64,000 nucleotides of DNA, from the NCBI GenBank assembly GCA_032433765.1, contig JAVIAB010000160.1:36254780-36318779 (forward strand), in the 5' to 3' direction. The notes under the pieces are model-generated. The model was not told where the DNA came from. It saw nothing but the letters and a program-made list of their open reading frames with translations, and searched no databases. Made by a program: the position numbers and the translations under genes. This DNA is from Megaustenia siamemsis (lineage: Eukaryota > Mollusca > Gastropoda > Stylommatophora > Ariophantidae). This document shows positions 1 through 64,000 of the stretch, piece after piece; the stretch's first letter is position 1; each line of letters opens with the position of its first letter.

Positions 1-1236
1 AGGTAAGAATTAAGGGACAATAATAATGCTCCCTATTGAATACATACAGAAATAACATATCAACCACGTGATCATCATTATCATGTGCCAAATCGGTTTG
101 CGTAGGCGATCATGTCCTTCCACAATCTTCTACACACAGTGCATCATATAAATTCTGTTGTTGGCTGTTTTCCATGCCATGACACCAAGCTATCCAGTAT
201 TTTCTCTCTTTGTCATCCTCTGCGATCTCTCTTTCCTTTTATTTTGCCAGTTGTAACCAAGTATTCCAACTTTCCTCTTCTCATGATGTGCCCGAAAAAT
301 GTTCATTGCTTCTTTCTGATGTTTTTTAAGAGCTCCCTTTTGTGTTGGCCTCTTTGAGAACTTTCTCATTGGTCTTTTTCGCGGTCCAGGGAACTTTTAA
401 CATTCTTCTGAGAAATCCCATCTCTGTGGCCTCTAATCATCCTTTCGTTTGTTTCTGTACTGTCCATGATTCGCTTCCATAGGTCAGAAATGGTTCTATA
501 TATCATCGATGAACTCTCTTTCTCACTTCTATTGACATAGATTTGTTGCATAAGATATTTTTCGTTTTCTGAACTGCTATTTTGGCCTGAGCTATTCTGC
601 TTTTTATTTCTGTGGTGCATCTTCCATCTGATGTTATTATTGTGCCCAAGTATTTCAAGCGTTGCACTTGTTTCAGATTTGTCTTGTTTATTTTAATGCT
701 GCATGATGGTGATGATTGTTTCTTCGATATAACCATTACTTCTGTTTTCTTACTATTCACACAGAAACCTTTCTTGTTGCTTTCATTTACAATTATATTT
801 ATCATTTCTTGTAAACCACGTGATAAGACAGGAAAATGTGGCACAACGAGATATCAAGAAACGTTACAAGAACACAAGATCTAAGAACCGACCATAAAAA
901 TAATAGATTCGATGATCAATTATAAATAATGGCCAATCATAAGAACAAAGAAAGAAAGTTGTGCCTCCCGTCAACGCTGAGAGATAAATCAAGAGGGAAA
1001 TAAGAAGAAATTTAAAGAGGACTTTAGCATGGAATGACTTCACTGCAGGCGGGGCCCTCTGTTCAGCCCCCTTTCCAGCAACCAACAAAGTGCCAATCCT
1101 GATCGTCCATATTGTTCCAATGAACGTTTTCCGTTCTATAAAATTGCGCGTTTTTTGTGTGTTCATTAAAAACTGTTTTATTGAACGTATTTTATTGAAA
1201 TTAATGAAGAACGTAACATGATGAAGAGATACTCAC
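1..1236 (-). other. Partial intron 1 of the bHLH gene
   Basis: This stretch lies downstream of the splice donor of the bHLH exon, on the same strand. I find no second half of the bHLH domain (loop and helix 2) in it, so the intron must continue past the left edge. It contains a LINE A relic at 67-845 in the same orientation as the gene. The remainder (846-1236) shows no recognisable element. The intron call follows from the donor site and the missing domain half; no acceptor is visible. Confidence 0.65.
67..845 (-). mobile_element. LINE A copy 1, 3' half of the reverse transcriptase region
   Basis: The minus strand reads as the end of a non-LTR reverse transcriptase and its C-terminal tail, broken by a frameshift near 510-620 into two overlapping reading frames. 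The upstream frame (844 to 503) has the palm/thumb signature YLGTIITSDGRCTTEI followed by SRIAQAK. The element ends at low coordinates in the block CATGATCGCCTACGC followed by a short TGATGATGAT tail. This 3' end recurs about a dozen times in the window and defines what I call family A. It is 5'-truncated and dead. The clade within non-LTR elements is not assigned. Confidence 0.85.
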
Positions 1237-1374
1237 TTTTAACCTTGTGAATGCCTTGCTTAGAACTCTCATCCGGGATCGTTCCCGGGCATTTGCCGCG
1301 TTTCTCTGTTGCGGTTTGTGGAACTTCCCATCAGCCATCTCTCGATCAATGTCCTCTTTACGTTTCCGGGGCAT
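1237..1374 (-). CDS. bHLH transcription factor, first coding exon (TCF21/musculin-like)
   Basis: Reading the minus strand from the ATG at 1374-1372 gives 46 codons. A short basic N-terminus (MPRKRKEDID) is followed from about residue 23 by QRNAANARERSRMRVLSKAF and TRLK. This is the basic region and helix 1 of a bHLH domain. The combination NAANARER plus MRVLSKAF is the hallmark of the TCF21/musculin (capsulin, MyoR; fly HLH54F) subfamily; Twist, Hand and Scleraxis types differ at these positions. The family binds E-boxes as heterodimers with class-I bHLH proteins in mesoderm and muscle precursors. The exon ends after AAA with GTGAGT, a strong donor, in phase 0 between helix 1 and the loop. 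An in-frame TAG lies two codons before the ATG, so this is the first Met of the exon, though a 5' exon spliced at that TAG cannot be excluded. The N-terminus, about 22 residues, is much shorter than vertebrate TCF21 as I remember it. The loop and helix 2 must lie left of the window. Confidence 0.87.
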
Positions 1375-1445
1375 TGTCTACGTTATATTGCGTCTTTATT
1401 AACCTGAAACCGAACTACTTTGAAAATGTTCCAGTTGAAACTTTC

Positions 1446-1453
1446 CTTTTATA
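1446..1453 (-). promoter_or_regulatory. TATA box of the bHLH gene
   Basis: The minus strand reads TATAAAAG here, about 72 bp before the ATG. An initiator-like TTTTCAAAG lies about 30 bp downstream (near 1421), which would give a 5' UTR of about 47 nt. A CAACTG E-box lies at 1432-1437. The placement is consistent with a simple core promoter, but no transcript evidence is available. Confidence 0.45.
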
Positions 1454-1880
1454 ACGTCTGCAAATATCTTGCCATAATTTCAGGTCATTTGTCAATTGTA
1501 AAGTAGTAAATGTGTAATAATTATAAATTGTCATTAGTGTCTTTGCTTGGAAACCTATACGGGATTGAGTTTATATAAGGTCATGCAAAACATGAATACC
1601 CTGTTGTAATAGACTGAGATAAATGAACTTTATAAGAAGGCTTAAGGTGTACAAGAACAATCTTAAACCCACAAGAAAGATTTTTTTAAAAAATATATAT
1701 ATATATAATCGAGTACTATGTCTGCAGTTGTCTGATCTTGTTTCTAGCTCAATATAGCTTCTGACTATACTGTTGTTTATCAATGTTGATTTTCACTAAA
1801 ATAGTCTGGCGTACTTTTTTTTACTCTCAAAGATCTCTACAACAAATTCAAAAAGATCTACAATTACGTAATGAAAAAAA
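1454..1880. other. Upstream region of the bHLH gene, no gene seen
   Basis: AT-rich sequence with a short (TA)n run near 1691-1706 and a second TATATAA-like motif near 1573. No coding region or known repeat was recognised. It may hold regulatory sites of the bHLH gene, but nothing specific can be supported. Confidence 0.5.
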
Positions 1881-1883
1881 AAC

Positions 1884-2553
1884 ATGACAAGCAAAAAATA
1901 TGGACTAGATATGAATATCAAAAAGAATAAAACTATGATCATAAACAAGGATAATACTCAAAACATGCAAGTTGATCTCAAAGTTGAAGGAATAGACATA
2001 GAGACAGTTGAGAGCTACAACTACCTTGGACATACAATAACCAGTGATGGAAAATGTACAACTGAAATAAACAAAAGAATGGGAATGGAAGAAACAAAGT
2101 AATTTTAATGTCTTGAAATATATACTAACATCAAAACAAATAACACCAGGGCTGAAACTAAGAATAGAAAAATCTTCTCAGAATTCCTGTATGGAGCAGA
2201 AACATGGACAGTAGACAAGGAAAAAAAAAAGAAAATTGAAGCCTTTGAAATGTGGATTTATAGAAGAATAGAGAGAATCGGATGGAAAGAAAAGAAAACA
2301 AACGATGAAGTCTTAAAACAACTAAAAATGAAAACAGAACCACTAAACACAATTCAAACAAGACAAATTAGATTTTTGGGACATATTAAAAGACACAACA
2401 GTCTACTAAAAGTAATATAACAAGGGAAAATACAAGGTAAAAGAGGCAGAGGCAGACCAAAACTAACATGGATGAGTAACATCAAAAGATGGACAACTCA
2501 GCCTATGACAACCTGCACCATCAAAACAAGAGGCAGAGCAGACGCTCCATGTA
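1884..2553 (+). mobile_element. LINE B copy, reverse transcriptase tail
   Basis: The frame starting at 1884 carries YNYLGHTITSDGKCTTEIN, the conserved block after the catalytic palm of non-LTR reverse transcriptases. After a frameshift near 2100 the tail continues as AFEMWIYRRIERIGWK, FLGHIKRH and GRGRPKLTWM. This tail defines family B. Several stops make it non-functional. Its 3' end (the GTAGCCAACCTTTG block seen in other copies) is missing, because an S2 SINE begins immediately after. Confidence 0.85.
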
Positions 2554-2555
2554 AA

Positions 2556-2874
2556 GTGGGGAACTAGTTGGTCTCGAGGATGCCGGTGTCGAGATAGAGA
2601 GGTTGTGAGTTCAAATCCCGGCTGTACCAGCTGAGATTTTCATGTGTGATTTCTCTCTGTGGCAAATACCCCTGGTCTCAGCTGTGAGGTCCAGCTTGAA
2701 ACACTAAATCGACGGAAAAAAATATGAGTATCTCCGAAGTCGGAGTTATCTGTCTGTGAGGCGGGGGCCTCATGTACACACAGCTGCCAGGAAAAAAAAA
2801 CGGATTAACACGCAAAATTTAGTTCCTAGTCTAGGAACTTCGCCAGAAGTGAAAGCTGGCAAACCCCGGGAAAA
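2556..2874 (+). mobile_element. SINE S2 copy 1 (tRNA-derived)
   Basis: The head resembles a tRNA gene: an A-box-like TGGTCTCGAGGATGCC and a B-box GAGTTCAAATCC about 40 bp later. It is followed by a family-specific body containing GAAGTCGGAGTTATCTG and TAGTTCCTAGTC, and an A-rich end. The same body occurs at 13.1, 36.3, 37.5 and 59.6 kb. This copy abuts the truncated LINE B. Confidence 0.8.
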
Positions 2875-3952
2875 AAATGTATAAAGTTTGTTTCAGAGGG
2901 AGAGAGGGGTGATAGATAGAATGGGTTAAATAGCCTGGTTAGCTTTATTGTCCTTTAGTTTTAACCAGTGATAAAAGAATGTGTCTCCTATACAATATCT
3001 AATTTCGTCGACTCTGACCTGCTCACTACGTATCGACTGCACTAGTCAGTAGTCCTTCAGAAATCACAAGTAAACTCCAGAGATAGTATAACTCTCGTAT
3101 TTTCTAGTAAAAGTTATACGTTTAAATAACGCCGCATCACAATTTGCGACACAAATAGAGAATAAAACATGGCGGCTAACTCAAATATCTGGTAGCTGTT
3201 CCAAAATGACTTTTTAATCCAGCGTACAACTGAATCAGGGAATGTTTGTCATTCATGTCTACGGCGACGTAAGTCTGAAACAGGTGTCCGTGGCAGCCGG
3301 TGATTTATGTTCTGGAAATACAGACATTCACAAATGTGAGCAGTTATCATGAGAGAGTATACACAAATGTAGAAGGCTGTAGACAAACGTGTTTATTATG
3401 TGTAGGCCAAGCATTCCGTAACAATAATGAACACAGCTAATTTGTATTTATTCTGAATATATACAATATAATGTTAATATTATGGAGCAGTACTTTCGAG
3501 GAATATACTTTTAAGACAATGAATATAATTATTTCTGTTGATTTCTGCTGTAAGTACAACTTATTGATATCATTTTAAAATTTAAATTATATTATTACTA
3601 TTGTTATTATTTTTACTACTACTACAGATGTTAGTATAATTATTGCATAATTTGCAATTGATAATTCATTAGTACTGTTTTATTATTAGCCCTGTTTTTA
3701 ATGTTGTTATTTCAAGCGACTTATTATTCCGTTGATTAAACTAAATTAACTGATTTCAGAACAGTAGAAATAATGAACCAACACAAAAACATTAAGGAAA
3801 TCAGTTGAAAGTCATGATGATAAACCTACATTAGAATATCAAGGAATTCAGTTGAGATTTGTAATAGAGAATCAATATTTAAATAATATAAAGGAATTCA
3901 GTGGAGCGCTTTGAAAAAGAATGAACAGTTAAATGTGAAGAAATGTAATGCG
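2875..3952. other. No gene seen; AT-rich
   Basis: About 1.1 kb of mostly unique AT-rich sequence with short TTATTA runs around 3590-3690. A few ATGGCGG-type stretches (3170) are present but no open frame of useful length. I see nothing that can be named. Confidence 0.5.
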
Positions 3953-3954
3953 TC

Positions 3955-4205
3955 ATCATCATCATGTGCCATACCGGTTGGCGTAGGCGATCATGTCCTT
4001 CCACAATCTTCTATGTACAGTGCATCGTATCAGTTCTGTTGACTGTTTTCCATACCATGACACCAAGCTATCCAGTATTTTCTCTCTTTGTCGTCCGCGA
4101 TCTCTCTTTCCTTTTATTTTGCCAGTTATAACAAAAGTATTTCAACTTTCCTCGTCTCATGATGTGCCCGAAAAATGTTGATTGTTTCTTTCTGATGTTT
4201 TTAGT
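3955..4205 (-). mobile_element. LINE A copy 2, 3' end only
   Basis: Starts at low coordinates with CATCATCATCATGTGCC and the family A end block GGCGTAGGCGATCATGTCC on the plus strand. It continues about 250 bp into the reverse transcriptase tail before stopping abruptly near 4205. Severely 5'-truncated. Confidence 0.85.
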
Positions 4206-5150
4206 AGTCGCAATAAATTAAACACAATAACTTGTTAATCCGGTCATAAATTGCGCTCTTCAGCAACTTTGTGCAGAAATAATTCTGATTTGAAAGTAGC
4301 AGTTAGCAAGTTTGAAGAAATGCTTGAAACTTCATGAGGTTTTAAACCTAAGAGATTTACATTCAGTTACCCAGCTGTTATCTTATTGGAACTGCATGCA
4401 CATGTTCCATGCTATTCACATCTCTCCTCTACAATAGCCCGTTTCAAAATGATTTGTCCACGCTTGACTTCAAATATCTCCATAACCTTTACACACATAA
4501 ACATGATGTGTTGCATTTGGTCTTATTTTTTCAATGTCCCAAAGGTTTTCTAAAATGTAATATTGCAGATAGTGTCATTCACCTGTGACGGTTAAATTCC
4601 TTTGATCTTTTCGACAGATGCAGTTATTTTGTGGTTGAAGAAAATAGTTTACAGTGATTCAAGAAATTGACATATTACGGCATAGGCGTAACATATTTCG
4701 AATGTTAATAATAACACTCATTTCAATAAATGCCTAAAACATCCAACAATTTATACAACGATAATGAATAGAAACGGAAGCTGTTTATAAACATCCAACA
4801 TTTACTTGTCGTTGAAACATCGTGCAAAAATGTGTGGATAAACTACACAAATCACGAGAATTGCGGGAAAAATTAGCAGACAAAATAGGTTAGAAATATG
4901 AAGGGGTAAACCATATAAAATAATGGTTTGTCTAGGAGGTAGTAAATTTGTATACATTAAATAAAGAAAATTTAAAACCATACGTTTTTAATTAGGAAAT
5001 AAAATATATTTGTTGGGACATTGATATTACTATGTCATGTTCAAAATTTGAACATTTTCGATCCAGTGGTTACAGAGATATTAATTATTAAATAGAGGCT
5101 AACCAATTTGACTATAGTCCATACTTTATCACTTTGTCAGTCCCCTGTAT
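4206..5150. other. No gene seen
   Basis: Unique-looking AT-rich sequence between a LINE A fragment and an R1 retroposon. No open frame, no splice-flanked exon and no repeat shared with other parts of the window were found. Confidence 0.45.
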
Positions 5151-5154
5151 CTAT

Positions 5155-5868
5155 TACCCGAAGATGGCGGATCTAGTCCACGTCCTCGCGATCGCTGCAG
5201 AAAGTGCATCCAGGGTCTGGTTAATTTCGGTTCTCCGTTGCACTTTTCTGCATTAAAGTCAAAATGATGATATATTAATACATCTGTGCCGCTAAAGCGA
5301 GGCCGTAGGCAGACAACAGTCCGTTTTTTGACAAATCATATGTTGTGAATGAGACCTTCCACCGTCTAGACTTGATCTGCGCTTTACGTCACATTGGTGC
5401 TGTTCATGACCGTTGTTGGAATTCCTTGACGCAAGTTATTTCCATGTTACTCATTAATGTAAACTACTTCGTCAGCCGCAGTTTTGCCTCTTTGGGGAAT
5501 TTGCTTCGTGTTTTGTTCGTCGTAGGCTGCTTACACTAGAGTAATCAGAAATCTAAAGGGAGCGAGATTGTGTGTTCGACATTGTTGTGTGCTACGTCAT
5601 CGTAATGGTTCCCTAGACCGGCCGTGCGCTAATTTTACGGTCTGCTGTTTGATGTGCGACGGGGATAATTTGACGACTAACTGTGTGTCTGTATGTTCGG
5701 AATTGGAGTCAACAACGATGGCCTAACATTATCAAGTGCTACGACGATCATCATTTTCAAGAGGACGTGACTTACCGGTATATGGGGATAGGCGGCGGGA
5801 ACAAATGACGGCTATGCATGAAAAGTGTTCCTTGTTGCAGTTTCCTCATATTCCAAGTCGCATGTCTG
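5155..5868 (+). mobile_element. Retroposon R1 copy 1, 3'-truncated
   Basis: Non-coding repeat also found at 50507-51570, 58232-58590 and 60700-61040. Shared landmarks in order are GATGGCGGATCTAGTCCACG, GACCTTCCACCGTCTAG, GCTACGTCATCGTAATGG, ACGATCATCATTTTC and AAGTGTTCCTTGTTGCAG. The copy breaks off at 5868, just after CATATTCCAAGTC, so it lacks the 3' third. No protein-coding frame is conserved among copies. Confidence 0.8.
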
Positions 5869-6109
5869 TGTTAGTCACCTCTAGTGACTCGGGCAGATGG
5901 TGCTCGTAAACCTGGGAGAGCCGACCATCTAAGAGCAGAATCCCCCTAAGAAAAGACCATCTGCTGCCTTGCAGGAAAATTGGGGACAATCAAAGGCTAA
6001 GGAAAGCAAACCTGAACAAAATGCTGGCTGAAATCGGATGCACTGGGCCACTGGCGCAGAACACAGTGCAACGTTTTAACAGGTATTCAAGCAGAGTGGA
6101 TCTAACAGG
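5869..6109. other. Repeat debris with a D-repeat fragment
   Basis: The part around 6025-6075 (GCTGAAATCGGATG...CTGGGCC) matches the repeat seen at 36840-36900 and, in part, 31590-31660. A short inverted pair (GGCAGATGGT / ACCATCTG) lies at 5893-5962. No gene is seen. Confidence 0.45.
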
Positions 6110-6170
6110 CTTAAACAGACAGCTGTCTTCGTGTAAGAGCCTGGAGTCCTACACTGATTGAGTCCTGATC

Positions 6171-6204
<34 letters not shown>
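6110..6204 (+). mobile_element. LINE G 3' end with (GA)n tail, copy 1
   Basis: The sequence CTTAAACAGACAGCTG to TGATCGCAGAGAGAG matches 49730-49800, where it follows a recognisable LINE C-terminus. Both copies run straight into an AG dinucleotide array (here 6174-6204). I infer that (GA)n is the native 3' tail of this LINE family. Confidence 0.75.
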
Positions 6205-6207
<3 letters not shown>

Positions 6208-6212
6208 CTATT

Positions 6213-6734
6213 ACCCCACTTTACGACACCTCTATATTTTTCTCCTCTCTGGCCTGTTTCTTGCGCCTTTTGTGTGCACACGGACCTGTTTTTGGAAACT
6301 TCTGTTAAGGCATTCTGTGTGCGCACACTTTCACTTTTGTACACGCACATGCTCCACGTGCGCACTTCCTTTCTTTCAGAAGAAAGATTCTTCTTAGATC
6401 TTACAGGGAACTTTGTATTAACATTTTATTCTCCTGTACTTTTCATTTCTCTTTCAAATCCGATTTTTTTATTACTTATTTTTATTTTATTTTAAATAAA
6501 TATTTGTATTAATTTCACTGGTTTATCTGCGTGTTTTATCATCTGTTTAACTACGGATTAAGCAGATCTCTAATTTCTCATTACTTTAGCAACACGGACA
6601 TCATTATCATCATCATCATCAACATCATCATCATCATTGAGTGCCGTCTCCGCATCAAAGATTAGCTACCATGAAACGCCATTCTACGCAGACTCTTGCT
6701 TTGATGGTGCAGTTTTTCACAGGCTGATTTGTCC
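6213..6734. repeat. Left 522-bp direct repeat flanking the intact LINE
   Basis: Identical to 10785-11306 apart from three substitutions (6408, 6409, 6433) and no gaps: both ends give the same offset of 4572. It contains a (CAT)n stretch and, at 6599-6734, the antisense 3' end of a LINE B relic. That relic is cut at 6734 exactly where the LINE insertion starts, while the right-hand copy runs on into more of the same relic. This makes it a target-site duplication rather than an internal part of the element. Confidence 0.88.
6599..6734 (-). mobile_element. LINE B 3' end, interrupted copy
   Basis: Begins with ATCATCATTGAGTGCC and GCTACCATG, the family B terminal block on the opposite strand, preceded by a (CAT)n tail. 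It is interrupted by the LINE at 6735; the homologous sequence at 11171-11384 shows the continuation. Confidence 0.8.
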
Positions 6735-6900
6735 TCATCAAGGCCAGCTCCTTGTCGTGGGGATGGGGCTTAACAGTCACCAGGGACTGAAAACTAAGAC
6801 TGGCCAGGCCTTCCTACAACCGAGCAAGACCACAGTCTGCTCTAGCAAGTTCAAGTGCTGAAGTCGGAGGCAACCAGCCAAAAGGCGCACAACAATCAGG

Positions 6901-7074
6901 ATGCCACGCACTCAACGCATATGGAAGTATGTCTATAACCGCAAATCGATATGGCACTCGCCCTGTGATGGGCACTCAGGCAGGTGCAGCGCCGGGCCCT
7001 CAGCCTCGAAAGGGCCCAACCTCTATTACTGGATGTCCTTCTCAACCGCCCTGTGGAGTCAGGGGGCGAGAGAA
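6901..7074 (+). other. Small upstream ORF overlapping the LINE ORF start
   Basis: An ATG at 6901 opens a 57-codon frame that overlaps the start of the main ORF (6929) in another frame and stops at 7074. The ATG lies in a 5' block that is conserved in the truncated relative at 17.8 kb, but the peptide itself has no recognisable motif. It could influence initiation at the main ORF, or be chance. Confidence 0.25.
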
Positions 7075-10000
7075 TAGAGCTACTGGCCAATCCAAAATAA
7101 GACCACTAAAAATAATGCACTGGAATGCTGAAGGCATCAACAGCAAAAGAGATGGGTACAGTAAAAAGATAGAATTAGAAAATATCCTGCATGAAGAACA
7201 AATAAGCATATGCTGTTTGCAGGAAACCCATCTAAACAACGACATAGCCTTGAAGATTAGGGGATACCAGTGCTACCGATCTGACAGAATAAATAGACAA
7301 AAGGGTGGAATACTGACTCTTGTAAGGAACAACATTAATGCATGTCAGATTGAAGTGTATATGGATGGGGCGGAATATCAAATACTGCGCCTCAGGACAG
7401 GAAATACAGACTTCCATCTACTTAACTACTACTGTCCGAGTGACCGCCCACTAGCACTAGACACAATTACATTAAAAGAAAGAATAATTGTATGTGGAGA
7501 CTTTAACAGCCACTCACAGAGCTGGGGCTATGAACATATGGACAAGAGAGGTGAAGAGCTTGAAAATTGGCAGGATGACAATGGGCTTATACTATTAAAC
7601 CAGGCAACAGATCCACCAACATTCTACTCCAGATCATGGCATACCACATCTACACCAGACCTTGCTTTCCATTCACCAGACCTGGATTGGAATATCACAC
7701 GAATTGTTGGGAAACAACTTGGAGGCAGCGACCACCGACCAGTCTTTTTAGTGGTGCAAAATGAGGCCATCAGGGAGAGCAGCACTCTCTCCAGATGGAA
7801 TTACAAAAAGGCAGACTGGAAAATGTATCAACACTACACCAGTGTACTGACTAAAGATATAAATACAGATAGAGACATCAACAAAATAGTTGATGAATTC
7901 AGTAGACTAATAATACAAGCTGCCAGTGAAACAATACCTAGAGGGGCACGGAAACACTACAAACCATACTGGAGTAGTGAACTAGAGGAACTGCACAATG
8001 ACATGGAAACATCTCGAAAGCAAGCAGAAAATAACCCTTGCCAAGAACACCACAACAACTACCAGCATGCTAAAGCCAAATTTCAACAGGCTAAACTACA
8101 AGCCAGACGGAGAAGCTGGAAAGAGAAAACAGAGTCCTTGAATCTTGAACGAGACACAAGAAAAGTGTGGAAGCTTGTAAAACAGCTGAATGATGAGGGT
8201 ACAGAAAGGAACACCAAAATTACACTGAAGAAGGATGGAAACATTCTAACAGGTAAACATGCAGCAAATTACTTTGCAGACTCCTTTGCAAATGACAATA
8301 ATATTGAAATTAGCCTAGAAAAACGACAAGAGACCCGTCTAAAACAACAAAATGCAAGACAAGAAGAGACCACACATGAAGTCATGGAAACACCCATTAC
8401 ACAAAGAGAGCTAGAGCTGGCAATATCCAAATTAAAAATGAAAAAGTCACCAGGCAATGATGGAGTGTCCAATGAAATGATTAAGAACTTGGGAACTGCA
8501 GCTAAAGCAAAACTACTGCAGATCTACAACATTTGCTGGATCACAGGTAGAGTGCCACAGGCATGGAGAGAAGCAATTATGATACCATTACTAAAGCCAG
8601 GAAAAGATAGTTCAATGACATCCAGCTATAGACCAATCAGCCTTACAAGCTGTTTGTGTAAAACAATGGAACGTATAATCAATCTCAGACTGCAGTGGTA
8701 CCTGGAAAGTGAAAATCTCCTTGTCCCACAACAAGCAGGCTTTAGACAGTGTTACTCTACCGAAGATCAAGCAACCTATCTTTCCCAGGAAATCGAAGAT
8801 GCGTTTCAAGAAAAGAAACTGGTACTAGCAGCATGGATAGACCTAAAGAAAGCATTTGATAAGGTATGGAAGGAAGGGCTTCTGAAGAAACTGAGAAATT
8901 ATGGAGTAAATGGCAGGATGTACAAATGGGTCAAAGCATACCTGCATAACAGGAGAGCCAGAGTGCAACTGGATGGTCTTAAGAGTAAGAAGGTCTTATT
9001 GCGCCAGGGCGTTCCACAAGGAGGGGTACTATCTCCAACACTTTTTCTGATCTACATCAATGACCTAGTTACTGAACTACCACATGGCATCAAAGTGGCA
9101 ATGTATGCAGATGACTTGGTAATGTGGTGCACAGAGGAGTATGCAACAGTGGCCTCCAAATTGCTACAAAGAGCTATGAATGCACTGAATTCATGGACAA
9201 ATAGATGGTGTATCAGCATCAATACAGACAAATGCAGTACTACACTTTTCACACTCTCCCCAAAACAAAAAGCAGGAGCCATCTACATAAACAATGAGCC
9301 TGTGAAAGAAGACATACAAGCTACATATCTCGGAGTTACATTTGATAACAAACTATCTTGGAAACAGCAGATAAATAAGGCAACCCAAAAAGCAAGGAGA
9401 AAATTGGCTATTCTAAGAAAGTTGTGTGGAACCACATGGGGTGCGAGTGGGAAAATACTCAGTAAAGTTTACCAACAGAGTATACGCCCACATTTAGAAT
9501 ATGGATCATCCGCATGGTGCTCAGCATCAAACACCACATTGCAAGAACTGGATAAAGTACAAAACCAGGCACTTAGGGTCATCACAGGAGCAATGAAATC
9601 AACACCAATATTGGAGATGGAGAAATTGTGGAGGATACCAGCACTGAGAGAACGGAGGGACACAAAGGTGCTGATACAGGCAGAAAAATGTGTATGCATG
9701 CCGAGACATCCAATGAAGGACAGATTCCAAAATCTTGCATTGGGACGACTTAAGAGAAGCAGCTTTATCCACCAAGCCAAGCGTATTAGTAGACAAACAC
9801 CAGACATGCCAAGAGTTGTTAAACCCCTTCTGCCCATACCAGAACAGACTCCCTGGACAGATGAATCAGGATTATCAGTTCAAATACGGACAGAAGTGAA
9901 AGGAATAGTTGACAAAGAGGAACAAAATAGTCTACAGCGAAAAACAATAGCTCTCAGTTTCCTGGATGAAGAATACCCACAAGACCTATGGATTCGTGTG

Positions 10001-10753
10001 TACACAGATGGATCAGCACAGAATGCAGTAAAGAATGGGGGAGCAGGTGCATATATAGAGTACCCAAATAACACTAGGGATATGGATAAAATAGCAACAG
10101 GGAAATATTGTCACAATTATGATGCAGAAATACAAGCAATAAAGTTGGCAATAGAAAAACTGCTGAACAGTAATCTTAGCCCACAGCCTGTAGTGTTTTT
10201 GACAGATGCAAGATCAGTACTCCAGGCACTACAATCCAGAAAATTACCCCATCTGCAGACCTTATTGACTGAACTCTGCAAGCACCACAGGGTTGCCCTG
10301 CAGTGGATCCCGTCTCACTGTGGAATACCAGGAAATGAGAAAGCAGATCAGTTGGCAAAGGAAGGTTCAACAGGCACACAACTAGATACACCAGTTACAT
10401 ACCATCATAAGAAACAGAGAATCAAATCAATCAGAGGACCACAAGCCCCAAATCAGGATGCCTTTCATAATATGAATAGATATGAACAAGTTATCATTAT
10501 ACGCCTAAGAACAGGACACAATCGACTCCATAGTCACATGTATACAAAATTCAAGATCGGCACATCAACTACTTGTACATGTGGACAGGCACCCCAGACT
10601 GCTGAACACATACTTCAAGACTGCACTGAATATAGTAGACTGAGGAAAATCCATTGGCCCATAGATACAACACTACAGACAAAACTATATGGGCCACTGC
10701 AAGAATTACAAAAGACAGTAAAATTTATACAGGAAACGACATTGCAGATATAG
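6929..10753 (+). CDS. LINE polyprotein: APE endonuclease, reverse transcriptase, RNase H
   Basis: 1274 codons without interruption. After a proline- and glycine-rich N-terminus (about 1-58), an APE-type endonuclease spans about 59-275: HWNAEGI, QETHL (near 98), GDFNSH (near 190), TPDL and GGSDHRPV (near 265), so the catalytic Glu, Asp and His are all present. The reverse transcriptase runs from about 500 to 800: YRPISLTS (565), DLKKAFDKVW (637), RQGVPQGGVLSP (693) and YADDLVMW (725) with both catalytic aspartates. RNase H follows at about 1020-1150: YTDGSA, AEIQAI, TDARSVLQ and IPSHCGIPGNEKADQLA, keeping the D-E-D-D set. The C-terminus has RLRTGHNRLHSHMY and a CTCG...HILQDC knuckle near 1217-1233. 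It nicks target DNA and copies its own RNA there. The first ATG of this frame is 6929. Everything needed for target-primed reverse transcription appears intact; what is missing is an ORF1 nucleic-acid chaperone. Confidence 0.93.
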   Translation: MSITANRYGTRPVMGTQAGAAPGPQPRKGPTSITGCPSQPPCGVRGRENRATGQSKIRPLKIMHWNAEGINSKRDGYSKKIELENILHEEQISICCLQETHLNNDIALKIRGYQCYRSDRINRQKGGILTLVRNNINACQIEVYMDGAEYQILRLRTGNTDFHLLNYYCPSDRPLALDTITLKERIIVCGDFNSHSQSWGYEHMDKRGEELENWQDDNGLILLNQATDPPTFYSRSWHTTSTPDLAFHSPDLDWNITRIVGKQLGGSDHRPVFLVVQNEAIRESSTLSRWNYKKADWKMYQHYTSVLTKDINTDRDINKIVDEFSRLIIQAASETIPRGARKHYKPYWSSELEELHNDMETSRKQAENNPCQEHHNNYQHAKAKFQQAKLQARRRSWKEKTESLNLERDTRKVWKLVKQLNDEGTERNTKITLKKDGNILTGKHAANYFADSFANDNNIEISLEKRQETRLKQQNARQEETTHEVMETPITQRELELAISKLKMKKSPGNDGVSNEMIKNLGTAAKAKLLQIYNICWITGRVPQAWREAIMIPLLKPGKDSSMTSSYRPISLTSCLCKTMERIINLRLQWYLESENLLVPQQAGFRQCYSTEDQATYLSQEIEDAFQEKKLVLAAWIDLKKAFDKVWKEGLLKKLRNYGVNGRMYKWVKAYLHNRRARVQLDGLKSKKVLLRQGVPQGGVLSPTLFLIYINDLVTELPHGIKVAMYADDLVMWCTEEYATVASKLLQRAMNALNSWTNRWCISINTDKCSTTLFTLSPKQKAGAIYINNEPVKEDIQATYLGVTFDNKLSWKQQINKATQKARRKLAILRKLCGTTWGASGKILSKVYQQSIRPHLEYGSSAWCSASNTTLQELDKVQNQALRVITGAMKSTPILEMEKLWRIPALRERRDTKVLIQAEKCVCMPRHPMKDRFQNLALGRLKRSSFIHQAKRISRQTPDMPRVVKPLLPIPEQTPWTDESGLSVQIRTEVKGIVDKEEQNSLQRKTIALSFLDEEYPQDLWIRVYTDGSAQNAVKNGGAGAYIEYPNNTRDMDKIATGKYCHNYDAEIQAIKLAIEKLLNSNLSPQPVVFLTDARSVLQALQSRKLPHLQTLLTELCKHHRVALQWIPSHCGIPGNEKADQLAKEGSTGTQLDTPVTYHHKKQRIKSIRGPQAPNQDAFHNMNRYEQVIIIRLRTGHNRLHSHMYTKFKIGTSTTCTCGQAPQTAEHILQDCTEYSRLRKIHWPIDTTLQTKLYGPLQELQKTVKFIQETTLQI

Positions 10754-10784
10754 ACAATACTTCAGGCGAACGAAAGATAGATAG

Positions 10785-11306
10785 ACCCCACTTTACGACA
10801 CCTCTATATTTTTCTCCTCTCTGGCCTGTTTCTTGCGCCTTTTGTGTGCACACGGACCTGTTTTTGGAAACTTCTGTTAAGGCATTCTGTGTGCGCACAC
10901 TTTCACTTTTGTACACGCACATGCTCCACGTGCGCACTTCCTTTCTTTCAGAAGAAAGATTCTTCTTAGATCTTACAGGTTACTTTGTATTAACATTTTA
11001 TTCTTCTGTACTTTTCATTTCTCTTTCAAATCCGATTTTTTTATTACTTATTTTTATTTTATTTTAAATAAATATTTGTATTAATTTCACTGGTTTATCT
11101 GCGTGTTTTATCATCTGTTTAACTACGGATTAAGCAGATCTCTAATTTCTCATTACTTTAGCAACACGGACATCATTATCATCATCATCATCAACATCAT
11201 CATCATCATTGAGTGCCGTCTCCGCATCAAAGATTAGCTACCATGAAACGCCATTCTACGCAGACTCTTGCTTTGATGGTGCAGTTTTTCACAGGCTGAT
11301 TTGTCC
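10785..11306. repeat. Right 522-bp direct repeat flanking the intact LINE
   Basis: The mate of 6213-6734. It begins directly after the GATAGATAG tail of the LINE and ends inside the LINE B relic, which continues uninterrupted into 11307-11384. The uninterrupted continuation identifies this side as the original target sequence. Confidence 0.88.
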
Positions 11307-11384
11307 ATCTTTTCATGTTACTCATCCATGTTAGTCTTGGTCTGCCTCTCTTTCTTATACCTTGTATTTTCCCTTTCCAATAAT
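11171..11384 (-). mobile_element. LINE B 3' end, continuous copy
   Basis: Antisense family B terminus: plus-strand TGAGTGCCGTCTCCGC, then TTACTCATCCATGTTAG and GTCTGCCTCT, which are the complement of the GRGRPRLTWM tail. It stops near 11384, where a 23-bp minisatellite starts. Confidence 0.8.
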
Positions 11385-12235
11385 GGTGGAGATATCTCAC
11401 AAATAATGGTGGAGATATTTCTCGAATAAAGGTGGAGAGATCTCACAAATAAAGGTGGAAAGATCTCACAAATAAAGGTGGAGAGATCTCACAAATAAAG
11501 GTGGAGAGATCTCACAAATAAAGATGGAGAGATCTCACAAATAATGGTGGATATATCTCACAAATAAAGGTGGATATATCTCACAAATAAAGGTGGAGAC
11601 ATCTCACAAATAAAGGTGGATATATCTCACAAATAAAGGTGGAGAGATCTCACAAATAATGGTGAAGGTATCTCACAAATAAAGGTGGAGAGATCTCACA
11701 AATAAAAGTGGAGGTATCTCACAAATAATGGTGGATATCTCACAAATAAAGGTGGTTATATCTCTTAAATAATGGTGGATATATCTCACAAATAATGGTG
11801 GAGAGATCTCACAAATAATGTTGGAGAGATCTCACAAATAATGGTGGAGATATCTCACAAATAATGGTGGAGAGATCTCACAAATAAAGGTGGAGAGATC
11901 TCACAAATAATGGTGGAGAGATCTCACAAATAATGGTGGAGAGATCTCACAAATAAAGGTGGAGAGATCTCACAAATAATGGTGGAGAGATCTCACAAAT
12001 AAAGGTGGAGAGATCTCAGAAATAAAGGTGGATATATCTCACAAATAAAGGTGGAGAGATCTCACAAATAATGGTGGAGATATCTCACAAATAAAGGTGG
12101 AGGTATCTCACAAATAATGGTGGATATCTCACAAATAAAGGTGGTTATATCTCTTAAATAATGGTGGATATATCTCACAAATAATGGTGGAGAAATCTAT
12201 CTCAACATTAAAGTGGAGATATCTCATTAATAGTG
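11385..12235. repeat. Minisatellite, 23-bp unit, about 37 copies
   Basis: Units begin GGTGGAGAGATCTCACAAAT. Each carries the palindrome GAGATCTC or a variant with ATATCTC. AATAAAGG and AATAATGG versions alternate irregularly. A block around 11710-11790 recurs at 12105-12185, showing duplication inside the array. It starts exactly at the truncated end of a LINE B relic. Confidence 0.93.
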
Positions 12236-12240
12236 GTGGC

Positions 12241-13065
12241 GATACTTCACAAAAAGGGTGGAAATATCTCACAAATAATTGTTGGTATGTCTCGTAAATG
12301 AAGGTGGAATCTATTTATATCTTTAAAATAAGGGATTAAATATCCAAATGGAATGTTTAGGACGAACCTTGGGACCTCAGTAATGGAACAAATCAGTAAT
12401 GCATGTTATTTGTTCAGGTCTGGGTGTGTATGTGTTATGTGCAGCCATTCCTCCCCTTTTGTACTATTCTTCTCATATCCAATATTGTTCACCAGAATTA
12501 CCAGAGTCTGTTGCATGAATTATGACAACGGGGAAGGAAGACATGTTTATGTAGCTAAGTTATCATAAAATAGTTAAAACTTGACAAGTGATGCAATGTG
12601 TATCCTTAACACTACAGAAATGTTCAACTAGAACTTAGAAGACGGAGAAACGAGCGCCGTAGCGAGGTGGTAACGCGTTAAATAGGCAATGAAATGAATA
12701 TTGGTTCTAACGCACTCTTGCGATTCCTGGTCAACATACTGAAAAAGATAAGAATATCTGTATCACTGAGTTGGGTAAAAGTATATTACAATGAGGACGA
12801 GCACTGACCTCATCACATCTTTGCCCAGTACAGTGACATGTTATATCTGACTCTTTAGCTCTATATCAGTCACGAGACATAACATTTAGTTACAAGTAGA
12901 GGAAAACGATTTAACGGGGTGTTGAAGGGGATGTGTTTTCAATTAATGATGTTAGTGTAACAATGCGTCAGCAGGCTTCTCGTCCTGCTATTTCAAATGA
13001 TGTTTGTACCTAGGACATATCTTGGAATTTACATTATAATAAGTGTTGGAAATATATTAACTAAT
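12241..13065. other. No gene seen; possible SINE head relic
   Basis: Unique-looking sequence. Around 12648-12690 GCCGTAGCGAGGTGGTAACGCG resembles a tRNA-type A-box region but no matching B-box follows at the right distance, so a SINE is not supported. No exon was recognised. Confidence 0.4.
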
Positions 13066-13067
13066 AT

Positions 13068-13352
13068 TTTTTTTATTTTTGCGTTCGCCGACTTTTACCT
13101 CTGACGAAGTCCCTAGAGACTAGGAACTGAATTTTGCGTGTTAATGAAGAATACGCCTGAATTTTGGGTGCGGGGTCCCTCGCCGCACAGGTAGATAACT
13201 CCGACTTCGGAAGTACTCATTTTTTCCGTCTATGAGTAATTGACGTTTCAAGCCGGACCTCACTGCTGAGACCAGGGGTGGTTGACGCAGAAAGAAATCA
13301 TAAATTTCATAAATCCCAACCGGTGTAGCCGGGATTTGAACCCACAACCTCT
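13068..13352 (-). mobile_element. SINE S2 copy 2
   Basis: Reverse-oriented S2. From its 3' end (13068): T-rich stretch, CTCTGACGAAGTCCCTAGAG, CAGGTAGATAACTCCGACTT, and the tRNA-like B-box GGGATTTGAACCCAC near 13330. The A-box part of the head is lost; a LINE A fragment follows. Confidence 0.8.
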
Positions 13353-13371
13353 TTATCACAACAAATATATT

Positions 13372-13937
13372 ATTATAGTGTTAACATCAGATGGTAGATG
13401 TACAGCAGAGGTGAGATGCAGAATGGCTCAAGCAAAAGCAGCTTTCAAAAAAATGCTATCCAATTTTGACAATAGAAAGAAGAAAAAGAGTTCTTAAATG
13501 TTATGTAGAACTAGGCTTAACATATGGATGTGAATCATAGGCAATAGGACAACAGACAAGATAATCACTGGAGGCTGTAGAAATGTGGCTTTATAGAAGA
13601 ATGTTGAGAATACCACGGACAGCTAGGAAGAGTAATGAGAAAGTTCTGTAAAAGACCCAAGCAAAAAAAGAGCTAATATCCAATATTAGGACAAAATAAT
13701 CATCATTTTTTGGCCTTGTAATGAGAAGATAACAACTGGAATATATTGTAACAACTGGAAAATTTGAGGGATGAAGAGATAGAGGGAAGCAAAGAGAAAA
13801 AAATAACAGACAGCTTAAGAGAATGGCGTGGCAGAAGGTCAACAACAGAAATGATAAATAGCTGCCGAGATCGAAAGTTGTGGAGAGACATGATCACCTA
13901 CGCCAGTAGGCCCGGTACTTGATGATGATGATGATGA
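13372..13937 (+). mobile_element. LINE A copy 3
   Basis: Opens in the YLG...TSDGRCTAEVRCRMAQAK block, continues through the family A tail and ends GACATGATCACCTACGCC then TTGATGATGATGATG. Frameshifts and stops throughout. With the S2 SINE on its left it forms a head-to-head pair of relics. Confidence 0.85.
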
Positions 13938-14215
13938 ATATTAGAAACACTAGAAAACAACAGTAACAGCAGGACAGGCCACTAGAAGTTTAAAAAAAAC
14001 GGCTAACTTTATCTCACCTCGGCGCTGAATGGCAAATAAGGAAGATGTGAAAGTAGTAGAAGGAAGAAAGAAGAAAGAAGAAGAAAGAAGTAACTATTCA
14101 GACAGAATAAACAGTACCAGCGGCTATAAATGTTACAACAACGTTCTCCTGACTAAAAAAATGAAATTTCCGTTCTTGAATGTAATGAGAACTGCATTTA
14201 TGTCCACCTGATTTG
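13938..14215. other. No gene seen
   Basis: Short gap with an AG-rich patch (14060-14095). A 60-codon open frame at 14029 has low-complexity lysine/glutamate content and no motif. Confidence 0.4.
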
Positions 14216-14745
14216 CACACCGTCAATTAATGTATTCCGACCTGATAGGTATATCACCAATTATTGCATTCCGACCTGATAGGTATAGCACCAATTTATG
14301 TATTTAGACCTGATAGATATATCACCAATTATTGCATTCCGACCAGATAGGTATAGCACCAATTAATGTATTTCAACCTGATAGATATATCACCAATTAA
14401 TGCATTCCGACCTGATAGGTATAGCACCAATTAATGTATTTCGACCTGATTGGTATATCAAGAAATTAATGTATTCCGACCTGATTAGTATATCAACAAT
14501 TAATGTATTTTGACCTGATTGGTATATCACCATTTAATGCAATACAATCTGATTAGTATATCACCACTTAGTGTATTTCGACTAGATTAGTATATCACTA
14601 ATTAATGTCTAATGAATGGTATATCTGATTGGTAAATCACTGAATAATGTATTCCTACTTGACTGGTATACCTCAATGGTGTGTCACCAATTAATGTATT
14701 CAGACTTGATTAGTACATATTCATTTAAAGTATTCCGAAATGTTC
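14216..14745. repeat. Minisatellite, 34-bp unit, about 15 copies
   Basis: Units share CACCAATTAATGTATTCCGA and CCTGAT followed by GGTATAT. Copies decay towards the right end (from about 14550). The ATTAAT core recurs in the next array. Confidence 0.88.
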
Positions 14746-14854
14746 GGCATACCGTAGCTGTCCAAGGAATAGTCCATCATCATCATGATGCATTTTGTCG
14801 CTGTTGGAGCTTGACTTATGTGATTGCTACCTAAGCTCTGTCCTGAGTGAGATG

Positions 14855-15775
14855 TCCATTAATTGTTGTAGTCATGTCCATTAATTGTTGCAATCATGCT
14901 CATTAATTGTTTTAGTCATATCCATTAATTGTTGCGGTCATGTCCATTAATTCTTGCAGATATGTCCATTAAATGTTGCGGTCATGTCCATTAATTGTTG
15001 CAGTCATGTCCATTAATTATTGTACTTATGTCCATTAATTGTTGCAATCATGTCCATTAATTATTGCAGACATGTCCATTAAATGTTGCGGTCATGTCCA
15101 TTAATTGTTGCAGTCATGTCCATTAATTATTGTAGTCATACCTATTAATTGTTGCAGTCATGTCCATTAATTATTGTAGTCATATCCATTAATTGTTGCA
15201 ATCATGTCCATTAATTGTAGTCATGTGTATTAATTATTGTAGTCATATCCATTAATTGTTGCAGTCATGTCAATTAATTGTTGCAATCATGTTCATTAAT
15301 TTTTGCAATCATGTCCATTAATTGGTGCAATCATGTCCATTGATTATTGTAGTCAGGTCCATAAATTGTTGCAATCATGTCCATTAATTTTTGCAGTCAT
15401 GCCCATTAATTGTTGCAATCATGTCCATTAATTGTTGCAGTCATGTACATTAATTTTTGCAGTCATGCCCATTAATTGTTGCAATGATGTCCATTAATTG
15501 TTGCAATCATGTCCATTAATTGTTGCAGTCATGTTAATTAACTATTGTAATCACGTCCATTAATTGTTGCAGTCATGTCCATTAATTATTGTAGTCATGT
15601 CCATTATTTTTGTAGTCATGCCCATTAATTGTTGCAATCACGTTTATTAATTGTTGCAGTCACGTCCATTAGTTGTTGCAGTCACATCCATTAATTGTTG
15701 CAGTCACTTCCATTAATTGTTGCAATCACGTCCATTAATTGTTGCAGTCATGTCCGTTAATTGCTGCGATTACGT
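14855..15775. repeat. Minisatellite, 22-bp unit, about 41 copies
   Basis: Consensus TCATGTCCATTAATTGTTGC plus AG. Variants in the last six bases (GTTGCA, ATTGTA, TTTGCA) are interspersed. Period is not a multiple of three, so no long frame stays open. Confidence 0.93.
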
Positions 15776-16486
15776 CTGTTTGTATCGTTATATCCTGAAC
15801 TAATTTTCTTTTTTTTTCTTCTATTTTGTCTACTCAATGATCCATACGATGATGATCTCCCGTTAAATTGTTGTTTCATATATCCTAAATATTACATTTT
15901 CTTTGTTTGTATTCCTTATCAACTAATTCTCTGCAATTAAAAAAAAAGTTATTGCAAGTTAGACATGTTTCTTTCTTTCTCTTTGATGTTTTGAATATGT
16001 GTTCTTCTATAACACTTAAAATGAAACAAATTATTATATTTTTTTAAGCAAAAGGAAAACAAGAAAACGGTATTAATTATTTCGATGCTGTTGTTCCAAC
16101 TCGTTTGATTTGCCAGTGATATTTCTATATGGGTGTGCGTTTCTGCGTGGGAGGCCACAAGAACAAATGCCACAAGCCATAGTGCAGTCGCAACGTAACA
16201 TACAGATCTGCGTTGTTGTTTTTTTTAATCTTCTCCCTGTAGAAATGTTTTAAATTAATCAATCTACTTCTTCTACTTTCCTTCCACATTTGCCTTTCAG
16301 TGTCGTTTTTAAATAAACGATGAAAATTGATAGCGATCTATTTTTAATAAACATAAGAGTAATGAAAAGAAACATATCAAGACAAAAGTAATAATAAAAA
16401 ATTACTTAAATATTTTTAAAATATATTTTGACAGCAATATCTTCATTTTAAGGACGCGGGGAGAGGGGGGGGGGTAGGGGAGATAA
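15776..16486. other. No gene seen
   Basis: AT-rich unique sequence with several homopolymer stretches and no recognisable coding segment or repeat. Confidence 0.45.
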
Positions 16487-16694
16487 GAAGAGAAAATAAT
16501 TGCAAATAGTCACAATGAAGGAGAGAACTATATGATGTAAGAAGAGAAAATCGCAAGTAGTCACAATGAAGGAGAGAACTATATGATGTAAGAAGAGAAA
16601 ATCGCAAGTAGTTACAATGAAGGAGAGAACTATATGATGTAAGAAGAGAAAATCGCAAGTAGTTACAATGAAGGAGAGAACTATATGATGTAGG
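16487..16694. repeat. Minisatellite, 51-bp unit, 4 copies
   Basis: Four nearly identical units with AAGAAGAGAAAATCGCAAGT, CACAATGAAGGAGAGAAC and TATATGATGTA. The first unit differs most. The unit length is a multiple of three, which explains the open minus-strand frame across it. Confidence 0.93.
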
Positions 16695-16850
16695 CAGATT
16701 GCCCCAGTGCAGTCGATGCATGGTTTACAGGTTATAGTTGTTATTTCACCTTCTTATCCTTTCCTTCCTCATTTGCCTTACAGCGTCGATGTGTCTTCTG
16801 CTCTTCTGTTCGCCTCTGCTGCTGTTATGTTTCCTAGTGTTTCTAATATT

Positions 16851-17590
16851 CCATCTATCTATCTATTGACCTTTCGAGCCGTAACCGGCCCATAGGGCGT
16901 AGACCAAGACACACCTTCTCCTATATGAACCCTTGTTCCAGCAGTTTTCTTTTAAAGATATTTTATCAAATCTCGCCATCTGTCTCTGTTCTGTGCAAGC
17001 AGTTCTATCTCATTGAGGGAGCCGATTCCTGCTGCTCTTGCCTCTCTCATCAATGTTCTTCTCAGTGTCTCCCTGGGTCTTCCTCTTTTTCTTTTACCTG
17101 TTGTTTCCCATATGAGGGCTTGCTTTGCTATTCGATTATTATCTCTTCTCATCACATGTCCAACGTATGACCATCGTCTTTTCTTTATTACTGAAGATAT
17201 TAGTGGTTGATTGGCGATTTCTCTAATTTCCTCGTTTGTTTTGAATTCGTTCCATTCTATACCAAGTATTTTCCTTAGACATTTATTTTCGAATGCGTTC
17301 AACTTTGTTTCTATATCTCTTGTTGTTTTCCAGCTTTCACACGCATACGTAAGGGTTGATAGTACATTTGATTTGAATAGCCTAAGTTTTGTGTTTGTGC
17401 TAATGAGTTTTGATTTCCACAACTTTTCAAGGCTTCTGAAAGACATTGCTGCTTTAGCCAGTCTGATTCTAATTTCTTTGCTCGTATCCCCTTCTCGATC
17501 AATGTGACTTCCAAGATAGATGAAGTGATCGATCTCTTCTACTGGTTTGTAATATTCCATCAATCCATCTTTTTTGCGGATGGCCGTTGG
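16851..17590 (-). mobile_element. LINE C copy 1, reverse transcriptase tail with (GATA)n end
   Basis: The minus frame 17563-16952 (203 codons, open) has the post-catalytic block FIYLGSHIDREGDTSKEIRI, then STLTYACESWK, KCLRKILGIEW, RRWSYVGHVMRRDNN and KRKRGRPRETLRR, ending in RDRWRDLI. This is a standard thumb-and-tail region of a non-LTR element. The 3' UTR runs GCCCTATGGGCCGGTTACGG then CTCGAAAGGTCAATAGATAG at the left end. The same terminal block is used by the SINE at 30791-31062. Confidence 0.87.
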
Positions 17591-17766
17591 ATCTTGTGTT
17601 CTCGAAACGATTATTGAAGGCTCGTTGTGTTGTGCTTTGATCTTTCTGCCTAGTCATGTGGTCAAACCATTTTATCTGTAGTTTTTTTTTACTGAGTTCT
17701 TCATTTCTGATCTTGTCTCTCAGGCTGTTTCTTGTCATTCGTCTAACATTGGCGTGAGTGCGTGGC
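17591..17766 (-). mobile_element. LINE F tail fragment
   Basis: The minus strand reads VRRMTRNSLRDKIRNEEL, KWFDHMTR, then GHPQKRWIDGI. This is a second, different reverse transcriptase tail joined head-to-tail with LINE C. The join at about 17590 has no tail sequence, suggesting deletion or insertion of one into the other. Confidence 0.65.
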
Positions 17767-18077
17767 ATCCTGATTGTTGTAGTGCACCTTTTGGCTAGTC
17801 GCCCCCGACCTCAGCACTTAAACTTGCTAGAGAAGACTGTGGCCTTGCTCTGGTGTGAAGATCGGCACCTCAACTACTTGTACATGTGGACAGGAGCCCC
17901 AGACTGCTCAACACATACTTCAAGCCTATACTGAATATAGTAGACTGAGGAAAATCCATTGGCCCATAGATACAACACTACAGACAAAACTATATGGTCC
18001 ACTGCAAGAATTACAAAAGACAGTAACATTGATACCGGAAACGACATTGACACATATAGACAATACTCTGGGCGAAA
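17767..18077 (+). mobile_element. 5'-inverted, internally deleted copy of the intact LINE family
   Basis: The right part (17858-18077) is 80-codon-scale sequence almost identical to 10556-10775 of the intact LINE: KIGTSTTCTCGQ, HILQ, SRLRKIHWPIDTT. The left part (17767-17857) is the reverse complement of the leader of the same LINE (about 6811-6912), including GATGCCACGCACTCA. So the 5' leader is inverted next to the 3' end, with about 3.6 kb missing. This is the structure expected from twin priming during insertion, as known for mammalian L1. It runs directly into the (GATA)n array. Confidence 0.8.
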
Positions 18078-19124
<1,047 letters not shown>

Positions 19125-19449
19125 TCGTCTAACACATTTAATCTCAGCAGAGGTTATTTTTATTCCCCCCCCCCCCATCCCTTGCATCTAGGGTCCAGGA
19201 CTGACATTGGTAGCACAACGTTGGGGCGAAGATTGTAATTTCACCTTCGATTTTAAAAAAAGTTGTATTGCTTAGCAGCATTTAAATAATGATGATGATA
19301 ACGATAATAACAAGATTGTACAATATTAAATGAGAAAAGTCAGAAACAAAATAACAACGAAAGCAGTCCAAAAATAAATTCGTATTAAATAGTGAAAACA
19401 CCATACCGAATGTTGCAGGATACATGTGCAATTAAATTGTATATATTTG
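19125..19449. other. No gene seen
   Basis: Unique sequence with a C12-13 homopolymer near 19165-19176 and a TGATGATAACG patch near 19292. Confidence 0.45.
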
Positions 19450-19640
19450 CAAGATGTTTACAGTTACAAGTATAAGAGAAAGAGATGGAATCTATAACCC
19501 AACAGAAATAATTAATGATCCAAATTAAAATCCTCTAATAGATCCAGTAAAAATAACTTAAGATATGGAGAGAATACTTCAAAGAGTTTCCTAATACCCT
19601 AGAGGAGGTAATTGAAATGGTAATGTTTGGGGCGATTAAA
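19450..19640 (+). mobile_element. LINE B internal fragment
   Basis: AGTATAAGAGAAAGAGATGG, ATCTATAACCCAA, AATAATTAA and TAGATCCAGTAAAAATAA match 25349-25460, which leads into a LINE B reverse transcriptase. This copy has only the linker ahead of that domain. Confidence 0.65.
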
Positions 19641-19950
19641 ATGTGTCTTAAAAATAATTATGCCTGCTAGCCTGTCTAATCCAAATCCGTTAATTCCCTT
19701 GAGAGTCCTTGGGGTTAACTGATGTGGTATGCACGATCTTTCTCCACTCTTCACTTTTGTGTGCACAATTTTCTGAATTTAATGAAATATCCAGTCTTTT
19801 ATTTCGTTATTCAACTTCCTCTCATTTGTTTTTCACCCTCCACGTTTTCACTGTGAGCTGTAACATTGTTTTAGTCAGACTGTTAGGTTTGTACAAGAAG
19901 AAATACCAATGTAATTTCTGTTTTCTTATAAATAATTTCTTCTTTATTCT

Positions 19951-20296
19951 TCATCATCAAGTACCGGGCCTGCTGGCGTAGGTGATCATGTCTCTCCACA
20001 ACTTTCGATCTCGACAGTTATTTATCATTTCTGTTGTTAAACCTTCTGCCAAGCCATTCTCTTAAGTTGTCTGGTATTTTTTTCTCTTTGCTTCTCTCTA
20101 TCTCTTCTTCCCTCAATTTTTCCAGTTACTCCTTCACATTTCATGGCCAAAAAATGATGATTGTTTCCTCCTAATATTGGAAGTTAGCTCTCTTTTTGCT
20201 TTAGCCTCTTTTAGAACATTTTCATTACTCTTCTTATCTGTCCATGGTATTTTCAACAATCTTCTGTAAAACCACATTTCTACAGACTCCAGTGAT
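19951..20296 (-). mobile_element. LINE A copy 4, 3' end
   Basis: Plus strand begins CATCATCAAGTACCGGGCCTG then GGCGTAGGTGATCATGTCTC, the family A terminus of the subtype with CGGTACTTGATGATG. About 340 bp remain. Confidence 0.83.
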
Positions 20297-20299
20297 TTT

Positions 20300-20470
20300 C
20301 TCTACTTTATTACCAGTACTTTTTCCTTTCTTACCTGTATTTCTGTTTTTTTGCCAATAATTTCTACTTTATTACCAATACTTTTTGCTTTCTTACCAGT
20401 ATTTCTGTTCTCTTACCAATAATTTCTGTTTTCTTACTGTTGATTTATGTTTTCTTAAAGCTAATTTTTA
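20300..20470. repeat. Degenerate short tandem repeat, TTACCA/TTTCT motifs
   Basis: Imperfect repeats of TTTCTGTTTTCTTACCAATA and TTTCTACTTTATTACCA. Irregular period; no coding value. Confidence 0.55.
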
Positions 20471-20930
20471 TTTTTTCTACCATATAAGAAGTTGTTGCTA
20501 TGAGCTCATGTTTATTATATCCGATGATTTAAAGAGATTCCCCTCGTGGTGCAGTCCCCGTATTAGGTATCTAGAATATAACATTGTTACCTAGACTTAA
20601 AATGTTTATATGTGTTTTATAACTACTCATTTAAAGTCTGTGTTTTTGCAATCGCATATAATGTTTACATATCCAGTGAGTAACAAAGTCTAAACTTGTA
20701 TTTTTATAGCAGCAAAAACTATTTATTAGCAATAATTAAAAAAAGACTCCCGGTGCGTGACTGTGCTGGCAACACGATGCAATTTACGATGAGAGTCAAA
20801 TTTAAATTATAAATGAATTTCAATGCCCGTAGTGAAAAAAGAAATTCAACTGTTCTTGTGTGTGATTTAGAATGGATTTATTTGTGATCAAATTCGAACT
20901 GAAACAGTGACAGTTTATGCTAGATTGCGT
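20471..20930. other. No gene seen
   Basis: AT-rich unique sequence. No recognised element or exon. Confidence 0.4.
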
Positions 20931-20931
20931 T

Positions 20932-21072
20932 CTTCTCGAGAATGCATGGAAAAAGACCAAGAGGAAGACCCAGAAGAAGATGGATAGATGCAGTGACAGA
21001 GACATGTAACAACAAAGGAAAATCACTAATTCAGAAAGTTCAAGCAGCTCAAGAACGACAAATGATATAACC
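20932..21072 (+). mobile_element. LINE tail fragment, unassigned family
   Basis: Plus strand reads GKRPRGRPRRRWIDAV and KVQAAQERQ. The GRPRRRWxDxV motif is the standard end of many non-LTR reverse transcriptase ORFs. Only about 45 codons remain. Confidence 0.65.
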
Positions 21073-21966
<894 letters not shown>

Positions 21967-22104
21967 ATCACGAGAATATCAGAATGTAATATTCTGCAAA
22001 CTCATGGTTAGTCTCAAAAATAGCATGAAAACCATGTGATAACTTTGTAAAAATTAGACTCATATTCGCACACAAACGTATAGTTATATATCCAGTCAGT
22101 AGGA

Positions 22105-22135
<31 letters not shown>

Positions 22136-22430
22136 AGGAGAGAGAGAGAGAGATAGAGACAGAGAGAGCAAATGAAAAAAAACAGAATCATAGAGCACTT
22201 TATGCATTGTTACCGATGCTATTACTCCGAAGCACTATCGTGATTGTATCTTATGTCTTCTCTATTGTGATTTTTCATATAAAATGCATGGTTAATTTAC
22301 TGGAAATCGAACTCTAGCCATCTGCTATTAGAAAAAATCGCCCGTCGTCGTCACTCGACCAGCCAATCCTAGGATTATATAGATTGATTATAATGTGAAA
22401 CTTTCCCCAAGTGTTTACTTGTGTCACTTT
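21967..22430. repeat. Short (TG)n and (GA)n runs in otherwise empty sequence
   Basis: (TG)n at about 22104-22127 and a GA-rich run at 22138-22168. The rest has no gene. A faint tRNA-like B-box complement (GGAAATCGAACTC, 22301-22314) lacks a partner A-box. Confidence 0.7.
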
Positions 22431-23062
22431 TTGAACAGCTTAAACTATAGTAACAGTAGTAACAGCTTAAACAATAGTAACAGCTTCAACTATAGTAACA
22501 GCTTAAACTATACTAACAGCTTAAACTATAGTAACAGCTTCAACTATAGTAACAGCTTCGACTATAGTAACAGCTTCGACTATAGTAACAGCTTCAACTA
22601 TAGTACCAGCTTCAACTATAGTAACAGCTTCGACTATAGTAACAGCTTCGACTATAGTAACAGCTTCAACTATAGTAACAGCTTAAACTATAGTAACAGC
22701 TTCAACTATAGTAACAGCTTCAACTATAGTAACAGCTTCGACTATAGTAACAGCTTCGACTATAGTAACAGCTTCAACTATAGTAACAGCTTCGACAATA
22801 GTAACAGCTTCAACTATAGTAACAGCTTCGACAATAGTAACAGTTTCAACTATAGTAACAGCTTCAACTATAGCAACAGCTTCAACTATAGTAACAGCTT
22901 CAACTATAGTAACAGCTTCGACTATAGTAACAGCTTCAACTATAGTAACAGCTTCAACTATAGTGACAGCTTCAACTATAGTAACAGCTTCAACTATAGT
23001 AACAGCTTCAACTATAGTAACAGCTTCAACTATAGTAACAGCTTCAACTATAGTAACAACTT
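22431..23062. repeat. Minisatellite, 18-bp unit, about 35 copies
   Basis: Unit AACAGCTTCAACTATAGT with TTCGAC and TTAAAC variants. It contains the palindrome ACTATAGT. Because 18 is a multiple of three and stops are absent, a 236-codon plus frame (22395-23105, NSFNYS repeats) and a 142-codon minus frame (TIVEAV repeats) stay open together. Open frames on both strands, no conserved flanking domain and no promoter argue against a gene. Confidence 0.93.
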
Positions 23063-23300
23063 CAAAATAAGTGACAGAAATAATACCATAGTGGTTGTTG
23101 ACTGACTTCACAATAACGTAAACAGTGGATTAGATAGTAGATTGATATTTCCCAGTTGTCATAGCTGAATAATACGGTACCTGGCTCAGAACAGACAACT
23201 CGTAAGTGAACTACAAACATTGCCAAACAAGCTCTCACCTAGAACCACCGAGAATACAAGAAAGATGTGGAAACATATGAAGACGTAGCCTTGAGACAGA
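23063..23300. other. No gene seen
   Basis: Unique sequence between two minisatellites. GTACCTGGCTCAGAAC and GAACTACAAACATT show nothing recognisable. Confidence 0.4.
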
Positions 23301-23645
23301 GATTACAAAGATAAATTACACATGCAGAAGAGCAGGAAAAAAAGAGATTACAAAGATAAATTACACCTGGAGAAGAGCAGGAAAAAAAGAGATTACAAAG
23401 ATAAATTACACATGCAGAAGAGCAGGAAATCGATATTACAAAGATAAATTACACATGGAGAAGAGCAGGAAATAGAGATTACAAAGGTAAATTACACATG
23501 CAGAAGAGCAGGAAAAAAAGAGATTACAAATATAAATTACACATGCAGAAGAGCAGGAAATAGAGACTACAAAGATAAATTACACATGGAGAAGAGCAGG
23601 AAATAGAGACTACAAAGATAAATTACACCTGGAGAAGACCAGGAC
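23301..23645. repeat. Minisatellite, about 43-bp unit, 8 copies
   Basis: Units share GATTACAAAGATAAATTACA and GAAGAGCAGGAAA. Two subtypes differ by CACATGCAGA/CACATGGAGA and by an A-run length. Confidence 0.9.
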
Positions 23646-23689
23646 ATAGCTATCACGGGCGACAAAGATAGAAGATATTACATAGCTCA

Positions 23690-25273
23690 GTCTGCCAATA
23701 TTTGGATTAATGTGTCCCTCAGTCTGCTCACATTTGAATTACTTGTTCCTCCGTCTGCTCACATTTGACTAACTTGTCCCTCAGTCTACTCACATTTGAC
23801 TAACTTGCCCCTCATTGAGTTCACATTTGACTAATTTGTCCCTCATTGTGCTCACATTTGACTAACTTGTTCCTCATTGAGCTCACATTTGACTAACTTG
23901 TCCCTCATTTAGCTCACATTTGACTAACTTGTCCCTCATTGAGCTCACATTTGACTAACTTGTCCCTCATTGAGCTCACATTTTACCAACTTGTCCCTCA
24001 TTGAGCTCACATTTGACTAACTTGTCCCTCATTGAGCTCACATTTGACTAACTTGTCACTCATTGAGCTCACATTTGACTAACTTGTCCCTCATTGTGCT
24101 CACATTTGACTAACATGTCCCTCATTGAGCTCACATTTGACTAACTTGTCCCTCATTGAGCTCACATTTGACTAACATGTCCCTCATTGAGCTCACATTT
24201 GACTAACTTGTCCCTCATTGTGCTCACATTTGACTAACTTGTCCCTCCTTGATCTCACATTTGACTAACTTGTCCCTCATTGAGCTCACATTTGACTAAC
24301 TTGTCCCTCATTGAGCTCACATTTGACTAACTTGTTCCTCATTGTGCTCACATTTGACTAACTTGTTCCACATTGAGCTCACATTTGACTAATTTGCCCC
24401 TCATTGAGCTCACATTTGACTAACATTTCCCTCATTGTGCTCACATTTGACTAACTTGTCTCTCATTGTGCTCACATTTGACTAATTTGCCCCTCATTGA
24501 GCTCACATTTGATTAACTTGTCCCTCATTGAGCTCACATTTGACTAACTTGTCCCTCATTGAGCTCACATTTGACTAACTTGTTCCTCATTGAGCTCACA
24601 TTTGACTAACTTGTCCCTCATTGAGCTCACATTTTACCAACTTGTCCCTCATTGAGCTCACATTTGACCAACTTGTCCCACATTGAGCTCACATTTGACC
24701 AACTTGTCCCTCATTGAGCTCACATCTGACTAACTTGTCCCTCATTGAGCTCACATTTGACTAACTTGTCCCTCATTGAGCTCACATTTGACTAACTTGT
24801 CCCTCATTGAGCTCACATTTGACTAACTTATCCCTCATTGAGCTCACATTTGACTAACTTGTCCCTCATTGAGCTCACATTTTACCAACTTGTCCCTCAT
24901 TGAGCTCACATTTGACTAACTTGTCCCTCATTGAGCCCACATTTGACTAACTTGTCCCTCATTGAGCTCACATTTGACTAACTTGTCCCTCCGTCTGCTT
25001 ATATTTGACTAAATTGTCCCTTGTTGACCTTACATTTGACTAACTTGTCCCTCATTGAGCTCACATTTGACTAACTTGTCCCTCATTGAGCTCACATTTG
25101 ACTAACTTGTCCCTCATTGAGCTCACATTTGACTAACTTGTCCCTCCGTCTGCTCATATTTGACTAAATTGTCCCTTGTTGACCTTACATTTGACTAACT
25201 TCTCCCTCATTGAGCTCACATTTGACTAACTTGTCCCTCATTGAGCTCACATTTGACTAACTTGTCCCTCAGT
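23690..25273. repeat. Minisatellite, 31-bp unit, about 51 copies
   Basis: Consensus CATTGAGCTCACATTTGACT then AACTTGTCCCT. Each unit carries the palindrome TGAGCTCA. The right part contains a repeated variant block (CCTCCGTCTGCTTATATTTG and TTGTTGACCTTACATTTG at about 24989 and 25145), showing segmental duplication inside the array. Confidence 0.95.
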
Positions 25274-25339
25274 CCCACAACTTTCGGAAAGACTGTAACA
25301 GAAAATATGAGAACAGCTGTTTGAGCTATTTTTCAAAAC

Positions 25340-26405
25340 AGTTAGAAGTATAAGAGAAAGAGATGAAATCTATAACCCAAGAGAAATAATTAACGACACA
25401 AATGATCTCTAATAGATCCAGTAAAAATAATAAACAGGTGAAGGAAATACTTCAAGGAGTTTCTCAATCCTCTAGGCGAGATAATGAATATAACAACACA
25501 AGATTAAAAAATGACATGTCTAGAACCAGGAATATTACTGTTAGAAGTAGAAAGAACAGTCATCAAAATACAAATCGGAAACAGATAGATTAACAAGAGA
25601 AATAATCCAAGCAGAAGGATAGTTTAGCAGTAGATGGTTATATCGAGTTGTCAATGCAGCGCGGGTACAACAACAAACACCTACTGACTGGCAACTAGCT
25701 ATAATAATTCCCCTTTTGAAGAATAAAAGAAAATAAAGAGAATGTTCACAACACCGTGGCATTTCACTACTGAGCTATGTAGCTAAAATGTATGTCAAGA
25801 TTATAGAAACAAGACTAAGACCCCAGTTGGCGGAAGAACAGACGGGGTTTAGAAAAAATAGAAGTTGCACAGATGCAATATTTTCACTCAAGCAGCTAGT
25901 AGAGAAGAACATATAATATATATAGAATCTGGCATAGCATTTGTGGACCAAAAGAGAGGTTTTGATAGTGTGGATAGAAATATATTATGCAAATATTGGT
26001 TCATTACGGAGTAAATTACCACCTTATTTGATGAAAATTGAAGCCTTTGAAATGTGGATTTATAGAAGAATAGGTAGAATTGGATGGAAAGAAACGATAA
26101 CAAAAGATGAAGTTTTAAAACAACTGAAAATAAAAAGAGAACTACTAAATACAATTAAGACAAGACAAATGAAATTTTTGGGGCATGTTAAAAGACACAA
26201 AAGCCTACTAAAAGTAATATTGGAAGGGAAAATGCAAGGTAAATGAGGCAGAGGCAGACCAAGATTAACATGGACGAGAACATCAAAAGATGGACAAGTC
26301 AATCTATGACAGCCTGCACCATCAAAGCAAGAAACAGAGTAGAATGGTGATCCATGGTAGCCAACCTTTGTTGCGGAGAAGGCACTCAATGATGATAATG
26401 ATGAT
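25340..26405 (+). mobile_element. LINE B, internally deleted copy
   Basis: Starts with the linker AGTATAAGAGAAAGAGATG, passes WLYRVVNAARVQQQ and LAIIIPLL, then RGISLLSYVAKMYVKIIETR and EEQTGFRKNRSCTD (reverse transcriptase fingers), and near 25940 the FVDQKRGFDSVDRN catalytic-A region. It then jumps near 26035 straight to the tail (AFEMWIYRRIGRIGWK, FLGHVKRH, GRGRPRLTW), skipping the YxDD region. It ends GCACTCAATGATGATAATGATGAT. This is the most informative family B copy; it is dead through stops and the deletion. Confidence 0.87.
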
Positions 26406-26965
26406 GATTTGACGATGCAAGAGCGTTTATAGTAACTGTAGAATGTGATTAGAGCAAGTAAACATGAAACCCATTTGTAGTGACATCTGGAGTAAGACAA
26501 GGCTGCGTGTTGTCACCATTCTTGTTTATCACTTTACATTGACAAAATATACAAAGATTCGAAATCACAAAGTGAAGATATAAATGAATTACTTTTTACT
26601 GACGAACGGGTCCTAATAGCTTTCCTTTCGAAGAAACAGAGCTTCAACAAAGTATACTGGCCTTGATCAAAGAATGTAAAATTAATAACTTGAAAATAGG
26701 AACAAAAAACAAAAAAACAAAAAAAGAAACAGAAGCTATATCAAAAGGAAGACGAAAGAAAACACGAAACTAGTTATAGAGCATCAAGTTATAAAACAAG
26801 TAACGAACTTTAAATATTCGAGAATAGCATTTTCTGAAGATGGTGACATTGACAATGAAATAGATATACGATACAATAAGGCAAACAAAATACTGCAACA
26901 TGTTAACCCCTATACGACTACTATTAGTCTGATTAACCAGACACCCCGTATGTCACAAACTAATT
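26406..26965 (+). mobile_element. LINE B-like reverse transcriptase palm fragment
   Basis: Contains [15 protein letters not shown] (near 26487), then LQQSILALIKECKINNLKIG and a block like NFKYSRIAFSEDGDIDNEID. This is the part missing from the preceding copy, placed after its 3' tail, so the domain order is scrambled. Either two insertions or a rearrangement. Many frameshifts. Confidence 0.72.
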
Positions 26966-27007
26966 TAAACAGTCTGTCTGATTAACTCCACGTCAGGTTC
27001 TCAAGCC

Positions 27008-28680
27008 ATGAAAGTTAGTCCATGCCCAATACAGACAAAAGTTAGTTCATGCCTAATACAGACAAAGGTTAGTTCATGTCTAATACAGACAAAAGTTAGT
27101 CCATGTCTAATACAGACAACGGTTAGCCCATGTCTAATACAGACAAATGTAAGTCCATGTCCAATACAGACAAAGGTTAGTCCATGTCTAATGCAGAAAA
27201 CAGTTAGTCCATGTCTAATACAAGCAAAGATTAGTCCATGTCTAATACAGACACAAGTTAGTATAAGGCTAATACAGACAAAGGTTAATCCAAGTCTAAT
27301 ACAGACAAAAGTTAGTCGAAGTCTAATACAGACAAAATTAGTCCAAGCCTAATACAGACAAAAGTTTTTCCAAGTCTAATACAGACAATAGTTAGTCCAA
27401 GTCTAATACATACAAAAGTTAGTCCAAGTCTAATACAGACAAATGTTAGTCCAAGTCTAATACAGACAAAAGTTAGTCCAAGTCTAATACAGACAAAAAT
27501 TAGTCCAAGCCTGATACAGACTAAAGTTCGTCGAAGTTTAATACAGACAAAATTAGTACATGTCTAATACAGACAAAAGTTAGTCCAAGTCTAATACAGA
27601 CAAAATTAGTCCAAGCCTAATACAGACAAAAGTTAGTCGAAGTCTAATACAGACAAAATTAGTCCAAGCCTAATACAGACAAAAGTTATTCCAAGTCTAA
27701 TACAGACAATAGTTATTCCAAGTCTAATACATACAAAAGTTAGTCCAAGTCTAATACAGACAAATGTTAGTCCAAGTCTAATACAGACAAAAGTTAGTCC
27801 AAGTCTAATACAGACAAAAATTAGTCCAAACCTAATACAGACTAAAGTTCGTCGAAGTTTAATACAGACAAAATTAGTCCAAGTCTAATACAGACAAAAG
27901 TTAGTCCAAGTCTAATACAGACAAAAGTTGGTCCAAGCCTAAAGCAGACAAAATTAGTCCAAGCCTAATACAGACAAAAGTTAGTCCAAGTCTAATACAG
28001 ACAAAAGTTAGTCCAAGCCTAATACAGACAAAAGTTAGTCCAAGCCTAATATAGACAAAAGTTAGTCCAAGTCTAATACAGACAAAAGTTAGTCCAAGCC
28101 TAATACAGACAAAAGTTAGTCCAAGCCTAATACAGACAAAAGTTAGTCCAAGCCTATTACAGACAAAAGTTAGTCCAAGCCTATTACAGACAAAAGTTAG
28201 TCCAAGCCTAATACAGACAAAAGTTAGTCCAAGCCTGAAACAGACAAAAGTTAATCCAAACCTAATACAGACAAAAGTTAGTCCAAGTCTAATACACACA
28301 AAAGTTAGTCCAAGCCTAATACAGACAAAAGTTAGTCCAAGCCTATTACAGACAAAAGTTAGTCCAAACCTAATATAGACAAAAGTTAGTCCAAGTCTAA
28401 TACAGACAAAAGTTAGTCCAAACCTAATACAGACAAAAGTTATTCCAAGTCTAATACAGACAAAAGTTAGTCCAAGCCTAATACAGACAAAAGTTAGTCC
28501 AAACCTAATACAGACAAAAGTTAGTCCAAGTCTAATACAGACAAAAGTTAGTCCAAACCTAATACAGACAAAAGTTAGTCCAAGCCTAATACAGACAAAA
28601 GTTAGTCCAAGCCTAATACAGACAAATGTTAGTCCAAGCCTAATACAGACAAAAGTTAGTCCAAGCCAAACACATACAAA
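27008..28680. repeat. Minisatellite, 27-bp unit, about 62 copies
   Basis: Units read GTTAGTCCAAGCCTAATACA then GACAAAA, with a small inverted repeat GTCT-AATAC-AGAC. Left-end units have CCATG, the middle CCAAGT and the right CCAAGC/CCAAAC: a gradient of variants. A segment near 27357-27558 recurs about 321 bp later. The 27-bp period keeps a 114-codon plus frame and a 281-codon minus frame (LGLTFVCIR repeats) open; I treat both as artefacts. Confidence 0.95.
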
Positions 28681-29107
28681 AAAAAGTACATGGAAAAAAA
28701 AAACGTACGACAAATAAATAATTGGAAATGAGTTGAAACTAACCAATCAACGACTAGGGATAGTTTAAGTTCCGAAATGAAAACTGGTTTCATGATGAAA
28801 ATGAGTTAAGTTTCCATAGCTAGAGAGTCTCACATTTTAAGATGGAGTAGAAACTATCTTCCTCTTCATTTTACCTTTTTGTGCATTTTTTTTTTTTTTT
28901 TTTTTTTTGTTGAGCTGTGGATATCTCAAGAACACGAAAGAAAATCATTTGATAAAGGTAAGTGGGTCCACAAAAGAATGTTAGTAAAACCAAGGACAGC
29001 ATAAAGCCGTCTTGATGTACAAAGATACATTTGATGTACATTTTGTTTTAAAAGCAGTTTCCTTATTGCTCATATCATTTTTTGTAGACAAGTTTCATTT
29101 ATTATAA
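28681..29107. other. No gene seen; poly(T) tract
   Basis: Contains an uninterrupted run of about 21 T at 28888-28908. No coding feature or known repeat. Confidence 0.5.
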
Positions 29108-29282
29108 TAACAATGACACTAGAAGACAAGAGATGCAGGGGAAGAAAAAGGGAAACATGCTCAACAGTTGAATAGCCTGGTATGAATAGAAATCAACAGT
29201 AAAACTGATCAGAAGATTCAGGGACAGGAGTATTTGGAGTGAAATGATCGTCTACACCAGTCGACATGGGGCATGATAACTG
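29108..29282 (+). mobile_element. Diverged LINE A tail
   Basis: Reading across small frameshifts gives RCRGRKRET...FRDRSIWSEMIVYTSRHGA, which aligns with the family A ending CRDRKLWRDMITYASRPGT. Older than the other copies. Confidence 0.6.
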
Positions 29283-29424
29283 AACTTTTTGAATAATGTA
29301 CACATTTACAGCTAGGTATTTGGTGAAGATGAAATATATCAAAAAGAAACGAAGAAGTCGAAAAGCCGCACAAAGTAGTGATACAAATAAAGATGGTGAT
29401 GAACATAGATAAATATAAGAGACT

Positions 29425-29945
29425 GCTATTTTAGTATCTAAAATGAGAAATATGAGAGAGTGTAATAAGTTATTAGTATTTAAAACGAGAAGCACGAGAG
29501 AAAGTAATAAATTATGAGTATTTAAAACTAGAAATATGAGATAGTGTAATAAGTTATTAGTATTTAAAACGAGAAGCACGAGAGAAAGTAATAAATTATG
29601 AGTATTTAAAACGAGAATTATGAGAGAATGTAATAAAATTATTAGCATTTAAAACGAAAAGCACGAGAGAAAGTAATAAATTATGAGTATTTAAAACTAG
29701 AAATATGAGATAGTGTAATAAGTTATTAGTATTTAAAACGAGAAGCACGAGAGAAAGTAATAAATTATGAGTATTTAAAACGAGAATTATGAGAGAATGT
29801 TATAAAATTAGTAGCATTTAAAACGAGATGCACGAGAGAAAGTAATAAATTATGAGTATTTAAAACGAGAATTATGAGAGAATGTAATAAAATTATTAGC
29901 ATTTAAAACTGGAAGTACGAGAGAAAGTGATAAATTATTAAATTG
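29425..29945. repeat. Minisatellite, 42-bp unit arranged as 84-bp dimers
   Basis: Two alternating monomers: TATGAGTATTTAAAACGAGA type and TATTAGTATTTAAAACGAGA followed by AGCACGAGAG. About 12 monomers. Length divisible by three explains the open minus frame. Confidence 0.9.
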
Positions 29946-30520
29946 TGTTATACCAAAATGTTCACAACAATCCGCATCTTAAAAACATTCGTGATCACGT
30001 TAAGAAGATTAATCTTCAATGAAAATCCAACAGCTCATCTGCTTTAAAACAATGAATGAATGAGGAAATCCTTCATTCGATTTGTTAATGTGTAAGTAGC
30101 CCAGCATCAACCCCACCTGGGCAGGTACTGAGCTGCCTCAAACAGCCAGTTAATTATATTACCCAGCATGCAACGAGCGCCGTTTATCAATCTGGAGTTT
30201 AGTGTGAAATCTGTCAGGCCACCCTGTTGCGAAAATATGGCGTCGCTATCTACTTTGCGTGTTGCTCTATCTCCAGCCGTCAACTAGGGAGAGTTGCTAA
30301 TTTGTCCCTCCTTCCATCACGCGAGAAGTGATGATTACATCTGGAGATCTCTCCTCCCACTTCTCCGCCCACTTTCTGGTGTTCTCCAACAGGTAGCATT
30401 TTTGTCAATTTTAACACGAGCAAGTTTGTATGAGAACATCGGCCCATTCACAGATATAATCGAAGAAGTCGCACTTTGTGTGTTGGTATTATGATATTGT
30501 TGAAAACGTACGTAAATGTG
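29946..30520. other. Unique, GC-richer interval, no gene recognised
   Basis: From about 30110 to 30480 base composition is visibly more balanced than the surroundings and no repeat from elsewhere in the window matches. Short frames exist (for example ATGGCGTCGC at 30238) but none has a recognisable motif. Could be a conserved non-coding or exonic segment of a host gene; no evidence beyond composition. Confidence 0.35.
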
Positions 30521-30524
30521 TGTT

Positions 30525-30670
30525 TACACACAGCTTTACTAAATAAAGACGAACCAAAATAGCTGAACGTTTCGGCAGTAAAGCTTTCATCAATGGGGAA
30601 CGGTGTGAACTCAGTGTATTACAACCGTTTACGTGAGAGAAAAAAAAAAAAGTTAACGTTGCGGATTCAC
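30525..30670 (-). repeat. Repeat fragment with the GATGAAAGC...CGAAACGTT motif
   Basis: On the minus strand CCCCATTGATGAAAGCTTTA is followed by CTGCCGAAACGTTCAGC. A very similar motif lies at 33298-33335 on the plus strand. I recall related GATGAAG..CGAAACGT blocks in other animal repeats, but cannot name the family. Confidence 0.4.
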
Positions 30671-30682
30671 TTGATACTACGT

Positions 30683-31200
30683 CATACATCTCTTCTCATC
30701 ACATGATCAACGTATCTTCCTCTCTTGGTTATAGATGATATTTTTGGATGCATAATCATTTCTCTTATTCCTGCACTATTCACTCCAATTCCCGTGTGTT
30801 ACCCGGGCCTCATTATGAGGAAGGTAACGAATAGTACACTGCGACCTTCCAGGCATGTCGTAAGAGGCGACTAAGAAGATTGATCGATGGCTTGACAAGC
30901 TGTCATTGTAAAAAGTATTGTTATGGAAACAGCCCCATAGATTTTAGAAGCAGTGATCTCTGCAATATGTGCCATTTTGGCACGCAAGGTTTCTATTTTT
31001 GAGATTGGGGTTCTGCCCTATGTGCCATCTTCGGCTCGAAAGGACAATAGATAGATAGATAGATTCATTCCAAGGTATATACAATATTTTCCTGTGGCAT
31101 TTCTTTTCAATTGTATATAATTTATTTTCTATTTCAATAGCTGCTTTACAGCTCTCGCATGCATACGTAATGGTAGATAACACATTTGATGTGAAAATCC
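30683..31200 (-). mobile_element. LINE C copy 2, split by a SINE
   Basis: The right part (31063-31200) encodes LSTITYACESCK and KCHRKILYIPWNE on the minus strand; the left part (30683-30790) continues into the YVDHVMRRD region. The two parts join seamlessly when 30791-31062 is removed, at a site with ATTC on both sides. Confidence 0.8.
30791..31062 (+). mobile_element. SINE-like element sharing the LINE C 3' tail
   Basis: About 270 bp, inserted in a LINE C relic. It contains CATGTCGTAAGAGGCGACTA in its left part. Its 3' end, GCCCTATGTGCCATCTTCGG then CTCGAAAGGACAATAGATAG, aligns closely with the LINE C terminus at 16851-16905. A weaker, earlier copy of the same block (GCAATATGTGCCATTTTGGC, CGCAAGG) lies about 50 bp upstream, so the tail seems duplicated. 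SINEs often borrow the 3' end of a partner LINE so that its reverse transcriptase recognises them. No clear tRNA A/B boxes were identified in the head. Confidence 0.75.
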
Positions 31201-31250
31201 TGGAAAATGTGGTACCAATTCTTGTACTGTACTATTAATACTTAATGCTG

Positions 31251-31428
31251 ATTGCATTGGAGATCAAGACCATAAGAAGGCCCCACCACTCCCTCCCACT
31301 CTAGCTCAGATAATAAAGAGGAAAAATCTATAATAAAATGACAAAGTGGTTTTAGAAAACAAAGAGCCAGAGAAGTAGTGAAATACTTAAAAGACAAAGG
31401 TTCTGTTAACCTAAAGCGATCATTCAAG
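31251..31428 (+). repeat. Repeat E copy 1
   Basis: GAGATCAAGACCATAAGAAG, CCCTCCCACTCTAGCTCAG and TAGTGAAATACTTAAAAGAC match 44766-44920 at high identity. Probably a piece of a LINE linker region; it encodes no complete motif. Confidence 0.65.
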
Positions 31429-31439
31429 AATCGGTAACC

Positions 31440-31640
31440 ACTAGACATTTCACTAAATATTGACAAGACCAAAATTAAGAGAACTAATGCAGCTGACAAT
31501 AACCAGATAGCACTGAGATAAATACATCTGCATGACGTAGAATCTTTCATATATACCTGACCAAATAAATCATAGAGGGAAGGCAACCTGGTACACAAAA
31601 ATACCAACCAAGTTCGTATGTTCTGGGCCAGAAGTCTCAA
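31440..31640 (+). mobile_element. LINE H-like reverse transcriptase fragment
   Basis: Reads SLNIDKTKIKRTNAADNNQ and LHDVESFIYT, resembling the block between the catalytic palm and the thumb in LINEs of the H type (compare 39920-40880). A D-repeat piece (CTCAAATATCACAGCCAAG) follows at 31590-31660. Confidence 0.55.
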
Positions 31641-31694
31641 ATATCACAGCCAAGCTGCAAAACACAGAACAGAGCAACTATGCGAATGGGAAGA

Positions 31695-32012
31695 ACTGGG
31701 TAAAAAGAAAAGAAAAGAAATAATGAAGTTTTAAAACAACTAATTGAGACCTACTAAACCCAATTCAAACAAGACAAATGATTGTTGTGTCCATGCTAAA
31801 AGACACAGCAGACTACTAAAAGTAATCTTGGGAGGGAATATACAAGGTAAAAGAGGCAGAGGCAAATCAAGACTAACATTGACGAGTAGCATAAAAAATA
31901 GACAAGTCAGCCTATAACAACTTGCACTATCAAAGCCAGAGACACAGCGGAATGGCGCTCCATGGTAGCCAACCTTTGATGCGGAGACGACACTCAATGA
32001 TCATGATGATCA
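31695..32012 (+). mobile_element. LINE B tail
   Basis: From AATGAAGTTTTAAAACAACT to the family B terminus GGTAGCCAACC, GCACTCAATGATC and an ATGATGATC tail. Stops and frameshifts throughout. Confidence 0.83.
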
Positions 32013-32119
32013 TAATTGACAAGGAGATATATTAAAGAGTTCTTCAATGTTATGATATTTGGTTCCTTTGGTCTAATTAAATTCTACCAGCCCTATTGTC
32101 TATTAATCTCCATAAATCC

Positions 32120-33185
32120 TGGCCACCTTTTCAGCCATTTTTATAGGGCCTGGAACAACACGAAACTAACACTGAAGACTAAACTCTTAATATATCAAAC
32201 TTGTGTGCTTAGATAACTATTATATGGATCTGAAACTTGGACAACATACTCAAACCAGGAAAAAAGGCTAAATGTGTTCCACGTGCGATGTCTCCGCAAA
32301 ATAATGCACATCAAATGACAGGACAAAATAACCAACTTAACTGTCCTGCAACGTGCTAAGATCCCAACAATCATGTCGATGCTCAGATGTCGAAGAATAA
32401 GATGGCTGGGGCATGTCCAACGAATGGAAGAAAAGCGCATTCCTAGGCAAATACTATTTTGTGAACTAATACACGGAAAAAGACAAATCGGCAGACCTAA
32501 ACTACGATATAGAGATATATGTAAATCATCTCTGAATTACTTCTCCATATGTGAAAATGACTGGGAACATCTGGCAAGTAATCGCACATCATGGAGAGCA
32601 TGTATGGTTGGTTGCGTTCGCCCGATGACTACAGTATTCTAGAGAATCACGGTAGACTAGAATATTCCTCTTCATCATCGGCCCTTACAAGGACGTAGTG
32701 GGCGTGTCTGCGTTGTGTTGTGGTTTGCAGTATAACTGTTATATTTGCGCCTTTCAGCCCAACACATCCGACTTCAGCACGATATTTTTGAGTACCGGGT
32801 TGTCTTATCTCTTCGTTCCCTGCACACTTGGCCAGACTAGACAGGTTAGTCTGTTACTGGAGGCACCGTGGAGAGGTGGAGCAGGGTCTGGATGGTTTTA
32901 GTTCACCGATCCTGGCGCAAGCCATCAGCTGTGGGTCGCTGACAGCTTCCAGCTCTGGTGCTGGTAGGTGCGCCTTCGCCTGTATAAGGAACGATATAAC
33001 ATCATTTGAGACTGTGCTAAGGCAAAACGTAGAAGAGAAAAGACTCCTGAAAAAGGATGGAAAACCTTGTGGATCAGTGAGCCTGACTTGTTCATTATGT
33101 GACCGCGTGTGTTTGTCAAACATTGGTAGAATTAGTCACGAGAGAAGCTGTTCGACAAAAACAAAAGCAAAAAAAAATACGCAAT
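32120..33185 (+). mobile_element. LINE D tail with C-terminal zinc finger
   Basis: Reads RAWNNTKLTLKTKLLIYQTC, YGSETWTT, CLRKIMHI, RRIRWLGHVQRMEEKRIPRQ and GKRQIGRPKLRYRDICKSSL, then a few hundred bases later TCSLCDRVCLSNIGRISHERSC (33091-33156). The last is a C-x2-C...H-x4-C finger; as far as I recall, many invertebrate LINE proteins of this type end in a comparable C2HC finger. Between tail and finger (32600-33000) lies a stretch also present inverted at 36630-37010. The finger frame is open from 32828 to 33187. Confidence 0.75.
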
Positions 33186-33374
33186 AGCCTCCACTAGACC
33201 GTCTGACAAGACGAAAAGGGCCATATAGTGTTGGGTCATTGTGTTTCCTTAAACTAGTTTGGATTTTTGTGTTATGTATATAGTTTGTTTGCTACACCTG
33301 ATGAAGGCTTTTACCGAAACGTTGCAGTTTGTCTTGTCTTTCTGTTAGTCTAGCTGTTCAATACCATTTTGATA
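33186..33374 (+). other. Probable LINE D 3' UTR with the GATGAAGGC...CGAAACGTT motif
   Basis: CTGATGAAGGCTTTTACCG then AAACGTTGCAG at about 33298-33329. It follows the zinc finger frame directly, so it may be the 3' untranslated part of LINE D. It resembles the motif at 30525-30670. Confidence 0.4.
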
Positions 33375-35013
33375 TGCCAAAGCTATTTAAAAACAAATTG
33401 AAGAATTAACAGGAAGAAAAACGCAATCAAAAACTGGATGTTTGAGAGCAAAGGAGGGAGAACTGTTGATTGATCAAGAAAACATAAGGGAACGATGGAC
33501 AGAATACATTAAAGATCTTTATCATGATAAACGAACAGAAGTAAATATAAGGATAATGGAGAAGGACCAGAAATACTCAAAGAAGAAGTGGAAGTCGTCT
33601 TGTGCAATATAAAAGCAGAAAAAGCTCCTGGACCAGATAATATAACTAAAGAAGAGATTGAAGCCATGGGTGATTTTGGAATAGAAATAATAACAAAAAT
33701 AATGAATAATATCTACAACAGCAGAAATATACCAGACGACCTGCTCAAATAAATATTCATAGCCCTTCCAAAGAATTTATGGTGCAATAGAATGCCATGA
33801 CCATCGCACAATAAGCCTTATGAGTCATATGACTAAGATATTACTAAGAATTATCCTGAGAAGAGTGCAAAACAAAATCAGGCAAGAAATTAGCGATGAA
33901 CAATGTGGTTTTTTTGGAAGTAAAACAACGAGCAGTGTCATTTACAATATACGATCTTTAGTAGAAAGAGCCATAGCAGTGAAAACAGATCTATGCCTAT
34001 GTTTCATAGATTATACCAAAGCAATTGACAAAGTAAAGCACCAAGAAATAATGAACATTTTAGAAAGCATAAACATAGACAGCAAAGATCTAAGAATAAT
34101 AAAGAACATGTACTGGCAACAAACAGCGGCCATAAGAACTGGAAACCAATTGGGAATGTTTCAACAAATAAAACAGGGTGTTAGACAAGGTTGTGTGTTG
34201 TCACCAGATTTGTTTAATATTTATAGTGAGATTATTTTAAGATCCATAAGGGGAATGTCTGGAATAACAATTGGAGGTCATAATATAAATAATCTAAGGT
34301 ATGCTGATGATACAGTCTTAATCGCTAAGAGTGAAAATGAGTTACAAGAAATGTTAGACATTATAGTGAAGGAAAGCAAAAATAAAGGACTCAGTCTTAA
34401 TAGCAAAAAGACATAATTAATGGTAACAATAAAGAAAAAGACATTACCGAAATGCACAATAAAGACAAGTGAAACAATATTAAAACAGATAAATGAATAT
34501 AAATATATGGGAACAATGTTAACCTCAGAGGGTAGATGTACAACAGAGGTAGGATACGGCTAATTGCTCAGGCAAAAGCAGCTTTCCAAAAAATGAGGAA
34601 GATACTAAGCAATACATTTTTGACAATAGAAACAAGAAAAAGAAGAAATGTGATTTTACAGAAAAAATATAGAGAATGAGAATACCATGTACAGCTAAGA
34701 AGAGTAATGAAAACGTTTCGAAAGAGGCCAAAGTAAAAAGAAAGCTCATATCCAATATTAGGAAGAAACAATTATCATTTTTTGGCCATGTAATGAAAAG
34801 GGAAGAGCTGGAATATATTGTAACAACTGAGAAAATTGAGGGACAAAGAGATAGAGGAAGCAAATAGAAAAGATACCAAACAGCTTAAGAGAATGGCTTG
34901 GCAGAGGGATCAACAATAGAAATGATAAATAACTGTCGAGATCGAAAGTTGTGGAGAGACATGATCACCTACGCCAGCAGGCATGGCATTTGATGATGAT
35001 GATGATGATGACA
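33375..35013 (+). mobile_element. LINE A, longest copy
   Basis: Starts at about the RT N-terminus (ELTGRKTQSKTGCLRAKEGE) and ends GACATGATCACCTACGCC, then GGCATTTGATGATGATGATG. It keeps KAPGPDN, the catalytic region, YLG-type block and the tail, but has several frameshifts and stops (33570, 33750, 34416, 34560 and later). No endonuclease domain remains, so it is 5'-truncated. Confidence 0.87.
33820..34416 (+). pseudogene. LINE A reverse transcriptase, catalytic core, broken
   Basis: A 198-codon open stretch that holds the polymerase core: EEQCGF-like [14 protein letters not shown], motif [13 protein letters not shown] (Phe of the usual KAFD replaced by Ile), [16 protein letters not shown] and motif [12 protein letters not shown] with both aspartates. 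The finger region (KAPGPDNIT) lies upstream in other frames and a stop follows SKKT at 34416. It would copy LINE RNA if whole; here it is a relic. Confidence 0.85.
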
Positions 35014-35470
35014 TTTGTTGTCTGTGTTTATATCATTGACATATGAAAGTGAATCCTCGAGAATCAGACAGCAGACAAAGAAATCGTTGGAGACCGTAAA
35101 AAGAATGTTCGGAATACCATGGACAGCTAAATTAGAGATTCGCACGCGGACGTTTAAAAAAAAACACGTTCACAGAGTTCACAGGTTAAAAAAAAAAAAA
35201 AAAGACGCGTTAACATAAGAAGAAAATAGTCATAAATTATTAGGCTGTTTTATGAGAGATGAACAAATGGAATATATTGTGAGAAATTTTTTTTTTAATA
35301 TGACACGAAGCGATAGATGAAAACAGAAATGCAAGATAACAGACTGTTTAAGAGAATGGTTTGCTGGGAAGTTAACAAAAAAAAACCAAAAAAAACTGAT
35401 AAACTGTAGAGATAGAAAGTTGTTGGTAGACAACTACGCTACGGGACTTCATGAAGATGATGGTGACGAT
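35014..35470 (+). mobile_element. LINE A, degraded second copy in tandem
   Basis: LTYESESSRIRQQTKKSLE, KRMFGIPWTAK and later ACTACGCTACGGGACTTCATG, GATGATGGTGACGATGATG correspond to a LINE A tail decayed by indels, with A-runs near 35186-35204 and 35377-35394. It follows the (TGA)n tail of the previous copy. Confidence 0.72.
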
Positions 35471-36020
35471 GATGTTGGTGATAAGAAAAAGATAATCATA
35501 TGTTGCGCCATATCTAAATCACTTTTATGGAATATATCATTTGTGACTTGCAGGCAATCTACCAAGTATTGTTGTGATGATTCAGCACAGCTCAACCAAA
35601 CACTAATCGTCAAATAAACAGCAATTTTAAGAAAAAAATTGTATGGTGACAGCTTTTCCACATTACCACGTCAAGCTGTCACCATACCACTTTTTTCTTC
35701 TTTTTTTTTTTTGTGAATTGCTATTACCATCAGTTTTACAGCAGCTTCACATCTTTACGCGATTTGGTGCATCTTGATGCCTTTACTTCTTTACCTCGTG
35801 AACTAAACACCATGTTGTCCCGCTTCTTCAATGAAAGCTGACTACCAGATTGCGTAATTTTCATCTGTCCCTGACACTTGGTGTTACATTCTATCACCAA
35901 TCCCACAGTTCATCTCTTTATGTTATCAGTCCACTTTATTCTGTGTCTGTTTCTGCTTGTCTAAACCTGCATTTTTCTTCAGTAATGGCTGTCAGATGAA
36001 TAATTATCAACTGATATAAT
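35471..36020. other. No gene seen; faint LINE tail relic on the minus strand
   Basis: Between about 35740 and 35960 the minus strand can be read as an ageing KWTDNI-type LINE tail, but no motif is long enough to be sure. The rest is empty. Confidence 0.3.
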
Positions 36021-36023
36021 AAA

Positions 36024-36284
36024 TCCAGTCGCGATAGCTCAGTGGTTAGTGAACCGGAATAAAAGAAACAAGAGGTCAGGTTCGATCTTGATCGACGGCT
36101 TCCAGGTTCACCCAGCCTTAAATTGGTACCGGATTTTTTCTGGGAAAGTAAAGCGTCACAGGCGTAAGACCACATTACCCAAAAAAAGCATGTGCCGAAG
36201 GTCTGTTAAAAGTATGGTCACTAATACGATATTCCCTATATGCCACATGGCCTGACAGGGCTCTGTACTTATTTACGTTTAATA
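36024..36284 (+). mobile_element. SINE S1 copy 1 (tRNA-derived)
   Basis: Head with A-box GATAGCTCAGTGGTTAGTG and B-box GGTTCGATCTT spaced as in a tRNA gene, then GACGGCTTCCAGGTTCACCC, GGATTTTTTCTGGGAAAGTA and CACTAATACGATATTCCCTA. Same family as 45989-46235. RNA polymerase III promoter elements look intact. Its 3' end touches the 3' end of an inverted S2. Confidence 0.85.
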
Positions 36285-36600
36285 TTTTTTTTTTCGTTCG
36301 CCAGCTTTTTATCTCTGACGAAGTCCCTAGAGACTAGGAACTGAATTTTGCGTGTTAATCCATTTTTCCCTGGCAGCTATGTGCACAGGGGTCCATCGCG
36401 GCACAGGCAGATAACTCCGACTTCGGTGGTACTCCTATTTTTTCCGTCGATGAGTAATTGACGTTTCAAGCCAGGCCTCGCTGCTGAGACCAGGGGTGGT
36501 TGCCGCAGAGAGAAATCATAAATAAAAATCCCAACAGGTGCAGCCGGGATTTGAACCCACAACCTTTCTGTCTCGAGGCCAACCAGACCCCCACTTTTAA
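36285..36600 (-). mobile_element. SINE S2 copy 3, nearly full length
   Basis: Runs from the T-run at 36285 (poly-A on the minus strand) through CTCTGACGAAGTCCCTAGAG and ATAACTCCGACTTCGG to GGGATTTGAACCCACAACC and TCTCGAGGCCAACCAG, which is the A-box end of the head. S1 and S2 here are tail to tail with almost no bases between them. Confidence 0.87.
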
Positions 36601-36624
36601 TATAAGAAATTATAATTATATCTT

Positions 36625-37010
36625 TATATGGAGGCAAAGTCGCCTCCCAGCAGCAGAGCTACCAGCGAAGTTGTCAGCGACACACATCTGATGGCTTGCA
36701 ACAGGAAAGGTGAACCAGAACTATCCAGACCATACTCGACCTCTCCGTCGTGCTTCCAATAACAGATTAACCTGTCTAGTCTGGCCAAGCGAGTAGGGAT
36801 TGAAGAAGGAAGACAACTCGGTACTAAAAAATAACATGCTGAAATCGGATGTGTTGGGCCGAAAGCCGCAAATATCACAGTTCTACTGCAAACCACAGCA
36901 CAACGCAGACACGCCCACTTAACGTCATCCTAAAGGCGGATGATGAGAAAGAGTACACCTTTAGTCATCGGACGAACGCAAGCAAGCAGGCAGTAAGCAT
37001 ACATTTATAT
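36625..37010 (-). repeat. D-repeat, inverted copy
   Basis: The reverse complement of this stretch matches 32590-33000: GGGCGTGTCTGCGTTGTG, TTTGCAGTA, GGCCCAACACATCCGA, GGCCAGACTAGACAGGTTA and CAGCTTCC/CAACTTCG. It lacks the zinc finger that follows the other copy. Probably a 3'-end region of LINE D or an independent non-autonomous element. Confidence 0.68.
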
Positions 37011-37140
37011 GCCTCAAACTGCACTTCCTAGAATCTTCTCACTCCTCTACAGGTGTACACATTTTATAATTTCATTTCTGTCTCCAGCTACCTTATTTAA
37101 TGAATATAAAAGGAGATGCTGAACGAACATAGTACTTTAC
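37011..37140. other. No gene seen
   Basis: Short unique interval between a D-repeat and a SINE. Confidence 0.4.
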
Positions 37141-37440
37141 CTCTCTCAGATTTCGAAGTATCTGTGGCAGAGTTATTAGTCTGCTCGCATTTTGATCAAA
37201 AGAGTCAGAATTCGATTCCCACAAGTGACGAATTTTTTATTTCCGACTGACAAATCTCCGGGTTCACCCAGCATCTAAAAATGGGTACCAGATATTTTTT
37301 TTCTGGAAGTAAATATACTTTCCGTGATGCTGGCCACATATTCAAAAAATGTGCAATGGGCATGAACAAATATTGTCAATAAGACCATATTCCCCGTACG
37401 CCTAGCCAGGCAGGGAAAGGAACCATTACTTCTTTTACTT
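37141..37440 (+). mobile_element. SINE S1-like, diverged copy
   Basis: A-box-like GGCAGAGTTATTAGTCTGC and B-box AATTCGATTCCC, then the S1 body GGGTTCACCCAGC, ATGGGTACCAGA, TTTTCTGGAAGTAAA and CCATATTCCCC. More diverged than the other two S1 copies; may be a subfamily with another tRNA head. Confidence 0.7.
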
Positions 37441-37523
37441 TTATTCTCAGGTCCTCATGTTTGATGGTTATAAAGTTTATGTACAAATTCATTGATTTGT
37501 GACTCGTTTTCAAATAGTTCTAC

Positions 37524-37853
37524 GGGGACTGCTTGGTCTCGAGGCAAGACGCTGGCCTCGAGACAGAGAGGTTGTGGGTTCAAATCTCGGCTGCACCAGT
37601 TGGGAATTTTATCTGCGATTTCTCTCTGCGCAACCACCCCTGGTCTCAGCAGCGAGCCCCGGCTTGAAACGTCAATTACTCATGGACTGAAAAAATATGA
37701 GTACCTCCGAAGACGGAGTTATCTGCCTGTGCGGCGAGGGACCCTAGCGCACACGGCTGCTAGGGAAAAAACGGATTAACACCCAAAATTCAGTTCCTAG
37801 TCTCTAGGGGACTTCATCAGAGGTTAAAGCTGGCGAACGCAGCAAAAAAAAAA
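37524..37853 (+). mobile_element. SINE S2 copy 4, best preserved
   Basis: Complete: head GGGGACTGCTTGGTCTCGAG with B-box GGGTTCAAATCTC and a CACCA-like end to the tRNA part, body with CGAAGACGGAGTTATCTGCC, TAGTTCCTAGT-type block near 37792 and a poly-A end at 37841-37853. The head looks most like a leucine-type tRNA, with an extended variable region. Confidence 0.87.
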
Positions 37854-38179
37854 AAGTTCTTAAGGCCACTGTTCATGATTGATGCTCACAAGTAACACTC
37901 ATCTTATACGATTTTCTATCTTGACAGTTCTTTACAGGGCTACGTGCTTTTTTTCAGAGACAGTCTCGACATCGCCGTTATCTCGGGGGCTGTTCGGCTC
38001 CGGATAAACTGGCAGAGATGAGTAGGTGTACAGATGATATCGATCTATAATGAAGAAGAAAAGAACGAGGAGAGAGGTTAAGTGACTAGAAAAAAAAAGT
38101 AGTTGAAGAAAAAGAAAAAAAGAAAAAAAGGAAAAGAAAGAAGAAGGAGAATATTAAAGGTAAAATACGAGACTTGAAT
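37854..38179. repeat. Unique sequence plus a polypurine run
   Basis: 38084-38160 is an almost pure A/G run on the plus strand (AAGAAAAAGAAAAAAAG style). The rest (37854-38083) shows no feature. Confidence 0.55.
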
Positions 38180-38484
38180 TGGCGTCTTAGCGCGCGAGTT
38201 TTCACCCATATGTGCTCGGCCGCCTATCCAGAAGTGTTTGGAGTCTTCTGGACAGTGTGTCGCTTCAAGCATCGAAACTCACGATGCAAGGCGGCATTCT
38301 TCACCTTCCCAGAGTAGTACCCTGGTACCCATTTCTGCCAGCGGCTGGGTCGACCGCAGGAGTATTTTTTTTTTTTAACCACGAGTACAACTCCCACTGT
38401 TTCCAGCGGGAATCGAACACGGATTGTCCGAACGTCGGTAGCTCAGTCGGGTGGTTTTCCCATCTAGGCTACCGAAGCACCCGA
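38180..38484 (-). mobile_element. SINE S3 (tRNA-derived)
   Basis: On the minus strand the head reads CGGTAGCCTAGATGGGAAAA (A-box) and GTTCGATTCCCGC (B-box) with normal spacing, followed by an unrelated body with TGGGTACCAGGGTACTAC and GCATCGTGAGTTTCG. A single copy in this window. The head begins at the border of a polypurine run. Confidence 0.7.
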
Positions 38485-38595
38485 AGAAGAAAAAGAAGTA
38501 GAAAAAGAAGGAGAAGAAGAAGAAAAGAAAGAAAAAGATGAAGAAAAGAAAGGAAAAAAAGAAAGGAAAAAAAGACGAAGAGGAAAAGGAAGCAG
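38485..38595. repeat. Polypurine run, GAAGAAAA type
   Basis: About 110 bp of nearly pure A/G immediately outside the S3 head. Arg/Lys-rich translation in this interval is an artefact. Confidence 0.8.
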
Positions 38596-39110
38596 CTCAT
38601 AGTGAAAGTATGAAGCATTACAACACGGGGTATTGCGCTGAGGCTTAAAATGTAATTTCCATTTAAAATTGAACGGTGGTGGTCAATGTTGCTTTCTTAA
38701 GCCTTAAGACAATAAGCTGAACCATACCAACAAGTTAATATATCAAACAAAATTCAAAGATTGAAAGAACTTGCTTCGTCACAAGAAAGCATAGTCTGTA
38801 GCTAACATTCCACAAGTCTGATGCGATTTCACTCAAAATACGAGCTGTGTTTTGTCCCCTTGTCGACAACATTATTCTGTTTTCTGTTGTTTTGTTTGTT
38901 TTTGGCCATTGTTGAATATTTCTTAAATCTTTTATAGGGCAGAGAAAAGTACAAGGTACAAATAGTTGAAAGTTATTTGTTTTCATTTGTATACCTGATA
39001 TAGGACAGGACATACAAACATGCTTCTTGAATGTAACATATTTTTGTATATAGACAAGGGGCAATAAGTTTGTTTAAAGACGGTGGGAATATGTTTGTCA
39101 CTGCCCCTCG
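38596..39110. other. No gene seen
   Basis: Unique AT-rich sequence up to the start of the next minisatellite. Confidence 0.4.
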
Positions 39111-39111
39111 G

Positions 39112-39477
39112 TAGTGAAGTAGAGGTGGCAACTGACATAGGTCCACAGTGGCACACAGATACAGTGAAGTGGAGGTGGCAACTGACACAGGCCCACAGTG
39201 GCACACAGATACAGTGAAGTGGAGGTGGCAACTGACATAGGTCCACAGTGGCACACAGATACAGTGAAGTGAGGTAGCAGTACAGCTACTATTGACCCAC
39301 AGTGGCACACAGATACAGTGAAGTGAGGTAGCAGTATAGCTACTATTAACCCACAGTGGCACACAGATACAGTGAAGCGGAGGTGGCAGCTACCACAGAG
39401 CCACACTGGCACACAGATACATGAAGTGGAGGTGTCATGATAGCTACCACAGACCCACATTGGCACACAGATATAAA
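39112..39477. repeat. Minisatellite, 50-55-bp unit, 7 copies
   Basis: All units contain CACAGTGGCACACAGATACA and GTGAAGT; two length subtypes, one with GGAGGTGGCAACTGACA and one with GAGGTAGCAGTACAGCTAC. Variation in unit length makes three minus frames partly open. Confidence 0.92.
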
Positions 39478-39918
39478 CATGTTCAAAGCGATTGACTCTA
39501 AACAAAAGAGCTACTGTCAAATGTAGCAGTTTTCAAATGTAATGATCTCCCCTTTCTAAGGGAAGTAACCGATAAGACTGGCCGTAGCAAAAAGTTGATC
39601 ATTGAATTATGAGACAATTATTTTGATGGTGGCAATTATTTTCTCACTGCCTTATAAATGGTTTAGAAGTTAAGACGTTTGTATGCTTAGTCTTCTATAT
39701 CCACCAGGAAGCTGAAACAGCTTTTCTTTTCTACCTTTAACAGCTATGACTTGACTCTAACACAGCTTACTTAAAACAATCCACATTTCAACATTTTACC
39801 ATTCGTGATTGCACAGCAATCTGATTCGGTTTCAATTAGCCACCAGCAAAAGGACAGGGAATCCACACAGCAGTGTGAAAGTGGTACTTTAGTTTTAGGT
39901 GGTTTTTTCTTCTCTTCT
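39478..39918. other. No gene seen
   Basis: Unique sequence. No coding motif or shared repeat. Confidence 0.4.
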
Positions 39919-39919
39919 T

Positions 39920-40880
39920 GTCCCTCTTCAACTCCTTGTGGAGCATAGGTCCACAGCAAACACTTTCCAAGGCGTTCTGTTTCTTGTCATTATATTAAGG
40001 TCGTTCCATGTCTTTCCTATTATCTTCATATCTGCTTCCATCTGTCTTCTCCAAGAATATTGTTCTCTTCCTCTTTGTCTTTTTCCCTTGGGGATTCCAA
40101 AAACGGGCCTGCTATGAAATACCCTGTTGTCTTCCGCAGTGTAGTGTGTTGTATCCAGCGCCATTTTATTCGTTATACCTCTTTATCCCCTGGTATTTGA
40201 CTGGTACTTTTCCATAATTCTATGTTAGTGATTTTGTCCTGCCAGTTCATCCTTTAATTCTGCTGAAATATCCATTAATGAAGGTCTATATCTTCATTAT
40301 TGTCATTTTTGTTGTTATCCATGTTTCACAGCCATATAATTGGACTGACTTAACATTGCAGGTGAACATTTTTATGTTTGTAGTTAACCTAATTTTTTTG
40401 TAATTTCCATATGTTTCATAGTGCAGCAAATTCTCCTCTTGCTTTTTATAATCTCATTTTGGTAACATTCTGTGTTCCTCCCTATTTGTCTATATTACTG
40501 TCCAAATATATGTCAGATTTTACGTCTAGTAGAAGTATTTCCCATATTGTTACTTGGTTATTTCCAACTGCATTAATCCTCATCATTTTGGTCTTATCTC
40601 TATTTATTTTCAGTCCCAGCTGTTGTGATCTCTCATCAAGAATAAAGCTCATTTTGTCTTGCCTCTATTGATGATTATATGATAAGAGAGCTATGTCACC
40701 AGCAAAGTCTAAATCACTGAGTTGCTTGGTCAGCGACCACTAGATTCCGTTTCTGCTGTTCTGAGTTAATTTTATAATCCAATCTATAGCCAGAAGAAAG
40801 AGAAATGGGGATAGCAGCCATCGCTGACTTTGTTTGATTTGCTCATTTGTATTTTTCTATGAGGATATAATACTCGTTCT
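39920..40880 (-). mobile_element. LINE H, palm-to-end fragment
   Basis: On the minus strand: QRWLLSPFLFLLAIDWIIK, LDFAGDIALLSY (the usual xADD catalytic box with the first Asp replaced by Gly), later KGKRQRGREQYSWRRQMEAD and TWNDLNIMTRNRTPWK ending LCSTRS. The final LCSTRS-like ending is common to this group of LINE ORFs. Multiple stops. Only the part downstream of motif B remains. Confidence 0.75.
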
Positions 40881-40924
40881 TCTTCTATTATACAATCAAT
40901 TTGATTATAAGAACCAGTATCTTT

Positions 40925-41050
40925 ATTTTTAAAATAATTGTGGTGAAACCTTGAGTATTGCGTCCGCCGACAGCCTCAGAATTGCCTATCTTCGATCATA
41001 TTGTTGCAAGTGTTAACTGCTAAAATATTATTCACACATAAACATTTACT
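40925..41050 (+). repeat. Short diverged repeat, copy 1
   Basis: TTGAGTATTGCGTCCGCCGA, CTCAGAATTGCC and GCTAAAATATTATTCACACAT align with 57715-57850. Not coding; family unknown. Confidence 0.45.
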
Positions 41051-41060
41051 TGGGCTAGCA

Positions 41061-41545
41061 AAAATAGAAACAAGAAAAAGTAGCTCTTAAATGTTATGTA
41101 AAGCCAGTCTTAACATATGGATGTGGATCAAGGACAATAAATAGGACAACAGACATGAAAATCACTGGAGGCTTTAGAAATGAGGTTATACAGAAGAATG
41201 TTGAGAATACCATGGACAACTAAGAAGAGTAATGAAAACGTTCTGAAAACGGCCAAAGCAAAAAGAGAGCTAATTTCCAATATTTGGAAGAAACTATCAT
41301 AATTTTTTTGTCCACGTAATGAGAATAGATCAAGTGAAATATATTGTAACAACTGGAAAAATCGAGTAACGAAGAGATAGATGGAAGCAAAGATAAAAGA
41401 TAGCAGACAGTCTAAGAGAATGGCTTGGCAGAAAGTCAACAACATAAATGAATAATAACTGTCGAGATCGAAAATTGTGGAGAGACGATCACCTACGCCA
41501 GCAGGTACCAAACATCTCTTTTCCCGGTACTTGATGATGATGATG
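41061..41545 (+). mobile_element. LINE A copy
   Basis: From ATAGAAACAAGAAAAAGTAG through the family A tail to ACGATCACCTACGCCAGCAG and TTGATGATGATGATG. A 30-bp insertion (ACCAAACATCTCTTTTCC area) lies just before the tail. Frameshifted. Confidence 0.82.
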
Positions 41546-41974
41546 AGCAAAAAAATATAACTTTCCGATTGTGTGGTGCCACAAATACCCAATCTTAGAA
41601 CCACTGATCTGGCCGTTCTACAAATAGATGTGAGGTGCAGGGTAAGCCCGCCCTGGGTCGACAAGCTGTAAACATCCCTGACGGAAAGCAACGAACCCCA
41701 GGCTGCTATTTTCACCCCCTTTCAGGTAGGGTGTTTCTTTGAAGATGAAACCCAGAAGACAAGCCAGGGCAGCATCGTGAAGACAGGGACGGGAAACAAA
41801 AGCCAAGCTGGTCACTTGCCAATCTTTTCGCACCTACAGGACAGGTTTGGATTGTGCTTTCTATCTCAGGATTAGTTCCGGCGGTACAACATTTGAAGAG
41901 AGGTGTAATTGGGGAAGTTATCAGTGATTGTTATCTATGCTAGCTGCACTAGTTCCAGGATAAACTACGAATCA
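41546..41974. other. Unclassified, GC-richer block
   Basis: 41625-41830 has AGGTGCAGGGTAAGCCCGCC and GTCGACAAGCTGTAAAC and an open minus frame (41618-41833) without a known motif. It has the look of a retroelement 5' region but matches nothing else in the window. Confidence 0.3.
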
Positions 41975-41975
41975 T

Positions 41976-42610
41976 CATCATGTGTAATATTGTTGGGGTA
42001 GGCGATCATGTCCTTCCACAATCTTCTATCTACGGTGCATCGTATCAGTTCTGTTAACTGTTTTCAGTGCAATCCAGTATTTTCTCTCTTTGTCGTCCGC
42101 GATCTCTCTTTCCCTTTTATTTTGCCAGTTGTTACCAGGTATTCCAACTTTCCTCTTCTCATAATGTGCCCTAAAATGTTGATTGTTTCTTTCTGATGTT
42201 TCTTAGAAGCTCCCTTTTTGTGTTGGTCTCTTTGAGAATTTCCTCGGTTTTTTAGCTGTCCAGGGTTCAACATTCTTCTAAGAAATCCCATCTCTGTGGC
42301 CTATAAAGGTCTTTTCATTTGTTTGTCTACTGTCCATGGTTCGCTTCCGTGGGTCAGAATTGGTTCTATATAGCATCCAATGAACTCTCTTTCTCACTTC
42401 TATTGACATAGATTTGTTGCATAAGATGTTTTTCATTTTCTGAAATGCTATTTTTCGCCTGAACTATTCTACTTTTTAATTCTGTCGTGCATCTTCCATC
42501 TGATATTATTATTGTGTCCAAGTATTTGACGCATTGCGCTTGTTTCAGATTTGTTATGTTTATTTTCATGCCGCATGCTGGTGATGATTATTTCTTCGAT
42601 AAGGCCATTA
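41976..42610 (-). mobile_element. LINE A copy, antisense
   Basis: Plus strand starts ATCATCATCATGTGTAATAT, then GGGTAGGCGATCATGTCC, and ends in the complement of the KINITNLKQAQCVKYLDTII block. Broken by indels. Confidence 0.83.
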
Positions 42611-42957
42611 CATGAAGCGTATTAGTAAAAAGAAATTGACCTCCCGCTACACCATCAATTGCTATTGAAGATCGACATTGACCCCAAACCGCAAGTGAAA
42701 ACCTAAAAGGCAAAGAATAATCTGGCTTTTAAAAAAAAATGCTTGCGAGAACTTTATTAATCAAACTTATAAAATGAGGAAATTGTGATACATAAGGCCT
42801 CTGAAAGACTGATGTATTTGTCAAGAGAAGGATCAGAGAAACTATTGAAATTTGCAAATCGATTGTCTACCCTCTTCTCCAAAGTTACTATTATATAGTT
42901 GAAATATTCGACTGTTCCAAAAATTACATCATTATACACTTGACCCTTGACACAACA
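42611..42957. other. No gene recognised
   Basis: A minus-strand frame (42757-43026) of 89 codons contains VIFGTVEYFNYIIVTLEKRV and reads like a protein fragment, perhaps of a hAT-type transposase, but I cannot place it. Its 3' part overlaps a LINE B copy at 42958. Confidence 0.25.
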
Positions 42958-43152
42958 ACCTAATAAAAGTAATATTGGAAGGGTACATACAAGGTAAAAG
43001 AGGCAGAGACAGACCAAGACTAACATGGACGAGTAACATCAAAGGATGGACAAGTCAACCTATGACAATCTGACCATCAAAGCAAGATACATAGCGGAAT
43101 GGCGCTCCATGGTAGCCAACCTTCGTTGCGGAGACGGCACTCAATGATGACA
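42958..43152 (+). mobile_element. LINE B 3' end
   Basis: AGTAATATTGGAAGGGTACA, GGCAGAGACAGACCAAGAC and the terminus GGTAGCCAACCTTCGTTGCG, GCACTCAATGATG. 195 bp remain. Confidence 0.85.
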
Positions 43153-43779
43153 TTTGACCCACAATTAATGTTCACATCTCCATAAAACCCACGATGAGAG
43201 GATCGGATGTCATTGATATTAGACACTTGGACGACGTTCTTTCTGTCTGAAATCTACAAATCGAGTTGAAAAGAGTGGTGTAGCTTTGTCTTTAATATGG
43301 GTATGAGGAAGAAGTGTGAACTTTCAATACTTTTGAAAATGTGCTGCCGACATCCAGGGAGTGTCGATAATGTTCACAACAGCTTGTCTTTATTATAAAT
43401 TATACGCCAATGTCATTTGGTAATTATCATATTATTATTATTATTATTATTACAGTGATTTCTAAATTACAAATTAGGAGCCCGACCAACATATTTTTAA
43501 ATTACAAATAAAATATTTTTCTCGGAGGTGTAAATCCAGAAAGTTTATGAAAACGCGTTCCGGCTGGGATGAAAATCTTGATTATAATTATGTTAAAACT
43601 TGCACAACACTCAAGGCAGACCCATAGCTCGATAATATCTTATGTTGATTTAGTAGCTGTCTTTTTTGTTCGTCAATGAAAAGATTACTTTTCTATGTGC
43701 CACAGTTTAGAGACTTCGGTTCAAAACATCCGACTGTGCCACGGCTATTTTTCTAGATTGAGTTTGCCTTCTTGACACT
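43153..43779. other. No gene seen
   Basis: Unique AT-rich sequence with a short (ATT)n run at about 43430-43452. Confidence 0.45.
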
Positions 43780-44290
43780 CTACTGTCTCCTACTTAATGT
43801 TCTCATACACGACCACGCAAGATTCTCCAGTCGCCTACTTAATTTTCTCCTGTACGACCATAGTGTACTCTACCGTCTCCTATTAGTGTTCTATACGACC
43901 ATAGAATACTCTACCAAAACCTGCTTAATGCTCTCATATACGATCATAGAACACTCTACCGTCTCCTACTTAATGCTCTCATATGCGACCATAGAACACT
44001 CTACCGTCTTCAACTTAATGTTCTCATATGCGACCTTAGAACACTCTACCGTCTTCTACTTAATGTTCTCATATGTGACAATAGAACACTCTACCGTCTT
44101 CTACTTTAATGTTCTCATATACGACCATAGAACACTCTACCGTCTTCTACTTAATGTTCTCATATACGACCATAGAACACTCTACCGTCTTCTACTTAAT
44201 GTTCTCATACACGACCCCAGAACTCTGTACCATCTCCTCTTCTTAATGTTCTCCTATACTACCATACACCACTCTACCGTTTCCTAATTA
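43780..44290. repeat. Minisatellite, 45-bp unit, about 11 copies
   Basis: Units have TAATGTTCTCATATACGACC then ATAGAACACTCTACCGTC. Divisible by three, hence the open 171-codon plus frame, which is an artefact. Outer units are the most diverged. Confidence 0.9.
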
Positions 44291-44439
44291 GTTCCACTAT
44301 ACGACAATACGACAATATGACCCCATACTGGCCAATGTTACGACATCGTTCAAACAATTACCGGTCTAAACGCAAACTAAGCGACGAATACAAAAAGGGG
44401 GGGGAAAAAGATACAAAGAAGAGAATCGTTTGGTAGAAA

Positions 44440-44680
44440 GTCAACAACTTCTTCATCACATGACACGGCGGTGGGGCACCAGTGTCAGAATTAGTCCACT
44501 TTCGCCATTTCTGTTTATCTTCAGTCAGTCTTTGCGAGTCTTTAAAGTCGAGGCCTGTTCATTCTTTGATGTTATCTTCCCATCTCTTTCTCTGCCTACC
44601 ACTCCTTCTCGCTCCCTTCACAGTTCCTTGCAGAATAGTCCAGATGATCGAGGTACGTGGCCAAACCATTAATCAACAAC
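44440..44680 (-). mobile_element. LINE J tail fragment
   Basis: The minus strand reads WFGHVPRSSG, then a GVVGREREMGR-type basic stretch, HQRMNRP, KNRQKWRK-type ending and DTGAPPP. It resembles the GKRRKGRQKKRWEDNIKEWT ending of a widespread LINE group, in weathered form. Confidence 0.55.
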
Positions 44681-44681
44681 A

Positions 44682-44765
44682 AACACGATAAACAACTGTA
44701 GAGATTGAAAACCCGTGGAGAGACATAATCACCTACGTCAGCAGGCACGGTGGTACTTAATGGTG
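44682..44765 (+). mobile_element. LINE A 3' terminus, short
   Basis: AACAACTGTAGAGATTGAAA, GGAGAGACATAATCACCTAC and CAGGCACGG, followed by TTAATGGTGACGG as an eroded (TGA)n tail. Confidence 0.7.
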
Positions 44766-44920
44766 ACGGCAAGGGAGATCAAGACCAAAAGGAGACCCCA
44801 CACTCCCTCCCACTCTCACTCAGATAATAAAGAGGGAAGATCTATAACAAAATGACAAAGTGGTTTAGAAAACAAAGAGGCAGAGAAGTAGTGAAATACT
44901 TAAAAGACAGATGTCTTAAA
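44766..44920 (+). repeat. Repeat E copy 2
   Basis: Match to 31251-31428 through AGATCAAGACC, CCCTCCCACTCTCACTCAG and GAAGTAGTGAAATACTTAAA. It begins exactly after a LINE A tail. Confidence 0.65.
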
Positions 44921-45371
44921 TTACGTTGTGGCTTCAGCTCGCAGCTGCTTGCCTGGTTCCGCTCCTTGTGTTGGTGTTCAACTTCCCAACCACAGATACC
45001 GGTTAGGATTTCCATGTCTTCGCATCCATCAACATCCGTTTTCCAGCTATCCTGCCTTCAGGCATGTTTTAGTCGCAGAAGACAGGAAACAGGCGCGCAA
45101 GATGGCTGCTTCTTGTAAGAAGCGTTTTATAAACAAGTTCTGTAATTACGATCCTCAGTTATGTACGAGGGAAGAGTAATTCTTCTTTGTTTGGGAGCCC
45201 AGAATAAACGTTACCAGTTCATTAAAGCCCCCGAGATATTGCCAAACACACATATTGACATCATTACACTGATGTTCATGTTTTTATTTCGTTATTTCTC
45301 ATAAGATAGTCAGTTACTATGGTGTGAAAGGCATTTGGTTCGTGGGACCGAACATCAAACAATCAAGCAGA
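44921..45371. other. No gene recognised; GC-richer part at 44925-45125
   Basis: Contains GGTTAGGATTTCCATGTC and GAAGACAGGAAACAGGCG, which look repeat-like, and two overlapping open plus frames. None has a motif I know, and the adjoining LINE and repeat E pieces suggest more retroelement debris. Confidence 0.3.
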
Positions 45372-45768
45372 AATGATGATCATCATCATCGAGTGCTATC
45401 TCCGCAACGAAGGTTGGTTACCATGGATCGCCATTCCACTTTGATGGTGCAGGTTGTCATAGATTGATTTGTCAATCTTTTGATGTTACTCGTCCATGTT
45501 AGTCTTGGTCTGCCTCTGCCTCTTTTACCTTGTATTTTCCTTTCCAATATTACTTTTAGTAGGCTGTTGTGTCTTTTAACGTGTCCCAAAAATGTCATTT
45601 GTCTTGTCTTAATTGTATTTAGAAGTTCTCTTTTTATTTTTAGTTGTTTTAAAACTTCATCGTTTGTTTTCTTTTCTTTCCATCCAATTCTACCTATTCT
45701 TCTGTAAACCCACATTTCAAAGGCTTCAATTTTCTGTCCTGTTTTCTTGTCTAATGTCCATGTTTTAG
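45372..45768 (-). mobile_element. LINE B tail, antisense
   Basis: The minus frame 45715-45386 reads MWVYRRIGRIGWKEKK, FLGHVKRHNS and GKRGRGRPRLTWTSNIKR, open for 109 codons, followed by the family terminus and a (CAT)n tail on the plus strand. Best-kept family B tail in the window. Confidence 0.87.
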
Positions 45769-45988
45769 ATCATTCATTTCTAAATAACAGTTGTCTTATC
45801 CTACTTCGTGACATTGACCACGAATCAAGGAAAGCAACAACTAGCCTTAATATGTCACAAATTGCACTGAAGTACTAGCACATCAATCTTCTATCATTCT
45901 ATATATTCAACATCCATTCTTTCTCTGTATTAATCGAACTGAAGTGATTTTAATAAGCCACCTCCAGCTCCATTTTTTTTTTTTAAGG
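45769..45988. other. No gene seen
   Basis: Short unique interval before the SINE. Confidence 0.4.
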
Positions 45989-46235
45989 GAGCCGCGATAG
46001 CTCAGTGGTTAGTGAACTGGACTACAAAGGACAAGAGGTAGGGTTCGATCCCAACCGACGGCTTCCGGTTCACCTTTAATGGGTATCGGATTTTTTTCTG
46101 GGAAAGTAAAGTGGCACGGACGTAATACCGACCATATTACCCCAAAAATCATGTGCTGAAGGTCTGTAAAATTTATGGTCACTAACACCATATTCCCTAT
46201 ACGCCACTTGGCGTGAGGGGGGTACTTTACTTTTT
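45989..46235 (+). mobile_element. SINE S1 copy 2
   Basis: Head GCGATAGCTCAGTGGTTAGT with B-box GGGTTCGATCCC, body with CGACGGCTTCCGGTTCACC, TTTTTCTGGGAAAGTAAAG and ATATTCCCTATACGCCAC. Both polymerase III boxes are perfect or nearly so. The 3' end runs into GTACTTTACTTTTTAC. Confidence 0.87.
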
Positions 46236-46974
46236 ACTACCCCCTTTTTTACTTTAATTTTTTTTAAAGTCGGCCATTTATTTTTGACAACTCTTATTAT
46301 CCTTCCGAATTCTCCTAGGTGTAGTGCTGTGCTGCAACAAATGATACAATATAAACTTTCATTTGGTGGTCATTGTGCTCTAACATAACCTTGACCACTT
46401 GGTCTCAAGTTGAACAGGTCGTGCTTTGCAGACGTCAGACGTCCACGACAACAACACATTTTATCACTTCGCGCTGTTCATAGGTATCCTGCGTCTCGTT
46501 CCCCACGTGTGGCCCATACTTTCATCAATATGTTCACTATTCATTACTATAGTCCGTTTCATAACTCGTGCCCAACTTTTAAAATCGATATCTTTTTAAC
46601 CGCTTTTTGTAAGTTCTTCAATATTTGCATGTAAAGTTATAATGATAACAGCTAGTTACAATAGCAGTAGAGTTATAATGATTATATGACCCAACAGGGA
46701 ATTAATTTCATTTAAAAAAAACATTTGGTTATTATTGTTGCTTATTTGATTTATATAAATTTATAACGACCCATTGATGTAGAAAAAACTTAATGTTTAC
46801 AGTATTTTAAGCTAAAAATAGCGAGTAAAAATCCATACATGGTCAAACTGACGTGTTTGCACGCTTTCAACGTGGGTTTTCTGACACAATTAGACACATG
46901 TAAAAAATACGAGATTATTGTGTGTTCCATTTCCGTTCATTCAGCGGCGCAGACGTGGAACGATAACATTTATC
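46236..46974. other. Region upstream of the transposase; no gene seen
   Basis: Mostly unique. It presumably contains the left end of the transposon that carried the transposase, but I could not find a convincing terminal inverted repeat pair by eye. Confidence 0.4.
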
Positions 46975-48250
46975 ATGAGTCTTAAAATGAAATTCTGCAG
47001 TTTACAAAACATCGCAATAAAAATGTATGGCTATTTTTGCAAAGAGGCTAAACGAGGAAGATTATTTCATTCTTTAGAAAACCATGAGAATAGGACAAGA
47101 CACATTTTGGATTTATCTAAACGGTCATTTAATCGCTGGATTCAAGCACGTGACCGTCAATGTTCCAAATATACAAAATCACAAGGAAGAGCAAAAATGT
47201 TGGATAATTTCGACAGTGAACTTATTAGAAGTGAAATTCGCAAAATGTTGGGTATGAATGAAACTGTTACAATAAGAAAATTAAAAGTATCGCTGAAAAA
47301 GAACAACAGTATTGAAATATCAAAGTCTACATTATGGAGGAATGTGAGAGCTGCACGCTTTACATTCAGAAAGTATTCCAATGGACGAAACATCATCTGT
47401 GAGAAGCCACATATAGTAGTCATGAGAAGCAAGTACTTACGTGAAGTAAAAGAGGTGCGCAAGCAAGGTTATGATATTGTGTACTTGGATGAAACATGGA
47501 TCAATGCTCACCACACTAACCAAAGGGAATGGCAGTCATCAGATGGAAAGATTAAGAGATTAATACCTAGCAGCAAAGGACAGCGCTTGATAATTGCTCA
47601 TGCAGGTAGTCGACAACATGGACTAATACAGAATGCAGAGCTCATTTTTCTTTCAAAATCCATAGACAATCGGGATTATCACTCTGAGATGAATGGTCAC
47701 ATATTTAGACATTGGATTGAAAATTCTGTTCTCCCATCACTAGATCGACCATCTTACCTAATAATGGACAATGCAGCGTACCACAAAATTGTTGCACTTG
47801 AAGATAAAGTCCCGACGTCATCCAGTACAAAAGATGCTATTAAGATATGGCTCACAAAGGAGCACATACAATTTAATAACATGTACTTGAAACCTGAATT
47901 ACTATCTCTAGTAAAGCAAAAACAAAGACAAAGATTTTTCAAATAGATAAGATTATACAAGAGCACGGTCATATAAGTTTGAGGCTGCCACCTTACCATG
48001 CTCATTTAAATCCAATAGAACTAATCTGGCAAAATTAAAAGGACAAGTGGCAGATGAAAATACAACATTCAAAATATGCGATGTAAAGACTCTTGCTAAT
48101 CTCGCTTTATTAAATATAGACAAAGATTATTGGGCTAAATGTGAAGACCACGTCTTAAAACAGGAAGAGGAATATTGGAAAAATGATGGTTTGTGGAATG
48201 TTCAACCCCAAACAGTTATTAATCTTTTAGACTCGTCTGATTCAGAATGA
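46975..48250 (+). pseudogene. Tc1/mariner-like transposase of the long-spacer (DD82E-like) type
   Basis: From the ATG at 46975 (MSLKMKFCSL) the frame has an N-terminal helix-turn-helix region (LDLSKRSFNRWIQ), a second winged-helix-like stretch (KSTLWRNVRAARF) and the DDE nuclease: first Asp in VYLDETWINAHHT (residue about 172), LIIAHAGS, then the second Asp in LIMDNAAYHK (about 265). After a frameshift at the T5 run 47935-47939 it continues KIIQEHGHISLRLPPYHAHL and NPIELIW, which holds the third acidic residue; a second frameshift at the A4 run 48031-48034 leads to KGQVADENTTFK and the stop at 48250. Spacing between the second Asp and the Glu is about 82-83 residues, against 34 in classical Tc1; this fits the group I know as Sailor (DD82E). 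Cut-and-paste transposition into TA would be its role. Both breaks are one-base losses in homopolymers. Confidence 0.85.
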
Positions 48251-48308
48251 AAGTGTATAGCCCCCACAATGTTGGTCCCTATATTACCTTAAATTAGTTC
48301 AACAAACG

Positions 48309-48324
48309 GTCCTTTTCAGGACCA
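48309..48324 (+). promoter_or_regulatory. Histone-mRNA-type 3' stem-loop, orphan
   Basis: GGTCCTTTTCAGGACC is a perfect 6-bp stem with a TTTC loop and fits the metazoan histone consensus GGYYYTTYTNARRRCC at every position. It is preceded by AACAAAC and followed by ACACAAC, close to the usual A-rich flanks. In replication-dependent histone mRNAs this hairpin binds SLBP and directs non-polyadenylated 3' end formation. No histone coding sequence was found within several kilobases on either strand. A purine-rich downstream element is at best weak (ATGAAAATTGG). Confidence 0.65.
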
Positions 48325-49040
48325 CACAACTATGAAAATTGGACATACAGGTATACCTTGATATTATCGTCCGTCCTCGAACTGAGCAGACAATAATTCT
48401 GCTGGTGTTTTGTCTTATCCAGTTATTTCCCCATTACGGCCACGCCTTTACCTAGTGAAAATTAATCATAGACCAGCAACTACGGTAATTTCTATTCTTT
48501 AGGGCTTCACAATTTATAATTTTGACAAACATCAAAGAAATTCGCCGCTTTAAGAAAACTGCAGCTGCAAGATATTTGTTAAATATACATTTAAAGGGTC
48601 TTTTGCATTCTAATAACATTTGGAAAATTTCAACAGTTTTTAACAAACGGTTAGAGAGTAATAGCGTTTTGAAGTTGGGTACATGATTTGAAACGAACTA
48701 TAGATTGTTCTTCTTTGACAACATTATTACTTCCTTCTAAAGTCAAATGATTAAAATCCACAGACTGACTTCCGTCACGCCGTGAGCGTGGACATTTAAT
48801 GAACATAGTGATGTGGTCTTTTTCATTAAGTTGATGATGTGCAGTAGTTGTTTGTTCTAATTAATTGTTTATTGTAATTGTTTTGAGATAATTTTATCAA
48901 CACAACGTCAAAATATCTTTCTTTAATGCAAAATAATGTGGGTACCCAAATAAGGATTGGTCAAGCCAGAAGTCAATCTATGGAGAGAAATTAACGCGAC
49001 ATTTAGTTAAGGTCTTCCTTAGGCAAGAACTACCTTATCC
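48325..49040. other. No gene seen
   Basis: Unique sequence between the stem-loop and a LINE B tail. No exon or repeat recognised. Confidence 0.4.
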
Positions 49041-49043
49041 AAG

Positions 49044-49268
49044 TGAAATTTTTGGGACATGTTAAAAGACACAACAGCCTACTAAATGTAATATTGGAAG
49101 GGAAAATACAAGGTAAATGAGGCAGAGGCAGATCAAGATTAACATGGACAAGTAACATCAAAAGATGGTCAAGTCAATCTATGACAACCTGCACCACCAA
49201 AGCAAGAAACGGAGTGGAATGGCGATCCATGGTAGCCAACCTTCGTTGCGGAGACGGCACTCGATGAC
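49044..49268 (+). mobile_element. LINE B 3' end
   Basis: AAATTTTTGGGACATGTTAA, GAGGCAGAGGCAGATCAAG and the terminus GGTAGCCAACCTTCGTTGCG, GCACTCGATGACG. 225 bp remain, 5'-truncated. Confidence 0.85.
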
Positions 49269-49289
49269 GTGAAAAGATCACGAAACACC

Positions 49290-49395
49290 ACTTAAGTAAA
49301 GAAAAAAGGAATGAAAGAGAGAAGAAAAAGAAAGAAAGAAAAAGAAGGAGAGAAAAAACGAAAGAACGTAAGAAAGAAAGAAAGAAAGAAACTCC
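49290..49395. repeat. Polypurine run, AAAG type
   Basis: About 100 bp of almost only A and G, directly following a LINE B end. Confidence 0.8.
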
Positions 49396-49489
49396 TATCT
49401 TGCTTTCAACGAAGTTCTTGCTTAATGAAATGAATTTACTAACTACCGTCAAATTAAACCATTCATCAAATCGTTTCTTTCAATCTGGT

Positions 49490-49788
49490 AAGACAAAAAG
49501 GATCAGGTCATCCTATTTTGCCTACGCACTGGCCACAATAGAATGAGGAATCACATGTTCACCAAATTCAAAATGGGTACAGCTAGCCTATGTCACTGTA
49601 CACTGGACAATATGACTACAAAACAAGTTCTACAGTATTGCTCCCAGTACACAGACTTGAGAAGAGCAATGTGGTCCACACCCACCTCCCTGGAACATGT
49701 ATAACTATATGGGGCATTCCAATCGCTTAAACAGACAGCTGACTTCATCAGAGAGTCTGGAATCCTACTCTGATTGAGTCTTGATCGC

Positions 49789-49838
<50 letters not shown>
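49490..49838 (+). mobile_element. LINE G C-terminus with (AG)n tail, copy 2
   Basis: Reads QVILFCLRTGHNRMRNHMFT, KFKMGTASLCHC, VLQYCSQYTDLRR and LKQTADFIRESGI. This is the same C-terminal region as in the intact LINE (RLRTGHNRLHSHMY, knuckle) but a different lineage. The 3' UTR TGATTGAGTCTTGATCGCAG leads directly into (AG)n at 49792-49838. Stops and frameshifts present. Confidence 0.83.
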
Positions 49839-49846
<8 letters not shown>

Positions 49847-50456
49847 ATCTATTCAACCTAACTAGAACCTGTAACATTCTACATAATAAAATGACACTAA
49901 TAATAGAATATTGCTGACAAAAATATACTAATCAAATTTAAAGAAGGACGGAAGTAAAAATAAATTAGTTTTACAGGAAACAAAGATTCCGGCACATTCC
50001 GTCGAACAGTCTGAACAGATTTGTTGATGATAACTTTCCGTGAAGGTAACGAATTTACCTGGGATTCCAAACCGTTAAAGTCACAACAAAATGGTTGCAA
50101 CAGCAACAAGTGAATAAACAGCAAACTACTTTTGGTGCTGATTTCTAGGCTAATGGAATATTGTCATTTCTTCTTATTTTCATTTGTAGATCTTAAATCA
50201 TCATAGTAGATGATAGTAAGTCATGTAGATCTTTATTTGTAGATCTTAGATCTTCATAGTATATCATAATAGTTCATATAGATCTTCATTTGTAGATCTT
50301 AGCGTTGTATTATGTTATGCGCCTTTTTGTCTACATCTTTCATCTCTAGCATGCACTAAGAAAATCTTTCCCAACTTGTTGGCATTGTTGAAAGGCAGTA
50401 GTTGTTTGTGGTCAAGAGTTGTCTCCTCTATTTAAAAAAAAATCTTATCCGAATAA
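49839..50456. repeat. Mostly empty; small AGATCTT repeat at 50176-50302
   Basis: Three to four imperfect units with TCATTTGTAGATCTTA and TCATAGTA. Otherwise no feature. Confidence 0.6.
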
Positions 50457-50506
50457 CGAGACTTCACTACCAGCGTTAACAATTGTCTTGCCAGATTAAC
50501 GAGACC
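50457..50506. repeat. Left 50-bp direct repeat around R1 copy 2
   Basis: CGAGACTTCACTACCAGCGT and following bases match 51571-51620 at about 45 of 50 positions. Taken as a target-site duplication. Confidence 0.75.
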
Positions 50507-51570
50507 GTTTCCATGATGGCGGAACTAAGTCACGTTCTCTCGATCGCTGCAGAAATTGCTTTGGAATCTGATCAATTTCGGCTTTCCGTTGCAATTTTCT
50601 GCATTCAAGTTCTGATGATGTTCTACTTATCATATCTACGCCAATGAATTGGCGTTGCACGCACGGCAATACTCCGTTTTGACAAATCAAGAGTTGTGAA
50701 TGCGACCTTCCACCGTCTAGTGTTGATCTGCGTTTAACGTCACACTGAATGCTGTTGACCGTTGATGGAGTTGTTCGCCGCAAGTTATTTACAATTTCCA
50801 ACGCATTAATGTGATGGGATCCGTCAAGTCAGCCGAAGTTTGATCTCTTTGGGGAATTTGCACCATGTTTTGTTCGTTGTAGACTGCATTCACTAGAGTA
50901 ATCATTAACCCATGGGCGCAGCCATTTTGTGCGTGCTACGTCATCATAATGGCTCATCGTGTGTCCCAAGACCGACCATGTGCTAATCTTGCGATCTGTT
51001 ATTTGGTGTGCAACTGGGATAATCTGACGACGGACTGTGTTTTGTATGTTCGTAGTTGGAGTCAAACACGATGTTCTGGCATCATCAAGCGCTATACATT
51101 TAAATACTATGACGATCATCATTTTCAGGAGGACGTGAACTTCCGGGCAATATGGTGGATAGGGGCAGGAACCATTGAAGGCTATGTCTGAAAAGTGTTC
51201 CTTGTTGCAGTTTCCTCATATTCCAAGTCCGGCTTGTTGCAGGAGCTACTGAGTTGAGTGCTCTGTGCACACCTTGAGCTGTGTGTTTCATCCGTTTTGA
51301 TCATGTTCCGATATTCCAATTGTTTACGATGAATACTGATATCGTATGACAGAGAACAGTTGGCCATGTTCACTTTCTGTGCGGTTTCGCTTTATGTCTT
51401 TTGGCGTGTGCTGAGACTGCTATGATGGGGACTACAGCTACCTTTCTTTGTTTGGGAGATGAGTTATTAATTCGGATGATTGCACTGGCACGGGCGGTTG
51501 AGTAATTATGGATTTTAATTCGTTTGCAGCGATACCGGGGCCTTCCATAACCAAACCAAACCAAACCAAA
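50507..51570 (+). mobile_element. Retroposon R1 copy 2, full length
   Basis: The longest R1: from ATGATGGCGGAACTAAGTC to GCGATACCGGGGCCTTCC followed by the tail ATAACCAAACCAAACCAAAC. It is bracketed by 50-bp direct repeats. The simple-sequence 3' tail and the duplication mark it as a retroposed element. I find no conserved ORF and no tRNA boxes, so it is non-autonomous, perhaps an untranslated-region derivative of an unknown LINE. Internal blocks GGTGGATAGGGGCAGGAACC and TTTCATCCG are shared with the two truncated copies at 58.2 and 60.7 kb. Confidence 0.8.
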
Positions 51571-51620
51571 CGAGACTTCACCACCAGCGTTAAAAATTGT
51601 CTTACCAGAGTAACAAGACT
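51571..51620. repeat. Right 50-bp direct repeat around R1 copy 2
   Basis: Follows the AACCA tail directly. Mate of 50457-50506. Confidence 0.75.
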
Positions 51621-51654
51621 TACTGCTGTTTCTTTGGTACCATTCTCTCTTAAT

Positions 51655-52115
51655 ATATATGTATATATATATTTATATTGTGTTTTCTCCTCGACCGTTT
51701 GACACCATTCCCTCCCTATATGTATTTATTTTGTGTTTTCTCCTCGACCGTTTGGTACCATTCCCTCCCTATATGTATTTATTTTGTGTTTTCTCCTCGA
51801 CCGTTTGGTACCATTCCCTTCCTATATGTATTTATTTTGTGTTTTTCCTCGACCGTTTGGCACCATCCTCTTCCCATATATATATTTATATTGTGTTTTC
51901 TCCTCGACCGTTAGGCACCATTCTCTCCCTATATGTATTTATTTTGTGTTTTCTCCTCGGCTGTTTGGCACCATTCTCTCCCTACATGTATTTATATTGT
52001 GTTTTCTCCTCGACTGTTTGGCACCATTCTCTCACTATATGTATTTATATTGTGTTTTCTCGTTGATAGTTTGCCACCATTCTCTCACTGCATGTATTTA
52101 TTTTGTGTTTCTGCT
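51655..52115. repeat. Minisatellite, about 53-bp unit, 8-9 copies
   Basis: Units contain TATGTATTTATTTTGTGTTT, TCTCCTCGACCGTTTGG and CACCATTC. Indels shift the frame between units, so all three plus frames are open in turn (YLFCVF..., not genes). Confidence 0.92.
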
Positions 52116-52984
52116 AGTTTCGGTGAATCTAGGAGCTATTGACTGGGATCACACCGGGCCTTCAATGCTGGGTAAAATTAGGAATCGTGGACTGAACACG
52201 ACATTTGTACCCTATCGATCACTATCATTTTACTAGTTTCATCAACGCTCAATCAAAGCTTTTCAAACATCAACGAATCGTATTGCTATTAGTGTGCACA
52301 ATTCCCTTCCAAGCAAGGCAAGCATGGATAATCAATATCCTTTAACTTTTGATGAAGTGTACACAAATTAAGTATTCCTGCTGCTAGCTGGCTATCTGTT
52401 CTCTTAACCTGTTACCATTAGTGCTAACTGACTAGATTTCTTTAAGTCGCTAACAAAATAAATCTTGTTATCAAATAAAGAGATTAGATTATGCAAGCAG
52501 ATTATCGAAACTAATTTAAATAATTTCTTGTTTTTAGAAAGAAAAAAAAGAAAAAAAACTAGGAGGATAAGAAACACTCGCACGAACAATTTCATGGAGG
52601 TCCGGATGTGAAGTTCGTAACTAACGAACAATTAACACATCTCTTGACTGGAAATGCGATATGATTGGATCATATGGCGGAGTGATCTTCCCTTAACAAA
52701 GATAGCCCTGGCTCTCATTATATAACCTCTGGCCTCTGTTTCCTAAATTAAATCAAGTGTGAGGGGACGGTGTGAGGTGGCAAAAAAAGCCTAACAGCAG
52801 CTGTAATAGGACACTGGAAGTGAGAGTTCGTCTTATCGTATCTTAGTTAAGGGAAGTTAGTGTTATCATTTGGAAACTACAAGCGGAAACGCACGAGATA
52901 AAATAATATTATCTAAAATTGTCACCTTATTCCCTCCCATATCCCTGGCTGCAATGCCACAGACCCACAGGTCATGTTGTATGC
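52116..52984. other. No gene seen
   Basis: Around 52265-52370 a frame reads FQTSTNRIAISVHNSLPSK, reminiscent of the extreme C-terminus of CR1/jockey-type LINEs (WNSLP), but too short to assert. Otherwise unique. Confidence 0.35.
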
Positions 52985-53130
52985 TATAAAACAACAAGAA
53001 TGATTCTCCAGTCTGTGGAACTTTTTCGCAGAGTGCTCAAAGTCTGGTCTACCCTATTTATCGCTACTGATACTGTTAACAGCCGAATTGGCCTTGATCT
53101 ACCTTTCTTTATTTTTCTCCTGGAGTCTAC
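52985..53130. repeat. Unique head segment duplicated with the 47-bp array
   Basis: CTATAAAACAACAAGAATGA to ATTATATCAATTCTTGCG is repeated almost exactly at 54441-54586, 1,456 bp further. It is not part of the 47-bp unit, so the duplication copied flank and array together. Confidence 0.9.
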
Positions 53131-56100
53131 ATTATATCAATTCTTGCGACTATTTCATAATCAGTCATTATGACTATTTCATAATCAATTCTTGTGACTT
53201 TATCATAATCAGTTCTTGTGACTATTTCATAATCAATTCTTGTGACCGTGTCATAATCAATTCCTGTGACTATTCACAATCAGTTGTTCAGTTGTTATAA
53301 CTATTTCATAATAGTTCTATTTAATGTGTCATAATCAGTTCTTATGACTCTTTCATAATCACTTCTTGTGGCTTTTTCTTAATCAATTCTTGTGCCTGTT
53401 TCATAATCAATATTTGTGACTTTCATAAACACTTCTTATGACTGTTTCATAATAGTTCTTGTGACTGTTTCATTATCCCTTCTTATGACTGTTTCATAAT
53501 AGTTCTTGCGACTGTTATAACATAGTCAGGTCTTATGACAGTTTCCTAATAGTTCTTGTGACTGTTTCATAGTCAGGTCTTATGACAGTTTCATAATAGT
53601 TCTTGTGACTGTTTCATATTCAGGTCTTATGACAGTTTCATAATAGTTCTTGTGACTGTTTCATAGTCAGGCCTTATGACTGTTTCATAATAGTTCTTGT
53701 GACTGTTTCATAGTCAGGTCTTATGACAGTTTCATAATAGTTCTTGTGACTGTTTCATAGTCAGGCCTTATGACAGTTTCATAATAGTTCTTGTGACTGT
53801 TTCATATTCAGGTCTTATGACAGTTTCATAATAGTTCTTGTGACTGTTTCATAGTCAGGTCTTATGACTGTTTCATAATAGTTCTTGTGACTGTTTCATA
53901 GTCAGGCCTTATGACTGTTTCATAATAGTTCTTGTGACTGTTTCATAGTCAGGTCTTATGACAGTTTCATAATAGTTCTTGTGACTGTTTCATAGTCAGG
54001 TCTTATGACAGTTTCATAATAGTTCTTGCGACTGTTTCATAGTCAGGTCTTATGACAGTTTCATAATAGTTCTTGTGACTGTTTCATAGTCTGGTCTTAT
54101 GACAGTTTCATAATAGTTCTTGTGACTGTTTCATAGTCAGGTCTTATGACAGTTTCATAATTGTTCTTGTGACTGTTTCATAGTCAGGTCTTATGACAGT
54201 TTCATAATAGTTCTTGTGACTGTTTCATAGTCAATGCCTTATGACAGTTTCATAATAGTTCTTGTGACTGTTTCATAGTCAGGTCTTATGACAGTTTCAT
54301 AATAATTCTTGTGACTGTTTCATAGTCAGGTCTTATGACAGTTTCATAATAGTTCTTGTGACTGTTTCAAAGTCAGGTCTTATGACAGTTTCATAATAAT
54401 TCTTGTGACTGTTTTATAGTCAGGTCTTATGACAGTTTCCTATAAAACAACAAGAATGATTCTCCATTCTGTGGAAATTTTTCGCAGAGTGCTCAAAGTC
54501 TGGTCTACCCTATTTATCGCTGCTGATACTGTTAACAGCCGAATTGGCCTTGATCTACCTTTCTTTATTTTTCTCCTGGAGTCTACATTATATCAATTCT
54601 TGCGACTATTTCATAATCAGTCATTATGACTATTTCATAATCAATTCTTGTGACTTTATCATAATCAGTTCTTGTGACTATTTCATAATCAATTCTTGTG
54701 ACCGTGTCATAATCAATTCCTGTGACTATTCACAATCAGTTGTTCAGTTGTTATAACTATTTCATAATAGTTCTATTTAATGTTTCATAATCAGTTCTTA
54801 TGACTTTTTCATAATCACTTCTTATGACTCTTTCATAATCACTTCTTGTGACTTTTTCTTAATCAATTCTTGTGCCTGTTTCATAATCAATATTTGTGAC
54901 TTTTATAAACACTTCTTATGACTGTTTCATAATAGTTCTTGTGACTGTTTCATTATCCCTTCTTATGACTGTTTCATAATAGTTCTTGCGACTGTTATAA
55001 CATAGTCAGGTCTTATGACAGTTTCCTAATAGTTCTTGTGACTGTTTCATAGTCAGGTCTTATGACAGTTTCATAATAGTTCTTGTGACTATTTCATAGT
55101 CAATGCCTTATGACAGTTTCATAATAGTTCTTGTGAATGTTTCATAGTCAGGTCTTATGATAGTTTCATAATAGTTCTTGTAACTGTTTCATCGTCAGGT
55201 CTTATGACTGTTTCATAATAGTTCTTGTGACTGTTTCATAGTCAGGTCTTATGACAGTTTCATAATAGTTCTTGTGACTGTTTCATAGTAGGTCTTATGA
55301 CAGTTTCATAATAGTTCTTGTGACTGTTTCATAGTCAGGTCTTATGACAGTTTCATAATAGTTCTTGTGACTGTTTCATAGTCAGGTCTTATGACAGTTT
55401 CATAATAGTTCTTGTGACTGTTTCATAGTCAATGCCTTATTACAGTTTCATAATAGTTCTTGTGAATGTTTCATAGTCAGGTCTTATGATAGTTTCATAA
55501 TAGTTCTTGTGACTGTTTCATAGTCAGGTCTTATGACTGTTTCATAATAGTTCTTGTGACTGTTTCATAGTCAGGTCTTATGACAGTTTCATAATAGTTC
55601 TTGTGACTGTTTTATAGTCAGGTCTTATGACAGTTTCATAATAGTTCCTGTGACTGTTTCATAGTCAGGTCTTATGACAGTTTCATAATAGTTCTTGTGA
55701 CTGTTTCAAGGTCAGGTCTTATGACAGTTTCATAATAGTTCTTGTGATTGATTCATAGTCAGGTCTTATGACAGTTTCATAATAGTTCTTGCGACTGTTT
55801 CATAGTCAGGTCTTATAATAGTTTCATAATAGTTCTTGTGACTGTTTCATAGTCAGGTCTTGTGACAGTTTCATAATAGTTCTTGTGACTGTTTCATAGT
55901 CAGGTCTCATGACAGTTTCATAATAGTTCTTGTGACTGTTTCATAGTCAGGTCTTATGACAGTTTCATAATTGTTCTTGTGACTGTTTCATAGTCAGGTC
56001 TTATGACAGTTTCATAATAGTTCTTGTGACTGTTTCATAGTCAATGCCTTATTACAGTTTCATAATAGTTCTTGTGAATGTTTCATAGTCAGGTCTTATG

Positions 56101-57520
56101 ACAGTTTCATAATTGTTCTTGTGACTGTTTCATAGTCAGGTCTTATGACAGTTTCATAATTGTTCTTGTAACTGTTTCATAGTAGGTCTTATGACAGTTT
56201 CATAATAGTTCTTGTGACTGTTTCATAGTCAGGTCTTATGACAGTTTCATAATAGTTCTTGTGACTGTTTCATAGTCAGGTCTTATGACAGTTTCATAAT
56301 AGTTCTTGTGACTGTTTCATAGTCAATGCCTTATGACAGTTTCATAATAGTTCTTGTGAATGTTTCATAGTCAGGTCTTATGATAGTTTCATAATAGTTC
56401 TTGTGACTGTTTCATAGTCAGGTCTTATGACTGTTTCATAATAGTTCTTGTGACTGTTTCATAGTCAGGTCTTATGACAGTTTCATAATAGTTCTTGTGA
56501 CTGTTTTATAGTCAGGTCTTATGACAGTTTCATAATAGTTCCTGTGACTGTTTCATAGTCAGGTCTTATGACAGTTTCATAATAGTTCTTGTGACTGTTT
56601 CAAGGTCAGGTCTTATGACAGTTTCATAATAGTTCTTGTGATTGATTCATAGTCAGGTCTTATGACAGTTTCATAATAGTTCTTGCGACTGTTTCATAGT
56701 CAGGTCTTATAATAGTTTCATAATAGTTCTTGTGACTGTTTCATAGTCAGGTCTTGTGACAGTTTCATAATAGTTCTTGTGACTGTTTCATAGTCAGGTC
56801 TCATGACAGTTTCATAATAGTTCTTGTGACTGTTTCATAGTCAGGTCTTATGACAGTTTCATAATTGTTCTTGTGACTGTTTCATAGTCAGGTCTTATGA
56901 CAGTTTCATAATAGTTCTTGTGACTGTTTCATAGTCAATGCCTTATTACAGTTTCATAATAGTTCTTGTGAATGTTTCATAGTCAGGTCTTATGACAGTT
57001 TCATAATTGTTCTTGTGACTGTTTCATAGTCAGGTCTTATGACAGTTTCATAATTGTTCTTGTAACTGTTTCATAGTCGGGTCTTATGACAGTTTCATAA
57101 TAGTTCTTGTGACTGTTTCATAGTCAGGTCTTATGACTGTTTCATAATAGTTCTTGTGACTGTTTCATAGTCAGGTCTTATGGCAGTTTCATAATAGTTC
57201 CTGTGACTGTTTCAAAGTCAGGTCTTATGACAGTTTCATAATTGTTCTTGTAACTGTTTCATAGTCGGGTCTTATGACAGTTTCATAATAGTTCTTGTGA
57301 CTGTTTCATAGTCAGGTCTTATGACAGTTTCATAATAGTTCTTGTGACTGTTTCATATTCAGGTCTTATGACAGTTTCATAATAATTCTTATGACTGTTT
57401 CATAGTCAGGTCTTATGACAGTTTCATAATAGTTCTTGTGGCTGTCTCATATTCAGGTCTTATGAGAGTTTCATAATAGTTCTTGTGACTGTTTCATAGT
57501 AGGTCTTATGACAGTTTCAT
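53131..57520. repeat. Mega-minisatellite, 47-bp unit, about 90 copies
   Basis: Unit made of two related halves: TTCTTGTGACTGTTTCATAG and TCAGGTCTTATGACAGTTTC followed by ATAATAG. Superimposed on it are two longer repeats: the first part (52985 onward) is repeated after 1,456 bp, and the block near 55430-55990 (markers ATGCCTTATTACAG, TTCCTGTGACTG, GTGATTGATTC) recurs about 894 bp later, close to 19 units. No coding potential. Confidence 0.95.
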
Positions 57521-58231
57521 TATTTCATCATTACTCATGTCTTTCTAAATAACAGCTTTGCTCTATTATTCCCGCCCGTTCTTCTCCTGAATTCATTTGT
57601 TGATTACTTCATTCATGACTATTTCTCCCTGATACGTTAGTTGATTTGCTCAGGAAGATAGCATGCACATGATTCTTCTCTTGTATATATTAAGTGACTA
57701 GAAGAAGTTATATTTTAAATTATAACAACTTTTGAGGTTTAAAATTGAGTATTGAATCGCTGAAACTTTCAGATTTGCCACTCTTTTTATTACATGCTTT
57801 AACTACTAAAATATAATTCACATATAAATATTTACTTTAGTGATGTTACGTTTAATGTGTTTTGTCACAAAATGAAACCATTCCCATAAAGTATGTCAAT
57901 TTTAAGAATAGAAGTACATGTAGTGTGCTAGCCTCAAGAAATTTTAATCTCTAAGTGCTACTAAAATTTCCAAGGTTTGAACTAAAATTCCACTTTAATA
58001 TGAAAACCAACAACTGTGACTTGCATGCTGATTTAGTTTAGCCAAAATATTATATTTTTTTTCCCCTAAGGCATACATAATGATGATAGTTGATGTTTGT
58101 TTTACTTATGTGAGTTCTTCAACATTCACATCTATAAGTAAGTCTTGAAAGCATGAAACTATCATTCATCAACAATTGACTCTATATTGCAAGCCTACTG
58201 TCTGGATCTCTAAATAAAGTTTAGTTTCACA
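57521..58231. other. No gene seen; short diverged repeat copy 2 at 57715-57850
   Basis: 57715-57850 aligns with 40925-41050 (TTGAGTATTGAATCGCTGAA, CTACTAAAATATAATTCACA). The rest is AT-rich and featureless. Confidence 0.45.
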
Positions 58232-58590
58232 TGCGGACTTCCGGTAAAAATGGCGGATAGGCGGCAAGAACCATTGAGGCTCAGTCTGAAAAGTGTTGCT
58301 TGTTGCAATTTCCTCATCTTCCAAGTCCGACTTGCTGCCGGAGCTACTGAGTTTAGTTGCTATGTGCACACCGTGAACTGTGATTTTCATCCGGATCGTG
58401 TTTCGATATTCAGATTGCTTACGATGAATGATGATATCGTTTGACGAAGAACAGTTCAGCTGCCTTCATTTTCGGTGTCGCTTGGACGTGTGTCTATTGG
58501 CGTGTGCTGTAGCTGCTATTATGGGAGACTGTTGTTGAGCAATTCTGGATTTCAATTCGTGTGCAGTGATACCGGAGCCTTCGACTAACC
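58232..58590 (+). mobile_element. Retroposon R1 copy 3, 5'-truncated
   Basis: Matches the last third of R1: ATGGCGGATAGGCGGCAAGA, GAAAAGTGTTGCTTGTTGCA, TACGATGAATGATGATATCG, ending GATACCGGAGCCTTCGAC and one AACCA. A LINE A 3' end in antisense abuts it. Confidence 0.83.
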
Positions 58591-58591
58591 A

Positions 58592-58922
58592 TATCATCAT
58601 CATTATGTACCATACCGGTTGGCGTAGGCGATCATGTCCTTCCACAATCTTCTATCTACAGTGCATCGTATCAGTTCTGTTCTTGACTGCTTTCCATGCC
58701 ATGACACCAAGCTTGCCATGACACCAAGCTATCCAGTATTTTCTCTCTTTGTCGTCCGCGATCTCTCTTTCCTTTTATTTTGCCAGTTGTAACCAAGTAT
58801 TCCAACTTGCCTCTTCTCATGATGTGCCCGAAAAATGTTGATTGTTTCTTTCTGATGTTTTTTAGGAGCTGCCTTTTTGGGTTGTCCTCTTTGAGAACTT
58901 CCTCATTGGTCTTTTTAGACCA
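58592..58922 (-). mobile_element. LINE A copy, antisense
   Basis: ATCATCATCATTATGTACC, CCGGTTGGCGTAGGCGATC and 300 bp of tail. A 20-bp piece (TGCCATGACACCAAGCT) is tandemly duplicated at about 58697-58733. Confidence 0.84.
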
Positions 58923-58938
58923 TAACCATAACTAGAAC

Positions 58939-59240
58939 CATCATCATCATCAAGTACCGAGCCTGCTGGTGTAGGTGATCATGTCTCACCACAACTTTCG
59001 ATCGCGACAATTATCTATCATTTTTATTGTTGACCTTCTGCCTAGCCATTCTTTTAAGCTGTCTGGTATTTTTTCTCTTTGCTTTCCTCTGTCTCTTCGT
59101 CCCTCAATTTTCCCATTTGTTACAAAATATTCCAGTTGTTCTCTTCTCATCAAATGGCCAAAAAATGATGATTGTTTCTTCCTAATATTGGAAATTATCT
59201 CTCTTTTTGCTTTGGCCTCTATCAGAACGTTTTCAATTGT
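58939..59240 (-). mobile_element. LINE A copy, antisense, second subtype
   Basis: CATCATCATCATCAAGTACC, GCCTGCTGGTGTAGGTGATC; belongs to the CGGTACTTGATGATG subtype like 19951-20296 and 13372-13937. Lies directly behind the preceding copy of the other subtype. Confidence 0.83.
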
Positions 59241-59611
59241 CAGGTGGGGTAATGTTATCTGCTACTGTATGCAGTAAATAGTACAACCTGTGGCTGATCT
59301 GCTGCTTTGCAGGTGAGCTCAGGAGAGTAAAAGGCTAAGGGAGGTACCCGGAAGTAAAATAACCCCACTGCCTTGTGGGTGTGACTTTTTAGTCAAAGGC
59401 TAGCGGAGCCAACCGTAAACAAACCGACGGAAGGCAACAGAAAATCACCGTCATAACTTCTTTGTACAATCATGAATCGCCACAACTATAACCATAGTTT
59501 CACATAAACCTTTCTGGTATTCTAAACTTACTCTTCGGACCACGGAACTTAGTCAACCTTTCTCCATTTATCTCCATCTTCATTCATACTTTGGGGCACC
59601 ATCGGATGGTG
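59241..59611. other. No gene recognised
   Basis: Contains GGCTAGCGGAGCCAACCG and CCCCACTGCCTTGTGGG (a short hairpin). Looks like retroelement leader debris but no match elsewhere in the window. Confidence 0.3.
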
Positions 59612-59800
59612 TTTTCCCTGGCAGCCGTGTGCACAGGGGTCCCTCGCCGCACAGGCAGATAACTCCGACTTCGGAGGTACTCATATTTTTTCCGTCGATG
59701 AGTAATTGACGTTTCAAGCCGGGCCTCGCTGCTGAGACCAGGAGTGGTTGCCGCAGAGAGAAATCATAAATAAAAATCCCCACCAACCGGGATTTGAACC
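59612..59800 (-). mobile_element. SINE S2 copy 5, 3'-truncated
   Basis: CCCTGGCAGCCGTGTGCAC, CAGATAACTCCGACTTCGG, GTTTCAAGCCGGGCCTCGC and the B-box complement GGGATTTGAACCAC. The terminal block and poly-A are missing. Confidence 0.82.
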
Positions 59801-59938
59801 ACTCACTTATGTGTTTTGTCAAACCACTCATTATTAGTCCTAAATTCTTCAACATTTCGCCTACTGTTTATCTTACTTAATGTTTCTGCACAGATGCCTG
59901 GCCTTCTCACAGATTTTATTGGCCTGCTATTACAAGCC
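59801..59938. other. No gene seen
   Basis: Short interval between an S2 and a LINE A copy. Confidence 0.35.
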
Positions 59939-60606
59939 GAAGTTATAGTCATATCGAAGAAACAATCACCACCATCACGCAGCATAAAAATAAACGAGAC
60001 AAATCTGAAACAAGTGCAACGTTTCAAATAATTGGGCACAATAATAACATCAGATGGGAGATGCACCACAGAAATAAAAAGCAGAATAGCACAGGCCAAA
60101 ATAGCATTTCAGAAAACGAAAAATATCTTATGCAACAAATCTATGTCAATAAAAATGAGAAAGAGAGTTCATCGGTGCTATATAGAACCAATTCTGACCT
60201 ATGGAAGCGAATCATGGACAGTAGACAAACAAATGAAAAGACGATTAGAGGCCACAGAGATGGGATTTCTCAGAAGAATGTTGAAAGTTCCCTGGATAGC
60301 TAAACAGACCAATGAGGAAGTTCTCAAGGAGGCTAACACAAAAAGGGAGCTCTTAAAAAACATCAGAAAGAAGCAATCAACATTTTTCGGGCACATCATG
60401 AGAAGAGGAAAGTTGGAATGCTTGGTTACAACTGGCAAAATAAAAGGAAAGAGAGATCGCGGACGACAAAGAGAGAAAATACTATATAGCTTGGTGACAT
60501 GGCATGGAAAACAGCCAACAACAGAACAGATACGATGCACTGTAGATAGAAGATTGTGGAGGGACATGATCACCTACGCCAACCGGTATGGCACATGATG
60601 ATGATT
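59939..60606 (+). mobile_element. LINE A copy with the longest open tail
   Basis: From AAGTTATAGTCATATCGAAG to GATCACCTACGCCAACCGG, TGGCACATGATGATGAT. The frame 60032-60598 (188 codons) is open: GTIITSDGRCTTEIKSRIAQ, YGSESWTVDKQMKRR, FLRRMLKVPW, FFGHIMRRGK, KIKGKRDRGRQREK and WRDMITYANRYGT. It is the least decayed family A tail and a good query for the others. Confidence 0.88.
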
Positions 60607-60699
60607 ACAAGCCAGTTGATTCTCATTTTTACAAAGCCACCAATAGTTGCTCCACTTCGTCCGCCTCCTGGGATCTTTTAATGATAAGGTGTTCTTTTC
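60607..60699. other. No gene seen
   Basis: Short spacer between LINE A and R1. Confidence 0.35.
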
Positions 60700-61039
60700 A
60701 CCAAATTATAGACATTGCCGGCTTGCTGCAGAAGCTAATGAGATTAGTTTACTGTGCACACCGTGAGCTGTGTGTTTCATCGGATGGTGTTCCTATGTTC
60801 AGATTGCTTACGATTAATGATGATATCGTATGATCAAAGACCAGTTCAGTGACGTTTACTATCGGTGCTACTACGCCTTATGTCCTTTGACGTGTACTAT
60901 GTTTGCTACGATGGCGACTGAAACTTTTGTTGTTGTTTGATTTTTCGATGAAATGTTATTACTGATGCTTCCGCTGGCACGGACGATTGAGTAATTATGG
61001 GTTTTAATTCGTTTGCAGTTATACCGGAACCTTCGAATA

Positions 61040-61040
<1 letters not shown>
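60700..61040 (+). mobile_element. Retroposon R1 copy 4, 5'-truncated
   Basis: TTGCTGCAGAAGCTAATGAG, TGTGCACACCGTGAGCTGTG, ACGATTAATGATGATATCG and the end GTTATACCGGAACCTTCGAA. Followed by a (CT)n run instead of AACCA units. Confidence 0.82.
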
Positions 61041-61090
<50 letters not shown>

Positions 61091-61472
61091 TCTTCTTCTC
61101 CTTATAAATCTTCCTCTTCTTGTTCTTATAATTCTTCTTCTTCTTCTAGTTATAATTCTTCTACTTCATCTTCTAATTCTTCTTCTTCTTATAAAGCTTC
61201 TGCTTCTTCTAGTTATAATTCTTCTACTTCATCTTCTAATTCTTCTTCTTCTTATAAAGCTTCTGCTTCTTCTAGTTATAATTCTTCTACTTCATCTTCT
61301 AATTCTTCTTCTTCTTATAAAGCTTCTGCTTCTTCTAGTTATAATTCTTCTACTTCATCTTCTAAATCTTTTTCTTCTTCTAATTCCTCTTCTTCTTCTT
61401 CTAATACTTCTTCTTCTTCTTCTAAATCTTCTTCTTCTTCTAATTCCTATATATTCCTCGAGAGAGAGAAGA

Positions 61473-61515
<43 letters not shown>
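61041..61515. repeat. Simple repeats: (CT)n, TTC-rich 63-bp tandem, (TA)n(GA)n
   Basis: (CT)n at 61041-61088; TTC-rich at 61090-61450, in which a 63-bp unit with AAAGCTTCTGCTTCTTCTAG is repeated at 61193, 61256 and 61319; (TA)n at 61475-61498 and (GA)n at 61499-61515. The serine-rich frame over it is an artefact. Confidence 0.95.
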
Positions 61516-62164
61516 CTTTAACCTCCTTGTTCTTCACTGCTGTCGATACTGTTTACTTTGCCGTCCCATATTCAATAGCCAACTCCAATTACACGTGATT
61601 CACTTTCCATTTAGTGATAAATTCCATCTCATATCTTTCATGTTCACTGTATTCTGCCTTTTCAGTTTTTAACTTTCTTTGTTGTTATTACGAATATGCA
61701 ATTGTAAAGATAACAAGAAGAGAAACATTTAACAAAACCTGTAATAATTTCAATATTTATCGTGGAAAACACTCATTGAATTTGGTAGAATCTCTCTGAA
61801 TATTTGTTTTCGTTCGCGTGGTTTTGTTTTTGGCCGACTTTCGTATTTTTGCTCAACATTCAAACAGTATTTTCTTCGATATTTTAAATCAAATTTTAAA
61901 TTATTTGAGCATCAACACTTTAACTCTCCAGGATCCACTGTACATAAACCCACATCTTCGTTCTGTTATATGTCGTTTTGTCTCTATTGTTGTGTATGCG
62001 ATGATACCTACGTGTTCTATGTCTTCCGATACTGGAAACATTGTCCATTGTATTATCTTCCATTGTCTGCCCCCTCTCCCCTCCCACTGTATTCTTATTC
62101 GCCTTTTCTTTCCGATGATTACCTCATTTCGTCCCCTAGATCTTTGAAGGGCGTTAAATATGCA
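61516..62164. other. No gene recognised
   Basis: Its right end, TTTGAAGGGCGTTAAATATG, leads directly into the pentanucleotide array and could be a retroposon 3' end. A minus frame across 61901-62160 is continuous with the array and has no motif. Confidence 0.35.
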
Positions 62165-62550
62165 TTTAATATAATATAATATAATATAATATAATATAAT
62201 ATAATATAATATAATATAATATATATATATAATATAATATATATATAATATATATAATATAATATAATATAATATAATGTAATGTAACGTAACGTAACGT
62301 AACGTAACGTAACGTAACGTAACGTAACGTAACGTAACATAACATAACATAATATAATATAGTAATATAATATAATATAATATAATATAATATAATATAA
62401 TATAATATAATATAATATAATATAATATAATATAATATAATATAATATAATATAATATAATATAATATAATATAATATAATATAATATAATATAATATAA
62501 TATAATATGATATGATATGATATGATATGACATGACATGACATGACATGA
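62165..62550. repeat. Pentanucleotide microsatellite with drifting motif
   Basis: Blocks in order: TATAA repeats (with 2-bp slips near 62221-62255), GTAAC repeats (62285-62338), CATAA, long TATAA (about 62350-62508), TATGA, then CATGA (to about 62550). All blocks keep the five-base period. Confidence 0.95.
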
Positions 62551-62689
62551 CATAATGCATAAAAAGAGATGGGAAGATAGCAATACAGATGTATAGGCGT
62601 CGATTTTGCAGAGTCCAAAAGCCTGAGTGAATGTGGGTAAGGCTGGCGAAGTCTAACAGCTGAGCCCCTAAGACACCCCAGGGTTATTT
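62551..62689. other. No gene seen
   Basis: Spacer between two simple repeats. Confidence 0.35.
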
Positions 62690-63293
62690 TATAAAGGAGA
62701 GGAGGGAGAAAAAGAAGAGAGGAAGAAGAAGAGGAGGAAATGGAAGGGAAAGAAGCAGGGGAAGAAGAAAAAGGAGAGGGGGGGGGAAAGAGGAAGAAAT
62801 AGGGGAAGTTGAATAGGAGGTGGAGGAAGAAGAAGAAGAAGAATTAGAAGATGAAGAATAAGAATTATAACTAGAAGAAGAAGAAGAATTATAAGAAGTA
62901 GAAGAAGAAGAATTATAAGAAGTAGAAGAGGAAGAATTATAAGAAGAAAAAGAAGAATTATAAGAGGAATAAGATGAAGAATTATAAGAAGAAGAAGAAG
63001 AAGAATTATAAGAAGAAGAAAAATTTGAAGATGAAGAAGGACAATTATAAGAAGAAGAGGAAGAATTAGAGGAAGAAGAATTAGAAGAAGAATAAGATTA
63101 AGAATTATAAGAGGAAGAAAAATTTGAAGATGAAGAAGAAGAAGATGAAGAAGAAAGATTTATAAGAAGAAGAAGAAGAATTATAATAATAAGAAGAATT
63201 AGAAGACGAAGAGAAAAGAATTAGAAGAAGAAGAAGAATTAGAAGAAGAATTAGAAGAAGAAGAAGAATTTGAAGAAGAAAAAAGTAGAATTA

Positions 63294-63328
<35 letters not shown>

Positions 63329-63632
63329 ATTTGAAGAAGAAGAAGAAGTAGAAGAAGAAGAAGAATTTGAAGAAGAAAAAAGTAGAATTAGAAGAAGAGG
63401 AAGAATTAGAAGAAGAAGAAGAAGAAGAAGAATTAGAAGAAGAGGGAGAATTTGAAGAAGAAAAAGTAGAATTAGAAGAAGAAGGAGAATTATAAGAAGA
63501 AGAAGAAGAATTAGAAGAAGAGGAAGAGGAAGATGAGAAAAAAAAGAGCAGCAGGGAGAATAGAAAGAAAAGAAGTGGAGAAAGAAGACGTGGAAGAAGA
63601 GGAGGAAGAAGACGAACAATAATAAGAAGTTG
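62690..63632. repeat. Long polypurine tract, GAA-rich, about 940 bp
   Basis: Plus strand is almost entirely A and G with scattered ATTATA or ATT interruptions at roughly regular spacing (AGAAGAAGAATTATAAGAAG and AGAAGAATTAGAAGAAG). Frames rich in Glu/Arg or Ser/Leu across it are artefacts. Confidence 0.95.
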
Positions 63633-64000
63633 ATTAATTATCAACTCTATTATATTATTTGATCCAGCTCAGCTTCATAATAAAAACACTCCCAGATGAC
63701 TGATCGTCTCCTGCGTCACTAAAATGAAGTTTATTTATCTCCCTTGAACCACGTGGGCAATCTTCCAGGACAGTCTGTGTGGGCTGAGCTTATGCAGCAG
63801 CCCGGGTTTCTGAAGGAGATGTATCCAGGGAGTGTCAACAATTTATTTTCACGGCCCAGGCACGTGAGGAGAGATTGTGATTGATTTCGTCTGCAGGTCG
63901 TGCGGGGCGAGAGCCGAAGAAGATCATAATAATCTACATAGAAACACTTAGTGGGTGATACGACTCGGCCAAATTAGCACTCTTATAATAATACTAGTTG
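63633..64000. other. Unique terminal segment, no gene recognised
   Basis: No repeat found. Two CACGTG E-boxes lie at about 63751 and 63862. A plus frame around 63745-63880 (WAELMQQPGFLKEMYPG) is open but unrecognised. Could be regulatory or exonic; nothing decides it. Confidence 0.3.

What the first reader, a model, noticed from the sequence alone, without database searches (positions are those of the whole stretch)
6213..11306. Intact LINE flanked by 522-bp direct repeats: an exceptionally long target-site duplication
The two flanks match at 519 of 522 positions with no gaps, and the duplicated sequence is demonstrably target DNA because it contains half of an older antisense LINE B relic that is cut on one side and continues on the other. 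Typical LINE duplications are 7-20 bp. Either this family makes widely spaced nicks, or repair copied the gap.
Basis: seen in the sequence. Interest (0 to 1): 0.85.

Follow-up and report, generated by a model that had tools for sequence, protein, structure and literature searches.

The report
Jumping gene with unusually long duplication
A recently inserted, intact mobile element duplicated about 520 bases of its landing site instead of its usual 11 to 16; a few of its sister copies did the same, one over about four thousand bases, a rare insertion outcome already known from human cells.

Summary
In detail: 6213-6734 and 10785-11306 match at 519 of 522 positions and abut both ends of an intact LINE. 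The duplicated stretch was single-copy target DNA: one old repeat runs through its left edge and another through its right edge.

The window's genome is held (2.59 Gb), so I examined the 40 full-length copies that one search listed, 39 independent insertions. Thirty-five have short duplications (34 of 11-16 bp, one ambiguous). Three have long ones: 393 bp, about 653 bp, and about 4.1-4.5 kb. One has none. The long duplication is not the family's rule, but it recurs.

First-strand nicking looks normal at the window (TT^A, as at 13 of 34 short sites). The unusual step is the second-strand break, hundreds to thousands of bases away. Human L1 shows this in at most 10% of HeLa insertions and often in repair-deficient cells (PMC5223499). 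It is a new member of a known kind.

One oddity remains: the target copies differ more than the element's youth predicts (7 differences at three loci; about 0.6 expected). In one long case, 29 extra bases match the sequence just upstream of a sister element 66 kb away.

The parts
6205..6508 (.). Old interspersed repeat that crosses the left edge of the duplicated stretch (6212/6213), showing that left flank and target were continuous before insertion
   Evidence: L003 (88%) and L020 (86%) align from 6205, 8 bases before the edge
6213..6734 (.). Left copy of the duplicated target DNA (T1); 6733-6734 CC is shared with the element's start
   Evidence: 519 of 522 identical to 10785-11306; carries the base of relatives L003 and/or L020 at all three differences
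6733..6806 (+). Possible HDV-like self-cleaving ribozyme fold starting at the first base of the element (pattern match only)
   Evidence: descriptor with P3 fits 2 of 127,810 start positions in the window, this one included; the descriptor was written after inspecting this sequence. Against: no Rfam match and an ordinary non-pseudoknot fold, z 0.11
6733..10784 (+). Full-length LINE, about 4052 bp, ending in a GATA-repeat tail
   Evidence: 20 fetched copies align end to end at 99.4-99.98%
6929..10753 (+). Single intact ORF, 1274 aa: endonuclease, reverse transcriptase (YADD at 726), RNase H
10785..11306 (.). Right copy of the duplicated target DNA (T2)
   Evidence: carries a base found in neither relative at all three differences
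11180..11382 (-). Older LINE relic in antisense that crosses the right edge of T2 (11306/11307), showing that target and right flank were continuous; its left-hand half is also in T1 (about 6608-6734)
   Evidence: 6 window places and 10 places in fetched loci cross the edge. The label RTE-like in my notes is recalled from the RKRGRPRLTW-type motif, not from a call

Best explanation
A LINE of an endonuclease + reverse transcriptase + RNase H family inserted once by target-primed reverse transcription. Its endonuclease nicked the bottom strand at a normal TT^A site (6212/6213) and cDNA was made up to the element's usual 5' end. Instead of the usual second cut 11-14 bp away, the top strand was broken about 520 bp downstream and the cDNA end was joined there. 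Filling in both long single strands made two copies of the 520 bp. Shown: the structure, the ancestral continuity on both sides, the fit of the first nick to the family's motif, and the rarity and recurrence in the family. Inferred: that the distant break was a stray nick, gap or replication end rather than a cut by the element's own enzyme, and how the ends were joined.
For: Both edges of the duplication coincide with the two ends of the element. One copy of the stretch existed before: repeats run through both edges. Short-duplication sisters show the usual step: 34 of 11-16 bp, so a duplication ending at both LINE ends is what insertion makes. First nick: TT before the nick at 14 of 34 short sites (9.8% expected, p = 1.5e-6), and the window and C1 sites fit. 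Recurrence: 3 of 39 other independent insertions have duplications of 393 bp, 653 bp and about 4.1-4.5 kb. At C90 the target reads like the element's start for about eight bases at the joint, as expected if the cDNA end annealed there. Precedent: PMC5223499 (passages, Discussion).
Against: T1 and T2 differ more than one event plus ageing predicts (7 differences against about 0.6 expected). No copy without the LINE and with a single T could be examined. No duplication between 17 and 392 bp was seen among 39 (L073 ambiguous), which a purely random distant break need not produce. At the window the joint shares only CC, which also begins 39 of 40 sister copies, so it says little about joining.
Confidence: 0.85

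Rival explanations
1. Same insertion, but the two target copies came from different DNA molecules (homologous chromosomes) or one was made by an error-prone polymerase, so they differed from birth. This is a variant of the best explanation, not exclusive of it.
For: Differences 3 in 522, 0 in 653 and 4 in 393 bp, against 2 private changes in about 9,901 bp of the same three LINEs; conditional binomial 0.001, or 0.003 if the adjacent GA/TT pair counts once (650 used for the 653-bp pair). In the window all three changes are in T2.
Against: The 653-bp pair has none. Later gene conversion or crossing-over with LINE-free alleles would also explain it. Small numbers.
Confidence: 0.2
2. The 522 bp was already a tandem pair and the LINE landed exactly on the joint without a duplication of its own.
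For: The copies are 0.6% different, so the pair could be older than the LINE.
Against: Needs an exact hit on one joint and the absence of the usual 11-16 bp duplication, and the same coincidence at three more loci. One duplication-free copy in 39 exists, so such insertions are rare.
Confidence: 0.05
3. Two allelic LINE insertions about 520 bp apart, followed by a crossover inside the LINE.
For: Would explain differences between T1 and T2.
Against: Needs two independent insertions of a rare element within 0.4-4.5 kb on different homologs, at four loci.
Confidence: 0.02
4. Assembly duplication.
For: Reads were not available; the LINE copies are nearly identical and could confuse an assembler.
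Against: The joint between the LINE's 3' end and the start of T would exist in neither allele of a normal insertion, so joining haplotypes wrongly cannot make it. T1 and T2 differ at 2 of the 3 long loci compared base by base; at the fourth the searched end matched at 92-98%. The window has no N.
Confidence: 0.03

Closest known systems
Large target-site duplications of human L1 (PMC5223499; passages, Discussion)
   Same: An otherwise normal LINE insertion flanked by hundreds to thousands of bases of duplicated target; a minority outcome in repair-proficient cells (over 100 bp never above 10% in HeLa); explained there by a distant second nick
   Different: Here it is a natural set of copies in an assembled animal genome and a different LINE family; no link to nucleotide excision repair was tested
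Fixed staggers of other LINEs (introduction of PMC6895275, passages; R1 in PMC2718515, passages)
   Same: Duplication length set by the distance between first- and second-strand cleavage; R1 mostly 14 bp, R9 126 bp as quoted
   Different: Those are typical values of a family; here the family's value is 11-16 bp and the long class is an exception
Ingi-like LINEs of gastropods (PMC11203168, passages) and L1Tc/ingi of trypanosomatids (PMC4035085, abstract and outline)
   Same: Ingi is reported as numerous in several gastropods; L1Tc/ingi elements carry an HDV-like ribozyme in a conserved region. The single-ORF architecture with endonuclease, RT and RNase H is what I recall for ingi
   Different: Clade not tested by a tree; the label rests on recall and on the nearest named relatives being gastropod

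Membership tests
LINE inserted by target-primed reverse transcription | ORF with endonuclease and reverse transcriptase, no LTRs | tested here: met
   Pfam matches. The flanking 522-bp repeats are not LTRs: other copies do not carry them
LINE inserted by target-primed reverse transcription | Short target-site duplications at the family's insertions | tested here: met
   35 of 39 other independent insertions, 34 of them 11-16 bp
LINE inserted by target-primed reverse transcription | Preferred first-strand nick site | tested here: met
   TT before the nick at 14 of 34 sites, p = 1.5e-6
Long target-site duplication as in human L1 | Duplicated stretch is former single-copy target and ends at both element ends | tested here: met
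   Window. Continuity before insertion was not checked for the other three long loci
Long target-site duplication as in human L1 | LINE-free allele with one copy | not testable with these tools
   One assembly only
Long target-site duplication as in human L1 | Dependence on nucleotide excision repair | not testable with these tools
   Needs cell experiments
Ingi clade | Reverse transcriptase groups with ingi in a tree | not tested
   No reference set of named clades was at hand
HDV-like ribozyme | Nested double pseudoknot starting at the first base | tested here: inconclusive
   Pattern fits, but no Rfam match and no covariation data

The most novel reading that the evidence does not exclude
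Long duplications mark a distinct way of finishing LINE insertion, in which the left and right target copies come from different DNA molecules (homologous chromosomes) or from error-prone copying, so that a LINE insertion acts as an unequal exchange and duplicates up to kilobases of host DNA.
Probability: 0.2. Interest if true: 0.65.

Novelty: new member of a known kind. Interest (0 to 1): 0.4.

Why it matters
How LINEs cut and join the second strand is poorly understood. A young family with dozens of near-identical full-length copies gives a natural, countable record: a tight 11-16 bp class and a rare 0.4-4.5 kb class, with nothing clearly between in this sample. That helps to separate the element's own second cut from a fallback, in an animal genome rather than in repair-deficient cultured cells, and shows LINE insertions duplicating kilobases of flanking DNA.

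Tried and rejected
Family-wide wide nicks: rejected, 35 of 39 are short. Insertion into a prior tandem pair, double insertion with crossover, and assembly error: see rivals.

The extra 11 and 29 bases between T1 and LINE in two long cases were first taken for end-joining filler. The 29 bases proved to be the sequence just upstream of a sister element 66 kb away, so that reading was dropped for that case. For the 11 bases no second exact match joined to an element start was found. The Fisher value (2 of 3 against 0 of 35) is not used: a copy with extra 5' bases and a short duplication would not have been scored as short.

My notes hold errors that this report corrects: entry 2 says that the copies at L037 differ by 0.6% (the mismatches are all in the GATA tail; 653 bases are identical) and that 18 of 20 were short (19 of 20, 18 independent sites); entry 3 says 422 bp at C1 (393 bp plus 29 extra bases); entry 4 counts 1851 bp of the C1 LINE (1801 were covered); entry 6 says nine shared bases at C90 (about eight, since that copy lacks one C). 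One search's binomial used 1851; one search repeats it with 1801.

Rfam gave nothing at the element's 5' end. Protein search gave relatives but no clade name. Copies L004-L019, found by their 3' ends, were not used for the tally; the minus-strand ones were mishandled and several reach beyond the fetched stretch. The first-nick table includes one faulty row (L073) and one duplicate site (L033); one search drops both. Paper searches listed no report that I recognised as such duplications in this LINE family; most subscription papers are not held, and the older L1 papers cited inside PMC5223499 were not read.

Full report
Observation. The two flanking repeats 6213-6734 and 10785-11306 are 522 bp, ungapped, with three mismatches. 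Between them lies a full-length LINE with one intact ORF of 1274 aa carrying endonuclease, reverse transcriptase and RNase H domains. The best matches among solved structures by sequence are human L1 ORF2 chains. The window lies at C155:36254780-36318779 of a 2.59-Gb assembly in 155 contigs, and among the matches scored there the 522-bp stretch is at 99% or better only here, twice. No tool names the host. The named protein relatives listed are from gastropods, Bradybaena similaris (75% identity over 76% of the query, and a second protein at 52%) and Littorina saxatilis (46-57%); 322 proteins were found and 120 listed, most without a name.

The repeat is target DNA. An old interspersed repeat runs through the left edge of T1 in two other copies, with 8 aligned bases beyond the edge (L003, L020). 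An older antisense LINE relic runs through the right edge of T2 in 6 other window places and in 10 places in fetched loci. The order before insertion was therefore left flank - T - right flank with one T. At the three T1/T2 differences L003 and L020 carry T2's base in none of six comparisons and T1's base in five of six, so T2 is the changed copy.

Element ends. A search with the first 501 bp scored the best 40 of 1356 candidates; all 40 listed are 100% identical over that stretch, and the list is a lower bound. I read 20 whole with about 3-kb flanks and the flanks of the other 20. Of the 40, 39 have CC before TCATCAAGG; the C90 copy has a single C. The 20 read whole end in GATA repeats. The window copy has one private change in 4050 bp among 21 aligned copies, so the insertion is young.

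How long are duplications in this family? All 40 listed copies were examined; L032 and L033 share one site, leaving 39 independent insertions, the window not counted. Thirty-five have short duplications: 34 measure 11 bp (10), 12 (14), 13 (6), 14 (3) or 16 (1); the thirty-fifth, L073, sits in a tandem repeat where 29 bases match in the 33 or so read, so its length is ambiguous. Three are long. L037 (C100:30.51 Mb) has 653 identical bases on both sides; its T1 is followed by 11 extra bases of unknown origin. The copy at C1:37580295 has 393 bp with 4 mismatches. At the copy C90:5267506, 1041 bp of 3' flank occur again, identical, 8586 bp upstream, and the 5' flank occurs again downstream (92%, in tandem-repeat sequence; 98% over 108 bases at the end). 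By coordinates this gives T1 of about 4.5 kb and T2 of about 4.1 kb; the full stretches were not read, and the 2.5 kb of 5' flank that I did read showed no match to the 3' flank, as expected for a longer duplication. One copy (C51:33337163) has no duplication: no match in 1.2 kb of 5' flank, and no second nearby copy of either flank was listed. With the window 4 of 40 are long; without it 3 of 39 (7.7%, 95% interval 1.6-21%). No duplication between 17 and 392 bp was seen, L073 aside. The sample is the search tool's best-scoring list, not a random draw, and for 8 of the short copies only about 35 bases of 5' flank and 55-100 of 3' flank were read.

First nick. The two bases before the duplication are TT in 14 of 34 usable short sites (9.8% expected from the window, p = 1.5e-6), and TT^A in 13 of 34. 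The A may be tail. The window site (TATCTATT^ACCCC) and the C1 site (CCCTTTT^AACGA) fit; L037 lies in a TA repeat and was not informative, and the C90 site was not read. The first step thus looks like ordinary endonuclease action; the unusual step is where the top strand is broken.

The 5' joints. At C90 the target itself reads about eight bases like the element's start (CTCATCAA): T2 and most repeat relatives (38 of 40 non-self rows listed) match the query up to base 108 or beyond of 111, seven bases into TCATCAAGGC (identities 92-98%, so single bases may differ). This suggests that the cDNA end annealed there. In the window only CC is shared. At C1, the 29 bases between T1 and LINE occur exactly once elsewhere in the genome, directly upstream of another start of the same LINE on the opposite strand 66 kb away (19 bases of that element were read). 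This is a 5' transduction and points to that copy as the parent, or to a shared parent.

Divergence of the copies. T1/T2 differences are 3, 0 and 4 in 522, 653 and 393 bp. Private LINE changes are 1 in 4050, 0 in 4050 and 1 in 1801 bp (1300 read, 501). Under one clock about 0.6 differences were expected in the T copies, two lineages counted; seven were seen (conditional binomial 0.001; 0.003 if the adjacent GA/TT pair counts once, with 650 for 653). Error-prone fill-in, use of the homologous chromosome, or later exchange with LINE-free alleles would each explain it. I cannot choose between them, and the 653-bp pair shows none.

Mechanism. One insertion event: normal first nick and cDNA, then a top-strand break hundreds to thousands of bases downstream in place of the normal cut, joining of the cDNA end there, and fill-in. 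This is what has been proposed for human L1: in NER-deficient cells the median duplication was 1495 bp, while in HeLa cells duplications over 100 bp never exceeded 10% of events (PMC5223499, passages, Discussion; in complemented cells 3 of 9 were over 100 bp). A structural study argues that the L1 target architecture may remove the need for a second nick and that duplication length would also depend on unpairing of the neighbouring duplex (PMC10830416, passages). The introduction of PMC6895275 (passages) quotes staggers from 2 bp to 126 bp across LINEs, with 10-20 bp the norm. R1 elements mostly make 14-bp duplications with imprecise second-strand priming (PMC2718515, passages). [quoted passage not shown] In long-read human data most mobile-element insertions have 10-20 bp (PMC12350158, passages).

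Assembly error cannot be excluded without reads but is unlikely. The joint between the LINE's 3' end and the start of T exists in neither allele of a normal insertion, so a wrong joining of haplotypes could not make it, and the pattern recurs at four loci.

Verdict. A well-defined long target-site duplication, the rare mode of a family that normally makes 11-16 bp. It is a new natural example, in another LINE family, of something known from human L1.

Noticed in passing
6733-6806: The first 74 bases of the LINE can be drawn as an HDV-like ribozyme (P1 CCTCATC/GATGGGG at the very first base, P2 GGCCAG/CTGGCC, P3, P4, joining strand with CTAAG); pattern only, no Rfam match.
   Followed up: partly
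G000:C1:37513888 and C1:37580264-37580292 (L090, L079): 29 bases upstream of one LINE copy reappear at the 5' end of another 66 kb away: a 5' transduction that links a copy to its likely parent.
   Followed up: yes
17755-18091: A 5'-inverted truncated copy of the same LINE: LINE bases 81-179 reversed, joined to 3818-4050 forward, as expected from twin priming.
   Followed up: no
about 17926-19000: A long array with 8-bp spacing begins inside or next to that copy's tail; it may be an expansion of the GATA tail.
   Followed up: no
L032 and L033 (C101:30.51 Mb and 29.33 Mb): The same LINE insertion with the same 30-base flanks on both sides at two places 1.2 Mb apart: a later segmental duplication.
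   Followed up: no
11382-12330: A minisatellite of about 23-base units, with GGTGGAGAGATCTCACAAATAA-like text, lies just right of the right copy (read).
   Followed up: no
C51:33337163 (L065, L066, L083): A full-length copy with no target-site duplication at all; target deletion or recombination between copies are possible.
   Followed up: partly
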